A stretch of DNA of 64,000 nt, from the NCBI GenBank assembly GCA_028873795.1, contig JAPPNP010000054.1, positions 19,708 to 83,707 on the forward strand, read 5' to 3'. The notes below the pieces were generated by a model. The model saw only the letters and a program-made list of their open reading frames with translations, was not told the DNA's origin and did no database searches. The stretch is from Chloroflexota bacterium (GTDB lineage Bacteria; Chloroflexota; UBA11872). The position numbers and the translations under genes are program-made. Of the stretch, positions 1-64,000 are shown one piece after another. The stretch's first letter is position 1, and every line of letters begins with the position of its first letter.

Positions 1-1
1 A

Positions 2-988
2 GCGGCTCTGTTCGACCTGACCCCGTTCGCCAAGTTCGAGGTGACCGGCCCCGGCGCGCTTGGGGCGCTGCAGCGCCTCGCCTCCAACGAGATGGACAAG
101 CCGGTCGGCTCGATCACCTACACGCCGATTCTCACGCCACGCGGGGGCGTCAAGTGCGATCTGACGGTGACGCGGCTCGGCACGGAGCGATTCCTGGTGG
201 TCACCGCCGGTTCCACCGGGCCGCACGACCTGGATTGGATCCGGTCGCATCTACCGGAGGACGGATCGGTCAACGTGGCCGACGTCTCGGCCGAACAATG
301 CTGCGTCGGCCTGTGGGGACCGAACGCCCGCGACGTGCTGCGCCGCGTATGCGAGGACGACGTGAGCAACGCCGGATTTCCCTACCTGACCGCGAAGCCG
401 ATCACCGTGGCCGGAGTTCCGGCGCTGGCGCTGCGCATCTCCTACGTCGGTGAGCCTGGTTGGGAGATTTACGCGCCCGCGGAGCACGGGCTGCGGCTTT
501 GGGATGCGCTCTGGGACGCGGGCCGGCCGCTCGGTCTGATCGCGGCGGGCGGCGGCGCGTTCGACTCGCTGCGGCTCGAAAAGGGCTACCGGCTCTGGGG
601 CAACGACATCCACACGGAGTACAACCCGTTCGAGGCCGGCCTGGGATTCGCCGTGAAGATGAGGAAAGGCGAATTCATCGGCAAGCAGGCGCTCAGCGAA
701 ACCAGGGCGCAGGGTCTGACGCGGCGGCTGTGCTGCATGACCCTGGACGACCCGAGCCGCGTCGTCATGGGCAAGGAGCCCATCTTGGACGGCGATCGCG
801 TGCTGGGCTATGTGACCAGCGCGAACTACGGCCACTCCATCGGCCGCGGCATCGTGTATGGCTACCTGCCAACTGGCCCGGCAGCGGCTGGGACCAGGGT
901 GGATGTCCTCTACTTCGGCGAGCGCCTCACGGCGACGGTGGCCAACGATCCGCTCTACGATCCGGACGGCAGCAGGTTGACGGCGTGA
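2..988 (+). CDS. GcvT/aminomethyltransferase-family protein, 5' truncated by window edge
   Basis: Frame is open to the left edge (AALFDLTPFAKFEVTGPGA...); GcvT-like motifs ...SYVGEPGWEIYAP..., NPFEAGLGFAVKMRKGEFIGKQAL. Confidence 0.85.
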   Translation, partial: AALFDLTPFAKFEVTGPGALGALQRLASNEMDKPVGSITYTPILTPRGGVKCDLTVTRLGTERFLVVTAGSTGPHDLDWIRSHLPEDGSVNVADVSAEQCCVGLWGPNARDVLRRVCEDDVSNAGFPYLTAKPITVAGVPALALRISYVGEPGWEIYAPAEHGLRLWDALWDAGRPLGLIAAGGGAFDSLRLEKGYRLWGNDIHTEYNPFEAGLGFAVKMRKGEFIGKQALSETRAQGLTRRLCCMTLDDPSRVVMGKEPILDGDRVLGYVTSANYGHSIGRGIVYGYLPTGPAAAGTRVDVLYFGERLTATVANDPLYDPDGSRLTA

Positions 989-1061
989 ACCACACTGACG
1001 CTCTGGCGGCTGGCGAGATGCCGCATCGGTGCAACGACCGACGGCGACTGGAGGTCCTCGG

Positions 1062-2303
1062 ATGACGCAAACGCTGGTGATCGACGGACTCAAGCCGCGT
1101 CGCGTGCCGATCAATCTGCGGCAGAGCGGCAACAGCGACGCGCGAATGCTCATCTCCACACGCGTCAGAAAGTCTCCCTGGTGGCACCTGTCAAAGGCCG
1201 CGGGATGTTGGGCTTACACCACCTACAACCACATGTACCACCCACGCGCCTACATCAAGCCCGAGGACGGCGGGCTGCTCGAGGAATACCGCTACCTCAC
1301 GCAGCACGTCAGCATGTGGGACGTCGCGGTGGAGCGACAGATCCAGGTCAAGGGCCCGGACGCCGCCGACTTCGTCAACCTGCTGATCACGCGCGACGTG
1401 CACGCGCTGCTGCCGCCGATGCAGGCGCGCTACGTGATCCTGTGCAACCAGCACGGCGGTGTCATCAACGACCCGGTGCTGCTGCGGGTCGCGGAGGACG
1501 AATTCTGGTTCAGCATTTCGGACTCGGATGTCCTGCTTTGGGCGCAGGGCGTCAATGCCAACGCCGGCTACGACGTCGACATCAACGAGATCGACGTGGC
1601 CCCGGTTCAGATCCAGGGACCCAAGTCGGCCCCGCTGATGGAGAAGGTGTTCGGTCCGCAGGTGCGGCAAATCCCCTACTACGGCCTGCTGCACGCCACG
1701 CTCAACGGCCATGCGGTCACGATTTCTCGCACGGGCTTCTCGGCTGAGATCGGCTTTGAAATCTATCTGCACGACGCCATGCGCCACGCGGATGACGTGT
1801 GGCCGCACATCCTGGAGCAGGGCGCGGAATTCAACCTGCGCGTCATCGCTCCCAGCCACATCCGACGTCTGGAGGCCGGCATCCTCTCCTACGGCCAGGA
1901 CCTGGACATCGAGAACAACCCATATGAGGTCCGGCTCGGCTGGCAGGTGGATCTGACCAAGGACAACTTCATCGGCAAGGACGCGCTGGCCAGGATCAAG
2001 GCCGAGGGCGTGACCCAGCGGCTGGTTGGGTTGAGGGTCGGGGGCGATCCGATCACCTGGTACAACGAGGATTTCTACCTGGTCCAGGACGCCGAGTCCG
2101 GCCGCGACGTGGGCTACGTCACCAGCGCCTTCTGGTCGCCAAATGTCGGGTCGAACATCGCCCTGGCGGTCATGCCGCCCACGCACTGGAAGCGTGGCGC
2201 CCGCGTGAAGGTGCAGCTCCCGCAGGATGGTCCCGTCGACGCGGAGGTGGTGCGAGTGCCCTTCGTCGACCCGACCAAGGAGCGGCCAAAGACGGCCCTT
2301 TGA
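1062..2303 (+). CDS. GcvT-family protein, DmdA-like (aminomethyltransferase / demethylase superfamily)
   Basis: ATG at 1062 preceded by GGAGGT; SRTGFSAEIGFEIYL, NNPYEVRLGWQVDLTKDNFIGKDAL typical of GcvT/DmdA family; substrate not determinable. Confidence 0.8.
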   Translation: MTQTLVIDGLKPRRVPINLRQSGNSDARMLISTRVRKSPWWHLSKAAGCWAYTTYNHMYHPRAYIKPEDGGLLEEYRYLTQHVSMWDVAVERQIQVKGPDAADFVNLLITRDVHALLPPMQARYVILCNQHGGVINDPVLLRVAEDEFWFSISDSDVLLWAQGVNANAGYDVDINEIDVAPVQIQGPKSAPLMEKVFGPQVRQIPYYGLLHATLNGHAVTISRTGFSAEIGFEIYLHDAMRHADDVWPHILEQGAEFNLRVIAPSHIRRLEAGILSYGQDLDIENNPYEVRLGWQVDLTKDNFIGKDALARIKAEGVTQRLVGLRVGGDPITWYNEDFYLVQDAESGRDVGYVTSAFWSPNVGSNIALAVMPPTHWKRGARVKVQLPQDGPVDAEVVRVPFVDPTKERPKTAL

Positions 2304-2404
2304 CAGGCGGCGGATTCCGGCCCGCAACGGAATGACGGAGGGGGCGGTCCCTCACCCCGATCCCCCGCCCAATACGGGGGCGGGCGGTTCTTGCCGTGTG
2401 TTCG

Positions 2405-3115
2405 CTAGCAGGCCGACCAGGTGGCCGAGCAGCCGTCGTCGAACTTGGCCCCGACGGTCACCGAAATGATCTTGATCTCCTCCTGCGGAACGGACCCCTC
2501 ACCGTCAGATCCCTCGGCAACCGGCACCGCCTCGATCTTTTCCAGGGTAGCGACCGATGGTTTGTGTTCGTCCTTCAGTTGCCCGAACAGCGTGAAGTCT
2601 GGCGGCAGGCGGTCTTGCGCCGTGAGGTCATCCAAAATGATGAAGAACTGGGAGCCGTTGGAGTCGGGCGTGCCCTTGTTGGCCATGGCCAGCCCGCCGC
2701 GGATGTACGGCCGCTGGGGCGGCTCGATCTCGAATGAGTAGCCCGGCCCACCGGTGCCCGTGCCAGAGGGATCGCCGCCTTGCACCATGAAGCCGGGAAT
2801 CAGGCGATGGAAGGTTACGCCGTCGAAGTAGCCCTCGTTGGCGAGGAAGATGAAGTTGTTGACGGCCAGCGGCGCCTCTTCGTGGAACAGCGCGAAGCTC
2901 ATGCGCCCATGGTTGGTGGCAATGATCACCCAAGGCTCACCCTTGGGAATGTTGTCCATCTCCGGGTAGGCGTTGTAGGGCCCCCCCTCGGCTGATTGAG
3001 TCGAGACCGTCGAACCGGTCGAACCGGTCGAACCGGTCGATCCCGTCGTGCCTTCGCCACAGGCGGCTAACACAAGCACGAATACCAACCCGACCAAGAT
3101 TGCCCGCCACATCAC
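2405..3115 (-). CDS. Peptidyl-prolyl cis-trans isomerase (cyclophilin type), lipoprotein
   Basis: Lipobox LVLAACGEG; cyclophilin core YFDGVTFHRLIPGFMVQGGDPSGTGTGGPGYSFEIE, GSQFFI. Confidence 0.93.
   Translation of the reverse strand: MMWRAILVGLVFVLVLAACGEGTTGSTGSTGSTGSTVSTQSAEGGPYNAYPEMDNIPKGEPWVIIATNHGRMSFALFHEEAPLAVNNFIFLANEGYFDGVTFHRLIPGFMVQGGDPSGTGTGGPGYSFEIEPPQRPYIRGGLAMANKGTPDSNGSQFFIILDDLTAQDRLPPDFTLFGQLKDEHKPSVATLEKIEAVPVAEGSDGEGSVPQEEIKIISVTVGAKFDDGCSATWSAC
3010..3050. repeat. 9-bp tandem repeat (cgaaccggt)n encoding STG repeats of cyclophilin linker
   Basis: cgaaccggtcgaaccggtcgaaccggtcgatcccgt in the sequence. Confidence 0.85.
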
Positions 3116-3202
3116 GCACCAACCTCCGCAAGTCCGCAGCAGCGGGCATTGTCCCAGAGCACGGCGCGGCCTGAAAAGCCGCCGCCGGTCGGATGTTTGG
3201 CC

Positions 3203-4009
3203 CTAGCCGGAAGACTCCTCAGCGGGGACAAGCTCGCGCCGACCCTGATACAGCCCCAGCCCGATGACGAACAGCGCCAGGGCGCCGATCATCTGGAAGA
3301 CGTTGTTCACCAGCAGCAGCGTGACGGTGTCGAGGCCGGGAGCGAGCAGCGCAATCAAGAAGTTGATGATGGCGCCCACTCCGATGATGACCAGAACGTA
3401 GGACGCGAGCTTGAAGGCATTCAGGCCGCTGAACCGTCCGGCCAGCCCAATCCCGGTCAGGGCCGACGCGACGGGATAGAGCCACAAGAACCCCATGAGC
3501 AATCCGGCAATGTCGATCTGAACGTCCAGGGCGAATTGCGCGAGCTGCGCTTGCGCTTCGGCGGACTCGGCCGAGTCCAGGCTGCGCTGCATCAGGTAAA
3601 TCACCATGTGTCGCTGGGCCAGGCCAAGAACGAATATGCCCCAGCCGAACAGACTGGTGACGACCCCTAGTCGCAAGGCCGTGCTCGCCAAGGATCGCTC
3701 ACCATTGCCGAGACGGTAGAGGGCGACGAAGCCGTAGGCGTAGAACAGCATGCCGAGGATCAACAGCATCGTCATCACGTGCCCCAAGACGGCTTGCTCG
3801 CCTAGGGGTACGATCGCCGCGGCGAAGTCCGTTTGGTCCACCGGGCTCACAAAAGGACCGCCGGGAAAGAACAAGCCCGCCACGATGGTGAGGACGACGC
3901 CCGCCATCAGGGCGAGACCCGTGCCTTTGTTTCCGATCAGCATGCTTGAGTTCACGGTCCTCATCGCCCTTTCCTGTGCGCACGATGCCAGCGTTGCACG
4001 GGCATACAC
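3203..4009 (-). CDS. Integral membrane protein, DUF4386-like
   Basis: Multiple hydrophobic helices; long single ORF. Confidence 0.65.
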   Translation of the reverse strand: MYARATLASCAQERAMRTVNSSMLIGNKGTGLALMAGVVLTIVAGLFFPGGPFVSPVDQTDFAAAIVPLGEQAVLGHVMTMLLILGMLFYAYGFVALYRLGNGERSLASTALRLGVVTSLFGWGIFVLGLAQRHMVIYLMQRSLDSAESAEAQAQLAQFALDVQIDIAGLLMGFLWLYPVASALTGIGLAGRFSGLNAFKLASYVLVIIGVGAIINFLIALLAPGLDTVTLLLVNNVFQMIGALALFVIGLGLYQGRRELVPAEESSG

Positions 4010-4019
4010 TAACAGGCCA

Positions 4020-4177
4020 ATTCGGATTCGCGCAATCCGGCGAAACGAACCAATATAGAGATAAGTTTACAATTGAGCGCAATATGTAAGAAGTGCTATT
4101 CAATTGCTATTGCGGCGACTTCACAGGCCATGGTAATCTCAAGAAAGGTGTGAGTTTTTGCTTCGCACTAACCCCGC
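4020..4177. promoter_or_regulatory. AT-rich divergent intergenic/promoter region
   Basis: Visibly AT-rich relative to the window, between divergent 3203..4009(-) and 4178..4744(+). Confidence 0.4.
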
Positions 4178-4744
4178 ATGACCAAAGATACGTCCTTCCC
4201 GATGTGCTGCTCTGCCGCGACTGTCGGCGTGCATGCGACCCAAAGCATTGCGGTGGCGACGATCGCAGCGCATCGCGGCCGGGCGGCCATCTCCATGCTC
4301 GTGGCGGCAGTGGTGCTGATCGTGGTCAGCGGGTGTGGTGACGCGGAAGAGCCGCCGTACGCTTCTGAAGCATCGCCGGTCGCGACCACCGAAGCCACTG
4401 AAGTCGCGGCCGTCGAGACCGCGCAGCCCGCCTTTTCCGAGACAGCCCTCGCGGGCGAGAAGCTGTTCAACGCCAATTGCGCCCTCTGTCACGGCGAAAG
4501 CGCCGCGGGCACCACGCAGGGCCCGACGCTCATCGACCGGATTTACCATCCCGGCCATCACTCGGACTTCAGCTTCCGCCGCGCGGTGGCCCAAGGAGTC
4601 CGGCAACACCACTGGACATTTGGCGACATGCTTCCGGTCGCGACGGTCACGGCCGACGAGGTCGAGCAAATCATCTGCTATGTCCGGGAACTCCAGCGCG
4701 AGGCTGGCATATTCGACGGCGATAGCTTCGCCACGGTGTGCTGA
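4178..4744 (+). CDS. c-type cytochrome (mono-heme)
   Basis: AGEKLFNANCALCHGESAAG heme-binding CxxCH; N-terminal hydrophobic segment ending in VVSGCG. Confidence 0.85.
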   Translation: MTKDTSFPMCCSAATVGVHATQSIAVATIAAHRGRAAISMLVAAVVLIVVSGCGDAEEPPYASEASPVATTEATEVAAVETAQPAFSETALAGEKLFNANCALCHGESAAGTTQGPTLIDRIYHPGHHSDFSFRRAVAQGVRQHHWTFGDMLPVATVTADEVEQIICYVRELQREAGIFDGDSFATVC

Positions 4745-4854
4745 TTCACGGCGCGCGGTCCAACGTCGAGAGATCATGTCGGATGCGGCGAGATCCATGC
4801 CGTCGGAAGCTCCCATTGCCGGAAGTGCGGCGCCGGCGCTCGATCCCTGTGCCG

Positions 4855-5355
4855 ATGGACCGCGTTGCGCCAATCCTCGCCTTGTTCGCACTCTTGGCTG
4901 CCCTGCTTGTCGCCTGCGGCCCGGATCAGGGCGAAGCTTCGCCAAACGCCGCCGCGGCGGTGCCGGCGCCTCTCACCGGACGCGAGCTCTTCGCGGCAAA
5001 CTGCGCCACCTGCCATGGAGCCGAGGGTGAAGGTCAACCCAACTGGCACATCGCCAACGACGACGGCACCCTGCCGGCCCCGCCCCTCAACGGCGACGGT
5101 CACACCTGGCACCACGCGGATGGGTTGCTCTACCGCATCGTCAGCCAGGGCGGAGCCCAGTTTGAAAGCCCGAGCGATCCCAGCTTCAAGAGCGCTATGC
5201 CGGCGTTCGAAGACCGCCTGAGCCACGAAGAAATCATCGCCGTGCTGACATACGTCAAGAGCCTGTGGGGCAACAAGGTAAGGATGGACTTTTCCATCCG
5301 CGAGTCACAGGCATTGTTCAGTGAGCGAGACCCGTTTCCGCCTCAGAGCCCCTAG
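4855..5355 (+). CDS. c-type cytochrome lipoprotein (mono-heme)
   Basis: Start moved from 4738 to ATG 4855 giving lipobox LLVACGPDQ; GRELFAANCATCHGAEGEGQ. Confidence 0.85.
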   Translation: MDRVAPILALFALLAALLVACGPDQGEASPNAAAAVPAPLTGRELFAANCATCHGAEGEGQPNWHIANDDGTLPAPPLNGDGHTWHHADGLLYRIVSQGGAQFESPSDPSFKSAMPAFEDRLSHEEIIAVLTYVKSLWGNKVRMDFSIRESQALFSERDPFPPQSP

Positions 5356-5412
5356 CAAACCCCCTCCGCCATTCGCGAGACGGCGGGAATCCACCCTTCA
5401 TTGAACCTGGGG
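5356..5412. repeat. Family A palindromic intergenic repeat (degenerate)
   Basis: cccctccgccattcgcgagacggcgggaatccaccc. Confidence 0.65.
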
Positions 5413-5510
5413 GCGGACAGCATACGCCCGATGTTCCACAAGCCCGACCGGGTGTTGCAGAGGTCGCCGAAGGCCGGAGTCTAGGAGCCGCTGAGGCTAT
5501 TGCCCGACGG

Positions 5511-5537
5511 GTAGGGGCGGTTCGCGAACCGCCCTGG
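5511..5537. repeat. Family B palindrome gtaggggcggttcgcgaaccgccct
   Basis: Perfect inverted repeat ggcggttcg/cgaaccgcc. Confidence 0.75.
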
Positions 5538-5646
5538 TCCACTAGTTCAAGTGTCTCCCTCGCGGGTATCGATCGACGGACTGTCGCACCAGCTTGGGAC
5601 ACATGGCGCCGATCCCCACGGCCGCCGCTAACCGGTCGGGGAAGAC

Positions 5647-6882
5647 CTAAGGAACGGCGGGCGCCCCCAACACTCGGAAACCCAGATTCTCCGCCGTGCG
5701 CTCGGCCACCGGCAGCACCTCGATGACGACGTGGGACACGCCCACCACGTCGCCGTTGGCGTCAAAGCTGTAGTCGTCGCCGATGGCCCCGCTCCAGGTC
5801 AGGTTGTAGAGACAGTCCCGGAAGCCGTCGGCGTCCTGGTCGTCGTTTGTCTGGCGCAGGCACTCGGCCGCGATGTAGACGCCGTCGTAGGCCGAGCCCT
5901 GGAACCAGGGCCAAGGCGCGATGCCGAAGCGGGCGTTGAAACTGTCGAGGAACTTTCGGCCGATATCGGTGTCCAGGTCGGGATTGGGGACGACGGCCTT
6001 GAGTCCGGTGGCGGCCTCGCCGGCGATGTCGAGGGAGTTGGCCCCGGTGGGAACCACCTCGGAGTAGATCGGGCCTTCGTAGCCCAGTTCACGGACCTGC
6101 TTGATGATGGTTCCGCCGGAGACCTCGCCTTGGGCGGCAATCAGGAGGGCGTCGGGAGTCTCGGCGAGCAGCTTTGTCAGCTGGGTGCGGAAGTCGATGG
6201 CCTCTGTGGGGTAGCTCTCCGCCGCGACCACCACGCCGCCCAGCTTCTCGAATTGCAAGACCGCCGAGCGGCGCGCGCCCTCGGCGTAGTCGGTGGCCTC
6301 GGTGATCGTGCCGATCGCGCGAATCCCGTCGGTCCACATCGTGTTGCCGATGTCGGCGCCGACCTTCAGCGAGTTGATGGCGGTGCGGAAGATGTAGTCG
6401 CCGGCGTCGCTGATGTCGGGGCTGGTGGAGGATGCCGAAAAGAGGACGACGCCCTCCTGCTCCGCCAAGGGCGCGACGCCAAGCGTGGCCCCGCTGCACG
6501 TCGCGCCCAGGATGATCTTGACGCGTTCCACGTCCGTCAGCCGCTTGTACGCCGTGATGGCGTCCGCGGACGTGCACTTGGAGTCCTCCACGATGAGCTT
6601 TAGCGAACGCCCATTGATGCCGCCCGCGGCGTTGATCTCCTCCACCGCGATCAGCTTGGACCGGGAAAAAGGAATGCCATAGGACTCACCCACGCCGGTC
6701 AGCGAGTCCAGCGCGCCAATCACGAAGGGCTCCTGCGAGGAGTCGGCCTGACCCGATGCGCCCGCGGCGGCCGTCGACGCGGGCTCGGCGCCGGGGGTCG
6801 GTGCCACCTGCTCGCCGCACGCAAGCAGAAGCACTACCGTCAGGGCGAGAAAGGCGAGGGTCTTGCAGGACATGGAATTCAA
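5647..6882 (-). CDS. ABC transporter substrate-binding lipoprotein, branched-chain amino acid/amide type (LivJ-like)
   Basis: Lipobox VVLLLACGEQ; FVIGALDSLTGVGESYGIPFSRSKLIAVEEINAAGGINGRSLKLIVEDSKC. Confidence 0.9.
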   Translation of the reverse strand: MNSMSCKTLAFLALTVVLLLACGEQVAPTPGAEPASTAAAGASGQADSSQEPFVIGALDSLTGVGESYGIPFSRSKLIAVEEINAAGGINGRSLKLIVEDSKCTSADAITAYKRLTDVERVKIILGATCSGATLGVAPLAEQEGVVLFSASSTSPDISDAGDYIFRTAINSLKVGADIGNTMWTDGIRAIGTITEATDYAEGARRSAVLQFEKLGGVVVAAESYPTEAIDFRTQLTKLLAETPDALLIAAQGEVSGGTIIKQVRELGYEGPIYSEVVPTGANSLDIAGEAATGLKAVVPNPDLDTDIGRKFLDSFNARFGIAPWPWFQGSAYDGVYIAAECLRQTNDDQDADGFRDCLYNLTWSGAIGDDYSFDANGDVVGVSHVVIEVLPVAERTAENLGFRVLGAPAVP

Positions 6883-7009
6883 GCCAGACTGCGTTCGCCC
6901 ATGTTCAGCCCGCTACTCGGAATCCATGGTACGGCGTCTCAATTGCCCCTCGCGTGGTCTGGACGCCCGAATAGCGGGCGACATTGAGACCGTCATTCCC
7001 GCGACGGGA

Positions 7010-7068
7010 GACCTTTGCGTAACCCCTCCGTCATTCTCGCGAAGGCGGGAATCCACCATTCAATGAAT
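7010..7068 (+). repeat. Family A palindromic intergenic repeat
   Basis: gagacctttgcgtaacccctccgtcattctcgcgaaggcgggaatccacc. Confidence 0.8.
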
Positions 7069-7133
7069 CTGGAGGCAGTTGGGATGCGCACGGTCAGCCT
7101 TCGGCAGACTGAATTCTGCAAAGGTCTCCGAAG

Positions 7134-7200
7134 AGAGAACTCTGCATAACCCTCCGTCATTCCGGCGAAAGCCGGAATCCAGTCCTCGCTCCACCTGGAG
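7134..7200 (+). repeat. Family A palindromic intergenic repeat
   Basis: gagaactctgcataaccctccgtcattccggcgaaagccggaatccagtc; perfect stem attccggc/gccggaat. Confidence 0.85.
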
Positions 7201-7265
7201 CCGCCCAGGGTGCTCCGCGCTATCCCGAGGCTGCCTCGGATATGCAAGAGTCTCCAAGGAACGGA

Positions 7266-8276
7266 TTACCCAGCCAACTCCCGTACCTTCGGAACAATGA
7301 CTCTGAACATGCGCTCGACTTCAGCCTTCAGCCACGCTTGGTAATCCGGCCACTTATCGCGGTCTTCTAGCTCCGCATCCGTCCGAACCATGACCCTCTT
7401 GATGCTCTCGGATTCCCACGGTTGCCAGTGGTATTGCTGCCCGGCGTCGCGGTGAATCAGGTCCGCTGACTCGGCTAGCCCGTCGAACCTAGCTTGTCGA
7501 TCGCGACCAAAGAACTCTAGGGCAACCCGCAACTCCCCGACCGAAAATGCCTCTCTGGCGGAATTCCATGCTGTGAAGAACGAAACAACTCTGATACCCG
7601 AGATTCCTACGCCGTGTGTCATGTACGAGTGCGGCCTCGGCCTACCGCACGGAACATCTCCTTCGGCGTCCATGAGTTCTGAGAAGCCTGCCCAAAACTC
7701 AAGCTGTATGGCCTGAGTTTCGCTTAGCTCACCGACTGACCCAGTTCCGGCTTGCACTGTCTTCGCCCAGTCATTCGGCTGCACGACCACGTTAAACCGC
7801 GGCGCGGGCCGCGAGTCGTCGATCTTCAACAGTTCAATCTCGATTCCGAAGTAGGCGTAATCCCGTGCGGTGCTGGCGTTCAAAAGATCCAGGGCAGCTC
7901 GATGCTCGTCGCGGAATTCCTCGGCAATCCAAACCACTGTCCGTGCATTCAGCCCTGCCGCGTAGGTAAGCAGCTTGCCCAGGTGATCGTGGTCGGTGCG
8001 TGCGTATTGGTTCTCGATGACAACCCACGATTCGTCATCGTCTCCTCCGTCCAAACGACGGCAGAGGATGTCCGCGCTGAATCCTCCAACTGCTTGCTCG
8101 ATTCCGTGCGGCTCCAGCGTCAGGCCGAGCGCCTCGCCCAATCGCTCCAAGTTGTCGGATTGCGCCAGCCAGGGTGTGAAATGCTGTGCCTCTTCTGCCC
8201 AGACGGTGCGCAGAGGGACGTGCTCAAGTTTTGAAATCGAAATGTCCGGCATGGTGGATACTCCCGAACGTGCCAT
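7266..8276 (-). CDS. DUF4268-type protein with PD-(D/E)XK nuclease-like N-terminal region
   Basis: FSADILCRRLDGGDDDESWVVIENQYARTDHDHLGKLLTYAAGLNARTVVWIAEEFRDEHRAALDLLN...YFGIEIELLKIDDSRPAPRFNVVVQPNDW. Confidence 0.7.
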   Translation of the reverse strand: MARSGVSTMPDISISKLEHVPLRTVWAEEAQHFTPWLAQSDNLERLGEALGLTLEPHGIEQAVGGFSADILCRRLDGGDDDESWVVIENQYARTDHDHLGKLLTYAAGLNARTVVWIAEEFRDEHRAALDLLNASTARDYAYFGIEIELLKIDDSRPAPRFNVVVQPNDWAKTVQAGTGSVGELSETQAIQLEFWAGFSELMDAEGDVPCGRPRPHSYMTHGVGISGIRVVSFFTAWNSAREAFSVGELRVALEFFGRDRQARFDGLAESADLIHRDAGQQYHWQPWESESIKRVMVRTDAELEDRDKWPDYQAWLKAEVERMFRVIVPKVRELAG

Positions 8277-8397
8277 GTCTCGTCGGCAGATTCCCAGTCT
8301 GTTGATGGTGGGACACTTTATCTCGCCTGTTCACGGACCAACGCCTCGCGACTTCGCTAGAGTGCGGCTGGCGGAATGTAAGGGATTGCAGATGGCG

Positions 8398-8440
8398 GTG
8401 GGGTGGATTCCCGCCTCCGCGGGAATGACGGAGGGGCGGA
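8398..8440 (-). repeat. Family A palindromic repeat, inverted orientation
   Basis: gtggggtggattcccgcctccgcgggaatgacggaggg. Confidence 0.8.
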
Positions 8441-8499
8441 GGTGACGGGGCCGACGTGACGCACTCCCGGAGTTTCGAACCACGATTGAAGGTGCGGGC

Positions 8500-9690
8500 A
8501 TGATGGCTGCAGCAGGCCGCGACGCGGGCGACGCCATCCCCGAAATCGGCGTCGGCGTGGTCGGCACCGGCTTCATGTGCCAGGCGCATGTGAATGCCTT
8601 TCGCACGCTGCCCTACATGGCCTACCCGCCGCCGGCCCGGCCCAGGCTGAGAGCCGTCGCGAGTCGGAAGCGCGCCAACGCCGAGGCGGCCGCCGGTCGC
8701 TATGGCTTCGAGACGGCCCATGCGGACTGGCGCGAGATGCTGGCCGATCCGGCGATCCAACTGGTCGACAACTGCGGACCCAACAACATCCACGCCGAGG
8801 TGAGCATCGCCGCTCTCGACGCGGGCAAGCACGTGCTGTGCGAGAAGCCGATGGGTCGGAACGCGGCCGAATCCCGGCAAATGCTGGACGCGGCCCGTCG
8901 CGCTTCCGGCAAGCACATGGTGGCGTTCAACTACCGCTTCGTACCCGCCGTGCGCAAGGCGCGAATGCTCATGGAGCAGGGCGCGCTGGGAGAGATCTTT
9001 CACTTTCGCGCGCGGTACTGCCAGGACTGGCTGGCCGACCCGGAGTTCCCGCGGGTGTGGCGGCTGCAGCAGGCGCTGTCTGGCAGCGGCGTCCTGGGCG
9101 ACCTGGGATCGCACATCGTGGACCTGGCCCGGTTCCTCGTCGGGGAGCCGACGGTGGTGAACGCCCGGCTCAAGACGTTTGTCTCAGAGCGACCGCTGCC
9201 GGAGAACCCGGATGAACAAGGGCCGGTGGACGTGGACGACGCCTTCGTGGCCTTGGTCGAGTTCGACAACGGCGCCATCGGCACGCTCGAGGCCACGCGA
9301 TTCGCCGTGGGCCACCGCAACGCCAACATGTTCGAGATCAACGGCTCCAAGGGCTCGCTCGGATTCAATCTGGAACGGCTCAACGAACTCGAGGTGCACT
9401 GGCGGCCGGACCCGGCGTCGAACTCCCAGGCGGGATTCCGCAGCGAGTTGATCACGGAGCCCGACGACCCGTTCATCGAGTGGTGGTGGCCCGTGGGACA
9501 TATCATCGGCTGGGAGCACACCTTCGTGCATCAAATCCACCACCTGCTCGACGCCATCGTGAACGACACCGACGTGGCGCCCTATGGCGCGACGTTCGAG
9601 GACGGCTGGCGCTGCGACGTGATCCTCGAAACCATCACCAGGTCCGCCGCGGAAGGCGGATCCCCCATCGAGATCGAGTACGCCCCATGA
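8500..9690 (+). CDS. Gfo/Idh/MocA family oxidoreductase
   Basis: IGVGVVGTGFMCQAHVNAF nucleotide-binding; GKHVLCEKPMG signature. Confidence 0.93.
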   Translation: MMAAAGRDAGDAIPEIGVGVVGTGFMCQAHVNAFRTLPYMAYPPPARPRLRAVASRKRANAEAAAGRYGFETAHADWREMLADPAIQLVDNCGPNNIHAEVSIAALDAGKHVLCEKPMGRNAAESRQMLDAARRASGKHMVAFNYRFVPAVRKARMLMEQGALGEIFHFRARYCQDWLADPEFPRVWRLQQALSGSGVLGDLGSHIVDLARFLVGEPTVVNARLKTFVSERPLPENPDEQGPVDVDDAFVALVEFDNGAIGTLEATRFAVGHRNANMFEINGSKGSLGFNLERLNELEVHWRPDPASNSQAGFRSELITEPDDPFIEWWWPVGHIIGWEHTFVHQIHHLLDAIVNDTDVAPYGATFEDGWRCDVILETITRSAAEGGSPIEIEYAP

Positions 9691-10658
9691 GAATCGGCGT
9701 GGTGACGGTCTTGCTGCGCGACCTGCCGCTGCCGGAGGCCTTGGACTACCTGGCCTCGATTGGCGTGCAGGACCTGGAGATCGGCTGCGGGGCCTATCCC
9801 GGCAACGAGCACTGCAATGCGCAGGAGCTGTTGGCCAGCGACGAGAAGCGCGCGGAGTTCCAGGAGGCGATTGCGTCGCGTGGGCTCAAGCTGAGCGCAC
9901 TGGCCATGCACGGAAATCCCATTCATCCCAACGCGGAGATTGCCGAACGACATATCGTCGAGGAACGCGACGCGATTCGGCTGGCCGAGAAGCTGGGAGT
10001 CGAGACTGTCGTCGGCTTCTCGGGCTGTCCCGGCGATCACGAGGGCGCGAAGTATCCCAACTGGGTCACCAATGCCTGGCCGCCCGACTTTCCGGCGATC
10101 CTGGAGTGGCAGTGGGAATCCAAGGTGATTCCCTACTGGCGCGAGTCGGCGGCGTTCGCCCGCGACCACGGCATCCACAAGATCGCGCTGGAGATGCACC
10201 CGGGCTTCGTCGTCTACAACACCGAGACGCTCATGCGGCTGCGCGACGCGGTGGGGCCCGAGATCGGCGCCAACCTGGACCCGAGCCACCTCTTCTGGCA
10301 GGGCATCAACGTGCCGGAGGCGATTCTGGATATCGGGCGCGCGGGCGCGCTGCACCACTTCCACGCCAAGGACACCCGCATCGAGCCCACCATCGCGCGA
10401 AAGCACGGCGTGCTCGACACCAAGTCGCTCGCCAATACGTCCGAGCGCGCCTGGATCTTTCGCACCGTCGGCTATGGCCACGGGGCGGACGTGTGGCGCG
10501 ACATCGTGACGGCGCTGCGCACGGTGAATTACGACGGCCCCCTGAGCATCGAGCACGAGGACGCGCTCATGTCGCCGCGCGAGGGCCTGGAGAAGGCCGT
10601 GCGCTTCCTGCGCGAGATCATCATCGAGCAGCCCACCAGCGACGCGTACTGGGCCTAG
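9687..10658 (+). CDS. Sugar phosphate isomerase/epimerase (xylose isomerase-like TIM barrel)
   Basis: ATGA overlap with preceding gene; IGCGAYPGNEHCN..., GANLDPSHLFWQGI, HFHAKDTRIE. Confidence 0.9.
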   Translation: MRIGVVTVLLRDLPLPEALDYLASIGVQDLEIGCGAYPGNEHCNAQELLASDEKRAEFQEAIASRGLKLSALAMHGNPIHPNAEIAERHIVEERDAIRLAEKLGVETVVGFSGCPGDHEGAKYPNWVTNAWPPDFPAILEWQWESKVIPYWRESAAFARDHGIHKIALEMHPGFVVYNTETLMRLRDAVGPEIGANLDPSHLFWQGINVPEAILDIGRAGALHHFHAKDTRIEPTIARKHGVLDTKSLANTSERAWIFRTVGYGHGADVWRDIVTALRTVNYDGPLSIEHEDALMSPREGLEKAVRFLREIIIEQPTSDAYWA

Positions 10659-10660
10659 CG

Positions 10661-11464
10661 ATGATTCTGGCGGCCGCGCTCTACACGATCCGACGTGAGG
10701 TGCCGTCGCCCGCGGCATTCGCCGGCGGACTGCAACGGCTGCGCGACATCGGCTATCGAGGCGTCGAGGCGGGGGGCGTGCCGTTGTTGGAAGGCCCCGA
10801 TCCCGCGATCTCGGCGCGCGACCTGAAGCGCATGTTGGATGACGCCGGGTTGCAATGCGTCGGCGCCCACGCGCGGTGGCGCGAGATCCGCGACGACACC
10901 TCGGCGGTCATCGATCGGCTGCAAGAGCTCGACTGCCCCATCATCAGCGTTCCCGCGTTCATCGACGAGTTCGACCGATTCGAGCCCGCAAGCTACGCCA
11001 CGTTCGCCGGTGAGGCGGCGCTTGTGACGCAGGTCCTCGGCGAGCACGGCATGCGCCTGGGCTATCACCATCACGCGCACGAGTTTCTGCGCTTCGGCGC
11101 CGACCGCCGCACGATGTTCGATGTGCTGATCGACGAACCAAGTCTGGCCATCGAGATCGACGTCTATTGGGCGGCGTTCGGCGGCGTGGACCCGGCCGGA
11201 CTGATCGAGCGCCTGCCGGGACGGGTGCCGCTGCTGCACTGCAAGGACCTGGAGATGATTCGCGACGCCGAAGCCGGCGCGCGTCCCTTCTTTGCGCCGG
11301 TCGGCGAGGGCAACCTGAACTGGGACCGCATTCTGGCCGCCAGCCAAGCCGCCGGGACCGAGGCGTGGGTCGTCGAGCAAGACCAGTGCTTGCGTGATCC
11401 CTTCGACTGTCTGCGATCCAGTTTCGAGTTTCTGCAAGCGCGCGTTCCGTCGTCGCACGCTTGA
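10661..11464 (+). CDS. Sugar phosphate isomerase/epimerase (xylose isomerase-like TIM barrel)
   Basis: ATG at 10661; GYRGVEAGG, LGYHHHAHEF, IEIDVYWAAFGG, LLHCKDLE, AWVVEQDQC. Confidence 0.9.
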   Translation: MILAAALYTIRREVPSPAAFAGGLQRLRDIGYRGVEAGGVPLLEGPDPAISARDLKRMLDDAGLQCVGAHARWREIRDDTSAVIDRLQELDCPIISVPAFIDEFDRFEPASYATFAGEAALVTQVLGEHGMRLGYHHHAHEFLRFGADRRTMFDVLIDEPSLAIEIDVYWAAFGGVDPAGLIERLPGRVPLLHCKDLEMIRDAEAGARPFFAPVGEGNLNWDRILAASQAAGTEAWVVEQDQCLRDPFDCLRSSFEFLQARVPSSHA

Positions 11465-11485
11465 TGGATCGGGTGAATAAAGCGG

Positions 11486-11515
11486 GACGGGCGGGTCGCA
11501 GACCCGCCCCTACAC
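11486..11515. repeat. Family B palindrome (gggcgggtcgcagacccgcccctac)
   Basis: Inverted repeat gggcgggtc/gacccgccc. Confidence 0.75.
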
Positions 11516-11524
11516 ATCCAAGGA

Positions 11525-12646
11525 GTGCACGGCATGGCGGGTGAAATCGGCATCGGCATCGTGGGCGCGGGAGGGGTCGCCAGGGGCGCGCACGTGCCCG
11601 GCTACCTGAGCATGCCGGACCGCTGCCGCATCGTGGCCATTGCCGATATCGAAATCGAGCGCGCCCAACAGCTGGCGGCGCAGTTCGATATCCCGCACGT
11701 CTTCGACAGCTACGAGCAGCTGCTGGAGGTGGACGAGATCGACGCCGTGAGCGTGTGCACCCATTCAGACTTCCACGCGCCGGTGGCCATTGCCGCGCTG
11801 GAGTCCGGTCGCCACGTCATGACCGAGAAGCCGATGGCGGTTGATTTGGCCAGCGCGCGCGCCATGGTGGAGGCGTCGCACAAGGCCAAGCGCATCCTCG
11901 CCGTGGACTTTCAGACGCGCTTCATCCAGCAGACCCAGACCATGAAGCGGTTCGTCGACGCCGGCGACTTGGGCGAGATCTACTTCGCCCGCGGCCGCTA
12001 CGTGCGGCGACGAGGCATCCCGGGACGCCAGGCCTTCCACACCAGGGCGCAAAGCGGCGGCGGCGCGCTGATGGACATCGGCGTGCACATTCTCGACACC
12101 GGCTTGTGGCTCATGGGGTTCCCCACTGCCGTGTCGGCATCGGGATCGACATTCCGCAAGCTCATCACTCAGGAGGAATTGTTCAATCCCATGGGCGATT
12201 GGGATCGGTCGGCGACCGACGTGGACGAGAGCGCGGTGGGGCTGATCAAATTCGCCAACGGCGCGGTCATGACCCTCGAGTGCGCCTGGGGAATAAACGT
12301 CGGGGAGACGGACTTCGGCATCACCCTGGCGGGCGACAAGGGCGGCGGCGAGGTGCGCTTCGTCGAGGCGCAGCACGCCGCGTCCGGCTCGCATCCGGTG
12401 CGCGTGTTCAAAGACACCGGCGAGATGCTGGTCGACCTGATTCCGAGCTCGGATTCGGCGGTGCAGTTCCACTCGTCAGGCGATCCCCCCAAGCCGCACA
12501 CGCTGTCGATGCAGAACTTCGTCAACGCGATCATCGAGGGCACCGAGCCCCTGGTGACCGGTGACCAGGGCCTGATCACCAGCACAATCATCGACGCGAT
12601 TTACCGGTCGGCGGAGACCGGTCATCAGGTGGACATAAAGCCCTAG
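11525..12646 (+). CDS. Gfo/Idh/MocA family oxidoreductase
   Basis: IGIVGAGGVARGAHVPGYL; GRHVMTEKPMA. Confidence 0.93.
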   Translation: MHGMAGEIGIGIVGAGGVARGAHVPGYLSMPDRCRIVAIADIEIERAQQLAAQFDIPHVFDSYEQLLEVDEIDAVSVCTHSDFHAPVAIAALESGRHVMTEKPMAVDLASARAMVEASHKAKRILAVDFQTRFIQQTQTMKRFVDAGDLGEIYFARGRYVRRRGIPGRQAFHTRAQSGGGALMDIGVHILDTGLWLMGFPTAVSASGSTFRKLITQEELFNPMGDWDRSATDVDESAVGLIKFANGAVMTLECAWGINVGETDFGITLAGDKGGGEVRFVEAQHAASGSHPVRVFKDTGEMLVDLIPSSDSAVQFHSSGDPPKPHTLSMQNFVNAIIEGTEPLVTGDQGLITSTIIDAIYRSAETGHQVDIKP

Positions 12647-12687
12647 AGCGCTTCGCCAAGCGCGCGTCCGGTCCCTTCTTTGCTCTG

Positions 12688-12742
12688 GTGAGACCCTCGC
12701 GTAACCCCTCCGTCATTCCGGCGGAAGCCGGAATCCAGTTCG
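12688..12742 (+). repeat. Family A palindromic intergenic repeat
   Basis: gagaccctcgcgtaacccctccgtcattccggcggaagccggaatccag. Confidence 0.85.
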
Positions 12743-12769
12743 GTCAGCCCTGAATGTGCGCTGTTTGGG

Positions 12770-12797
12770 GTAGGGGCGGGTCTCAGACCCGCCCGTC
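12770..12797. repeat. Family B palindrome overlapping the 3' end of the methyltransferase gene
   Basis: gtaggggcgggtctcagacccgcccg. Confidence 0.8.
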
Positions 12798-13652
12798 GGG
12801 CCGGATCGGCCTCCTAAACAGGCTGTACCCGAAGCGAAGCGTTTCCGGATAGCGATTCCCAGAGTCGAACGCCAAGAGCGCGCGCCGCACCTCGGCGTCG
12901 AAGCGCTCGACATCGTGCCCGAGGGCGCGTCGCGAGAACCTCGCGGTGGAGCGCAGATTCCCCAGGACCGAATCCACCGTCCAGACGTGGGGATGCGGAA
13001 AACCGAAGGTGCCGACGTGCTCGAAGCCGTGGCCCGTCAACACGACGCGCTCGGTGTCGGCGCCACGAGGCCGCGATGACGGCTGCTGGCTCGAGAGTTT
13101 CGTGGTGACGTCCGATCGCGCCCACGGCCGAACGGCCGCTCGCAAGACGTCATGCCACGGCTCCTGGCCCACCATCGGGCTGAAACACCCCAGCGTCGAC
13201 AGGCAGCAACCGGGCGCGAGCCACTCAAGGGCCCCTTTGGCGACCAACTGCTGATCCAGCCGGTGAAAGGCCTCGCCGATGGCGATCAGCTCGAACGAGC
13301 CCGGCGCGGCCTCGACCTCCTCGGCCCGCCCGACCATCCAGCGGATGTTCGTCAGTCCCTGCCGTTCGGCCCCTGCCCGCCCAACCTCGATCATCTCCGG
13401 CTCCTGGTCGATGGCCCAGACTTCGCCGAAATGCCGCGCGAGCGGAAGCGCCACCCGCCCCGGACCACACGCCAGGTCCAGCAGGCGTCCTTCGCCCGTG
13501 ACTCGGGCGCGCTGCCGGAGATCGTCGAGCAACTCCTCCGGATAGGCAGGCCGAAATCGCGCGTAGTCCTCGGCAGTGCCCGAGAAGAGGTCCGTGAGCA
13601 TTCCTGAGTCCATGGGTCGAACTCGACGTTTGTCCGATCCCGATTGGCTCAT
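12783..13652 (-). CDS. Class I SAM-dependent methyltransferase
   Basis: RLLDLACGPGRVALPLARHFGEVWAIDQEPEMIEVGR motif I region. Confidence 0.9.
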   Translation of the reverse strand: MSQSGSDKRRVRPMDSGMLTDLFSGTAEDYARFRPAYPEELLDDLRQRARVTGEGRLLDLACGPGRVALPLARHFGEVWAIDQEPEMIEVGRAGAERQGLTNIRWMVGRAEEVEAAPGSFELIAIGEAFHRLDQQLVAKGALEWLAPGCCLSTLGCFSPMVGQEPWHDVLRAAVRPWARSDVTTKLSSQQPSSRPRGADTERVVLTGHGFEHVGTFGFPHPHVWTVDSVLGNLRSTARFSRRALGHDVERFDAEVRRALLAFDSGNRYPETLRFGYSLFRRPIRPDGRV

Positions 13653-13742
13653 GCTCGATGCCGCCGCCGTGCTCGCCTGGACGGCAATCTTGGCATCTCC
13701 AACCGGGCGCGCCCGCCGGCGCCGGCGTAGCGCCCTGCGCGG

Positions 13743-14480
13743 TCAGGCGGTCGATGCGGCCAGCAGGCGTCCGCGGGCGGGCGTTGAGGCAGGGGCGCCG
13801 GCGAGTTGGGCGACATGCCACAGGGTGGCTTGGTTGGCGGTGACGACGGGCTTGCACAGGAGGTCTTCGAGGTCCTCGATGACGGCGGCGGTGCGCAGGC
13901 CTGTGCAGCTGATGAAGATCGCATCGGTCTCAGGCGTGTCCAAGTCTTTCGACACGACATCGAGCGTCTCTGCGGGCTCAATGGCCTCGATGTCGCCGCG
14001 CCGATTCAAGCCGACCAGGTTGACGACCTCGAAGCCAGCGGATTCGAGGTAGGCGCGCAGCCGCTTGTTGAGCGCGTCGACATGCGGCGAGAGCACGGCC
14101 ACCCGGCGCACGCCAAGCTCGTGCAGCGCCGCAGCCGCGGCAGCCGAGGTCGTGGTGGCCGGTATGCCGGCGGCGGTGCGCATGTCTGCCACGATCGCCG
14201 CGTCGCCGTCGGGGCCGAGGACGTAGCTGCCCGAGGTGCACCCGTAGGCCACGGCCAGCGCGCCGCGCTCGGCCAGGCGTCGCGCCGCGCGGCCGATGCC
14301 CGGACCGCGCGGGAGTTCTTCCACGTGCGCTAGCGTGATGCCCTCGGGGCCAAGCTCGGGCGCGGAGTCCACCGGTTCGATGTCGAGCGCGAGGCCCGGC
14401 GGAACGAACAGCTCCAACTCAGCAAGATGCCCCGCCTGCACGGCCTCGGGCCACACGATGCCGATGCGGCACGCGCCCAT
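13743..14480 (-). CDS. Asp/Glu racemase superfamily protein (arylmalonate decarboxylase / maleate isomerase-like)
   Basis: AVAYGCTSGSYV and FISCTGLRT cysteine motifs; GVRRVAVLSPHVDALNKRLRAYLESAGFEV. Confidence 0.8.
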   Translation of the reverse strand: MGACRIGIVWPEAVQAGHLAELELFVPPGLALDIEPVDSAPELGPEGITLAHVEELPRGPGIGRAARRLAERGALAVAYGCTSGSYVLGPDGDAAIVADMRTAAGIPATTTSAAAAAALHELGVRRVAVLSPHVDALNKRLRAYLESAGFEVVNLVGLNRRGDIEAIEPAETLDVVSKDLDTPETDAIFISCTGLRTAAVIEDLEDLLCKPVVTANQATLWHVAQLAGAPASTPARGRLLAASTA

Positions 14481-14484
14481 TTCG

Positions 14485-15690
14485 CTAGCGCTCGATGAGG
14501 ACGCGCTCGCCGTGGGTCAGCACCTCACACCCGTCCCTGGTGATCACGCTGGTCTCGCTGAAGGCGACGCCGAACTCTCCCAGCCGCCGCACGGCGATGG
14601 GGTGATGGAACACCATGCCCGGTTCGAGCACCGTGTCGTGATCGCGCTGGATGAACCCCGTCGCGTCGGCCCAGTTTGGCGGAAATCCCGCGCCGATGCC
14701 GTAGCCGAAGTTGCCGTGAAACACCAGGTCGTCGCCGGCCGCGGCGAGCGCGTGCCAGCCGATCTCGGCCACGTCGCGGGCGACTGCGCCCGGTCGCAGC
14801 GTCTCCAGCACGGCGTCGAGGGCGGCGGTGCAGGCGTCCGCCGCGCGCCGGACCTCGTCGGACGCCGGACCGATGGTCAGCGTGCGCATCTGCGGCGCGG
14901 TGTAGCGCTGGTGGCAAGCGCCGATCTCGAGCAGGACGTTGTCTCCCGCTTCGAGCGTGCGGCGCTTGTGGGTGGAGTGCAGGATGCCCGAGCGGCGACC
15001 GCTGGTGACGATCGGCGACAGGCAGGGATACTCGCCGCCCGCGCGCGTCATGGCCGCGTACGCCGCGCCGGCGACGTCCCCGTCCGTGACTCCGGCAGCC
15101 GCAGTCTCCACGGCGGCCTCGGTGGCCGCCCGCGTGGCCAGCGCCGCCCACCGGATGTGTTCGATCTCGGCGGGTGACTTCAGGCGCTTGAGCTCGATGA
15201 ACAGCTCGCTGGCGCTGACGAACTCGGCCCCGGGCAGCGACTGCTCCAGTCCGGCGCGAAAGGCCGGCGTCTGCCCCCAGTTGGCGTCGTCGGCGCCGAT
15301 GCGGCCGCGTTCCAGTCCGTGCTCGGCCAGCATGGACGCGGCGTAGGCCGGCCGGTCGCTTCCGGGCGGATAGCCCCGCAGGTCCTCGAACCAGACGCTG
15401 AGCCAGGCGCTGCCGAACTCCGGTGGGTCCATCGCGATGGCCGGCTCGCCGTGGCGGGGCAAGACCAGGCAGGCGGCGCCGTCCACGGCGAATGTCTGAA
15501 AGCCCGAGAGATAGAACACGTTGGCCGGGTTCATCACCAGCAGGGCATCGAGTCCGGCGGCGTCCATGGCAGCGTGGGCGCGTCGCAATCGGCCGCGGTA
15601 CTCGTCGACGGAAAATGCCAGCTCTTTGCCGACACCCTTCAAGTCGTCGGCCGGGAACTGTCCGCCGTCAAGGCTGCGGTGGATTCGCAT
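14485..15690 (-). CDS. M24 family metallopeptidase (Xaa-Pro peptidase/creatinase fold)
   Basis: Start at 15690 (MRIHRSLDG); RRAHAAMDAAGLDALLVMNPANVFYLSGF, VLLEIGACHQRYTAPQMRTLTIG, LEPGMVFHHPIA. Confidence 0.88.
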   Translation of the reverse strand: MRIHRSLDGGQFPADDLKGVGKELAFSVDEYRGRLRRAHAAMDAAGLDALLVMNPANVFYLSGFQTFAVDGAACLVLPRHGEPAIAMDPPEFGSAWLSVWFEDLRGYPPGSDRPAYAASMLAEHGLERGRIGADDANWGQTPAFRAGLEQSLPGAEFVSASELFIELKRLKSPAEIEHIRWAALATRAATEAAVETAAAGVTDGDVAGAAYAAMTRAGGEYPCLSPIVTSGRRSGILHSTHKRRTLEAGDNVLLEIGACHQRYTAPQMRTLTIGPASDEVRRAADACTAALDAVLETLRPGAVARDVAEIGWHALAAAGDDLVFHGNFGYGIGAGFPPNWADATGFIQRDHDTVLEPGMVFHHPIAVRRLGEFGVAFSETSVITRDGCEVLTHGERVLIER

Positions 15691-15723
15691 GGCTACCTTC
15701 TCTGGGGAGCCCCACACGGCATC

Positions 15724-15752
15724 GTAGGGGCGGGTTTCAAACCCGCCCGTTC
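15724..15752. repeat. Family B palindrome
   Basis: gtaggggcgggtttcaaacccgcccg. Confidence 0.8.
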
Positions 15753-15796
15753 CCCACGCGGCAAGGACGCTCCGTGGGTCACCGAGGAATCAGCCG

Positions 15797-15837
15797 ACCT
15801 GGATTCCGGCGTTCGCCGGAATGACGGATCGGTACGC
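15797..15837 (-). repeat. Family A palindromic repeat, inverted orientation
   Basis: acctggattccggcgttcgccggaatgacgg. Confidence 0.85.
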
Positions 15838-15877
15838 GGATAGTGTGGGGTGATTGGCAAGGGTGGCCTCCGCCACA

Positions 15878-16885
15878 TCAGCGGTACTCGTGCGGACCCC
15901 ACGGGGCGTTGTAGTAAGTGGCTATGGCTCGTCCTGGCGGCGCCACCGCGTCCAGCCGCTCGCGATCGTCGGTGGTGACCTCAACGCTGATCGCGCCCAG
16001 GTTCTCCGCCCACTGCTCCGGGGTGCGTGGACCCACGATGGGGCTCGTGATCCCCGGCTGCCGCATGTTCCATGCCAGGGCCAGCTGGCCGGGCGTGCAG
16101 CCCTTGTCGTCGGCGATGGCCGTCAGCTCGTCCACCACGGCAAACGCCGGATCGGTGAAGAGGCCACGCTGGCGCTGAGTCTCGACGCTGCGCTCGTAGC
16201 GCGATCCGGACGGCGGCGACGCGCCGCGGGCATACCGGCCCGTCAGGAATCCGCCCGCCAGGGGCGCCCAGGGAATAATCCCGATGCCGAAGTTCAGCGC
16301 CATCGGCACCAGCTCTCGCTCGATGCGCCGGTCGAGCAGGTGATACGGCGGCTGGTCGCAGATCGTGCGATTGAGTCCCAACTCGCGTGAGATCCACAGC
16401 GACTCCACCACTTGCCAGGCCGGGTACGTGCTCGTGCCGACGTAGCGCACCTTGCCGGCGCGAATCAGGTCGTCGAGCGCGCGCAGCGTCTCGTCCAGCG
16501 GCACGTCCGTCACGGGCCGATGCACCTGGTAGAGGTCGATGTAGTCGGTTTGCAGGCGGCGCAGAGAGGCCTCGCACTGCTCGATGATGTGGCGGCGGCT
16601 GTTCCCCTGCGCGTTTGGGTCGTCGTCGTCCATGGGAAAGTGGACCTTGGTGGCCAGCACCAGGCGCGAGCGTCGGCCCGACCCGCCGAGCGCCTTCCCG
16701 ACCATGGTCTCGCTGGTGCCGCGGCCGTAGGAGTTGGCCGTGTCCATGAAGTTGACGCCGGCATCGAGCGCGCGGTCGATGATGGCCTGCGTCTGGTCTT
16801 GATCGGTCACCTGGCCGAAGTTCCAGCAGCCCAGACACAGCGGGCTGACCCTGACCCCCGTGCGACCGAGATTGCGGTACTCCAT
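15878..16885 (-). CDS. Aldo/keto reductase
   Basis: MEYRNLGRTGVRVSPLCLGCWNFG, DTANSYGRGTSETMVGKAL, LQTDYIDLYQVHRP. Confidence 0.94.
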   Translation of the reverse strand: MEYRNLGRTGVRVSPLCLGCWNFGQVTDQDQTQAIIDRALDAGVNFMDTANSYGRGTSETMVGKALGGSGRRSRLVLATKVHFPMDDDDPNAQGNSRRHIIEQCEASLRRLQTDYIDLYQVHRPVTDVPLDETLRALDDLIRAGKVRYVGTSTYPAWQVVESLWISRELGLNRTICDQPPYHLLDRRIERELVPMALNFGIGIIPWAPLAGGFLTGRYARGASPPSGSRYERSVETQRQRGLFTDPAFAVVDELTAIADDKGCTPGQLALAWNMRQPGITSPIVGPRTPEQWAENLGAISVEVTTDDRERLDAVAPPGRAIATYYNAPWGPHEYR

Positions 16886-17215
16886 GGCCCAGTCTCCCCG
16901 TGCGCGCCGTTGCCGCTAGGGCGAGTGTGTCACGCCGTCCGGCGACGCGCAGGCTGACGCACCCTGGGCGACGTCCGGGCTGGCCGCCGGAACAATCGGC
17001 GAATTGCCGTCTGCTTCAGGTGTAGTCGCCGGGATCGGCCACGACCAGACCTGGTCCTTGGGGATGGGCTTCCACGACGTTGGCCGCAAGGTGGCGGCCT
17101 TTCGGGACGTCCGCCTCTTCGAGCCGGCGAGCACCGGTGGTCTTTACGCCGCGGGCGCCCGCGGCTGATAATCCAGCGTCAGCGCGGGATGCTTCTCAAG
17201 CAAGGACAAGATCCG

Positions 17216-18316
17216 ATGCCGACGCCTTCTCCGAACGTGCCGCAAGTTGCGCCCTTGACGGCCAGTCAGATCGCCCAATTCAAGCGCGACGGCGTTCTCG
17301 TGCTTCCGGCGGTGCTCGACCCCGAGCTTTGCCGCCGCGCCCGGGACGACATGTGGGAGACGATTGCGGCGGACCTGCCCCGCATGAAGCGAGACGATCC
17401 CTCGACGTGGGGTCCGATCACTGAAGAGGAAACCGCCGGCTTCAGCACCCGGCGTCCCGCCGACGGCGGCGAGCCGCTCTTGAGCGGCAAGGGCTACCGG
17501 TTGACTATTCGCAATGGGTCTGAAGATCTCGCGCTCGACCTTGGTCCGCGGGCGGCGTGGCAGGTCGCCGAGCAACTGCTCGGGAAGGACACGGTGGTAT
17601 GGCCCGCCGGTCAGGACCAGTCGGGGTTTGCGACGGGCCCCTGCTTTATGGACGACGGCGCCATGGAGAGCCTTGCGAGTCACCTGGGCCGGCAGATCGA
17701 GAATTATCGGGAAGCCGCGAGTTACACGACGGAGGACTTGCGGGTGCCCAAGACCGGACCGGTGTGGATGAACGGACAAGGGACACGCGGCCTGTATTGC
17801 ACGCTGCCGAACAGCCCCTCGCCAGGGCCGAACTGGCGCGGCTCCCATTCCGACGGCCCGTGCTACGGCAGGACACGCCTACAGTTCGCCGCCTACATCG
17901 ACGACCTTCCGCCCGCCTCCGGCGGCTTCACCGTGTGGCCGGGCAGCCACACGCGGATTTGGGAGCAGCAGTGGAAGGCCTTTCATGAGCACGGGACGAC
18001 GCACACGGGCCAGCGCGAGCAGATGCGCATGGCGGGGGGCTATGACGCGCTTCCAGACCCGCTCTTCGAACAGATCAAGGCCGATACCCAGCCCTTCGAG
18101 ACGCATGGGCCGGCTGGCACCTTGGTCTTGTGGCACACGAAGATTCTGCACATCCCCGGACAGAATCAATCCAGCGACGTCATCCGCCAGGCCACGATCT
18201 ACGGCTATCTCAAAACGCTAGAGTCGCTCTCCGATGCGCTGGCGATGGACGATGACGGCGGCGGCATCTGGCGCGACTGGTCCGATGAGGTGCGCGCGAT
18301 CGACGAGCGAAGCTAG
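17216..18316 (+). CDS. Phytanoyl-CoA dioxygenase family protein (Fe(II)/2OG)
   Basis: QFKRDGVLVLPAVLDPELCRRARDD; HSDGPCYG...FAAYIDDLPPASGGFTVWPGSHTRIWEQ. Confidence 0.88.
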   Translation: MPTPSPNVPQVAPLTASQIAQFKRDGVLVLPAVLDPELCRRARDDMWETIAADLPRMKRDDPSTWGPITEEETAGFSTRRPADGGEPLLSGKGYRLTIRNGSEDLALDLGPRAAWQVAEQLLGKDTVVWPAGQDQSGFATGPCFMDDGAMESLASHLGRQIENYREAASYTTEDLRVPKTGPVWMNGQGTRGLYCTLPNSPSPGPNWRGSHSDGPCYGRTRLQFAAYIDDLPPASGGFTVWPGSHTRIWEQQWKAFHEHGTTHTGQREQMRMAGGYDALPDPLFEQIKADTQPFETHGPAGTLVLWHTKILHIPGQNQSSDVIRQATIYGYLKTLESLSDALAMDDDGGGIWRDWSDEVRAIDERS

Positions 18317-18564
18317 ACGGGGAGAGAACGCTCGCGGAGAAGAAAGGCCGCCTAGCACGCCCTGGATAACGGCCTTGCGGTGCGCCAGGCCGGTGGCCTG
18401 ACATCCTGGCCGCCGCGGGGGCTGGATTGAGCTGTCGCCATGCCCGGGTAGGAGTCGCCGTGGGGCAATGAGTGGCGCCCATGGCGGGTGATCGCTCCCG
18501 TGGTGCCGAGCGCTACCCCGAACCGCGTAAAGTGGACCCCACTCGTTGCCGGCGGAGTCGCCAC

Positions 18565-19656
18565 ATGGCAATCACCAAGCCCAACGGCCGGCGCGAGGCG
18601 CTCGGCCGGGGCTCCTATACGTTCCCTGGTCTCACCGTGCAGGTCGAGCGCACGGAGACTCTGATTCCCGTGCATGAGAATCAGTGCCCCTGCGGCTTCC
18701 TCTTTCAGCTGGCCAATGGTGAGTTGGTGGTGGGCGGGCCACGCACCGTCGAGCCCGAGCTCACCTGGCGCCGGTCGCGTGACGGCGGCGAGACGTGGTA
18801 CGCCGCGCCCGCCTGGCCCAGCTTCTACGTGCACCAGTTCGACGACGGCGAGCTGCTGCACGTGGGAACGCCCGGCGAACCGTGGCTGACGCGCGGCGAC
18901 GCGCCGGGCGCCTATCGCTTTTCGATCCATCGCTCACACGACAACGGCCAGACGCATGCCCCGGAATCGGCGCTGATCTCGGGTGTTCCCGAGCTGGCGG
19001 TGGAAGACAGCGAGAAATGGGGGCGGCACGTCTGGGCGTATGTGGATCACGGCCTAGTCGCGCTCCGCGACGGGAGCCTCCTGGCCACCGTGCTCGGGAA
19101 GTTCGCCGGCGACGTCAAGCATCGGGTGTTCGTCATTCGCTCGGACGATCGCGGAGCAACCTGGCGATTTCGCGCGAGCGTGGCCTTTGACCTCAACCCG
19201 ACCCACACGCACCACATCGAGGGATTCACCGAGCCCGACTTGCTGGCGCTGCCGAACGGCGACCTGCTGTGTTTCATGCGCACCGGTGGGCGATACGAGG
19301 GGCGGCACACCGCGCTCGCCATGAGCCGGTCCGCCGACGACGGTCACTCGTGGAGCGCTCCGGAACCCGTCGCCGACCGCGGCGTCTTGCCCAAGGCCTG
19401 CCGCATGACGAACGGCGTGCTCGCCGTGATCTATGGCAGACCTGGCGACTGGCTCGCCTTCAGCCGCGACGACGGCCACACCTGGATGGGGCACACCTGT
19501 CTCAACCTGGGCACCCAGGCCTGGGACTGCGGCAACTACGATTGGGTGATCGAGGTGGCGCCCGACACGCTGCTGGCCGCCTATGCCGAGACGGACCGAA
19601 ACGACCCGCGTCGCAGCGCCATTCTCGGAACCTGGATAACCGTGAAGCCGACCTAA
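18565..19656 (+). CDS. BNR/Asp-box sialidase-like protein
   Basis: Asp-boxes SRDGGETW-type: SRDGGETWY, SDDRGATWRF, SADDGHSWSA, SRDDGHTWMG. Confidence 0.85.
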   Translation: MAITKPNGRREALGRGSYTFPGLTVQVERTETLIPVHENQCPCGFLFQLANGELVVGGPRTVEPELTWRRSRDGGETWYAAPAWPSFYVHQFDDGELLHVGTPGEPWLTRGDAPGAYRFSIHRSHDNGQTHAPESALISGVPELAVEDSEKWGRHVWAYVDHGLVALRDGSLLATVLGKFAGDVKHRVFVIRSDDRGATWRFRASVAFDLNPTHTHHIEGFTEPDLLALPNGDLLCFMRTGGRYEGRHTALAMSRSADDGHSWSAPEPVADRGVLPKACRMTNGVLAVIYGRPGDWLAFSRDDGHTWMGHTCLNLGTQAWDCGNYDWVIEVAPDTLLAAYAETDRNDPRRSAILGTWITVKPT

Positions 19657-19703
19657 CCGGTTCTGGTCAGCGGCCCGAGTGGGGTTGAAATCCCCTCGGC
19701 TGG

Positions 19704-20306
19704 CTAGCGGGCGACGCCGTGGCGATGGGCCGGATCGATCACCCGCCGCACGCGGGCGGGGAACAGGCTCACGATGCGCGGCGCCATGTGGCGCATGCGC
19801 CTGGCGATGTGGCGACGCAGATAGATCATGCTGACGACCATGGCGAGCAGCGAGCCGAGCGCGGCCATGGCGCCCAGAGCGCCGCCAAACATCAGGCCCG
19901 CCAGAGCGCCGTTGGCGGCGCCAAGCGGCACCACATCGACTCGGGTATAGAACGACTTGAAGCCAAAGCCCCAGTCCACGCCCCAACCTTGGGAAACGTC
20001 CATGCCGGCGACCATGCCGGCGGTCGCGGCCACCGCTAGGCCGACGCCGAGCGCCCAGGTCACCCCGGCCACGTTCTTGAACAGCAGGCCCCAGACGAGG
20101 CCGAAGCCGATGAAGCTGAAGACTGGGATGTGCACGGTCATGTTGAGGTTGTAGAGATCGCCCTCGTCAATGACTTGGGGGGCGGTGAATACCAGCGGCA
20201 TCCAGATCGCGGCGATGATCGCCCCGATGACCAACCCGACCTTGAATCCGCCCCATCCGCGCAGCCAGTCGGTGACGGTCTTGTTTTCGGCGAGGTCGTA
20301 GAGCAC
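19704..20306 (-). CDS. Membrane protein of unknown function (paralogue of 20426..21040)
   Basis: Shares YDLAENKxxTDWLRGxGGFKVGLxIGA N-terminus and VRxVIDPAxR C-terminus with the neighbouring gene. Confidence 0.75.
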   Translation of the reverse strand: MLYDLAENKTVTDWLRGWGGFKVGLVIGAIIAAIWMPLVFTAPQVIDEGDLYNLNMTVHIPVFSFIGFGLVWGLLFKNVAGVTWALGVGLAVAATAGMVAGMDVSQGWGVDWGFGFKSFYTRVDVVPLGAANGALAGLMFGGALGAMAALGSLLAMVVSMIYLRRHIARRMRHMAPRIVSLFPARVRRVIDPAHRHGVAR

Positions 20307-20425
20307 CGTCGGTGCTTTCCTATGGTCCGACGCGTGCGAGCACGGCGTTCGCGCCGACCGTGTGCGGGCGATGCATCAGCCACGCACTCAACATCTGGGT
20401 GTCGGCAACCGTGAAGTGAGGACGA

Positions 20426-21040
20426 CTAGCTGTCGCTGCCGAAACGGTAGGCCGGATCGATCACCTGCCGAACCCGCACGGGGAACCGGGCCACGAGGCC
20501 GGGTGCCACGCCGCGCATGCGCTTGGCGACGATGCGGCGAATAAACAAAGTGATGGCGATCGCGGCGCCAAACGCTAGGAGGATGGTGGTGGCTGCCACG
20601 GCGCCGAGATGGATGAGCCCCTTGACCGCACCGACGGCAAACCCCTGTGGCTCGACGTCGATGGGGTTATAGAACGTCTTTACGCCGAATTCCCAGTCCA
20701 GGGACCAGCCCAGGCCGGCGGCCAGTCCTTCGGACATGCCGGCGCCGACGCCCATGACCAGGCCGAAGCCAAGCAGCCAGGCAACTCCAGCGGCCAGGCG
20801 GAATAAGAGACCCCAAATGACGCCGGCGGCGAGAATGGCGGCGATGGGAACCGGTATGGCCATCGAGAACCCATAAAACTCGCCCACGTAGAACAGCGGC
20901 GAGGCATATGAAATCGCCAGGTAGATGATCGAGACGAAGGCACCGATGTAGAGCCCAACCTTGAACCCTCCACGGCCGCGCAGCCAGTCGGTGAGCATCT
21001 TGTTCTCGGCAAGGTCGTAGGGCACTGGCGCACACCTCAC
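20426..21040 (-). CDS. Membrane protein of unknown function (paralogue of 19704..20306)
   Basis: As above; GTG or upstream start possible. Confidence 0.75.
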   Translation of the reverse strand: MRCAPVPYDLAENKMLTDWLRGRGGFKVGLYIGAFVSIIYLAISYASPLFYVGEFYGFSMAIPVPIAAILAAGVIWGLLFRLAAGVAWLLGFGLVMGVGAGMSEGLAAGLGWSLDWEFGVKTFYNPIDVEPQGFAVGAVKGLIHLGAVAATTILLAFGAAIAITLFIRRIVAKRMRGVAPGLVARFPVRVRQVIDPAYRFGSDS

Positions 21041-21192
21041 ACTCTGAGCCGACGGACGGGCATCGGCGCCGAAACCTAGCCGCTATCGTGCCACGTCAGG
21101 CAGGGGCGCTGCGATTCCCGCGCCATAACGCACGCCTGCGGCCGCTGTGCGATCTTCAGTCCGCGCTGCCGGCTGCCGAGGGAAAAAGGCCC

Positions 21193-22416
21193 ATGCCGCT
21201 GTTTGGAGAGCTCAAGCGTCCGGCGGATGCGGGCGAAATCCGATCGCTGACCTTTGACGAAACCGAGTTTCAGCGGCGGCATGCGGCGCTGCGGACCGCC
21301 ATGGCGGAAGAGGGCCTGGACGCGCTTGTGTGCACTTTCGCGCCCAGCGTCTGCTATGTCAGCGGCTACGAGACGCTGGCGTCGTTCGTGCCGGCGTTCC
21401 TCATCGTCGGAATCGACCGCGAGCCCACGCTGCTGGTGGACGACTTCGAGGCCTTCAACGCCATGGTCTCGAGTTGGGTCGAGGACGTGGTCACCTATCC
21501 GTGGTCGGAGGACCCCGCCGGTGCGCTGGTCGAAGTCTTGCGCAATCGCGGTTGGGCCAACGCGCGGCTCGGCTGGGAGCACCATCAGCACGGCGGGGCG
21601 CACCAGAGCTATCTGCACGCGGCGGAGTCGGTGGGCGGCTCGTGGAGCTACGTCCACTGGCTGGTGGACGGGGTGCGGGCACGGAAGAGCGCCGCCGAGA
21701 TTGCGGCCATTCGGTCTGCCGGGGCGATCACGCCGCGCGGATTCGACGCCGCCAGGGCTGAGCTGCGCCCCGACGCGCCGGATACGGCCGTCGCGGCGGC
21801 GGCCTACCAGGCGCTGGTGGGCGCGGGCAGCGAGCGCATGTCGATTCAGCCCATCATCACCGCCGGCCGAAACTCCGGCATTCCGCACACCACGTTTGGG
21901 CGTTCGCGGCTCACGCCCGGCCATCCGGTGATTCTGGAGTGGGGCGCCTGCGTCAAGCGCTACACCGCGCCCATGATCCGCACCGTCGTGATCGGCGAGT
22001 TGGCCGATCCGGTGTGGGACGCGATGTACGCGGCCTGCGTCGCGGCGGTGGAACGGACGATCGCCGGCATGCGGCCCGGCGTGTCCACGCTGGAGCTAGG
22101 CGAGCACGCCACCGAGCCGCTGGCCGAGCTGCCGTCGCGCGTGTTCAGGGACGGAAATCGCGGGTATTCGGTGGGCTTGAGCTTCGAGCCGGACTGGATG
22201 GACGTGCCCGGCTTGCAGATTTGTCCCCGCAGCGGCCGAACCGAGCGATCAGTGGCCACCTACCCGACGCTCGAGGAGGGCCACGTGTTTCACGTGCGGG
22301 CGGTGACGCGCGACGTGGGCCGTGCGGGCGTGGGCGTAAGCGAAACGGTGGCCGTCACCGCCGACGGCTGCGAGGTGCTCACCGACTACTCGCGCCACCC
22401 GATTGGCCTCAGCTAG
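21193..22416 (+). CDS. M24 family metallopeptidase (Xaa-Pro peptidase/creatinase fold)
   Basis: ATG at 21193 (MPLFGELKRP); RRHAALRTAMAEEGLDALVCTFAPSVCYVSGYE; VILEWGACVKRYTAPMIRTVVIG. Confidence 0.88.
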   Translation: MPLFGELKRPADAGEIRSLTFDETEFQRRHAALRTAMAEEGLDALVCTFAPSVCYVSGYETLASFVPAFLIVGIDREPTLLVDDFEAFNAMVSSWVEDVVTYPWSEDPAGALVEVLRNRGWANARLGWEHHQHGGAHQSYLHAAESVGGSWSYVHWLVDGVRARKSAAEIAAIRSAGAITPRGFDAARAELRPDAPDTAVAAAAYQALVGAGSERMSIQPIITAGRNSGIPHTTFGRSRLTPGHPVILEWGACVKRYTAPMIRTVVIGELADPVWDAMYAACVAAVERTIAGMRPGVSTLELGEHATEPLAELPSRVFRDGNRGYSVGLSFEPDWMDVPGLQICPRSGRTERSVATYPTLEEGHVFHVRAVTRDVGRAGVGVSETVAVTADGCEVLTDYSRHPIGLS

Positions 22417-22473
22417 CGAGGGGGTGTCCGTGCGCTATGTTGCCGCTTGGCGGGCGATTGAAGTCCAGGACTA

Positions 22474-23538
22474 GTGAGCGCAATGGACACAGCACGGATC
22501 GGGGTCGTCGGCACTGGATGGTGGGCCACCGAGGCGCACATTCCGGGGCTCATCGAGCATCCGCTGGCCGAGGTTCCGGCGCTTTGCGATCTGGACGCGG
22601 CACGCGCGGCGCGGGCGGCCGAGCACTACGGCGTAGCCTCGGTCTACGACGACCTCGACCGCATGCTGGCGCGGGAATCCCTGGACGGCGTGGTCATTGC
22701 CAGCAGCAACGCCACGCATTTCGAGCTGGCGCGCCGGGCCATCGATGCGGGTCTGCACGTGCTGATCGAGAAGCCAATGACGGAAACCGCGCCCGAGGGC
22801 CGGGTGCTGCTGGAGGCCGCCGAGCGCGCCGGCACCGAAATTGTCGTCGGCCACACGTTTCATTACACGCGCCTGGCGCGGCGCGCCCGCGAGTTGATCA
22901 CCGGCGGAGCGATCGGCGAGGTCGAATTGGTCCATAGCCTTTTCGCCAGCTCCGCCATCCAGCTCGTGCGGCAGCCGGACGTGTTCGAGGGCTGGGCCTT
23001 TCCGGTGCACGGCCCGACCGGACAAAACTTCAGCGCCCACGGGCAGGGGCAAAATCAGCTCACGCATTCGGCGGCGCTGGCGGCCTTCGTGATTGACGAC
23101 GGTCCCGAGTCGGTCCACGGGTATATGTCGAATCTCGAAGTGCCCGTCGACGCGGTGGACGTGCTGAGCGTGCGCTTCACCCGCGGCGCGTTGGGCACGC
23201 TGGCCAGCGTCGGGACCAAGCCCAACGACGACACCCCCCACAACGAGCTGCGCATCTTTGGCTCCAAGGGCTGGATGGAGATTGACATGGAGCGGGCGCC
23301 GCTGCTGACGCTGCACCGCTACGACGGCGGCGACGAGCAGCTGCGCGAGGACGACCCCTCGATGCACTACCCGCTGCGGGCGCCGGCCCGGAATCTGGCC
23401 GACGTGGCGCTCGGCCGCGCGCCGAACCTGTCGCCCGGATCGATCGCCCAGTGGTCGGTGGAGATCGTCGACGCGGCCTATCGCTCGGCGGCCAGCGGCG
23501 GGCCCGTGACTATCGCGGAGCTCTATCGAACGGCGTAG
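22474..23538 (+). CDS. Gfo/Idh/MocA family oxidoreductase
   Basis: IGVVGTGWWATEAHIPGL; GLHVLIEKPMTE. GTG 22474 or ATG 22483 start. Confidence 0.92.
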   Translation: MSAMDTARIGVVGTGWWATEAHIPGLIEHPLAEVPALCDLDAARAARAAEHYGVASVYDDLDRMLARESLDGVVIASSNATHFELARRAIDAGLHVLIEKPMTETAPEGRVLLEAAERAGTEIVVGHTFHYTRLARRARELITGGAIGEVELVHSLFASSAIQLVRQPDVFEGWAFPVHGPTGQNFSAHGQGQNQLTHSAALAAFVIDDGPESVHGYMSNLEVPVDAVDVLSVRFTRGALGTLASVGTKPNDDTPHNELRIFGSKGWMEIDMERAPLLTLHRYDGGDEQLREDDPSMHYPLRAPARNLADVALGRAPNLSPGSIAQWSVEIVDAAYRSAASGGPVTIAELYRTA

Positions 23539-23585
23539 TATGCGTTACGCCGTCCCGGTTTGGAATCCCGAATGTTGCCGTCTTG

Positions 23586-23650
23586 TCTCTCCGAACGAAT
23601 GTTAGGAATCTAAGGGCGTTGCGCGTTCTTCCCACTCTTGGATTCCCCGC
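23586..23650. repeat. Family C repeat (ccgaacgaa(c/t)gt(g/t)aggaatctaag...), degenerate
   Basis: ctctccgaacgaatgttaggaatctaagggcgttgcgc; compare 28552-28630. Confidence 0.55.
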
Positions 23651-23761
23651 CTACCGCTTATTTCGGTCTCAAAGTTAAGCGCCGAACATGCCAAGAGACT
23701 CCCGCTCCCTCGGTGTGAGATTCCTCGCGCCGCACCCCCAGTGCGGCGATCTGAGGCGCAA

Positions 23762-24793
23762 CTAGCTCCCGATGAACGCTGATTCCGGGTAGAAGTCTCG
23801 CCAGGCCCAGTCGAACGAGGATGTCCACGGCACTGGGCTAAGGGCTTGGCCCGCCAGCGGGCCGCTGAGCGCCAGACCGTTGACCGCGCTCCAGACTGTG
23901 CCCGTCTCGTGATCGCGCAGGGTGTCGTCGCCCGCTGGGTCGAAGTTCAGCACGCGGTTCGCCACTCGACGCAAGTAGGCCCGCACGGTGCCTGTGGCCT
24001 CATCGACCCAGACCAGCACGGGCTCATCGCCGACCGTCAGCTGCACCAATCCCGCGACCCGCGCGTGGCCGAATTCGACCGCCGCGGCCGCGTCCCCCAG
24101 GGCGAGGCCGACTACCCAGTTCTCGCGAGGCGTCGCCAGGACGAGGCGCGGACCGCTCAGGCCGTTGGCCAGCACCCGCGCGTCGGGATGGCGCGCGCGG
24201 AACCCGGCCCAGGTGTCAAGGGTCGAAGGAATTTGCGTGAGGGTCGCACCTCGAAGCTCGCCGACCAGGGCCCGGCCAATCGGCTGGCTCCAGATGCTGC
24301 CCGTCGAATGGTCGAACCACGTCATGGCGGTCTTGTACAGCGCGCCCTGATTGCCAAAGACCAGCGACTGGCCCTCGAATCGCCGGTCGTGCACGAGACC
24401 GGTGTAGCAAAGCGGTCACCAGGTGACGAGCACCGGCGTGCCGCCGACGACGTCGTTGACCATCTCGCGCCGGTTGAGCGTGGTGACCGGATAGGCGCGG
24501 GCCTCACCGCCGATCACGAGTCCGATGACCAGCTCATCCGGCTGCAGCGGCGCATCGACGGCGGCAACGAACTGCGGCGCGTAGATGGGCGGGATGGCGT
24601 CGCGGCTGAGGCGCTGGTCGTAGGCCGAATCGAACATCATCCGCTCGTGCGGATCGGGGAGGTCCTGCGGCGGCCGTGCGACTCGCGAAGCCTCCGGCGA
24701 GCCGCGAATCGCCCACACCAGGGCCAGCGCACCCACTGCTGCCAGGGTCAGCCCGACTGCGACCACTGCCGCGATTCCTAGTCGACGCCGCAT
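23762..24793 (-). CDS. DUF3179-like protein with in-frame TGA (candidate selenocysteine) at 24416..24418
   Basis: ORF 24416..24793 ends ...NDVVGGTPVLVTW then TGA, and the SAME frame continues PLCYTGLVHDRRFEGQSLVFGNQGALYKTAMTWFDHSTGSIWSQPIG... to 23762. DUF3179 proteins typically have PVLVTWCPLC here, so TGA replaces the conserved Cys. Confidence 0.8.
24383..24402 (-). promoter_or_regulatory. Candidate bacterial SECIS-like stem-loop downstream of in-frame TGA
   Basis: mRNA-sense CCGGTC-TCGTGCAC-GACCGG: perfect 6-bp stem and 8-nt loop, loop starting at nt 23 counting the T of TGA as 1. Confidence 0.55.
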
Positions 24794-24848
24794 GCCGTTT
24801 CAAGCCGATGCCCGCCGACGCACACGCGGCGGGCGATGGGACCGAGGC

Positions 24849-26447
24849 TCAGCGCAGCGCGACCTGCAGCGCCTGGGCGATGTCGTCCACCGGAATGAAG
24901 GTGATGTCGTCGTGGATTCGGGGCGGAAGCTCGTCGAGGTCGCGCTCGTTGCCGCGCGGCAGCACCACGCGGCGCACGCCGGCGCGATGGGCTGCGAGCA
25001 CTTTCGGCGCGACGGCGACGGTGGGCTCGACCCGACCGTCCACCGACAAGCTCCCGGTCGAGGCAAGCTCCGGGTCAACCGGACGATCGCGTGCCAGGGA
25101 CACGATCGCGATGGCCACGGCAAGCGCCGCAGCGGCCTGGTCGTTGCTCAAGGTGCTGCGTGGCACCTCGACGTGCATGTCGAACTCCTGCAGGAAACGC
25201 GCCGAGACTTGAAGATCCGACAGACGCGCGCGGATGGCCGCGGTGACGACCATCAACTCCCTTGAGACATCGGCGCCATTCGTGTCGAGCATCGATATCC
25301 GACCTAGCCCGGGTATGAGGGCATGGCCGAGCCCGGGCATGAGCACCGCCAACACGACGCCGTGCCGACCTCCGTGCTCATCAATCACCAGTGCGGCGGT
25401 ATGGCCGCGTCGTTGCGCGCGGCGGTCGCGACGCTCAGGAAGGAGCGGTCTGCCGGCAAGATCGAACAGGTCTTCGCTCGCGATGACGCTCGGAGTGTCG
25501 GCACGCTGCACGCCGGCGACCAGGGACCGGCGGACGATGCGCCGTAGCAGGTCGTCCAGTCGAGCGACGCCTGCCTCGTCGGTGTAGCTCCGGATCAGCA
25601 CCAGAAGGGCGTTGCCGTCAATCGTCAGGTCGGTGGGGGTCAGGCCATGGTCGGCCAGCGCCGCAGGCATCAGGGTTCGCCGGGACAGCTCGGTTTTCTG
25701 ATCGATCAAGAAGCCGGGTAGCTCCGCGACGTCAAGCCGAGACAGGTCGTCCGCCGACAGGGATTGGGTCCAGCGGCAGGTGACGATGATGAGCGTGTGC
25801 GAGAGATCGAAGGGAACGTCGAAGAACGGGTCGCGGACGCTGGCGCGCCGGTGAGCGTCGGTGAGCCGCGCCAGCAGTGTGCCGATGTCGGCGCCCCATC
25901 GTTCGGCGGCGCGGTCGAGTCCCGCCAGTACAACCACGGCCTGGTCCGACTGCGCCTGCTCAACGGCGCCCATGAGCGCACCCGGCTGGCCGCGGCGCTG
26001 CCAAATCTCCGCCGCCGCGCCGAGTTGTGCCAGGTCAATGACCTCAACTGGTCGGTCAAGCACCCTTGCAATGGTTCGCGCGACAACCGTCTTGCCCACT
26101 CCATCGGGTCCGTGCAGGCAGAGGAGACGCTGCGGTGCGTGCGACGGTTGGGCGGCTGTTTGGCGGGCGTCGTGCGCTGTCACATGTTCGGCAATGGTCG
26201 CAACGGCTTGCGGCGGCGCGAAGTGCTCGGACTCCAGGGCGCTCCTGAGCGGGGCGATCGCGAGGGGTTTCGCAGGGCCGCGTGTCCAGGGCAGTCCGAT
26301 GGCACGCGTGAGGCTTGCGCTGTCCGCCTTGGAATCATCCAAGCGTGCGGACAAGGCTTGGGCCGCCTCGTCGGGCAAATCGGCCTCGGCGAGGCGAGTC
26401 CGCAGGTCGGCTGGATCCACCGTGCACTCCACCCCGGCGACACGCAC
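24849..26447 (-). CDS. Lon-like AAA+/S16 protein with degenerate catalytic motifs (putative pseudoprotease)
   Basis: Walker A LHGPDGVGKTVVA; C-terminal HVEVPRSTLSNDQAAAALAVAIAIVSL...TGSLSVDGRVEPTVAVAPKVLAAHRAGVRRVVLPRGNERDLDELPP aligns with Lon [20 protein letters not shown]...[34 protein letters not shown]. Confidence 0.85.
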   Translation of the reverse strand: MRVAGVECTVDPADLRTRLAEADLPDEAAQALSARLDDSKADSASLTRAIGLPWTRGPAKPLAIAPLRSALESEHFAPPQAVATIAEHVTAHDARQTAAQPSHAPQRLLCLHGPDGVGKTVVARTIARVLDRPVEVIDLAQLGAAAEIWQRRGQPGALMGAVEQAQSDQAVVVLAGLDRAAERWGADIGTLLARLTDAHRRASVRDPFFDVPFDLSHTLIIVTCRWTQSLSADDLSRLDVAELPGFLIDQKTELSRRTLMPAALADHGLTPTDLTIDGNALLVLIRSYTDEAGVARLDDLLRRIVRRSLVAGVQRADTPSVIASEDLFDLAGRPLLPERRDRRAQRRGHTAALVIDEHGGRHGVVLAVLMPGLGHALIPGLGRISMLDTNGADVSRELMVVTAAIRARLSDLQVSARFLQEFDMHVEVPRSTLSNDQAAAALAVAIAIVSLARDRPVDPELASTGSLSVDGRVEPTVAVAPKVLAAHRAGVRRVVLPRGNERDLDELPPRIHDDITFIPVDDIAQALQVALR

Positions 26448-26611
26448 GTTTGAATCATAGCCGGGTCTGGCGGCTGGTCGTCGGTGAGAAAGCCCGCATC
26501 CCGGCGCGGAAAGCCATAATCGGTCCGCGAACGCGCTGCCCTGGCGCGCGGGATTGACTCGCGGCTGGCGCGGCGCGAAGATCGAACCAAGAGGCGGGCG
26601 TTTTCCCGGCG

Positions 26612-26965
26612 GTGAGGTTTACCGTGGCTGCAGCACAGATGTCTTCGAACGAAGTCGATGTCCATGAGGCCAAGGCATTGGTCGAGAAGGACGAAGTCCG
26701 GGTGATCGACGTTCGGACCCAATTTCCGTTTCCGGCCATGCCGGGGGCGGAGTATGTGCCGCTCGAAGACATCCTGGCGCGGCCGACCGAGGCGATCCCC
26801 ACCGACAAGCCGATTCTTTTCATCTGCAACGTCGGTCAGACCAGCGGCGTCGCCACGCAGATGGCGACCGCCCTGGGTCTCAACCAGGCCTACAACATGC
26901 AGGGCGGCATGGAGGCCTGGGAAGCCGCCGGCTATGACACCGAGGAGCCACCGGACGGACACTAG
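26612..26965 (+). CDS. Rhodanese-domain protein
   Basis: VHEAKALVEKDEVRVIDVRTQFPF...KPILFICNVGQTSGVATQMATALGLNQAYNMQGGMEAWEAAGY. Confidence 0.92.
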   Translation: MRFTVAAAQMSSNEVDVHEAKALVEKDEVRVIDVRTQFPFPAMPGAEYVPLEDILARPTEAIPTDKPILFICNVGQTSGVATQMATALGLNQAYNMQGGMEAWEAAGYDTEEPPDGH

Positions 26966-27009
26966 GGCCGGCCGGGCATGCGAGAGGTCTAGGGAACGAG
27001 GGTAGGCGA

Positions 27010-27849
27010 GTGTTCAACGTCGAGCAGGTTCAACGATATAGCCGGCACATGCTGCTGCCGGAGGTTGGCGTCGCCGGTCAAATGAAGCTCTTGGACGCCA
27101 GCGTCGTGGCCATTGGAGCCGGGGGCCTCGGTTCGCCGGTGCTCTATTACCTGGCCGCCGCCGGCGTGGGCAAGCTGGGCGTGGTGGACTTCGATGTCGT
27201 CGACCGCTCCAATTTGCAGCGGCAGATCCTGCACCGCGAGGACCGCGTGGGCCTGCCCAAGACCGGGTCCGCGGCCGAGACGCTCACCGGGCTCAACTCC
27301 GACGTGGAAGTGATCGAGCACAACGAGCCGCTGACCTCCGAGAACGCCATGGAGGTGCTGGGCGACTACGACGTGATCGTGAACGGCTGCGACAACTTCC
27401 CCACCCGCTACCTCGTCAATGACGCCGCCTACATGCTGGGCAAGCCCGTGGTCGACGGCAGCGTGCTGCGGTTCGAGGGCATGTCGACGGTCTTCGTGCC
27501 CGGCGAAGGCTGCTATCGCTGCCTCTACCCCACGCCGCCGCCCCCGGAAATGGCGCCGAGCTGCTCCGAGGCCGGCGTGCTGGGCGTGCTGCCGGGCCTG
27601 GTGGGTCTCATCCAGGCCACGGAGACGATCAAGGTGATCTTGGGCACCGGCGACACGCTCGCCGGACGGTTGCTGCTGTTCGACGCCCTGGCCATGGAAT
27701 TCCGCGAGCTGAAGCTGCGGCGAGACCCCGACTGCCCGCTGTGCGGCGATTCCCCCACGGTCACCGAGCTGATCGACTACGAGGAATTCTGCGGCTTCGC
27801 CGGCGGCGACCGCGCCTCGCAGCCGGTCGAGGCGGGAGTTGCGGGGTAG
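27010..27849 (+). CDS. ThiF/MoeB/HesA-family E1-like adenylyltransferase
   Basis: RYSRHMLLPEVGVAGQMKLLDASVVAIGAGGLGSPVLYYLAAAGVGKLGVVDFDVVDRSNLQRQILH; CxxC pairs GCYRC and CPLC. Confidence 0.93.
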   Translation: MFNVEQVQRYSRHMLLPEVGVAGQMKLLDASVVAIGAGGLGSPVLYYLAAAGVGKLGVVDFDVVDRSNLQRQILHREDRVGLPKTGSAAETLTGLNSDVEVIEHNEPLTSENAMEVLGDYDVIVNGCDNFPTRYLVNDAAYMLGKPVVDGSVLRFEGMSTVFVPGEGCYRCLYPTPPPPEMAPSCSEAGVLGVLPGLVGLIQATETIKVILGTGDTLAGRLLLFDALAMEFRELKLRRDPDCPLCGDSPTVTELIDYEEFCGFAGGDRASQPVEAGVAG

Positions 27850-27858
27850 GAGCGCGCT

Positions 27859-27880
27859 CCCATGCTGCACGCAGCATGGG
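27859..27880. repeat. Family D palindrome cccatgctgcacgcagcatggg
   Basis: Near-perfect inverted repeat just after ThiF stop codon. Confidence 0.7.
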
Positions 27881-27896
27881 CCACCGGATCCTTGCC

Positions 27897-28382
27897 ATGA
27901 CCTCGCCTGACGCCTCGCCGCCAAGCACGGCCATCGATCGCGGCATCTACGTCATGCCGCAGTTCGTCACGTTCGAGGTGTCGGATATGGCCGCGGCGCG
28001 GCGCTGGTATGTGAACGGACTCGGCTTCGTGGAGCTGGCCGTGCTTCCGGGACCGGACGGCGACCCGGTGCTGGTCCACCTGCGCCGGTTTCGCTATCAG
28101 GATGTCTTGCTGGTGCCGGGACGCGATCCCGAGGAAAAGGCGTCGGGCGTGCGGGTCTCGTTCGCCGCCGGGGACGAGGACCTGGATGCGCGGGCGGCCT
28201 CTGCCTCCGGCGAGTCCGGCGGCGTCGTCGAAGGGCCGACCAGCACGCCGTGGAACACACGCGATCTGCACTTCCAGGACGCCGACGGCCACCTGGTGGT
28301 GTTCACCCAGCCGGACCTAAACGTCGACATGGACTCGGAGTTCGCGCAGCGAGTGCGTGACTCGGTGCAAACGACCGACTAG
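27897..28382 (+). CDS. VOC (glyoxalase/bleomycin resistance) family protein
   Basis: FVTFEVSDMAAARRWYVNGLGFVELA...WNTRDLHFQDADGHLVVFTQP. Confidence 0.88.
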   Translation: MTSPDASPPSTAIDRGIYVMPQFVTFEVSDMAAARRWYVNGLGFVELAVLPGPDGDPVLVHLRRFRYQDVLLVPGRDPEEKASGVRVSFAAGDEDLDARAASASGESGGVVEGPTSTPWNTRDLHFQDADGHLVVFTQPDLNVDMDSEFAQRVRDSVQTTD

Positions 28383-28395
28383 GTCGGCCGAAGTA

Positions 28396-28428
28396 CCGTT
28401 CGTGGTGAGCCTGTCGAACCACGAACGG
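28396..28428. repeat. Family E palindrome ccgttcgtggtgagcctgtcgaaccacgaacgg
   Basis: Perfect 10-bp inverted repeat ccgttcgtgg/ccacgaacgg. Confidence 0.85.
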
Positions 28429-28461
28429 TGCTGCCTCACCACCAACGGCGCCGCTCGGTGG

Positions 28462-28483
28462 CCCGCGCTGCGTGCAGCGTGGG
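28462..28483. repeat. Family D palindrome cccgcgctgcgtgcagcgtggg
   Basis: Near-perfect inverted repeat. Confidence 0.7.
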
Positions 28484-28502
28484 ACCGGCCGGAGTCATAT
28501 CT

Positions 28503-28524
28503 CCCAGGCTGCCTGCAGCCTGGG
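28503..28524. repeat. Family D palindrome cccaggctgcctgcagcctggg
   Basis: Near-perfect inverted repeat (cccaggctgc/gcagcctggg). Confidence 0.75.
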
Positions 28525-28551
28525 CCACTGGGCAATGAGCCCCGGAAATGT

Positions 28552-28630
28552 CATTCCGAACGAACGTGAGGAATCTAAGGACGCTGCGCCGTCTCCGATG
28601 CCCCTTAGATTCCTCGCTGCGCTCGGAATG
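28552..28630. repeat. Family C repeat with terminal inverted repeats
   Basis: cattccgaacgaacgtgaggaatctaagg ... ccttagattcctcgctgcgctcggaatg. Confidence 0.75.
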
Positions 28631-28643
28631 CCCAGATGAGTGC

Positions 28644-29690
28644 TTACACGTGATAGATGTAGAGATCGCGGTCGGTCAGCGGCAAATCGACCCACGCCCC
28701 GCCCTGGCGGTGGCTTTCGGCGATGGCAAAGCAGGCCTCGGTGACGTTGTGCGCCTGCTCGATGTGATTGAGCGTGGGCCGTCCGGTTTCGTGGGATTCG
28801 ATGAGGTCCTCCAGGCACGCCACGACCGAGCTTGACTTCTCGACCTCGGGCAGCGGCTCCGCGTGCCACTCGCGGTGGCGCGTCGAGTCGGTGGGACGGT
28901 TGACGCGCAGGGACAAACCCTCGGCGTTGTTGAGCGTGCGCACCACGCCCTCGGTCCCGACGATCTCGAACTCATGCTGGCCGGCGGGGATGCACCACGC
29001 CTCCACCCCGTTCTCGAACGCCAGGTGATAGGTCGCCATGGGGTCGTCATCGAGCCTGCCGTCCACGATCTCGAGATCGCGGGGATGAAGCTCACCGCGC
29101 ACGCGCGTGATGCGGGGATCGCCGAGCAGATAGGACAGGGCATCCACGCTGTGGATGTGGCCGTGAAGCAGACTCCGGGCGGGGAATTGGACCCCGGCCT
29201 TGGGCTCGCCGATGCGGCCCTGGTCGATCAGGCGCCGCGCCGCGCCGAAGGTTTTCGAGAACCGGTTCAGCACCCCTGAGTTGAACACGGTGCCCTGCGC
29301 CTGGCAGGCCGCCAGCACGGCGTCGGCCTCGCGGGGCGAGCAGGCGATGGCCTTTTCCAGGTACATCATGGGCACGCCGGCGTTCGCCACCCGCACGGCC
29401 AGCTCCGAGTGCACGTCGGCCCGGGTGCAGATGGCGACGAGGTCGGGCTGCTCCTTGGCGATCATCTCGTCCAGGTCTTCGTAAACCGCGGGCACACCCC
29501 AGCGATCGCTGAAATTGGCGCGCTTCTCGGGCAGCAGGTCGCATCCGGCCACCAGATCGAGTTGCGCGGCAGCCTGACAGGCGCCCGGCAGGCCGTAGGG
29601 CAGCATGAAGTCGCGCGACGGCGGAATCTCGTCGTCGATGGTGTTGCCCATGCGGCCCAGGCCCAAGATGGCGGCGCGGTAAGTCTTCAT
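28644..29690 (-). CDS. Gfo/Idh/MocA family oxidoreductase
   Basis: YRAAILGLGRMGNTIDDE; VPMMYLEKAIACSPREADAVL. Confidence 0.9.
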   Translation of the reverse strand: MKTYRAAILGLGRMGNTIDDEIPPSRDFMLPYGLPGACQAAAQLDLVAGCDLLPEKRANFSDRWGVPAVYEDLDEMIAKEQPDLVAICTRADVHSELAVRVANAGVPMMYLEKAIACSPREADAVLAACQAQGTVFNSGVLNRFSKTFGAARRLIDQGRIGEPKAGVQFPARSLLHGHIHSVDALSYLLGDPRITRVRGELHPRDLEIVDGRLDDDPMATYHLAFENGVEAWCIPAGQHEFEIVGTEGVVRTLNNAEGLSLRVNRPTDSTRHREWHAEPLPEVEKSSSVVACLEDLIESHETGRPTLNHIEQAHNVTEACFAIAESHRQGGAWVDLPLTDRDLYIYHV

Positions 29691-29741
29691 GTCGATCTCC
29701 TGCTGAGGTAGTCGCCTTCGCTGCCCGGTATGGTGCCAGCC

Positions 29742-30383
29742 TCAATCCGGCGGTGCGCGGTCCAGTGACTGGATGAATCCTGCCGTCTCCGCGACGGCCG
29801 TCGCGAGATGACCAGCCGCCGTGTGGCCGGACCGCTTGCGCGGGACGAACGAGTGGTCGCCGTCGGCCAGCCAGCGGACGCGGATGGCGTCGGACAAGCT
29901 GTAGCCATTGACTTCATCCTTGGAGCCAAATGCGTCGCGCTCGCCCTGCACGATGAGCGTCGGCGTGCGCAGGCCGGCCAGGTGCTCGGTGCGGAGCCTC
30001 TCCGGCTTGCCCGGCGGATGAAAGGGATAGCCAAGGCACACGAGTCCCCGAACGCCGACCGCGTCGGCGATGAGGCTGGCCATGCGGCCGCCCATGGAGC
30101 GCCCGCCGATCACCAAGTCTCTAGCTCCGCCCAGGGCGTCGATGACCTCGTGCCAGGTCTCCAGCAGCACGGCCTGCCGGTCGGGCGGCCGGCGGCTGCC
30201 GCCGTCGCGTCGCCGTCGCATGTAGGGAAACTCGAAGCGAACGACCTGAATTCCGGCGCCGGCCACTCCCGTGGCGATGGCCTCCATGGTCGGGCTGTCC
30301 ATGGGCGCCCCGGCGCCGTGGGCCAGCACGAAGCGGTTGGGAGCGTTGGCTGGTCCGTCGGTGAGGAAGGACAGCTCGCTCAT
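29742..30383 (-). CDS. Alpha/beta hydrolase (KANL3/Tex30 or dienelactone-hydrolase-like)
   Basis: FVLAHGAGAPMDSPTM, LVIGGRSMGGRMASLIAD, LGYPFHPPGKPERLR, TLIVQGERDAFG. Confidence 0.85.
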   Translation of the reverse strand: MSELSFLTDGPANAPNRFVLAHGAGAPMDSPTMEAIATGVAGAGIQVVRFEFPYMRRRRDGGSRRPPDRQAVLLETWHEVIDALGGARDLVIGGRSMGGRMASLIADAVGVRGLVCLGYPFHPPGKPERLRTEHLAGLRTPTLIVQGERDAFGSKDEVNGYSLSDAIRVRWLADGDHSFVPRKRSGHTAAGHLATAVAETAGFIQSLDRAPPD

Positions 30384-30389
30384 GCCGAC

Positions 30390-31466
30390 TCAGACCAGGC
30401 GAATCTCAGCCGAGGTCAGGGCATCTCGGAATTCGTCGAGTGGCAAGTTTCCGTCGGTCATGACGATCGACGATGCGATCGGCGTGTGGCCGCCGGACCC
30501 GACGCTGAGCCGCATCGGTCCATGCCGGCGCGGGGTGTCCACGCCGCGGGCGCGAGTTTCGGGGAAACCCCAGAGGTTCACGATGTCCGCGGCGTCGGCT
30601 GGCAGATCGACGACGGCTTCGTGGGTGCGGTCCATGATGCCGCGGATGCCCTCCCAAAACTGCGCCACGTAGCGCGGGCCGTGCGAATCGGTGTATTCCC
30701 AGATGAACAGCCGAATGTTGTCGGCCAGGGGAATGTTCTGCTCGACCACCTCCGACTGCAGCAGCACCGGGCCTTCGGCTGGGTTAATGAGATCGAATCG
30801 GCGCTCGATCGGATTCGCCAGGCCCATGGCGCGCCCAATCTGGATGGGGAAGCTCGCGGCGCAATAGCACCAGTCGCCGCCAAAGGCTTCCATTTCCACG
30901 GTCGCCGGGTCGAATTCGAGCCCGCGGCTCTCGGCCTGGGACATGAGATCCAGACCCCAGGCCTTGGCCTGCATCCAGCCACGAATCTCGGTCTGCAGCA
31001 GCCCGCCTGGGGGCAGATTGGAAGCGGCATCGCGGGATGCCCGGTCCAGCCTGAGCTCGTCGGCGGTGAGCACCCGGTCGACGAGCCCGCGGTTGCGAAT
31101 CGCCGCCCGCTGGTCGTCTTCCACGCCGTCAAGAAAGCTGCTGCCCAGCGCCCGTTCCTTGGCCTCGGCCCCGCCCTCGACGCGCGACGCCATGGACCGC
31201 CGACCGAGCCGCGCGTCGGCGTATTCGATGATCTCGTCGGCGGCCTCGAAATGCGTGGGGAGAAAGTAGAAGGCCTCGTCATCGCCCGCGGCGTCGATGA
31301 TGCGCTGGTAGTCCCGCTGCAGCCGCACTTCGAGCGGATACGCCAATGGAATCCGCTCAACGAATTGATTCCACTTGCGATCCATGCGCTCGCGGTTGTC
31401 GGGCGGCAGCGCCAGCCAGGTCAGAGAGTGGACCGAGAGCCAGATCTTGCGCAGCTGGGTCGCCAT
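30390..31466 (-). CDS. Hypothetical protein
   Basis: ATG at 31466 (MATQLRKIWLSVHSLTWLALPPDNRERMDRKWNQFVERIPLAYP...); plausible protein composition, no family recognised. Confidence 0.6.
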   Translation of the reverse strand: MATQLRKIWLSVHSLTWLALPPDNRERMDRKWNQFVERIPLAYPLEVRLQRDYQRIIDAAGDDEAFYFLPTHFEAADEIIEYADARLGRRSMASRVEGGAEAKERALGSSFLDGVEDDQRAAIRNRGLVDRVLTADELRLDRASRDAASNLPPGGLLQTEIRGWMQAKAWGLDLMSQAESRGLEFDPATVEMEAFGGDWCYCAASFPIQIGRAMGLANPIERRFDLINPAEGPVLLQSEVVEQNIPLADNIRLFIWEYTDSHGPRYVAQFWEGIRGIMDRTHEAVVDLPADAADIVNLWGFPETRARGVDTPRRHGPMRLSVGSGGHTPIASSIVMTDGNLPLDEFRDALTSAEIRLV

Positions 31467-31645
31467 AGGAGCGGCCTTCAAGTCGGATCGACGCATCGCG
31501 GAAGCGCGAAGGCGATCACCGTCCGCTGCGATTATGCCCGGCGGGTCGGTCGGCGAGGCCGAATGGGGCCCTGCTCGGTGTGCGGGCACCCCTCGTGGCC
31601 ACCGGCGCTTACTATGCCTCCGGCTGTTGCCGAGGTGTCGTCGCC

Positions 31646-32644
31646 ATGCAATGGATCGCGCTGCCGTCGCCGGATGTCGAAATGCGGGGTCTGGTGGGTG
31701 CGCCGCGGGCGCTGCTCCATCGGATTCCGGAGGAGCACCGGGACAGCCTGCCGGCCGACACCTGGGAGCGCTCGGAGATGGCTTCGGGCGTGCGGCTGGT
31801 CTTTCAGACGAACAGCCCGCGCGTGGCGCTGCATTTCGAGTACCTGCAGCGACCGAGCCGCGCCAGCAAGGTCGACGCCTACGTCGACGGGAAGTTTGCC
31901 GGCACGGACGGCGGTGACGACGCCGGGCCATGCACCGCCGATCTCCTTCAGGGCATGACGGGCACTCATGATGTCGAGTTGCACATGCCGCCCTACTCCA
32001 AAGTGCGGCTCAAGTCGCTGGGTCTCGCTCCCGGCGCCAGCCTGGCGGCGCCCGCCTCGCGGCCGTCGCGATTCATCACCTTCCACGGCGACTCGATCAC
32101 GCACGGCGCCGTCACGACGCGGTCGGGGCTGGCCTATCCGTCACGGGTGGCTCGTGCGCTCGGCGCCGATTTCATCAACCTGGGCTTCGGCGGATCGGCT
32201 AGAGGTGAGCCCGGCATGGCGCGAATCGTGGCCGACCTGCCGGCCGACGCGATCTCGCTCTATTACGGCATCAACACCTACGCCATCGGCCATCCTGGAC
32301 CGGAGGAATTCGGCCGCATCTACGCCGACTTTCTCGAGGTCGTGCGTGCCTCACATGGGAAAACGCCCATCGTGGTCATCACACCCACCTGGTATGTCCC
32401 GGAGCTGAACCAGCGGAACGCCGCCGGCGCTAGCGTGGAGGAGTATCGGGAGGTCATCCGGCGCGTAGTGAGCGCCCGCGTGGCCGCGGGCGATACCAAC
32501 CTGGTTGTGCTGGAGGGCTGCAGCCTCATCGGCTCCGGCGACGAGTCGCGCCTGGCGGACCTGGTGCATCCGAACGACGAGGGCTTTGCCGCGATCGCCG
32601 CTGGGCTCACGCGGTTGATCGGCCAGGCGTGGGGGACGGCCTAG
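31646..32644 (+). CDS. SGNH/GDSL-type esterase/hydrolase
   Basis: RFITFHGDSITHGAVTTRSGLAYPSRVARALGADFINLGFGGSARGE; LADLVHPNDEGFAAIA. Confidence 0.88.
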   Translation: MQWIALPSPDVEMRGLVGAPRALLHRIPEEHRDSLPADTWERSEMASGVRLVFQTNSPRVALHFEYLQRPSRASKVDAYVDGKFAGTDGGDDAGPCTADLLQGMTGTHDVELHMPPYSKVRLKSLGLAPGASLAAPASRPSRFITFHGDSITHGAVTTRSGLAYPSRVARALGADFINLGFGGSARGEPGMARIVADLPADAISLYYGINTYAIGHPGPEEFGRIYADFLEVVRASHGKTPIVVITPTWYVPELNQRNAAGASVEEYREVIRRVVSARVAAGDTNLVVLEGCSLIGSGDESRLADLVHPNDEGFAAIAAGLTRLIGQAWGTA

Positions 32645-32654
32645 ACTCCCGCGT

Positions 32655-32715
32655 CCGTTGTCCCTTGTATCAACCCCTCCGTCATTCCGGCGGAAGCCGG
32701 AATCCAGTCCAGTCG
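32655..32715 (+). repeat. Family A palindromic intergenic repeat
   Basis: caacccctccgtcattccggcggaagccggaatccagtc. Confidence 0.85.
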
Positions 32716-32744
32716 AATCTCCAGGCACGGCGGACGCTTGGCGT

Positions 32745-32772
32745 GCGGGCAGGTTTGAAACCTGCCCCTACG
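32745..32772. repeat. Family B palindrome (gcgggcaggtttgaaacctgcccctac)
   Basis: Inverted repeat gggcaggttt/aaacctgccc. Confidence 0.8.
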
Positions 32773-32901
32773 GCATTTCGCACAGGTCTGCATTCGCGGG
32801 AAACGACGGCGGGGCTTCGTGCGGGTGAGCGTCCAGTGCGGCGCTCAATCACCCATTCGGATATCGTGACGCGCAGGACAGCGAGACACGGAGCCTGAGC
32901 C

Positions 32902-33810
32902 ATCAAGTCGAAGGATGAGTTCGACGCGCGGTTAGTGGGGCCGTGCAACTCCGTGCCGACGATCTTTCACGAAGACGGCACGATCGACTACCCGTCCATC
33001 CGCAAACTGATCGACTTCAGCATCGACGGCGGCTGCGATGTGATCATGCTCACCTGGGGTGACAGCTTGATCTCGCTGCTCACCGACGACGAGGTCGCGG
33101 AGCTGCACCGGGTCGTCATTGACCAGACCGGCGAGCGCGCGGTCACCATCGCCTGCGACAACATTTGGGGCCGCAACAAGGCGGTCGAGTTCGGGCGCTA
33201 CGTTCGCGAGCTCGGCTTCGACGTCTACATGGTGCGCCCCGCCGAATGGGCCAAGGGCACGGCGGAGTCGCTGGCGGAGTTCTACACCGCCTGCGGGCGC
33301 GAGTCGCCGGTGATGTTCGTGGGCGACGTGCCGCTGCGCACGCTCGAGCTCCTCGCCGACGACCCGAACATGTGGGCCTTCAAGGAAGACCTGGGCCTCG
33401 ACTACGCCCACGAAATCATCATGCGCTGGGGCGACCGCTGGCCGATGATCGGCGGCGGCGGGATGAAGCGCCACCACCTGTTGTGGGCGCACGGCCACTG
33501 CGACACGTGGCTCGACGGCTTCTGTCGCACCTTCCCGGCGGTCTCCCAGGACTATTGGCGCGCGCTTCGGCGCGGCGACATCGCGGCGGCCTGGGCGCAG
33601 GCGATGCAATACGAAGTGCCGCTGCGCGCCATGGCGCAGCGCGTGCGCTATGGACCCGACGGCTTCGTCAAGCATGCGATGGTGGAGGCTGCGGGCGTGG
33701 CTCCCCGCTGGCGACGCTCGCCGGCGGCCAACCCGACGGAGGAAGAGATGGACGAGTTGCGAGAGTTCCTGGCTGGGCTCGGACCGCAGACACAGCCGGT
33801 GCCGGCATGA
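32902..33810 (+). CDS. Dihydrodipicolinate synthase/N-acetylneuraminate lyase family protein
   Basis: Homology to 33807 and 34712 genes; N-terminus IKSKDEFDARLVGPCNSVPTIFHEDG implies start near 32902 (ATC) or GTG 32935; Schiff-base-type AFKEDLGLD. Confidence 0.85.
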   Translation: MKSKDEFDARLVGPCNSVPTIFHEDGTIDYPSIRKLIDFSIDGGCDVIMLTWGDSLISLLTDDEVAELHRVVIDQTGERAVTIACDNIWGRNKAVEFGRYVRELGFDVYMVRPAEWAKGTAESLAEFYTACGRESPVMFVGDVPLRTLELLADDPNMWAFKEDLGLDYAHEIIMRWGDRWPMIGGGGMKRHHLLWAHGHCDTWLDGFCRTFPAVSQDYWRALRRGDIAAAWAQAMQYEVPLRAMAQRVRYGPDGFVKHAMVEAAGVAPRWRRSPAANPTEEEMDELREFLAGLGPQTQPVPA

Positions 33811-34694
33811 AGTCGCCCGACGAGATCCGCGGCCTCATGGAGGGCCCCTGCCTCTCCCTGCCGACGGTGTTCACACGCGACGGAGATGTCGATCACGAGG
33901 GCATGCGCAACGTCATCGACGTGGCGCTGGACGCCGGTTGCCAGATCGTGATGCTGACCTGGGGCGACAGTCTGGTTTCGCTGCTCACCGATACCGAGCT
34001 GGCCCAGGTGCATCGAAACGTGATCGAGCATGTAGGCAACCGAGCCGTGACCATCGGCTGCGACAACCAGTGGGCGCTGCCCAAGGCGCTGGAATTCGGG
34101 CGCTACGTCGAAGCGCTCGGGTACGACCTCTACATGGTGCGCCCGGCCGACTGGGCCAAAGGCACGCCGGAAACCCTGGCCGAGCACTTTCGGGCCATCG
34201 CCCAGGTGACCCGGGTGATGCTGGTGGGCATGGTGCCGCTGCGCACCTGCGAGTTGATCGAAAACGTGCCCAACGTGCTGGCGTTCAAGGAAGACCTGGC
34301 CATTGACTACGCGCACGAGGTGCAGATGCGCTGGGGCGACCGCTGGGCCATGGTCACCGGCGGCGCGCACAAGCGGCACGTGCTGTTCCATCCCCACGGC
34401 CCGCGGGCGTGGCTGGACATCTTCATCCGCTTTCACCCGCAGCCGACCGTTGACTACTGGAACGCGCTCAAGCGCGACGACACCCGCACGGCCTGGGATA
34501 TCGCCATGCGCTACGAGCAGAAGCTCTGGGACCTCGCCGCGCAGGTCCGCTACGAAAAGGACGGCCTGTTCGCCCACGCGCTGCTGGAGGTCTACGATGT
34601 CGCGCCGCGCTGGCGCCGCTCACCCGCACCCGATCCGACCGATGAAGAACTCGACGAGCTGCGCGACTGGCTGCGCGGCATCGGCCTGATGTAG
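33807..34694 (+). CDS. Dihydrodipicolinate synthase/N-acetylneuraminate lyase family protein
   Basis: ATGA overlap with preceding gene; GPCLSLPTVFTRDGDVDHEGMRNVIDVALDAGCQIVMLTWGDSLVSLLTD; AFKEDLAID. Confidence 0.9.
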   Translation: MKSPDEIRGLMEGPCLSLPTVFTRDGDVDHEGMRNVIDVALDAGCQIVMLTWGDSLVSLLTDTELAQVHRNVIEHVGNRAVTIGCDNQWALPKALEFGRYVEALGYDLYMVRPADWAKGTPETLAEHFRAIAQVTRVMLVGMVPLRTCELIENVPNVLAFKEDLAIDYAHEVQMRWGDRWAMVTGGAHKRHVLFHPHGPRAWLDIFIRFHPQPTVDYWNALKRDDTRTAWDIAMRYEQKLWDLAAQVRYEKDGLFAHALLEVYDVAPRWRRSPAPDPTDEELDELRDWLRGIGLM

Positions 34695-34711
34695 CCGCCC
34701 GGAGGTTCCCA

Positions 34712-35599
34712 ATGCGTGACCACGACGAAGTCCGCGCCCTGCTCGACGGCCCGATCAACTCGCTGCCCACGATCTTCACCGAGTCCGGCGAGATCGACTG
34801 GGACGGCACGCGGGCGGTGATCGACAAGTCGCTCGAAGGCAACTGCAACGTCATCATGCTGACCTGGGGCGACAGCCTCATCTCGCTGCTCACGGACGAC
34901 GAGGTGGCGGAGCTGCACCGCGTGGTGATCGACCATGTGGACGGCCGCGCGCTCACCATCGCCTGCGACAACCAGTGGGGTCTCAACAAGGCGATCGAGT
35001 TTGGGCGCTTCGTGCGCGAGCTGGGATACGACCTCTACATGGTGCGTCCGGCCGACTGGGCCAAGGGCACGCCGGAAAGCCTGGCGGACTACTACAAGGC
35101 TTGCGGCCAGGTCGCCCCGGTGATGTTCGTGGGCGACGTGCCGATCCGCACGCTGGAGCTCGTGGCCGATGACCCGAACATGTGGGCCTTCAAGGAAGAC
35201 CTGGGCCTGGACTACGCCCACGAGGTGCTGATGCGCTGGGGCGACCGCTGGCCGATGGCCGGCGGCGGCGGCATCAAGCGCCACTACGTGCTGTGGCCCC
35301 ACGGCAACTGCAATTCCTGGCTGGACGTGTTCATCTACTGCAATCTGCTGCCCCAGAAGCTCTATTGGGACGCCATCAAGCGCGACGACCTGCCTGAAGC
35401 CTGGCGCCTGGCGCGGCACTACGAGCAGCCGATCTGGGACCTGTGGCCGGTATTCCCCGCCGGCGGCGACGGCCTGGTGCACACCATGATCGAGGTCTGC
35501 GGCGTGGCCCCCCGCTGGCGCCGCTCACCCGCCCCAAACGCCACCGAGGAGGAGATGGAACAGGTGCGGGACATGCTGCAGGGGTTGAAACTGCTGTAG
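34712..35599 (+). CDS. Dihydrodipicolinate synthase/N-acetylneuraminate lyase family protein
   Basis: GPINSLPTIFTESGEIDWDGTRAVIDKSLEGNCNVIMLTWGDSLISLLTD; AFKEDLGLD. Confidence 0.9.
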   Translation: MRDHDEVRALLDGPINSLPTIFTESGEIDWDGTRAVIDKSLEGNCNVIMLTWGDSLISLLTDDEVAELHRVVIDHVDGRALTIACDNQWGLNKAIEFGRFVRELGYDLYMVRPADWAKGTPESLADYYKACGQVAPVMFVGDVPIRTLELVADDPNMWAFKEDLGLDYAHEVLMRWGDRWPMAGGGGIKRHYVLWPHGNCNSWLDVFIYCNLLPQKLYWDAIKRDDLPEAWRLARHYEQPIWDLWPVFPAGGDGLVHTMIEVCGVAPRWRRSPAPNATEEEMEQVRDMLQGLKLL

Positions 35600-35635
35600 G
35601 GGGCACCGAGAGCCTGCGCCACCGGGCAGTGCCCA

Positions 35636-36868
35636 TCAGTCGTCGTCAGGCGCTGCGGCGCGCTGCCGGCTGAGGATCAGCAGAATCACGACAACCGGGG
35701 CAAGCACCAAGGCCGAGCCTAAGAACCCCGCGCGAAGCGAGATCCCAAGAGCGACGGCGCCGAGCGCCGGACCGGCAATGAGCTGCCCAGCTGCATTGGC
35801 CTGCGCGCCCACCGATAGCATCGTGGCTCGAACCCGCGACGGAATCACTCGATTCTGCAGCACGCTTAGCAATGGGCCGCTGACAGCGAACAGCGGCCCG
35901 CGTAGCCACAGCATCGCCAGGGCGAGCCCAAGATTCGTGGCGAGCGCGAACGCGACCAGGCTGCCGATGTAGGTCGCCTGCGCGGCCACTAGCACGAGGC
36001 TCGTGACGCGGTCATTCGACGTATCGAACTTGCGGCGGGCGACTTCAGTGGCAGCGAGCGAGAGCCCCCGCCCCACATAGCCGCTGAGGCCGAACCAGGC
36101 TACGGGGTCCAGCGGGCCCAGCGGCGGCAGCGTGATGGTCTCCAGCAAGAACGGTGTGACCAGGCGGTCGGGGATTTCGCTGGACGCGCCAAACAAGAAC
36201 GGCACGGCCACGACAAGGAGCAACGTGCGCTGGCCTCGAACGAGACGTAACGCCGTCCGCAGCGTCGCGCCCATCGTCTTGAACGTTTGGCGCCGGTGCG
36301 CCGGCACTCGCGTGAATCCCCGTTCCGGCATCGTGAATGCGAGGAATGCCGCAAGCCCCACAAACATTGCGCCACCCACGACAACCGGCAGTGCCCGCGA
36401 CACGCTTGAGAGCGCAACAGCCAGCGAAATACCCACGAGACCGCCAATCAGATACGCCTGCGTACCGCGCAGAAGCGCTTCGCTGAGTCGCTCCTGCCCG
36501 ACCTCATCGGCGATCCAGGCCGTGGTTGCGCCGCTGATGAAGGTAAATCCGAGCCCCCACACCACCTGGGCGGCGAGGACGCCCGCGAACAACGGGATGG
36601 CCCCTTCCACCACGAATCCGGCGCCCATGAGGGCGAATCCGACCAAGATCGACAAGCGCCGGCTGTAGACATCAGCGACAACGCCGGTCGGCACTTCGAA
36701 CGCCAACGTCGTCGCTTCGAGCAAGGTGCCGACTAACACGAGCTGCAGGGCATTCAGGCCGACGGTTTCGACCTGATAGACCAGGTTGGTGGTCACTACG
36801 GTGGTGAACGCCAGACCCTGGACGCCGGCCATCGCAATGGCGAGTGAATAGGCAGGGAGACGCTTCAT
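35636..36868 (-). CDS. Major facilitator superfamily transporter
   Basis: About 12 hydrophobic segments; EVPTGVVADVYSRRLSILVGF motif. Confidence 0.85.
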   Translation of the reverse strand: MKRLPAYSLAIAMAGVQGLAFTTVVTTNLVYQVETVGLNALQLVLVGTLLEATTLAFEVPTGVVADVYSRRLSILVGFALMGAGFVVEGAIPLFAGVLAAQVVWGLGFTFISGATTAWIADEVGQERLSEALLRGTQAYLIGGLVGISLAVALSSVSRALPVVVGGAMFVGLAAFLAFTMPERGFTRVPAHRRQTFKTMGATLRTALRLVRGQRTLLLVVAVPFLFGASSEIPDRLVTPFLLETITLPPLGPLDPVAWFGLSGYVGRGLSLAATEVARRKFDTSNDRVTSLVLVAAQATYIGSLVAFALATNLGLALAMLWLRGPLFAVSGPLLSVLQNRVIPSRVRATMLSVGAQANAAGQLIAGPALGAVALGISLRAGFLGSALVLAPVVVILLILSRQRAAAPDDD

Positions 36869-37089
36869 TGAATGCCACCCGTCGTTGCTACCGAGAGCCT
36901 GGACATGTGCGGATGAATGACGCTCGGTAGTCGACGCTGGCTTGACAATGTGTGCGGCAGGTCACGGTCGTCGCTGCGTGAACGCCGCGACCGGACGGAA
37001 AGCATGGACATAGATGGACTCCAATCCCAAGTACATGAGGTGTTGGACAGGAGCCCGGGGCGCAGCTCGGCCGCGTGCGTTAGCTTCTA

Positions 37090-37120
37090 GCGCCTCGACC
37101 GATGGTCGCGATCGAGGCGC
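37090..37120. other. Inverted repeat (9-bp arms, 13-nt loop)
   Basis: gcgcctcga ccgatggtcgcga tcgaggcgc. Confidence 0.6.
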
Positions 37121-37394
37121 GGTGAACGGACGGTCTACTTACCGCCTGCGCATTGCCCTGCGGCAAGGACTGTTGCTAGCGGGCGACCTTTCGCGTCGCA
37201 AGGCTCGCCAACAATTGGAAACTGCTCGCGAGGGATGCCATGTCGTTGCGACTCCTTGCGAATCGAAGTCCAAGCCTGAGCTTGGAGCCACTTGGGCCAA
37301 TGGTGCCAGCGGTGTTCGTCAGCGGCAACACCGGGTCAGCATGGTCGGCAGCGCCGATGACTGGCGGCCCAGGCTGTCTGGGCGCAATTGCTGC

Positions 37395-38969
37395 TCAAGA
37401 TCGTCGAGTTCCCTTGGGGACCGGCGGGCGATACATCAGCGCAATCGCTGCCGCGGAAATCATGAACACCGCCTGGACGAGAAAGCCGACGCGCCAGCCG
37501 TCGAGGAAGGCGTTGGTGGTGGCGGGGTCCGAGGCCACGGCGCTGACGCTGGCCTCGGCGCCGGCGTTGGCCATGACGGCCGTGACGATGGCGGTGATCA
37601 GGGCCAGGGCGACGATGCTGGCGATGGTGCCCGCCAGGTTCATGAACGCCACGGAGACGGTGTAGACCCGATCGGGCACGGCGCCGAGCATGGCATTGGT
37701 GCTGGGCGAGGTCACCAGCGAGAGACTGGCGCTGTTGACGACCAGCACCAGCACGATCACGGCCAGAGGGGTGTCCGATCCGAAGCTCGCCAGCGCGAGA
37801 ACGCTGACGAGGCCCACCAGCGGTCCGGCAATCAGAAACGGACGCGGCGTCCACCGGTCGGAGAACCGTCCGGCGAGCGTGGCGACGAGGGTATAGACGG
37901 CGAATCCCGGCACGAGGATGAACCCCAGATCGCGCGCGCTGAAGCCCAGCACGCCCTGGATGTAGAACGGCACCAGGAATCCCCCGCCGGACAGGCCCAT
38001 CAGCAGCACGATGCGGGCGCCCAGCGGCGTGACCACGGCGCGTCGCCGTAGGAGTCGCAGGTCGAATACCGGATGGGGCGTGCGCAGCTCCCACCAGACG
38101 TAGGCGCCGCCCAAGACTGCGGCGGCTGCGATGGAGCTCCAGACCAGCGGCTCGGTCCAGCCGATCACCGGCCCCATCGTCAGCCCCAACACCAGCGTAA
38201 CCGCGATTCCGGCGATGGCGCTCGAGCCGAACCAGTCGAACCGGCCCGGCTCGTCGCCGGATTCGGGCGACCGACCCGCTTCCAACACCAGCCAGGCGCC
38301 GACCGCGCCGACGATCGCCGGTAGCGCCAACGCGTGATAGGCCCAGCGCCAGCCGCCCGCCTCAACGACGATGCCGCCGACCGCCGGCGCCACCAGGGCG
38401 CTGAATCCGACCGTGGCGGAGGAGAGTCCGAGCACCTTGCCGCGCTCGCCCTCGGGGAAGAGGGTGACGGCGATGGCGATGCCGTTGGCCCCCACGATGG
38501 CCGTCGCCGCGCCTTGCAGCAGGCGCGCCGCGATCAGTGATTCGAGCGACGGCGCCCAGCCGGCCATGAGCGAAGCGGCGGCGAACAGCGCCATGCCGCC
38601 GATAAAGAACGCGCGGCGGCCCAACCGGTCGGCCAGGTAGCCCGCGGGCATGACCACGGCGGCCGTCGTCAGGGACACGGCAATGGCGACCCACTGCACC
38701 TCGGCCAGGGTGGACCCGAAGTCCGCCGCGATGCTGGGCAGGGTGACCGTGGCGATGTTGTGCACGATCACGCTGAGAAACGTGCCGATCAGGATGACGC
38801 CCAGACCGCGCCACTTGGGATCGCGCACGAGTTGCGACAGGTGCGGCCGGTCGCTGTTTTCGTCCTCGGATGCCGCCGCGTCGTTCACCGACGGTCGCCG
38901 CTCACGCATAGTTCGCGCCAGGCGATTGATGGTGCGATGGGGCGCGGCGTAAGGTACACCAACGTTCAC
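37395..38969 (-). CDS. MFS drug-resistance transporter (DHA2-like, 14-TM); start may be 38909
   Basis: VTLPSIAADFGSTLAEVQWVAIAVSLTTAAVVMPAGYLADRLGRRAFFIGG; GLSSATVGFSALVAPAVGGIVVEAGGWRWAY. Confidence 0.9.
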   Translation of the reverse strand: MNVGVPYAAPHRTINRLARTMRERRPSVNDAAASEDENSDRPHLSQLVRDPKWRGLGVILIGTFLSVIVHNIATVTLPSIAADFGSTLAEVQWVAIAVSLTTAAVVMPAGYLADRLGRRAFFIGGMALFAAASLMAGWAPSLESLIAARLLQGAATAIVGANGIAIAVTLFPEGERGKVLGLSSATVGFSALVAPAVGGIVVEAGGWRWAYHALALPAIVGAVGAWLVLEAGRSPESGDEPGRFDWFGSSAIAGIAVTLVLGLTMGPVIGWTEPLVWSSIAAAAVLGGAYVWWELRTPHPVFDLRLLRRRAVVTPLGARIVLLMGLSGGGFLVPFYIQGVLGFSARDLGFILVPGFAVYTLVATLAGRFSDRWTPRPFLIAGPLVGLVSVLALASFGSDTPLAVIVLVLVVNSASLSLVTSPSTNAMLGAVPDRVYTVSVAFMNLAGTIASIVALALITAIVTAVMANAGAEASVSAVASDPATTNAFLDGWRVGFLVQAVFMISAAAIALMYRPPVPKGTRRS

Positions 38970-39031
38970 CGGGCAGGAGGCGCGAATGTGCGGCCAACGC
39001 CGGTGAGCGTTGCCACGTCCATGCCCGGCCG

Positions 39032-40825
39032 ATGGCCGTCGCTGTGACCGACCGTTTCGGCGACACGTGGCTCAACGGCACGCCGCGCTACCTCACCGAC
39101 CTGGATCGCAGCGAGCCGGCAGCGGCCATCCGATCCTCGCCCGAGCTGCGGCACTGGCGCGCCATGTCGTACCGAACGGACTCGCTGCGCGGCACCATGC
39201 TGGCCGCGGGCCTCGAGACGGCGGCGCCCACGGTGCGCTATCCGCTCGACGCGCGCGGGCCGCACGCCATATCGGTCGGCACCGTGCCGCTTCGGACAGC
39301 CGACGAAGGGCTGACGCTGGGCCTGTCGCTCAAGCTGAGCGGCGACGACACGTTCTCGCTACTGGCCATGAATCCCTACCGGCGGCCCGACCACGGCGTC
39401 GATGTCGTCGAGCTCTACTGGAAGATCGCGGACCTGACCGGCCAGCAGCTCGACATCGGCCAGGTGAGCGCGCGAGTCGGCGAGGGCGATGGGCCCGGAG
39501 CACTCGCCTGCGCGGCGGCGCGAGTGGTTTACATAAAACTCATCGCGTTGACGGACGCCGAGATCGCGGACTGGCGCGCGGACCAGACCCGATCCGACAC
39601 CAGGCGCCTCTTCGCCCACAACGACGCCCACTTTCCGCACTACCAGTTTCGGCTCACAACGCCCGGCGATGTGCGGAGCGAGTTCGAGCCGTACCACGAG
39701 AGCGACTTTTCACGGATGTACTGGGAGGCCGGGGGCGGCGACCTGATGTCGTATTTCACGGCCATCGGCAGGCGGCACACGCTGGACGGGCTGGAGGACT
39801 ATGGCCGCCGCGGCGATCGCCTGCACGCTGAAAGCTGGCGGGTGTTCCGCGACGAGGGCGTCGACCCGTTCGAGGTAGCGCTGGCGGAGACGCGCGCGGT
39901 TGGGCTGGAGTTTCACGCCTGCTATCGAGTGGCAGGATTCCACTACCCGCCACCGCTCGACCATCACAACCACGGCGACACCTATTTCCAGCGGCATCCT
40001 GAGTTCTACGGCGAAGACCGGGCAGGCAACCGGACGCCGCGCATCTCCTACAGCTATCCGGAGGTACGCGAGTTTGTCGTCTCGCTGCTGCGCGAGATCG
40101 CCGAGCGACCCATCGACGGGGTCTGTCTGCTCTACAACCGGCGCCCGCCGCTGGTGGAATACGAGCCGCCGTTGGTCGACGGATTCACCCGTGAATTCGG
40201 GTGCGATCCGCGGACGCTGCCGGAGGACGATCCGGACTGGCTGGCTTACCGCGCGGCCACGCTCACGCAATTCATGCGCGACGTGCGCGCGGCGATGGAC
40301 CAAGCGTCGCAGGGTCGGCGGCGGAGGCTCGCGGTCTCGGCGATCGTGGCCGCGTCCGAGGCGGAGAACTTGATGCAGGGCATCGATGTGGCGGCCTGGG
40401 TGCGCGAGGGCCTGGTGGATACGCTGATTCCCTACAGCGCCCGCACCAACTATCGCCCGTTCTTCAACGAGCCCGGCGGCATGGTGTGGACAGATTCCGA
40501 GCAGCTCGAATTCCTGGTGGAAACAGTGGCGGACTCGCCGTGCGTGGTGGCGCCCAACGTGATGCCGCGGTCGATGCCGCCGGAGGACTATCGGCGGCAG
40601 GCGGCAACCATCTATGCGGCGGGGGCTGAGCATTTGTTCTTCTGGGATTCGGCGGGCGGCGGGTGCCGGGCGAACTTTGGGCACGAATGGAACGCGCTGC
40701 GGCGGTTGGGCCATGTAGACGAGATCCAGGCGTGGATCGAAGCTGGTGAGCCCGAACTGCCGCGTCCGTCGATGCCGCTTCGCGAATGGGCCGGATGGGA
40801 TCTTTCGTACGTGACTCCGGGATAG
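39032..40825 (+). CDS. Putative glycoside-hydrolase-like protein (paralogue of 40830..42605)
   Basis: ~600-aa protein; PEVREFVVSLLREIAERPIDGVCLLYNRRPPLVEYEPPLVDGF; GAEHLFFWDSAGG. Confidence 0.75.
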   Translation: MAVAVTDRFGDTWLNGTPRYLTDLDRSEPAAAIRSSPELRHWRAMSYRTDSLRGTMLAAGLETAAPTVRYPLDARGPHAISVGTVPLRTADEGLTLGLSLKLSGDDTFSLLAMNPYRRPDHGVDVVELYWKIADLTGQQLDIGQVSARVGEGDGPGALACAAARVVYIKLIALTDAEIADWRADQTRSDTRRLFAHNDAHFPHYQFRLTTPGDVRSEFEPYHESDFSRMYWEAGGGDLMSYFTAIGRRHTLDGLEDYGRRGDRLHAESWRVFRDEGVDPFEVALAETRAVGLEFHACYRVAGFHYPPPLDHHNHGDTYFQRHPEFYGEDRAGNRTPRISYSYPEVREFVVSLLREIAERPIDGVCLLYNRRPPLVEYEPPLVDGFTREFGCDPRTLPEDDPDWLAYRAATLTQFMRDVRAAMDQASQGRRRRLAVSAIVAASEAENLMQGIDVAAWVREGLVDTLIPYSARTNYRPFFNEPGGMVWTDSEQLEFLVETVADSPCVVAPNVMPRSMPPEDYRRQAATIYAAGAEHLFFWDSAGGGCRANFGHEWNALRRLGHVDEIQAWIEAGEPELPRPSMPLREWAGWDLSYVTPG

Positions 40826-40829
40826 GAAG

Positions 40830-42605
40830 GTGAGCGCCATGTCCGATGCCATAACCGACCGTGGATTCCGCGCGGCGCCGCGCTTCGTGGCCGATTTCGA
40901 CCGCTGCACGCCGTCCGACGCGCTGGCAACGGACGCCACCCGCGGCCACTGGCAGACGCTGTCGTTCGAGGCCGAGGGGGTCTCGGGGACGATGCTCTTC
41001 GCCGGACCGGAAACGCTGGCGCCGGATGTGACCTATCCGCTGCGGGTCGACGGCTGGCACGCGATCTCGGTGGGCGTCCATCCGACTGCGGGAGGCGAAA
41101 GCGACTTCGCGCTGGTCCAGGTGATGCTCAGCGGCGATTCCGCATTCTCGACGCTGACCTGGAGCACGGAGGGCCACCACCTGCGCCGCAAAGAGCTGCA
41201 AGAGATTTTCTGGAAGGTCGCCGATCTCACCGGCCAAGAAGTGGTGTTCTCGCAGTTGCACCGGCGCATCGATTCCGGCGACGGGCTGGGGTCGGTGCAG
41301 TCGGGCTCGGCGCGCATCGCCTACCTGAAGCTGGTGCCGCTGGCCGACGATGAGGTAAAGGAACTGGTTGGTGAGCGCACGTCGGGCCGGGACCGCCGCC
41401 TCTGGGCCCACAACGACGCGCACGGTCCGCACTACACCTACCGCATGACGACCGCCGAGGAGGTCAGGCGCGAGATCGAGCCGTACCGCGACACGGACTT
41501 CAGCCGCATGTACTGGGAGTCGGGCGCGGGCGATCTGATGCGCTATTTCACGAAGATCGGCCGCACGGCCACCGCGCACGGGGTGGAGATGTTTCCGCGC
41601 GTCGGCGATCGCCTGCTGGCCGAGAGTTGGCGCAGCTTTCACGAGCAGGGCATCGACCCGTTTCAGGTGGCGCTCGATCACACCCACGAGCTGGGAATGG
41701 AGTTCCACGCCGCCTACCGGCTCGCCGCCTGGACCTACCCGCCGCCGATGAACCAGGAGTATCTGGACGGGTATTTCCAAGACAATCCCCAGTGGCGCTG
41801 CCTGGATCGTGACGGGCGCGAGCTGCCGCGCATGTCCTATGCCTTTCCCGAGGTGCAGGACTACTGCCTGGCCGCGCTGCGCGAGATGGCCGAATTCGAC
41901 CTGGACGGCATTTGCCTGCTGTTCAACCGCCGCCCGCCGTACCTGATGTACGAGCAGCCGCTGATCGAGGGGTTCGCCGTGAGTAACGGCGCCGATCCCC
42001 GCGAGTTGCCCGAGGACGATCCGGAGTGGCTGGCCTATCGAGCCGGCGTGCTGACGGAGTTTATGCGCCGGGTGCGACAGGAGATGGACGCCGTTGCGCG
42101 CGAGCAGGGCCGGCGGCGCATCGAGCTCTCGGCCTGCGTGCAGGGCCTGATGGCGGAGAACGTGCTCTTTGGCTGCGACGTGGCCACCTGGGCGCGGGAG
42201 GGGCTGATCGACGCGCTGATTCCCTACAGCGCCGCGCCGCTGGCGATGCCGACCGACGAGGACACCTGGTCGGCGGCGGAGCAGCTGACGCCGTTTGTCG
42301 AGGCCACCAGCGGCACCGCCTGCACACTGGCGCCAAACGTGATGCCACGCCACATGAGCCCCGAGGACTTCCGGCGCAAGGCGCACCTGATCTACGGCAC
42401 CGGCGCCGAGCATCTGTTTTTCTGGGACTGCGCGGGTCCGGGCGGACGCGCCAACTCGCAGCCGATGTGGAACGCGCTGCGGCGGTTGGGTCACCGCGAG
42501 GAGATCGCCGAGTGGGTGGCGGCCGGCGAGCCGGCGCTGGGCGATTGGACCGTGCCGCTGCACGACCTCGCCGGATGGGACATGACGGTCATCGCGCCGG
42601 GATAG
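40830..42605 (+). CDS. Putative glycoside-hydrolase-like protein (paralogue of 39032..40825)
   Basis: PEVQDYCLAALREMAEFDLDGICLLFNRRPPYLMYEQPLIEGF; GAEHLFFWDCAGPGG. Frame shared blocks with upstream gene. Confidence 0.75.
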   Translation: MSAMSDAITDRGFRAAPRFVADFDRCTPSDALATDATRGHWQTLSFEAEGVSGTMLFAGPETLAPDVTYPLRVDGWHAISVGVHPTAGGESDFALVQVMLSGDSAFSTLTWSTEGHHLRRKELQEIFWKVADLTGQEVVFSQLHRRIDSGDGLGSVQSGSARIAYLKLVPLADDEVKELVGERTSGRDRRLWAHNDAHGPHYTYRMTTAEEVRREIEPYRDTDFSRMYWESGAGDLMRYFTKIGRTATAHGVEMFPRVGDRLLAESWRSFHEQGIDPFQVALDHTHELGMEFHAAYRLAAWTYPPPMNQEYLDGYFQDNPQWRCLDRDGRELPRMSYAFPEVQDYCLAALREMAEFDLDGICLLFNRRPPYLMYEQPLIEGFAVSNGADPRELPEDDPEWLAYRAGVLTEFMRRVRQEMDAVAREQGRRRIELSACVQGLMAENVLFGCDVATWAREGLIDALIPYSAAPLAMPTDEDTWSAAEQLTPFVEATSGTACTLAPNVMPRHMSPEDFRRKAHLIYGTGAEHLFFWDCAGPGGRANSQPMWNALRRLGHREEIAEWVAAGEPALGDWTVPLHDLAGWDMTVIAPG

Positions 42606-43060
42606 TGGGCGAAACCGCCGGCCTGGACCAGATAGAGAGCGCGTTCAACCGCGACTTCAACCACTGGGACATATGCCTGCCGCCGGAGGCCATCGCATCC
42701 CGCCAGGCCGGCCGAATCGTCGAGAGCGGCTGGACCATCTGGTACACGTTCGGGTCTGACGAGGGCGACGAATACCTGGACTACTACGCCAGCCACCGGA
42801 TGACCAACGACCGGCACGTTCGCCTTTGTGCCGATGGTCGTGTCGAAGGACTCGAGGCAGTGATCGACATGCACGTCGTTCCGGAGGATCCCGAGGAAGC
42901 CGCCCAGGCCCAGGCCGACTTTTACGCGCGCAACCGGGCCGTGCGGCGGATGCTGGATGCGAAGGGATTCACGCTCGACGGTGTCGTGCATCCGAGTGTT
43001 GCGATCAATCACTACTTCCTGACTGGTGGAGCGGACGATGAGGGTGATTCCGAACCCTAG
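42605..43060 (+). CDS. Hypothetical protein
   Basis: GTG start overlapping TAG of preceding gene; VGETAGLDQIESAFNRDFNHWDICLPPEAIASRQAGRIVESGWTIWYTFGSDEGDEYLDYYASHRMTNDRHVRL. Confidence 0.65.
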   Translation: MGETAGLDQIESAFNRDFNHWDICLPPEAIASRQAGRIVESGWTIWYTFGSDEGDEYLDYYASHRMTNDRHVRLCADGRVEGLEAVIDMHVVPEDPEEAAQAQADFYARNRAVRRMLDAKGFTLDGVVHPSVAINHYFLTGGADDEGDSEP

Positions 43061-43075
43061 GGCCGGCTGGAGCGG

Positions 43076-44308
43076 TTAGGGACTGCCGTCGCCTTGCGGT
43101 CGCATCCGCTCGCTGAAGAGCGCGTCGGTGAGATTTGCGCCTTCAAGCACGGCGCCGGTCAGGTCCGCGCCGATCAGCTCGGCCCCGGTGAGATTTGCAT
43201 CGGTCAGATTGGCGTTGTGCAGCAGCGCGCCATCCAGATTCGATCCCGAGAGATCCGCGTTGGCTAGCTGCGCGCTGCGCAAGTCGGCGTTCGTGAACGC
43301 GGCGCGAATCAGCTCGGCGCCGCTGAAATCGGCGTGCTGGAGGTTGGCCCGACGGAATCCCACGGCAAACGTCTGCATATCGGACACGATCGCGTGCGAG
43401 AAGTCACCATCGTCGAAGACCGAGGCGCGCAGGGTTGCACCGCGAAAGTCGGCGCTGGTACCGAATTCCTCGTACCCGGAGAAGTCGGACCCCATGAGCA
43501 GGGTGCCCGACACCGTCACGTCGGTGAACACCGCGCCGCTGAAGTCGGTGCGGCGAAACTCGGACCCATACACCTGCATGCCGCTCAACTGCGCCTGGGC
43601 GAAGTTGGAGGCGTAGACGTCCGTATTGATGATCAGCGCATCGCGCAAGACTCCGCCCGGCATGTCCACCCGGATCATGCTCGAGTTGGTGAGTTCGACG
43701 TTGCTGAGATCCGCGCCTGGGAGGCGGGTGCTATAGAACCGCGCTCGGCTGAGTTCGGCGCCGTGCATGTCGATATTGGCCGCGACGGCGTTGTCCAGTT
43801 CGATCCAGGAGGCATCGACGCTTCGCAGGCTGGCGTCGCTGAGGTCGGCGTTTTGCAGATTGGCGCCGGTCATGTTGGCGTCGTCGAATCGAGCGGCGAT
43901 CAGCCGGGCCTCCCGGAAGGTGGCTCCATAGAGGTTGGCCTCCGACAGATCGGCGCCGTCCAGCGTGGCGTCGACGAAATCGGCGAACCGAAGGTCCGTG
44001 CCGCTGAGGTTGGCGCCGGACAAGTCGGCGCCGGAGAAGTTTGAGTCGCGCAGAAACGCACCAGCAAGGTCGGCGTCGGCAAGGTCGCTGTTGGGGCAAT
44101 TGGTGGGCTCGTCACGCCAGGTCACCGTGAACTCTGACTGAATGGTGCAGGCGCCCACGACCGTGAACGGCTGGCCGATCACCAGTCCCACGGCCAACAC
44201 GGCAATGGCAAGAACCGCCAGCGCAAATGTCAGGTAGGCGGCGACAAATGCCGCGGAGCGGCGAATGGGCAGCGGATTCCTCCCCGGCGGCAGCGCCGCA
44301 CCGGTCAA
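43076..44308 (-). CDS. Pentapeptide-repeat protein with N-terminal transmembrane segment
   Basis: Repeated A(D/N)L: ADLSGANLSGTDLRFADFVDATLDGADLSEANLYGATF; hydrophobic AAYLTFALAVLAIAVLAVGLVIG. Confidence 0.93.
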   Translation of the reverse strand: MTGAALPPGRNPLPIRRSAAFVAAYLTFALAVLAIAVLAVGLVIGQPFTVVGACTIQSEFTVTWRDEPTNCPNSDLADADLAGAFLRDSNFSGADLSGANLSGTDLRFADFVDATLDGADLSEANLYGATFREARLIAARFDDANMTGANLQNADLSDASLRSVDASWIELDNAVAANIDMHGAELSRARFYSTRLPGADLSNVELTNSSMIRVDMPGGVLRDALIINTDVYASNFAQAQLSGMQVYGSEFRRTDFSGAVFTDVTVSGTLLMGSDFSGYEEFGTSADFRGATLRASVFDDGDFSHAIVSDMQTFAVGFRRANLQHADFSGAELIRAAFTNADLRSAQLANADLSGSNLDGALLHNANLTDANLTGAELIGADLTGAVLEGANLTDALFSERMRPQGDGSP

Positions 44309-44368
44309 TGGTAGCGAGACAGCGTCAGTCGTAGCGGAAGGGTGCTCACTAAGTGCTGATTGCAGGCG

Positions 44369-45394
44369 TTACCAGGGCTGCCGCTCCACCGGCTCCAGCA
44401 GGACCTCGCGGCCGGTCGCGCTCGAGCGCTCGGCGGCGAACAGGATCTCCATGATGTGACGGCCATAGGCGCTGCTGGCCGGCGGGCGGTCGTTGGTCGC
44501 GATCGCCGTGACGAAGTCACGGTACTGCTCGGCAAAGTCGTTGATAGGCTCGATATCTAGCTCTCGCCAGTCCCCGTCCTGGCCCACCCGGACCATGCCG
44601 CCCGGATACTCGGCGGTGTCGAAGTGCACTTGCAGGCGGCCTTGTGTGCCGTGGACGTCGATATAGGCGGTGTCTTGGGCCCCGCGCGAGCTGGCCACCG
44701 AAACCACGACTCCGGCCACGCCGTTCGCATACCGGATGAGTGCCGTGGCGGTGTCGTCGCTGTGCATGTAGTGCATGTGGGTTCCCAGGACCGCTTTCAC
44801 GGACACGGCCTTGCGACCGACGAGGTGCGTGACCCAGTCGACCATGTGCACGCCGTTGCCCATCCAATTGCCGCCGCCCATGGAGCGGGTCAGATAGCAG
44901 CGGTCGAGGCGCTCATAGGGGAACCTGGCGCTGACGAGGGCCAGCACCTGGATGACCGGCCCAAGGGCATTGGTGTCCAAAAAGGCCCTCGCCGTGCGCA
45001 GCGCCGGTCGGTATTGCCCGGTAAGGCCAATCTGCAGCAGCCGGCCGCTGCGTGCCTCGGCCTCGATCATGCGATCGCACTCCTCCATGGTCACGGCCAT
45101 GGGTTTCTCGACCAGCACGTGCTTGCCGGCGTCCAGGGCTTCGACCGTCACGCCGGCATGGAGGTGGTGCGGCAGGAGGATGCCAACGGCCTCGACGTCG
45201 GGATCGGCCAGCAGGTCGCGGTGGCTGGCGAAGACCCTGGGAATACCGAAAGTCTTGCGGTGCTCCTCGCGCCGCTCGTCCACCGGCTCCGCCCCGGCGA
45301 TGCAGGTGGCGAGGCCCTCGGCTTCGAGTGCGGCGAGGCCCTGCAGGTGCCTGGCCGCGATGCCGCCTAGCCCAATCAGCCCAATTCGTAGCAT
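44369..45394 (-). CDS. Gfo/Idh/MocA family oxidoreductase
   Basis: LRIGLIGLGGIAARHLQGL; GKHVLVEKPMAVTMEECDRMI. Confidence 0.93.
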   Translation of the reverse strand: MLRIGLIGLGGIAARHLQGLAALEAEGLATCIAGAEPVDERREEHRKTFGIPRVFASHRDLLADPDVEAVGILLPHHLHAGVTVEALDAGKHVLVEKPMAVTMEECDRMIEAEARSGRLLQIGLTGQYRPALRTARAFLDTNALGPVIQVLALVSARFPYERLDRCYLTRSMGGGNWMGNGVHMVDWVTHLVGRKAVSVKAVLGTHMHYMHSDDTATALIRYANGVAGVVVSVASSRGAQDTAYIDVHGTQGRLQVHFDTAEYPGGMVRVGQDGDWRELDIEPINDFAEQYRDFVTAIATNDRPPASSAYGRHIMEILFAAERSSATGREVLLEPVERQPW

Positions 45395-45436
45395 TCGAGC
45401 GACCCCGGGGGGAACGGGGCGTAAGTGTACGCGCGA

Positions 45437-46048
45437 CTATGCGTGCGGAGGATTCCGCTCGGGGGCTGCCGCCAGCGCGCCGCTGGGCGTGTGCGCGTAG
45501 CCCTCGCCCGCCGGCACGTCGAACACCAGGTCGAACACCAGGCCCAGATCGGTGTCCAGGTTCACCCGCACCGTGTCGTCGCTGACGTTGGCCGTAGCCG
45601 GATCGACGCGCTGGGTCACGTAGGCGAAGTCGGCGAACTGGGTGAGGGGATAGGCATAGCGCAGCCATACGCCGCGATGCAGCACCGCGCCCCGTCCCGG
45701 CTCCAGCAGGAAGGCCTGGGCGGCATCGACGTCCGGGCCCCCGCCTGCGTCGTCCGGGGCGACGACGATCGCGCTCACGCCGCTGACGGGAATGAGCGTG
45801 ACGGTGCTTTCCGGGTGCTTCTGCAGGAATTCGCAGCGGTTGCCGCGGTAGTAGTACCGCAGGCTGCACATATGGGCCGCCTTGGGGAACTCCAACTCCT
45901 TGTGCACCCAGAGAAAGCCGAGATTGCCCGGCGAGCGGTTCAAGCTCGGGGCGTCGGCCGTTTCAGGCGCGATGACCGCGCCGAACGGGCGAAATGCCTC
46001 TTGTTCAAGTGGACGGACGGCGAGGGGGCGCACGTCGAGGTCGGACAC
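45437..46048 (-). CDS. Ureidoglycolate lyase (AllA)-like protein
   Basis: GTG at 46048 (VSDLDVRPLAVRPLEQEAFRPFGAVIAP...); MCSLRYYYRGNRCEFLQKHPESTVTLIPVSG...AFLLEPGRGAVLHRGVWLRYAYPL. Confidence 0.7.
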   Translation of the reverse strand: MSDLDVRPLAVRPLEQEAFRPFGAVIAPETADAPSLNRSPGNLGFLWVHKELEFPKAAHMCSLRYYYRGNRCEFLQKHPESTVTLIPVSGVSAIVVAPDDAGGGPDVDAAQAFLLEPGRGAVLHRGVWLRYAYPLTQFADFAYVTQRVDPATANVSDDTVRVNLDTDLGLVFDLVFDVPAGEGYAHTPSGALAAAPERNPPHA

Positions 46049-46107
46049 CGGTGAATCCTCGGGCGGGCGGCGCTCGGGCACCTTGCCACAGATGGGCCGC
46101 GGGGCGC

Positions 46108-47235
46108 CTAGGCGGAGTCGTCGATCGACGCGGGTCGGACGGGGCGTCCCTCGGCGGCGGACCGGCACAGGGCGATGTGCGTGCGCATGGTGCGCAAGAC
46201 CTGCGCGGCGCTCACCCACGGCTCACGGCCCTCTCGGATGGCCTGCAGAAAGTCGGCGCGGGAGGCCAGGAACGAATCCGGCATGAGGGAGTGGCGCAGG
46301 GGCAGCTCGACCACGAGGCCGCGCGGGGTGTGCGGTCCGTAGCGCAGCGCCGGGCGCCGCATCGTCGCCGGCGGCGGCGCGCCGGCGTCCTGCCGGCCGT
46401 CCACGCTGGCGCGCTCACCCACGGCCACGAAGTCCATCTGGCGGCGGTGCCGCGTGGCGAAGTCGAAGAGGATCGTGGCGTTGGCCCCGTCGGCGAACCT
46501 GAGCGTGCTGCTGAACACCGAGCCCACCCCGTCGACCCGGCGGCTCCAGTGCGCGTAGACCTCCTCCGGCTCCTGCTCGAACCACGTCAGTAGCGTGTCC
46601 GCGGCGTGCACCACGTTGTCGTAGGCCGCGTCGAACGCGTTGGTGTGCTGGCGTCCCACGGCCGAGTGGTAGAGATACGAGGCCGATATGAGCGGCCCCG
46701 TCACGCCGGCCTGGATCAGCGACCGGATGCCGTGGGGCACCGGCGCGAATCGCGTGTTGTGGTCGACGGCGAGCGTGACGCCGCCGGCCTCTGCCGCGTC
46801 CACCATTGCGCGGCACTGGGCGTAGGTGGCGGCGAAGGGCTTGGCCATGAGCACGTGGATGCCTCGGCGCGCCGCTTCCTCAACCGCGGCCACGCGCGTC
46901 GGCGAGAGCCCCACGTCCCAGCGAATGTTGACGTCGACCACGTCGAGATTCACCGCGTCGAGCATTTCCCGGAAGTCCGCGAAGACGCGCTCGACCCCCC
47001 AGCGGCGTTGTACGGCCAAGCGTGCTTCAGGGTCCGGATCGCTGGCGGCCACCGGCGTGATTCCGGCTTGGCGGTAGGCCGGAAGGACCGAGTTGTGCAC
47101 CACGCGACCGGCGCCGATGAGCCCGACGCGCAAGTCTTGCGGAATCGGCTTGCCGAGCGCGGGCGGCGTCAGCGGAACGGCGGCGACTTCTTCGAGCGAA
47201 GCCGGCGGCGGCGTTTCCGGTTCCTGGAGGATCAC
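46108..47235 (-). CDS. Gfo/Idh/MocA family oxidoreductase
   Basis: LRVGLIGAGRVVHNSVLPAY; GIHVLMAKPFAATYAQC. Confidence 0.9.
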   Translation of the reverse strand: MILQEPETPPPASLEEVAAVPLTPPALGKPIPQDLRVGLIGAGRVVHNSVLPAYRQAGITPVAASDPDPEARLAVQRRWGVERVFADFREMLDAVNLDVVDVNIRWDVGLSPTRVAAVEEAARRGIHVLMAKPFAATYAQCRAMVDAAEAGGVTLAVDHNTRFAPVPHGIRSLIQAGVTGPLISASYLYHSAVGRQHTNAFDAAYDNVVHAADTLLTWFEQEPEEVYAHWSRRVDGVGSVFSSTLRFADGANATILFDFATRHRRQMDFVAVGERASVDGRQDAGAPPPATMRRPALRYGPHTPRGLVVELPLRHSLMPDSFLASRADFLQAIREGREPWVSAAQVLRTMRTHIALCRSAAEGRPVRPASIDDSA

Positions 47236-48230
47236 TCGAGTCCTCGCAGGAGCGGTCGCACGTAGGCCGCGGCTTCCCGCACGCCCTCGGCATAGTCCTG
47301 ATACGGATCCTCATTCTCGAGGCTAAGCGCGCCGGAGTAGCCAACCTCCCGCAGTGCCTCGAAGAACGCCGTCCACACATCGTCGCCATGGCCGCGGCCA
47401 ACGGTCCGGTGCACCCAGGCGCGCGGGGCGTCGGCCCCGAATGGCCGCCCGTCGAGCACGCCGGCCGTGGCGACTTCGCCGCCGATGAGCTGCGTGTCTT
47501 TGACGTGTACGTGCGCCACTGAGTCGCCCAGGGCGCGCACCACCGCGACGGGGTCCATCCCCTGCCAGAAGAGGTGGCTGGGATCGACGTTGGCGGCGAT
47601 GACGGGACCAACCGCGTCTTGCAGCCGCATAAACGTCGGGACGTTGTAGACCAGGTGTATCGGGTGCAGCTCCAGCGCCACGCGCTCGACCCCGCGGCTG
47701 GTCGCGTAGCCCGCCAGGTCGCGCCAGAGTCCCACGGCCGCTTGCCAGTGACGCTCACGCAACGCCACCGACTCCTCGGGCCAGGGAAAGCTGACCCAAT
47801 TCACGGTGCTGGCCGCCGGCCCGTCTGCCCCCGTGCCCGACATGCTGATGACGGTGCCGACGTCCAGCAGGCTGGCAAGCTCGATGGTGCGCCGGATGAG
47901 CCGCCGCGCGCGCCCGCCGATGCGCGGGTGCAGCGGCATGCCCGCGGCATTGAGCGCCGCGATCGAAAGCCCGCGGTCGGCAATCATGGCGCGCAAATCG
48001 CGCCGCAGCGGGGCATTTGCCACCAAGAGCTCCGCCGCCGCCGGCTGGCCGGCCTGCGTAATCTCGACCACCTCGGCGCCGATCTCGGCCGCCAGGTCCA
48101 GGGACGCCTCGAACTCCGAGCGCGTGACCGTGGAGCGTTCCCAGCGAGGCTTGGCCGCGCCGGCGCTCGGCTCCACGTCAATGCGGCCATGCGACGCCGT
48201 GAACAGGCGGACCAGCAGGCCCAGCCGCAT
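47232..48230 (-). CDS. Sugar phosphate isomerase/epimerase (xylose isomerase-like TIM barrel)
   Basis: AANVDPSHLFWQGMDPVAVVRALGDSVAHVHVKDTQLIGGE; ATGA-type overlap with 46108 gene. Confidence 0.9.
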   Translation of the reverse strand: MRLGLLVRLFTASHGRIDVEPSAGAAKPRWERSTVTRSEFEASLDLAAEIGAEVVEITQAGQPAAAELLVANAPLRRDLRAMIADRGLSIAALNAAGMPLHPRIGGRARRLIRRTIELASLLDVGTVISMSGTGADGPAASTVNWVSFPWPEESVALRERHWQAAVGLWRDLAGYATSRGVERVALELHPIHLVYNVPTFMRLQDAVGPVIAANVDPSHLFWQGMDPVAVVRALGDSVAHVHVKDTQLIGGEVATAGVLDGRPFGADAPRAWVHRTVGRGHGDDVWTAFFEALREVGYSGALSLENEDPYQDYAEGVREAAAYVRPLLRGLE

Positions 48231-48263
48231 GCCTATCGCATCTTTCGAGGATTCAGCGGCGGA

Positions 48264-49463
48264 CTAGGTTCCCGGACTCTGCACGTCGATCACCGCGCGG
48301 CAGATTCGCTGCGACGGCAGGCCGATGGTCCCGAGCTCGCGGGTGAAGTCCGAGTCCGAGTAGATCACGTGCAGCCGGTCGTCCCGGTACATCTTGGAGG
48401 TGTAGGAGCAGCCGCCGCGCGTGTGGAAGGCGAAGGGCGTCTCCCAGTGCTCGCCGTTGCCGTCCAGACTCAGCATCACGTGCGTGACCTGCGGGTGTCC
48501 GTAGGCCCCGCGGCCGGAGGCGCAGGCGAGGATGCCGTTGGGCAGCAGCGTGAGCCGGGGCTTGACGGCCTGCCAGCCGGTGTTGGTGGGCTCGGACCAG
48601 GTGCGGCCGCCGTCGGTGGAGCGCGACTGGAACATCGGCGAGTAGCTGCCGGTCCGCATCACGCAGAGGATGTCGCCGTTGGCCGTGACGGAGAGATCGG
48701 CCTCGTCGAAGCCCTCGTCCACGGCGCGATCGGCGTGGCCGTAGACGGGCTTGAGCTCGCCGGCGTCGAACTTGTGCACGAAGTCCCAGGTGTAGCCCTG
48801 GTCGCTCGAACGAACGATGAAGACGCCGATGCGCGTCTTGCGGATGCGTCCCCGGGTGTCGGTGGACCACTGGTCGGCCGGCAGCAGGTCCACCCACTCC
48901 AGCGCCGTCAGGTAGTCGCCGTTGTCCAGCTCGATGAGCGAGCTGTACGACTGGTACGAGGCCCGCTCGAACGGCAGGTCGCGCACCTTGAAGGTGTGTT
49001 TTTCCAGCGGCTCGCCGGCCTTGGACCATCGCCGCCAGAGAAACGTCGGGCTCTCGATTTGCCCGACCTCGTGGTACGAGCCTGAGGTGCGATCCTTCCA
49101 GCGCTCGGCCAACTCCACCGTGTCGTGGTCGATGTACACGATGGTGTCGTCGCGCGGGTATCCCAAGACGCCGGACGCGAACTCGATGCCCTGACGACCG
49201 GTGTCCGGGTGGATGTAAACCATGGGGTGATCGTCGGGCGCCTTGCGCCAGGTGGCGCCGGCGTCATCGGAGACGGCGACCTGCAGCGGCTCGTGGCCGC
49301 CGTGACGTCCCCCGTGATAGCTCAGGAACATGTGGTCGCCTTCGAGCTCCACCAACCCCGGGAAGTTGATGACCGAATCCGTGGTCTCGAACCAGGTGTC
49401 GATGCGCTCGACGGAGATCGACGCCGTGCGGCCGTTTCTCTCGTAGGTGGCCTGCCGCAGCAT
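48264..49463 (-). CDS. BNR/Asp-box sialidase-like protein (array copy 1)
   Basis: SDDAGATWRK, SSDQGYTWDF, STDGGRTWSE Asp-boxes; LPSQRICRAVIDV C-terminus shared by array. Confidence 0.85.
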   Translation of the reverse strand: MLRQATYERNGRTASISVERIDTWFETTDSVINFPGLVELEGDHMFLSYHGGRHGGHEPLQVAVSDDAGATWRKAPDDHPMVYIHPDTGRQGIEFASGVLGYPRDDTIVYIDHDTVELAERWKDRTSGSYHEVGQIESPTFLWRRWSKAGEPLEKHTFKVRDLPFERASYQSYSSLIELDNGDYLTALEWVDLLPADQWSTDTRGRIRKTRIGVFIVRSSDQGYTWDFVHKFDAGELKPVYGHADRAVDEGFDEADLSVTANGDILCVMRTGSYSPMFQSRSTDGGRTWSEPTNTGWQAVKPRLTLLPNGILACASGRGAYGHPQVTHVMLSLDGNGEHWETPFAFHTRGGCSYTSKMYRDDRLHVIYSDSDFTRELGTIGLPSQRICRAVIDVQSPGT

Positions 49464-49559
49464 GGATGTGACTCCAGTTCTCGGGCGCCGAAATGCTAGC
49501 CCCAGGGGTGTGCGCGTGTCGAACCTCGAAGCGTGTCCCTGCGATTCTGCGCCGACATC

Positions 49560-49640
49560 CGGAACCGAGCCGCGGGCAGGTCATTTCCTGCGACCGAGAT
49601 TGGGGCTCTAGATTCCTCGCTGCGCTCGGAATGACAGGCG
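49560..49640. repeat. Family C repeat fragment (gattcctcgctgcgctcggaatgac)
   Basis: tagattcctcgctgcgctcggaatgacagg; matches right arm of 28552-28630. Confidence 0.65.
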
Positions 49641-49682
49641 GGGCCCTGTGTGCGTCCGGAAATCCGCGCTTCGAGACGCTGC

Positions 49683-50849
49683 TTAGCTGTCGTGGAGGCG
49701 CACGTCGATCACGGCGCGGCGGATGCGCTGTGAGGGCAGGTTGTGCGTGCCGAAGGGTCGGGTGAAGTCGGAGTCGGAGAAGACGACGTGCAATTTCCCG
49801 TCGCGAACCAACGTCGAGGTATAGGAGCACCCCGGACCGGTGTGGAAGCAGAACGGCGCTTCCCAGTGATTGCCGGTGCCGTCAAGGCTGATCATCACGT
49901 GGGTGACCTGGGGATGGCCGTAGGCCCCGCGGCCGGCCGCGCAAGTGAGCACGCCGTTGGGCAATAGGTTCAGCCGTGGCTTGACGCCTTGCCAGCCGAC
50001 CGGATGCGGCGTTCCCCAGGTGTGCCCGCCGTCGGTGGAGCGCGTCTGCCACATGGGGGAGTACGAGCCGGTGCGGTTGACGCACAGGATGTCACCGTTG
50101 GCGGCGACGACCAGGTCGGCCTCGGTGAGCCCCTCGTCGACGGGTCGATCGCTCACGCCATAGACCAGCGGCAGCTCTTCAGGGCGGAACGCCGTGACGA
50201 AGTCCCACGTGCGGCCGCGGTCACGCGACCGGACGATGAACGTCGTCATGGTGATTGCCCAGCGGTGCCGGCCGTCGTCGCGAATCTCGTCAGTCTTCCT
50301 GGGTGGGCCGACCTGGGCCTCCATGGCGGCGAGCAGGCTGCCGTCGTCGAGGTCCAGGATCTTGGCGTAGGTCTGGTACGAGGCGGTCTCCCACGGCAGC
50401 CCGTCGATCTTGAACTCATGCCTGTCGATGGGGTCGCCGTTCGAGCGCCAGGTGCCCAGGCGAAAGGTCGGGTCGTCCTCCTGCATCACCAGGTGAAACG
50501 GTCCGACGTGCTTGTCCCACGTGCGCCGGTTGGCCTCGACCGTGTTGTGCTCCAGCCGCATGATCGTGCCGTCGCGGAGATATCCCAGGCTGCCGCCGCC
50601 GAGGTCCATGCCGGGAGGTGGGTCGCCCCAGGTCTCGCCGTCGTCGGTCGAAAAGGCGTCGCGTTTGGGCTCCACGTCGGCGATGGCGTGCTGCGAGCGG
50701 CTGAAGCGCATGAAGAGGCAGTCGTCGGCGAGCTCGACGACATGGGGAAAGTTGAGGATGACCTCGGTGTCTTCCTGCCAGGTGTCGATGCGCTCGACGC
50801 TCAGGGTCGCGGTGCGCTGGCCGTCGCTGTAGGTGGCGGACTCGATCAT
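49683..50849 (-). CDS. BNR/Asp-box sialidase-like protein (array copy 2)
   Basis: SRDRGRTWDF, STDGGHTWGT Asp-boxes; near-identical to copy 4. Confidence 0.85.
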   Translation of the reverse strand: MIESATYSDGQRTATLSVERIDTWQEDTEVILNFPHVVELADDCLFMRFSRSQHAIADVEPKRDAFSTDDGETWGDPPPGMDLGGGSLGYLRDGTIMRLEHNTVEANRRTWDKHVGPFHLVMQEDDPTFRLGTWRSNGDPIDRHEFKIDGLPWETASYQTYAKILDLDDGSLLAAMEAQVGPPRKTDEIRDDGRHRWAITMTTFIVRSRDRGRTWDFVTAFRPEELPLVYGVSDRPVDEGLTEADLVVAANGDILCVNRTGSYSPMWQTRSTDGGHTWGTPHPVGWQGVKPRLNLLPNGVLTCAAGRGAYGHPQVTHVMISLDGTGNHWEAPFCFHTGPGCSYTSTLVRDGKLHVVFSDSDFTRPFGTHNLPSQRIRRAVIDVRLHDS

Positions 50850-50903
50850 CGGGATGAACCTCCTGCGCGGCAGCGTGCCGGCGGGTTTCCGTGGCGCGGC
50901 CGG

Positions 50904-52100
50904 TCAACCATCGAGAACGGAGATGTCGAGAACGGCCCGGCGAATGGTCTGCGACGGCAGCTCGCCGGTGCCCATCTCACGGGTGAAGTCGGAATGGGAG
51001 TAGACCACGTGCAGCCGGTCGTCGCGCTGCATGGTCGAGGTGTAGGAGCAGCCGGGTCCGGTGTGGAAGGCGAACGGCACTTCCCAGTGACGCCCGGTGC
51101 CGTCCAGGCTGAGGGTCACGTGGGTCACCTGCGGGTGCCCGTAGGCCCCGCGACCGGCGGCGCAGGCCAGCACGCCGTTGGGCAGCAGCTCCAAGCGCGG
51201 CTTGACCCCTTGCCAGCCGGCGTTCACAGGGGTCGACCAGGTGCGCCCGCCGTCCTCGGAGCGCGACATATGCATCGGCGAGTACGACCCGGTGCGGAAC
51301 ATGCAGAGGATGTCGTCATTGGCGAGCCTGACCAGGTCGGCCTCGTTGAAGCCTTCGTCCAACCGACGGTCGCCGGGGCCGTAGGTCGGTTTGAGCGCGT
51401 AGGCGTCAAAGGCGTGCACGAAGTCCCAGCTCTTGCCGCGGTCGCTCGAGCGCACGATGAAGACGCTGGTGATCGTCTTGCGCACGCGGTTGGGCAAGGT
51501 CTGCCATTCACTTTCCGGCAGGATCCTGACCCACTCCAACGCCGTGAGGAAGTCGCCGTCGTCAAGCTCGAGCAGGCGCGAGTAGCACTGGTAGGACGCG
51601 CGACGCCACGGCATACCGCGCACCTTGAACGGGAAGCTCTCGATCGGCGTGGCGTCGGCGGTCCAGCGATGGAAGCGGAACGTGGGGTCTTCCTCCTGGA
51701 ACTGGTCGTGATACGGCCCGTGCGCGCGGTCGTAGCCCACGCTCAGCGCGTGCTCGGTGCTGTGGTTGATGCGCACGAAGGAGCCATCGCGCAGGTGTCC
51801 GGTCACTCCGGAGTCGTGGGTCTCGTTGATGAGGCCGGTCCGCGCATCGCGCGAGAGCAGCGGAAAGTCGTTGGGCAAGCGGCGCCAGGTGGCCCCGGCG
51901 TCGTCGGACAGGTAGGCCCACGTGGGTTCCTCGCCGCCGTGGCGGCCGTGGTGAATGGTCATGAAGAGGCGGTCGCCGTCGAGTTCCACGACGCCGGGGA
52001 AGTTGATGATCGACTCGTGGTCTTCCAGCCAGGTGTCAATCCGTTCGACGGCGATCTGGACCGAGCGCCTGCCGTCGGTGTATGTGGCGCTTTCGATCAT
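50904..52100 (-). CDS. BNR/Asp-box sialidase-like protein (array copy 3)
   Basis: SDDAGATWRR, SSDRGKSWDF, SEDGGRTWST. Confidence 0.85.
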   Translation of the reverse strand: MIESATYTDGRRSVQIAVERIDTWLEDHESIINFPGVVELDGDRLFMTIHHGRHGGEEPTWAYLSDDAGATWRRLPNDFPLLSRDARTGLINETHDSGVTGHLRDGSFVRINHSTEHALSVGYDRAHGPYHDQFQEEDPTFRFHRWTADATPIESFPFKVRGMPWRRASYQCYSRLLELDDGDFLTALEWVRILPESEWQTLPNRVRKTITSVFIVRSSDRGKSWDFVHAFDAYALKPTYGPGDRRLDEGFNEADLVRLANDDILCMFRTGSYSPMHMSRSEDGGRTWSTPVNAGWQGVKPRLELLPNGVLACAAGRGAYGHPQVTHVTLSLDGTGRHWEVPFAFHTGPGCSYTSTMQRDDRLHVVYSHSDFTREMGTGELPSQTIRRAVLDISVLDG

Positions 52101-52112
52101 GCGTGCCTGCTT

Positions 52113-53279
52113 TCAGTCATTGTGGGTTTCGACGCTGATCACGGCGCGCCGAATGCGCTGCGAGGGCAGGTTGTGCGTCCCGAACGGTCGTGTGAAGTCG
52201 GAGTCGGAGAAGACGACGTGCAGTTTCCCGTCCCGGACCAACGTGGAGGTGTAGGAGCACCCCGGACCGGTGTGGAAGCCAAACGGCGCTTCCCAGTGGT
52301 TGCCGGTGCCGTCGACGCTGATCATCACGTGGGTGACCTGCGGGTGACCGTAGCCGCCGCGGCCGGCGGCGCAGGTGAGCACGCCGTTGGGCAACAAATT
52401 CAGCCGGGGCTTGACGCCCTGCCAGCCGACCGGCGCGGGCGTGCCCCAGGTGTGGCCGCCGTCGGTCGAGCGCGTTTGCCACATGGGGGAATACGAGCCG
52501 GTGCGGTTGACGCACAGGATGTCGCCGTTGGCGGCGACGACCAGGTCGGCCTCGGTGAGCCCCTCGTCCACGGGTAGATCGCCACCGCCGTAGACCAGGT
52601 TCAACTCCTCCGGTCGAAAGGCGGTGACGAAGTCCCACGTCCGACCGCGGTCGCGCGACCGGACGATGAAGGTCGTCATGGTGATTGCCCAGCGGTGCCG
52701 GCCGTCGTCGAGAATCTTGTCGGTCATCCGCGGCGGGCCCACTTGGGCCTCCATGGCGGCGAGTAGGCTGCCGTCGTCGAGGTCCAGGATCTTGGCGTAG
52801 GTCTGGTAGGAGGCGGTCTTCCACGGCAGCCCGTCGATCTTGAATTCCAGGCTTTCGATGGGCTCGCCGTTGGAGCGCCACGTGCGCACCAGAAACGTCG
52901 GGTCGTCCTCCTGCATCGCCAGGTGGAACGGGCCCGCGTGCTTGTCCCACGTGCGCCGATTGGCCTCGACCGTGTTGTGCTCCAGCCGCATGATCGTGCC
53001 GTCGCGGAGGTAGCCCAGGCTGCCGCCGCCGAACTCCATGCCCGGCGGCGGGTCGCCCCACGATTCGCCGTCGTCGGTCGAAAAGGCGTCGCGATGGGGC
53101 TCCTCGTCGGCGATGGCGTGCTGCGAGCGGCTGAAGCGCATGAACAGGCAGTTGTCGGCGAGCTCGACGACGTGGGGAAAGTTGAGGATGACCTCGGTGT
53201 CTTCCTGCCAGGTGTCGATGCGCTCCACGCCGATTCGCACCGAGCGCGAGCCGTCGGTGTAGATGGCGCTTTCAATCAT
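52113..53279 (-). CDS. BNR/Asp-box sialidase-like protein (array copy 4)
   Basis: Near-identical interior to copy 2, ends resembling copies 3 and 5. Confidence 0.85.
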   Translation of the reverse strand: MIESAIYTDGSRSVRIGVERIDTWQEDTEVILNFPHVVELADNCLFMRFSRSQHAIADEEPHRDAFSTDDGESWGDPPPGMEFGGGSLGYLRDGTIMRLEHNTVEANRRTWDKHAGPFHLAMQEDDPTFLVRTWRSNGEPIESLEFKIDGLPWKTASYQTYAKILDLDDGSLLAAMEAQVGPPRMTDKILDDGRHRWAITMTTFIVRSRDRGRTWDFVTAFRPEELNLVYGGGDLPVDEGLTEADLVVAANGDILCVNRTGSYSPMWQTRSTDGGHTWGTPAPVGWQGVKPRLNLLPNGVLTCAAGRGGYGHPQVTHVMISVDGTGNHWEAPFGFHTGPGCSYTSTLVRDGKLHVVFSDSDFTRPFGTHNLPSQRIRRAVISVETHND

Positions 53280-53291
53280 GCGGGCCGGCTT

Positions 53292-54500
53292 TCAGTCATC
53301 GTGGGTCTCGACGTTGATCACGGCGCGCCGGATGCGTTGCGAGGGGAGTTGGTTGGTGCCCATCTCGCGGGTGAAGTCGGAGTGCGAGAACACGACGTGC
53401 AGCTGGCCGTCCTGGACGAAGGTGGTGGTGTAGGAGCACCCCGGGCCGGTATGGAAGGGGAACGGCATCTCCCAGTGACTGCCGGTGCCGTCGAGGCTCA
53501 GGATCACGTGGGTGACCTGCGGATGCCCGTAGCCGCCGCGTCCCGAGACGGCCGCCAGCACGCCGTTCGAGAGGAGATGGAGCCGCGGTTTCACGGCGGG
53601 CCAGCCCATGCACTCGGGCTCGGTCCACGTATCGCCGCCGTCGGGGGAGCGCGTCTGGAAAATCGGCGAGTACGAGCCGCTACGCATGATCAGCACCAGG
53701 TCGCCGTTGGATGCGATCTCCAGGTCGGCTTCGTCGAATCCCTCGTCGACGGGCCGGTCGTGCGGGCCGTAGACCTGCTCGTGCTCCCAAGGATGGAAAG
53801 CCGCCGTAACTTCCCAGGTTTCGCCGTTGTCGTGCGAGCGGATAATGCCCACCGAGAAGCGCATGTTGAAATGCGGGCGGCCCCGGCGGTCCACGCCCGG
53901 CAGGCGCGGCGGTGCGCCCGCCAGCACGCCCACGGCCGTCAGCAACTCGCCGCCGCCGAGCTCGAGAATCCTGGCGTAGTTCTCGTAAGACCCAGTCTCC
54001 CAGGGCGTGTTCTGCAGCGTGATCAGGCGGTTTTCCAGCGGTTCGCCAGAATTGCTCCAGCGCCGCCAGCGCAGCCTGTGGTCGGCCGTTTGCATGATCG
54101 CGTGCAAGGGACCATCGCGCCGACTCCATTGGCGATGCTCGAGATCGGCCTGGTGGACGTCGATGTGGGTGATGGTGCCGTCTTGCATGTAGCCACGGTT
54201 GCCGCCGGCGAAGGTGAGGTAGTTCTCGCCGGTCAGTGGGTGCGCGTCGAGGAACGGGCTGTCGAGGCCCAGCAACGTCCAGGTGGCGCCGCCGTCCTCG
54301 GAGAGAAAGGTGCGCAGCGGCTCGCCCTCGAAGTCACCGTGACGGGCGTGATTGGCGCTCAGCACCAGCCGATCCCCGTCGAGCACGACGATGCCCGGAA
54401 AATTCACGATGGTGTCGGTGTATTCGACGAACGTGTCGATGCGCTCGACCGAGATGGTGGCGCGTCGTCCGTCGCGTGCGTAGGTGGCCGTGGTCAGCAT
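53292..54500 (-). CDS. BNR/Asp-box sialidase-like protein (array copy 5)
   Basis: Start at 54500 (MLTTATYARDGRRATISVERIDTF); SEDGGATWTL, SHDNGETWEV, SPDGGDTWTE. Confidence 0.85.
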   Translation of the reverse strand: MLTTATYARDGRRATISVERIDTFVEYTDTIVNFPGIVVLDGDRLVLSANHARHGDFEGEPLRTFLSEDGGATWTLLGLDSPFLDAHPLTGENYLTFAGGNRGYMQDGTITHIDVHQADLEHRQWSRRDGPLHAIMQTADHRLRWRRWSNSGEPLENRLITLQNTPWETGSYENYARILELGGGELLTAVGVLAGAPPRLPGVDRRGRPHFNMRFSVGIIRSHDNGETWEVTAAFHPWEHEQVYGPHDRPVDEGFDEADLEIASNGDLVLIMRSGSYSPIFQTRSPDGGDTWTEPECMGWPAVKPRLHLLSNGVLAAVSGRGGYGHPQVTHVILSLDGTGSHWEMPFPFHTGPGCSYTTTFVQDGQLHVVFSHSDFTREMGTNQLPSQRIRRAVINVETHDD

Positions 54501-54565
54501 GGGCCTGAGCTCCTTCGAGCCCTGGCGGGCTGCGGAGGCGTCGTGACCCGAGTACACCACGCCCG

Positions 54566-54600
54566 CACGCGCCGCGCGAGTGTCGCGAGTGCGGCGCGTG
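54566..54600. promoter_or_regulatory. Long inverted repeat in divergent intergenic region (possible operator)
   Basis: cacgcgccgc gcgagtgtcgcgagt gcggcgcgtg, perfect 10-bp arms. Confidence 0.5.
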
Positions 54601-54749
54601 GCACCCGGGTAATCCAATCGTCCAGGCGCTGGCGGGTGGCGGGCCGTGTTGCCGGTCGGCGCACCTATTGAGTAGCATGCCCTTGCTCGGGGAACTTGCG
54701 CAGAGCGGACGCGCAACGCAGACACCGCGCTTCGGCGTGAAGGGATGAC

Positions 54750-55718
54750 ATGACCCAATACATCATCCGTCGCGTTCTCATCTCGATTCCGCTGCTGTTC
54801 TTGCTGTCCCTGACGTCGTTCATCGTCTTCCAGCTCGCGCCGGGCGACCCGATTCAGGCGTTGATCGATCCCGAAGAAATGCTCTACATGGGGCCCCACG
54901 ACATCGAGGAGCTCCTCAAGGAGTACGGGCTCGACAAGCCGGTGCCGGTGCAGTACTTCCTCTGGCTGAAGGAAGCCATCCAAGGCAATCTGGGCTACTC
55001 CATCCAGACGCACAATGTTCCTGTGCTGGAGTTGATCCTCGACCGGCTGCCGCCGACGATCAGCTTGATGACGGCCACGGTGGCGGTGGGATTGGCCCTT
55101 GGTCTGCTGTTCGGCGTGATCTCAGCCCTCTACCAGTACTCGCGAATGGACTACACGCTCACGATCAGCGCCTTCTTCATGCTGTCCGTGCCCGAGTTCT
55201 TCTTCGCGTTGATGGGCATGTTCATCTTTGCGGTGACCTTGGGGTGGTTCCCGACGTTTGGCATGTGGACGCCCGGTGGCGAGACCGGCATTAACTGGGA
55301 CTTGCTGCACCACGCGGTGCTGCCGGTGTTCGCGCTGGCCATGAACGATATCGCCGGCCTGATGCGATATGCGCGCGCGTCGGTGCTCGACACCATTTCC
55401 GCCGACTTCGTGACCACGGCCCGGGCCAAGGGCCTGAGCGAGCGGCTGATTCTCTGGAAGCACGTCTTCCGCAACGCGCTGATTCCGATCGTCACGCTGA
55501 TCGGTCTCCGGCTGCCGGTGCTGTTCGGCGGCGCGCTGATCGTCGAGACGATCTTCCGCTGGCCGGGAGTCGGTTTGCTGGGATACACCGCACTGTTGCA
55601 GCGCGACTACCCGGTGATCATGGGCGTGCTCATCATCTCGTCGGTCATCACGCTGGCGGCAAACCTGCTGACCGATATTGCCTACGCCTGGGTTGATCCA
55701 CGGGTCCGCCACTCATGA
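54750..55718 (+). CDS. ABC transporter permease (DppB/OppB family)
   Basis: MTQYIIRRVLISIPLLFLLSLTSFIVFQLAPGDP; TTARAKGLSERLILWKHVFRNALIPIVTLIGL. Confidence 0.95.
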   Translation: MTQYIIRRVLISIPLLFLLSLTSFIVFQLAPGDPIQALIDPEEMLYMGPHDIEELLKEYGLDKPVPVQYFLWLKEAIQGNLGYSIQTHNVPVLELILDRLPPTISLMTATVAVGLALGLLFGVISALYQYSRMDYTLTISAFFMLSVPEFFFALMGMFIFAVTLGWFPTFGMWTPGGETGINWDLLHHAVLPVFALAMNDIAGLMRYARASVLDTISADFVTTARAKGLSERLILWKHVFRNALIPIVTLIGLRLPVLFGGALIVETIFRWPGVGLLGYTALLQRDYPVIMGVLIISSVITLAANLLTDIAYAWVDPRVRHS

Positions 55719-55737
55719 TCCAGCATCGAGGGGCCGC

Positions 55738-56706
55738 ATGAGCACTGAGAGTCGAGCCATGGACGAATCCGGCGCTCAGCCGAGTACGCCCATTTCCCAG
55801 GCGGCTGCCGATCTTGCCGCGGAAGAGATCATCGAGCTTCCGCCGGAGCTTTCGCCGTTTCGCCGAGCGTTTCGGCGCTTTCTCGCCCATAAGCTGGCTC
55901 TCGCGGGGTTCATCTGTCTCACGGTGATGGCGCTGCTGGCCGCCACCCAGGCGATCGTGTCGCCGTTCGATCCCGAGAAGCCGCACCTGTTCAAAGTTAA
56001 CCGTCCCCCGGACACCGTCAATTGGATGGGGACCGATCAGGTCGGGCGTGACGTATTCAGCCGGATTCTGCAGGGTGCGCGCGTGTCGCTGTCGGTGGGC
56101 ATCGTCGCGGTCTCCATCTACGTCGTCATCGGCTTCATCATCGGGTCCATCTCGGGACTCGCCGGCGGCTACGTCGACGATGCATTAATGCGCTTTACGG
56201 ACTTCGTGATGACCTTCCCGACGTTCATTCTTATCATCATCCTGGCGGGTATTACTGGTCCGAATATTTTCAACATCATGGTAATCATCGGAATCTTCGG
56301 CTGGCCGGGCCTGGCGCGGCTGTTCCGCGGCAACATCCTGGTGATGCGCGAACTGGAATACGTGATGGCGTCGAGTGCGCTGGGCGCCAGTCAGCGGTAC
56401 ATCATCGTGCGGCACATTCTGCCGAACATCGTCGGTCCGGTGACGGTGGCGATTACCCTGGGCGTGGCCGGTGCGATTCTCGCCGAGGCAGGGCTCAGCT
56501 TCCTCGGGTTCGGCGTCACCGAGCCCGCCGCGAGCTGGGGCTCGATGATCAACGCCGCGCGCGGCATCGCCTTCCTGGCCGGCTTCCCCTGGCTGTGGAT
56601 CGCCCCGGGCGCGGCGATCAGCCTCGCGGTGCTCTCGATCAACTTTATGGGTGACGGCCTGCGCGACGCCTTCGACGTGCGTGGGCGCAGCCAGTCCGGC
56701 GAGTAG
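55738..56706 (+). CDS. ABC transporter permease (DppC/OppC family)
   Basis: NWMGTDQVGRDVFSRILQGARVSLSVGIVAV; ASSALGASQRYIIVRHILPNIVGPVTV. Confidence 0.95.
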   Translation: MSTESRAMDESGAQPSTPISQAAADLAAEEIIELPPELSPFRRAFRRFLAHKLALAGFICLTVMALLAATQAIVSPFDPEKPHLFKVNRPPDTVNWMGTDQVGRDVFSRILQGARVSLSVGIVAVSIYVVIGFIIGSISGLAGGYVDDALMRFTDFVMTFPTFILIIILAGITGPNIFNIMVIIGIFGWPGLARLFRGNILVMRELEYVMASSALGASQRYIIVRHILPNIVGPVTVAITLGVAGAILAEAGLSFLGFGVTEPAASWGSMINAARGIAFLAGFPWLWIAPGAAISLAVLSINFMGDGLRDAFDVRGRSQSGE

Positions 56707-56842
56707 CCGCAACGCCTAGCTGTTCGACCGCCGGGATCTGAAAGCCCCCCGGCCGAGGTCAATCGGCGTCCGAGACTGACGCCCTTTCAGCCTGAATGTT
56801 GTCTGGTTGCCGCGTCGCCCTTCCGTGGGGCGGCGACGGCGA

Positions 56843-57781
56843 TCAGCCGGAGGCGGAGCCCACCAGCCCCAGGCGCTCGAGCTCCGGCTTGACGCGTTCG
56901 AGGTCGGACTCGTCCGCCGACGTGTGCGGCAGTCGCAGGTGCCGCGACGCGATGCCGTTCAGCTCCAGGCACGCGCGCCAGAGCGATTGCCACCCGCCGG
57001 GGAATGCCTTGCCGACGCGGACCACCTTGGGGTGGCCGGACAAGTCGAACAGCGGCGTCTCGATCTCCCGAACCACGCGCGCCGCGTCGGGTATGTCTCC
57101 CGACTGGAGTGAATCCCAGAACCGCCGGCCGACCTGGGGCGCGAAGCTGGTAGACCAGTCCATGAAGCTGCGGCAGCCATAGGTCCACTGCAGCATGTGG
57201 CGCCCGAGCTTGCCGCCGCTCATGAACTTCCAGTGGCCGTCGAACTCTTCGATTGTCTGCACGGCGTAGGCGTCCGTGCCGTCTTCCTTCATGCAGCAGA
57301 TATTCGGCTCGTCCACCAGCCGATGCAGCATTTCGTGCGGGGGAAAGCCGACGATCATCACCGGCATGACCGCCGCCACGGCCTTGTAGTGAGCCGCCAT
57401 GCCCACGGGATCGCCCAGCTGACCGGACGGCGCCGCCATCACCACGTCGGCGCCGACCTCGCGCGCGTAGTGCGCGAACTCGACCGACTGGGTCGTGGCC
57501 CAGAGGCCGGTAGCGGCGACGACCATCGCGCGCCCAGCCGTGCGCTCGACGACGAAGCGCGTGATATCGGCCACTTCCTGCTCGCGCATATAGGCGAACT
57601 GGCTGTCGCCGATCGTGAGCAGCGCCACCTGAGTGCCGCCCGCGATTCCGGTCTCGATGATGTTGGCGACACCGTCGTAGTCGATCGGGCCGTCGGCCAG
57701 AAAGCTGGTGGGAATGGACATCACCGGACCTTCGAGTTGCGTCTTGATCTCGTCGGGCGTCATTCGGTGCGGCTGGGCCAT
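56843..57781 (-). CDS. Dihydrodipicolinate synthase/N-acetylneuraminate lyase family protein
   Basis: MTPDEIKTQLEGPVMSIPTSFLADGPIDYDGVANIIETGIAGGTQVALLTIGDSQFAYM; NICCMKEDGTDAYAV. Confidence 0.88.
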   Translation of the reverse strand: MAQPHRMTPDEIKTQLEGPVMSIPTSFLADGPIDYDGVANIIETGIAGGTQVALLTIGDSQFAYMREQEVADITRFVVERTAGRAMVVAATGLWATTQSVEFAHYAREVGADVVMAAPSGQLGDPVGMAAHYKAVAAVMPVMIVGFPPHEMLHRLVDEPNICCMKEDGTDAYAVQTIEEFDGHWKFMSGGKLGRHMLQWTYGCRSFMDWSTSFAPQVGRRFWDSLQSGDIPDAARVVREIETPLFDLSGHPKVVRVGKAFPGGWQSLWRACLELNGIASRHLRLPHTSADESDLERVKPELERLGLVGSASG

Positions 57782-57892
57782 GCGCGGCTCTCCCGGCGGG
57801 CGATTCCGCAGCGTATCCCAAGGATTCGTCGGCCCGCTGGTAGGCTTGCGCGCCGCTCGCCGGTCTCAATCCTCCCAGGCAAGGAAGACCCG

Positions 57893-59497
57893 ATGCTCGC
57901 TACCCCCCGCTACCGCGCCGGCACCAGGCTCGGGCAGATCGTCGAGCTCCCCGACGGGCAGTTCTTCACGCTCACCGCCGAGGGCAAGCCGCCCTTCCAA
58001 GAGACGCTGGGGGGCGCGGCTTTCGACGATCCGTGGACGCCGGAGCGCCTGCTGATGCGACGCGGTCGCGGCATCCCCATTGTCTGGTCCGAGCCGGAGG
58101 TGGTGCACACCATGCCCGGCAGCGCGGGGCTCTGGACGCTTGGTCGCGCCCTCGTCGACCGCAACGGCGATCTGCACGGAATCGGGATGCGGTTTCTCAA
58201 GTGGCCCAAGGACATCGAGCGGCCGGGCCGCGACGAAATGCGCTGCGACGTCTTTCACGTCGCGTCGCGAGACGGCGGCGCTACCTGGGAGCCCCCGCAC
58301 CGCGTCGACTACGGGCGTGAGTACACCGGCGCGCTGCTGGGATTCACGCAACTCTCGAGCGGACGGCTGCTGCTGCCGCTGCACTTCTACGACTTCGACC
58401 GCGAGGCCGGAAAAAACGTGGCGAAATCCTGCTATTCGGACGACGGCGGGCGCACGTGGCACGCCGACTCGACGGAACTGCCGGTGCCCTCGGGCGGGCG
58501 CCACAGTCACTCGGGGGCGGTCGAGCCGACGGCCGCGGAGCTTGGCGACGGCCGAGTCTGGATGGTCATTCGCACCCAATTCCGTCGGCTCTACGAGTCG
58601 TTCTCGAGCGATGGCCGAACCTGGAGCCCGCCGCAGCCGACGCGCTTCCGGGCGCCCAACTCACCCTGCTCCGCCGCGCGCCTGGCCGACGGCCGCTTGA
58701 TGCTTGTCTGGAACAACACCCAGGGCCCGCCCTTCGGCGGCGAGACTCGCCAGGTGCATGCGTCGCGGCACGTCATGAACGCCGCGGTGTCGAGCGACGA
58801 CGGGGCCACGTGGCAGGGCTACCGCGAGTTCGCGCGGCAGATCGACCACGACAACGTGGACGACCAGGTGAGCTACCCGATCATCAACCCGCTGTCGGAC
58901 GGCCGCGTCCTGGTCCAGTTCGCCCACGTGATTGCGGGCTGGCGAAGAGTCGAGACCGACTACGTGGTCTTCGACCCCGACGTGCTGACCGAAACGACCG
59001 ACGCCGACGATTTCACCCACGGCCTGCGCGGCTGGTCCACCAACGGCTGCGGCGGGGTGAGCGTGGCCCACGAGGCTGGCGAGGCCATGCTGCGCTTGCA
59101 GCGCGTGGACGAACGGCCGACGGCGGCTGAGCGGAACTTCCCCTTCGGTCCGAAGGGCGAGTTGCGATTCGAGATTCGCCGCGCCGCTGACGCGATTGGC
59201 GTCGACCTCGTGCTGGACGAGGCGTTCTGGCGTCCGAACGATCGCCGCGCGGACGGCGCCGTGGACGCGTCCCTGGGCATCGCGGAGTTGCCGGCGGGAA
59301 TATGGACGCCGGTAACCGTGGCCTGGGACATCGGCCGCGGCGAAGCGATCGTGAATGCCAACGGCGCCGAGCGCCGGTTGCCGATCCAGGGCGACGCGCC
59401 GGGGCTGTGCTACCTCACCCTGTACGGGCGCGCGCCGGGTCCCGAGCTTGCCGGAACCGACGTGCGGCGACTGACGGTCGAGGTGACGCCCGAGTAG
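57893..59497 (+). CDS. BNR/Asp-box sialidase-like protein with C-terminal beta-rich extension
   Basis: ATG at 57893; SRDGGATWEP, SDDGGRTWHA, SSDGRTWSP, SSDDGATWQG. Confidence 0.87.
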   Translation: MLATPRYRAGTRLGQIVELPDGQFFTLTAEGKPPFQETLGGAAFDDPWTPERLLMRRGRGIPIVWSEPEVVHTMPGSAGLWTLGRALVDRNGDLHGIGMRFLKWPKDIERPGRDEMRCDVFHVASRDGGATWEPPHRVDYGREYTGALLGFTQLSSGRLLLPLHFYDFDREAGKNVAKSCYSDDGGRTWHADSTELPVPSGGRHSHSGAVEPTAAELGDGRVWMVIRTQFRRLYESFSSDGRTWSPPQPTRFRAPNSPCSAARLADGRLMLVWNNTQGPPFGGETRQVHASRHVMNAAVSSDDGATWQGYREFARQIDHDNVDDQVSYPIINPLSDGRVLVQFAHVIAGWRRVETDYVVFDPDVLTETTDADDFTHGLRGWSTNGCGGVSVAHEAGEAMLRLQRVDERPTAAERNFPFGPKGELRFEIRRAADAIGVDLVLDEAFWRPNDRRADGAVDASLGIAELPAGIWTPVTVAWDIGRGEAIVNANGAERRLPIQGDAPGLCYLTLYGRAPGPELAGTDVRRLTVEVTPE

Positions 59498-59576
59498 CTC
59501 CGGCCCGTTGCCTGGCGCGGCTCCCTGCCGCCGCTGGCGCTACCATGCGGCGATTGGGCGTTGCCGGGAGTGAGCC

Positions 59577-62165
59577 ATGTATTCGACCACCCCACCGGAG
59601 CTGACGGCGGTATCGCACTGGCCGGCCCGTTGGATCTGGACCGACGGCGAGCCCAAGCCGCGCAACTGCTATCTCATGGCCCGGCGGACGTTCGAGCTTG
59701 AAGGCGATGCGTCCCAGGCCGACCTGCACATCTCCGCAGCGGACCGCTATGTGCTGTGGGTCAACGGAAGCTATCTGGGCCGAGGACCAGCGCGCAGCGA
59801 TCCACGGCGCAAGAGCTATGACACGCACGACGTGGCGGCGCACCTGACGTCGGGACGCAACGTCATCGCCGTGCAGGTCTACCACTACGGCATCGAAGGT
59901 AGCCGCGGCACGGGCTGGGGCAGCAGCAGCGGTTCGTCCTACTCGGTCGGTGAGAGGGCGGGGTTCTGGGCGCAGCTCGATCTCACCCTGGACGACGGCT
60001 CGGCACAGACCATCGGCACCGATTCGGACTGGGTGCTGCAGCCCGCAAAGGGCTGGCGCACCGACGTCGAGCTCATCAATAGCCTCGTGGGCTTCATCGA
60101 GGTCTACGACGCCGGGGCCGACCCGGCGGATTGGATGGATTTGGACTTCGACGACGGCGATTGGGCTCACGCGGTCGAGATCACCGGCAACGACGTGGAG
60201 TGGTTCGTCTTCGAAAAGCGTGAGATCCCGCAGATGGAAGAGCGGATGCTCTATCCGCGCGAGGTCGTGGACGTGGGCGAGACCATCGACCTGGGCCGGG
60301 CAGGCCAGATCGACATTCCCGAGTTGCTGTACAGCGAGCCGCACCTGCCGTTGGCGAACGCGATTGCGGACGAGGTGTCGGCGACGCTGACGCCCGACGA
60401 TTCGACGGCAACGCTCCAGAGCGTATTCGCCCCCGGCCAGGGGATTCGCGCGCCCTTCGTGGTGGTGGACTTCGGCCGGCAGCTTTTCGGCTATCCCCGA
60501 CTCGAATTCGAGGCGCCGGCAGGGGCCATCCTGGACGTGACCTACGGCCAGCAGCTGCTGGGCGGACGCATTCCGGCCGCGTTGCGCTATGGCGACCGCG
60601 TCATCACCCGCGAGGGCCGCCAGACCTGGCAGGTCGGCGAGTATCGACAGTTCCGCTTCCTGCACGTCACCGTTCGAAGCCGGCACGAGCCGGTGCGGCT
60701 CCAGTCGATCGGCCTGAACGAATACCGCTATCCGGCCGACATCCGCGGGCGCTTCGAGTGCTCGGACGAGGTGCTGACCAAGGTGTGGACGGCGTGCGTG
60801 GACACCATGGAGTCGCACATCGAGGACACGCTGGTCTGCGACTCCTACCGCGAGCGCGTGCCCTGGAGCGCCGGCGACGGCAGCCACGGGGGACGCTTCA
60901 CTCACGTTGCCTGGGGCGACCTGCCGGTGGTGGACCGCTACTTTCGCCTGTTCACGCTGAGCGACCGCGGCGACGGGAACCTGATGATGGCCTTTCCGCC
61001 CAGCTTCTGGCCGACGCACGTGAATCAGCATTTCATGCTGCAGTGGAGCACGCGCATTCGCGAGATCTACCTCTACGGCGGGCGTCGCTGGGTGCTGAAG
61101 GAGCTATATCCCAGCGTGCGGAAGCAGCTCGATTGGTTCGTCCCGCACCGCGACCGCACGACCGGGCTCCTGACCTGGGTGCACCCGCTCTATCACATCG
61201 ATTGGACGCCCAACGACTTTCGCGGGGCGAGCATCATCACCAACTGCCTGTACGTGGCGAGCCTCGAGGACGCCGCGGCGCTTGCCGACGAAGTGGGTCG
61301 GGACGACGACGCCGCGCGGTGGCGCGAGATCGCGGGGCAGGTGCGCCCGACGGTGCGGGAGAGGTTCTGGAACGAGTCGCGCGGGCTGTTCGTCGACGCG
61401 GTGCGCGACGGCGCGCAATCACCGGTGGTGAGCGAGTTGGGAAACTCGCTCGCAGTCATGTACGGCGTGGCGACGCCGGAGCAGACCGCGAGCATCGCCG
61501 ATCACCTCGCAAGCCCGCCGGAGGACATGGTGCCGACGAGCCCGCTGTTCTACGGCTACGTCGCCGATGCGCTGATGCTGGCCGGACCGCGACCCGGCGG
61601 GACTGAGCGGCTGAGTGAGCGCTACGCCTACATGATGGGCGCGTCCGACCAGCCCACGATCTGGGAGGGCTGGGACAACTTCACGGCCGGCAACGGCATC
61701 GTGCGCGACGAGCAAATGGCCACCTGGGCCACCGAGCAGCGCGTGCGTCCGGCAGGCGTCCGCAGCCTGGTGCATAGCGGCGGGGTGCTCACGGGCACCG
61801 TGCTGTTGGCGCGCGTCTTGGGCGTGGATCCCACCGGTCCCGGATTCTCGACGTGCGAGATTCGGCCACGGCCCGGCGGTCTGGAGTGGGCGCGGGGCGT
61901 GCATCCCGCGCCTCAAGGAGATATCGAAGTGGCGTGGCAGCGGCGCGATGGCGCATTCGAGCTTCAGGTCACGGTGCCCGACGGCGTGGCGGCGGAGGTG
62001 GTGCTGCCGCGAACGGATGCGGCGCAGACCGAGGTGGTGATCGACGGCGCCGCGTCGTCATTGGACCGCCCGCCGGCGGGCGTCGAAGTTGCCGCGGACG
62101 CGGTCACCATCGCGGCCGTGGGCGCCGGTGCGCATGAATTTCAGCTCCGATCCGGGAGCAACTAG
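59577..62165 (+). CDS. Alpha-L-rhamnosidase-like glycoside hydrolase (GH78-like)
   Basis: N-terminal RTFELEGDASQADLHISAADRYVLWVNGSYLGRGP; FRFLHVTVRS...FECSDEVLTKVWTACVDTMESHIEDTLVCDSYRERVPWSAGDG. Confidence 0.88.
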   Translation: MYSTTPPELTAVSHWPARWIWTDGEPKPRNCYLMARRTFELEGDASQADLHISAADRYVLWVNGSYLGRGPARSDPRRKSYDTHDVAAHLTSGRNVIAVQVYHYGIEGSRGTGWGSSSGSSYSVGERAGFWAQLDLTLDDGSAQTIGTDSDWVLQPAKGWRTDVELINSLVGFIEVYDAGADPADWMDLDFDDGDWAHAVEITGNDVEWFVFEKREIPQMEERMLYPREVVDVGETIDLGRAGQIDIPELLYSEPHLPLANAIADEVSATLTPDDSTATLQSVFAPGQGIRAPFVVVDFGRQLFGYPRLEFEAPAGAILDVTYGQQLLGGRIPAALRYGDRVITREGRQTWQVGEYRQFRFLHVTVRSRHEPVRLQSIGLNEYRYPADIRGRFECSDEVLTKVWTACVDTMESHIEDTLVCDSYRERVPWSAGDGSHGGRFTHVAWGDLPVVDRYFRLFTLSDRGDGNLMMAFPPSFWPTHVNQHFMLQWSTRIREIYLYGGRRWVLKELYPSVRKQLDWFVPHRDRTTGLLTWVHPLYHIDWTPNDFRGASIITNCLYVASLEDAAALADEVGRDDDAARWREIAGQVRPTVRERFWNESRGLFVDAVRDGAQSPVVSELGNSLAVMYGVATPEQTASIADHLASPPEDMVPTSPLFYGYVADALMLAGPRPGGTERLSERYAYMMGASDQPTIWEGWDNFTAGNGIVRDEQMATWATEQRVRPAGVRSLVHSGGVLTGTVLLARVLGVDPTGPGFSTCEIRPRPGGLEWARGVHPAPQGDIEVAWQRRDGAFELQVTVPDGVAAEVVLPRTDAAQTEVVIDGAASSLDRPPAGVEVAADAVTIAAVGAGAHEFQLRSGSN

Positions 62166-62176
62166 CAGGAGCAGCC

Positions 62177-63829
62177 ATGGCGAGCCAGCAGCGACCGAAT
62201 TTCCTGTTCATCACCACGGACCAGCAACGCTGGGACGCCATGGGTCACAACAACCCGCACATCCGCACGCCGGCCATGGACTCGCTGGCGCGCGACGGGA
62301 TGCGGTTCGACCGCGCCTATCCGACGAACGCCATTTGCATGCCGGCGCGGGCAAGCATGATCACCGGACGCAGCCAGCGCGGACACCAGGTTTTCGACCA
62401 CGCGGTGAACATGAGTGAGTCGATTCCGGTGCTGGGCGATTCGCTGCGCGAGGCCGGCTACACCACGGCGCTGATCGGCAAGGCGCACTTCAAGACCGCC
62501 GACCTCGAGGACGTGCTGCCGGACGAGCCGCCTCCCGGCGCTCCGGTCAGCGACGACGATGGACTGTGGTACGGGCCGTATTTCGGCTTCGACTACGCGG
62601 AGATTCACACCGGCCACGCCTACCCCGCCGGCCATTGGCGGGTGTGGCTGGAGCGCAATCACCCCGAGGGCCTGCGGCTCTGGCGGCAGGATCAGGCGCT
62701 GGAGGAGCCGAGCGGCGCCTTCGCAAGCTGGAAAAACTCGATCCCCGCCGAATGGCACTACACCCACTGGACAGCCGACCGCACCATCGAGTGGCTCCGC
62801 CGGCGCGACGACGATCAGCCGTTCTTCCTCTGGATGTCATTCGCCGACCCGCACCAGCCGTTCGCCCCGCCGCGGCCCTACTGCGACATGTACGACCCGG
62901 CGGCCATGCCCCCGGCGGTGCCGCGAGAGGACGTGAGCCGCAAGCCGCCGGCCTATCAATGGGCTCGGGACGGCCTGCCCTACGGCGGATACAACACGCA
63001 CGCTGGGTGGTCGGGCGACCACTTCGGCGAGATCGTGGCCCACTACTACGGGCTCACGACCTTCATCGACGATGTGATGGCGCGCGTGCTCGAGGAGTTG
63101 GACCGGTTGGGTCTGCGCGATTCCACGCACGTCGTGTTCACCTCGGACCACGGCGAGGGGCTGAACGACCACGGCGTGGCGGCGAAGCCGATGATGTCCT
63201 ACGAGGCCGTGAACCGCGTCCCCTTCCTCTGGCGGCACCCGCCAACGGTGGCCGCTGGCAGCAAGTACGACAGCGTGACGACGCACCTGGACATCACGCC
63301 CACCGTGCTCGATCTTGCCGGGGCCGAACCCCTGCTCGGGATGGAAGGCCGCTCGTTCGCGCCGCTCCTGCGCGGCGAGACCGACACCCACCGCGACGCC
63401 GTGATCGTAGAACGGATCACCGTGATGGGCGGCGGCGGCCGGCGATTGCTGGACTCGAAGCAACCCAGCCGCGGTCCGAGGGTCGGCAGCTGGCCGGTCA
63501 ATCACGACCAGCCGTTCGAGATTCGGGTCAAGATGCTGGTGACCGACCGATGGAAGCTCTTGCACTACGGCGGGCAGCCCTACGGCGAGCTCTACGACGT
63601 GGTCAACGACCCGGAGGACATCAACAACTTGTGGGACGACCCGGAGTACGCGGACGTGCGGCGCGAGCTGACCGACCGCCTGTTGGCGGAGCTGATCGAC
63701 TCCGAGCTGGGCGACGCCGCGGCGATTCGAAAGTCGCAGGCGCTCGGCGGCGCGTTGCGCGATCAGCGCCTGGTCGAGGGCCAGCCCGAGGCGCGCGCCT
63801 CGCTGGAGGGTCGCACCCGGGGAATCTAG
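62177..63829 (+). CDS. Sulfatase (Cys-type, CxPxR)
   Basis: RPNFLFITTDQQRWDAMGHNNPHIRTPAMDSLARDGMRFDRAYPTNAICMPARASMITGR. Confidence 0.95.
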   Translation: MASQQRPNFLFITTDQQRWDAMGHNNPHIRTPAMDSLARDGMRFDRAYPTNAICMPARASMITGRSQRGHQVFDHAVNMSESIPVLGDSLREAGYTTALIGKAHFKTADLEDVLPDEPPPGAPVSDDDGLWYGPYFGFDYAEIHTGHAYPAGHWRVWLERNHPEGLRLWRQDQALEEPSGAFASWKNSIPAEWHYTHWTADRTIEWLRRRDDDQPFFLWMSFADPHQPFAPPRPYCDMYDPAAMPPAVPREDVSRKPPAYQWARDGLPYGGYNTHAGWSGDHFGEIVAHYYGLTTFIDDVMARVLEELDRLGLRDSTHVVFTSDHGEGLNDHGVAAKPMMSYEAVNRVPFLWRHPPTVAAGSKYDSVTTHLDITPTVLDLAGAEPLLGMEGRSFAPLLRGETDTHRDAVIVERITVMGGGGRRLLDSKQPSRGPRVGSWPVNHDQPFEIRVKMLVTDRWKLLHYGGQPYGELYDVVNDPEDINNLWDDPEYADVRRELTDRLLAELIDSELGDAAAIRKSQALGGALRDQRLVEGQPEARASLEGRTRGI

Positions 63830-63957
63830 TCGAGAACCCAGTAGACCTTTGAACAACCGGGGCCAGATGGCGGTGTCCGCGGCCATCGCGCAGGAGTGGT
63901 CAATCAACCTCCACCCAAAACTCCAGCCGTTGACCCCCATCCCAACCTTCCCCCTGC

Positions 63958-64000
63958 AAGTGTCCAGACCGGACACATGGTGAACAGGTGTTCGGAGACA
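63958..64000 (+). mobile_element. Possible insertion-sequence left end running off the window
   Basis: tgtccagaccggacacatggtgaacaggtgttcggagaca: nested short palindromes (tgtcc/ggaca, gaaca/tgttc) at an otherwise non-coding edge; no transposase visible. Confidence 0.25.

Follow-up and report, generated by a model that had tools for sequence, protein, structure and literature searches.

An in-frame TGA as a predicted selenocysteine codon in a DUF3179-family gene of a Chloroflexota bacterium

The window analyzed in this study was a stretch of 64,000 nucleotides from contig JAPPNP010000054.1 of a Chloroflexota bacterium (assembly GCA_028873795.1). On its minus strand, two open reading frames (24793..24416 and 24394..23762) lay in one frame with a single TGA (24418..24416) as their sole separator, confirming on the sequence what the original prediction had noted of these separately called ORFs. 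Translated through the TGA, the gene encoded a 343-residue protein reading ...GGTPVLVTW-U-PLCYTGLVHDRR..., in which a Cys at the TGA codon would give WCPLC and Sec gives VTW-U-PLC, a UxxC motif (Table 1). The DUF3179 profile (PF11376) spanned both sides of the TGA with a Pfam score of 218.2 bits (gathering cut-off 27) and was matched by all 38 aligned homologues; a search of NCBIfam with the protein gave no match. Apart from the TGA, the window gene had no broken site. Within the genus, dN/dS was 0.21 for the part ahead of the TGA and 0.18 for the part that follows it; judged from these sequences, purifying selection is equal on both sides.

Table 1. Features of the DUF3179 gene in the window, and redoxin-like genes at loci of other Chloroflexota
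Feature	Position	Strand	Remarks
DUF3179-family gene, predicted selenoprotein	23762..24793	-	343 residues, ATG start, TAG stop; single in-frame TGA; PF11376 218 bits
TGA in frame at codon 126, predicted to encode selenocysteine; first UxxC position	24416..24418	-	every homologue has either TGA or Cys here
Cys129 of UxxC motif (TGC), probable resolving Cys	24407..24409	-	C129 unchanged across the 38 aligned homologues
Hydrophobic helix at the N-terminus (residues 2-29), probable membrane anchor	24707..24790	-	AlphaFold model; sequence MRRRLGIAAVVAVGLTLAAVGALALVWAIR
Putative bacterial SECIS hairpin, CCGGUC-UCGUGCAC-GACCGG	24383..24402	-	6-bp stem, 8-nt loop, UGA-to-loop 19 nt
Redoxin/iodothyronine-deiodinase-like genes	L064:4076, L067:4193, L075:4054, L084:5063, L098:3700, L124:4214, L131:4052

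The AlphaFold model of the protein (pLDDT 88) had a single N-terminal helix followed by a beta-rich body, in which residue 126 closed one strand and the next strand started at residue 131. In a Foldseek search against solved structures, this model matched Rieske ferredoxins and oxygenases best (probability up to 1.00, E 5e-3, target-normalised TM about 0.6), a kinship of fold that we treat as a lead only, because the E-values were above 1e-3; sequence searches of the protein against solved structures returned nothing useful. The ligand loops of Rieske domains are located between two strands, and the UxxC motif of DUF3179 is likewise on a loop between two strands. Unlike Rieske proteins, however, the 38 aligned DUF3179 homologues lacked the conserved CxH...CxxH iron-sulphur ligand set; invariant Cys was confined to positions 126 and 129, His was invariant nowhere, and the family is therefore at most Rieske-like in fold. 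The second halves of paralogues from the same genome and from relatives matched the same query region, suggesting at the sequence level an internal duplication in the family.

The original prediction held that the TGA stood for a conserved Cys, and it proposed a comparison of homologues as a check. Close relatives kept the TGA at this one codon, and homologues without TGA had Cys exactly at codon 126. The TGA was found in all six genomes of the genus (the window genome and five others), the sister genus had TGT or TGC at the codon, and TGA occurred again in remoter families of the order and class, with related species carrying the same TGA in independent assemblies. At 76 further loci, nearly all from Chloroflexota (75 found by scanning 85,462 species genomes and one by scanning viral contigs, some of these records being the same genomes as the relatives examined separately), the codon 126 column held TGA in 61, TGC in 8, TGT in 7, and TAA or TAG in none; these counts, like the p value given below, are not independent draws, because the sequences share ancestry and three changes of the U/C label sufficed on a tree of 82 proteins (a quick tree with weak deep nodes). 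Synonymous codon identity in divergent TGA genes was highest around the TGA, at 0.84 over codons 0..9 vs 0.53 overall. As the Cys clade of the sister genus still had selA, loss of the Sec system does not explain the Cys form. By this comparison of genes, the Sec form predominates in a large branch of DUF3179 from Chloroflexota.

Some individual loci had features of their own. The DUF3179 gene of the cultured SAR202 bacterium Candidatus Lucifugimonas marina JH1073 contained two in-frame TGAs eight codons apart (L100:3232 and L100:3256; VG*LPVLVSW*PIC), the first of which was not seen in aligned relatives. Another locus carried a tandem pair of TGA-carrying DUF3179 matches (L084:3193 and L084:4189), and a paralogue of the Cys type lay close by on the opposite strand. 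A TGA suspected in a genome lacking selA (G019) was rejected, the DUF3179 gene there being of the Cys type with its frame intact.

Counted from the TGA, a candidate SECIS hairpin occupied codons +4 to +11, starting 13 nt past the UGA. At about -10 kcal/mol, it was more stable than roughly 98% of synonymous recodings. Only this local hairpin was significant: the 60 nt that follow the UGA, folded as a whole, did no better than shuffles (z -0.54). The bSECIS limits quoted in PMC13188914 are a stem of 4-16 bp, a loop of 3-9 nt, a spacing of 16-37 nt, and an MFE of -7.5 or lower, and the window hairpin was within all of them. The same rules ask for a G at one of the first two positions of the apical loop. 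In the minimum-energy fold (-10.6 kcal/mol) of the window hairpin the loop began with UC, and a G was so placed only in an alternative fold having a bulge and an additional U-A pair (loop CGUGC, -7.4 kcal/mol vs -10.6). Among divergent relatives, L048, L127, and L128 did have the G there.

Across the family, a hairpin of -6 kcal/mol or lower was present in 64 of 66 TGA genes vs 1 of 15 Cys genes, and the mean was -10.0 kcal/mol in the former vs -3.5 in the latter (Mann-Whitney p 3.5e-10, which is only indicative, as the rows are related). Each stem pair was retained in 65-66 of the 66 TGA genes, and the Cys genes were without the stem; as MAFFT did not place a one-base gap in the loop, pairing was scored in register by a script, after manual adjustment of the shift in four divergent rows. 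The divergent loci L048, L050, L127, and L128 had other stem sequences (e.g., CGGGCA/UGCCCG) that still paired through compensated changes, indicating that the stem was kept and not the sequence.

A search for the Sec genes had also been proposed with the original prediction, and selA (500 bits), selB, selC (tRNA-Sec; Rfam 71 bits, ARAGORN tRNA-SeC tca), and selD were all found in the same genome (3.18 Mb, 89 contigs, 96.6% complete). The selD gene had an in-frame TGA of its own (YSPGAG*ACKLSP; G000:C75:179515-180441, L025), and SelD itself is therefore a predicted selenoprotein. The best formate dehydrogenase match in the window genome was without TGA. Among the relatives sampled, the 11 genomes whose DUF3179 gene of this type had the TGA all contained selA.

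The TGA-carrying DUF3179 gene was closely followed, in seven other Chloroflexota, by a redoxin/deiodinase-like gene. The latter had Pfam matches to AhpC-TSA, Redoxin, and T4_deiodinase, along with its own in-frame TGA (EFGSFT-U-PYC) and its own strong GGAUGGC-type hairpin, and its presence supports a redox role for the DUF3179 protein. This partner was absent from the window genome and its genus. We tentatively suggest, as a possibility that is rather doubtful at present, that DUF3179 may be derived from a Rieske fold whose iron-sulphur ligands were lost and whose ligand loop became a UxxC selenol/thiol site, and that in some Chloroflexota it may form a two-selenoprotein relay with the neighboring Sec redoxin.

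Within the window, the DUF3179 start was preceded, at a distance of 55 bases, by the end of a Lon-like AAA protease gene (24849-26447, minus strand), and a Lon-like gene was in the same position at a locus of the same genus (L059). Rhodanese and ThiF-family genes were in tandem on the plus strand (26612-26965 and 27010-27849), a possible sulphur-transfer pair. At about 50900-55100 (minus strand), successive open stretches of ~400 codons with near-identical ends (INVETHDD*KPARMIES, ISVETHND*KQARMIES) looked like tandem paralogous genes.

The TGA at codon 126 is almost certainly the selenocysteine codon of a DUF3179 redox protein and not the sign of a broken gene, a reading already put forward in the original prediction and favored by the sel genes in the genome, the TGA kept in close homologues, and the Cys found otherwise. 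The frame, its conservation, the hairpin, and the Sec machinery were all established by computation. As TGC and TGA differ by a single base, a true stop in a pseudogene or a sequencing error could have the same appearance; however, the same TGA was present in every genus member and at 61 of the 76 further loci, over many separate assemblies, selection after the TGA was as strong as before it, and no other site in the window gene was broken, leaving this explanation very improbable.

The inserted residue is not given by an in-frame UGA alone, and a general reassignment of UGA (e.g., to Trp, Gly, or Cys) or read-through by a near-cognate tRNA might be proposed in place of Sec. We give such decoding an even smaller chance, as UGA was an ordinary stop here, terminating 48 of the window's 93 long open stretches, the Sec system of the genome was complete and included tRNA-Sec(UCA), and the hairpin accompanied UGA and not Cys. 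Mechanical ORF calling does yield two ORFs, which could be taken for two separate genes, one for a short peptide with the anchor and one for a protein of its own starting at GTG 24394. This arrangement is of similarly negligible probability, as one continuous DUF3179 domain crossed the TGA, the Cys homologues were single genes, and the AlphaFold model joined the two halves into a single fold of high confidence, in which two neighboring strands flank the motif.

Under the selenocysteine reading, we infer that Sec is actually inserted: UGA codon 126 would be decoded as selenocysteine by SelB and tRNA-Sec, directed by the hairpin past the UGA. Sec126 and Cys129 would then pair as the redox center, of a UxxC selenenylsulfide/dithiol type, on the loop between two strands. 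The product would be a membrane-anchored thiol/selenol redox protein, probably located outside the cytoplasm.

DUF3179 has been tabulated as a UxxC/T selenoprotein family (PMC9312934, PMC13188914), which bears out the suspicion in the original prediction that the family might not be new, and the window gene is a well-supported further member. Both papers credit the DUF3179 selenoprotein to Zhang and Gladyshev 2007 (PMC1976440), from an Olavius algarvensis symbiont. Compared by domain and motif only, the window protein had the same Pfam domain and the same form of UxxC motif as the tabulated selenoproteins; whereas the first of these came from a deltaproteobacterial symbiont, the TGA here is the commonest state of one branch of Chloroflexota, a phylum not mentioned, by the spellings searched, in PMC9312934 or PMC13188914. 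The Cys-containing DUF3179 proteins (among them three paralogues in the window genome, and those of the sister genus) belonged to the same domain family and, in those whose motif was read, carried Cys at this point (WCPLC or FCPLC); unlike the window gene, their genes had a Cys codon and no SECIS-type hairpin. A search of a limited literature collection, in which absence is weak evidence, found no paper linking selenoproteins with SAR202. New in this study were the prevalence of Sec in the Chloroflexota branch, the Rieske resemblance of the model, and the second TGA-carrying, redoxin/deiodinase-like gene in seven other Chloroflexota.

Gene callers cut the DUF3179 selenoprotein gene in two, concealing its redox site. 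The Chloroflexota branch in which Sec prevails takes in marine SAR202 bacteria with a cultured member, and the function and selenium dependence of this widespread, unnamed redox family are now testable.
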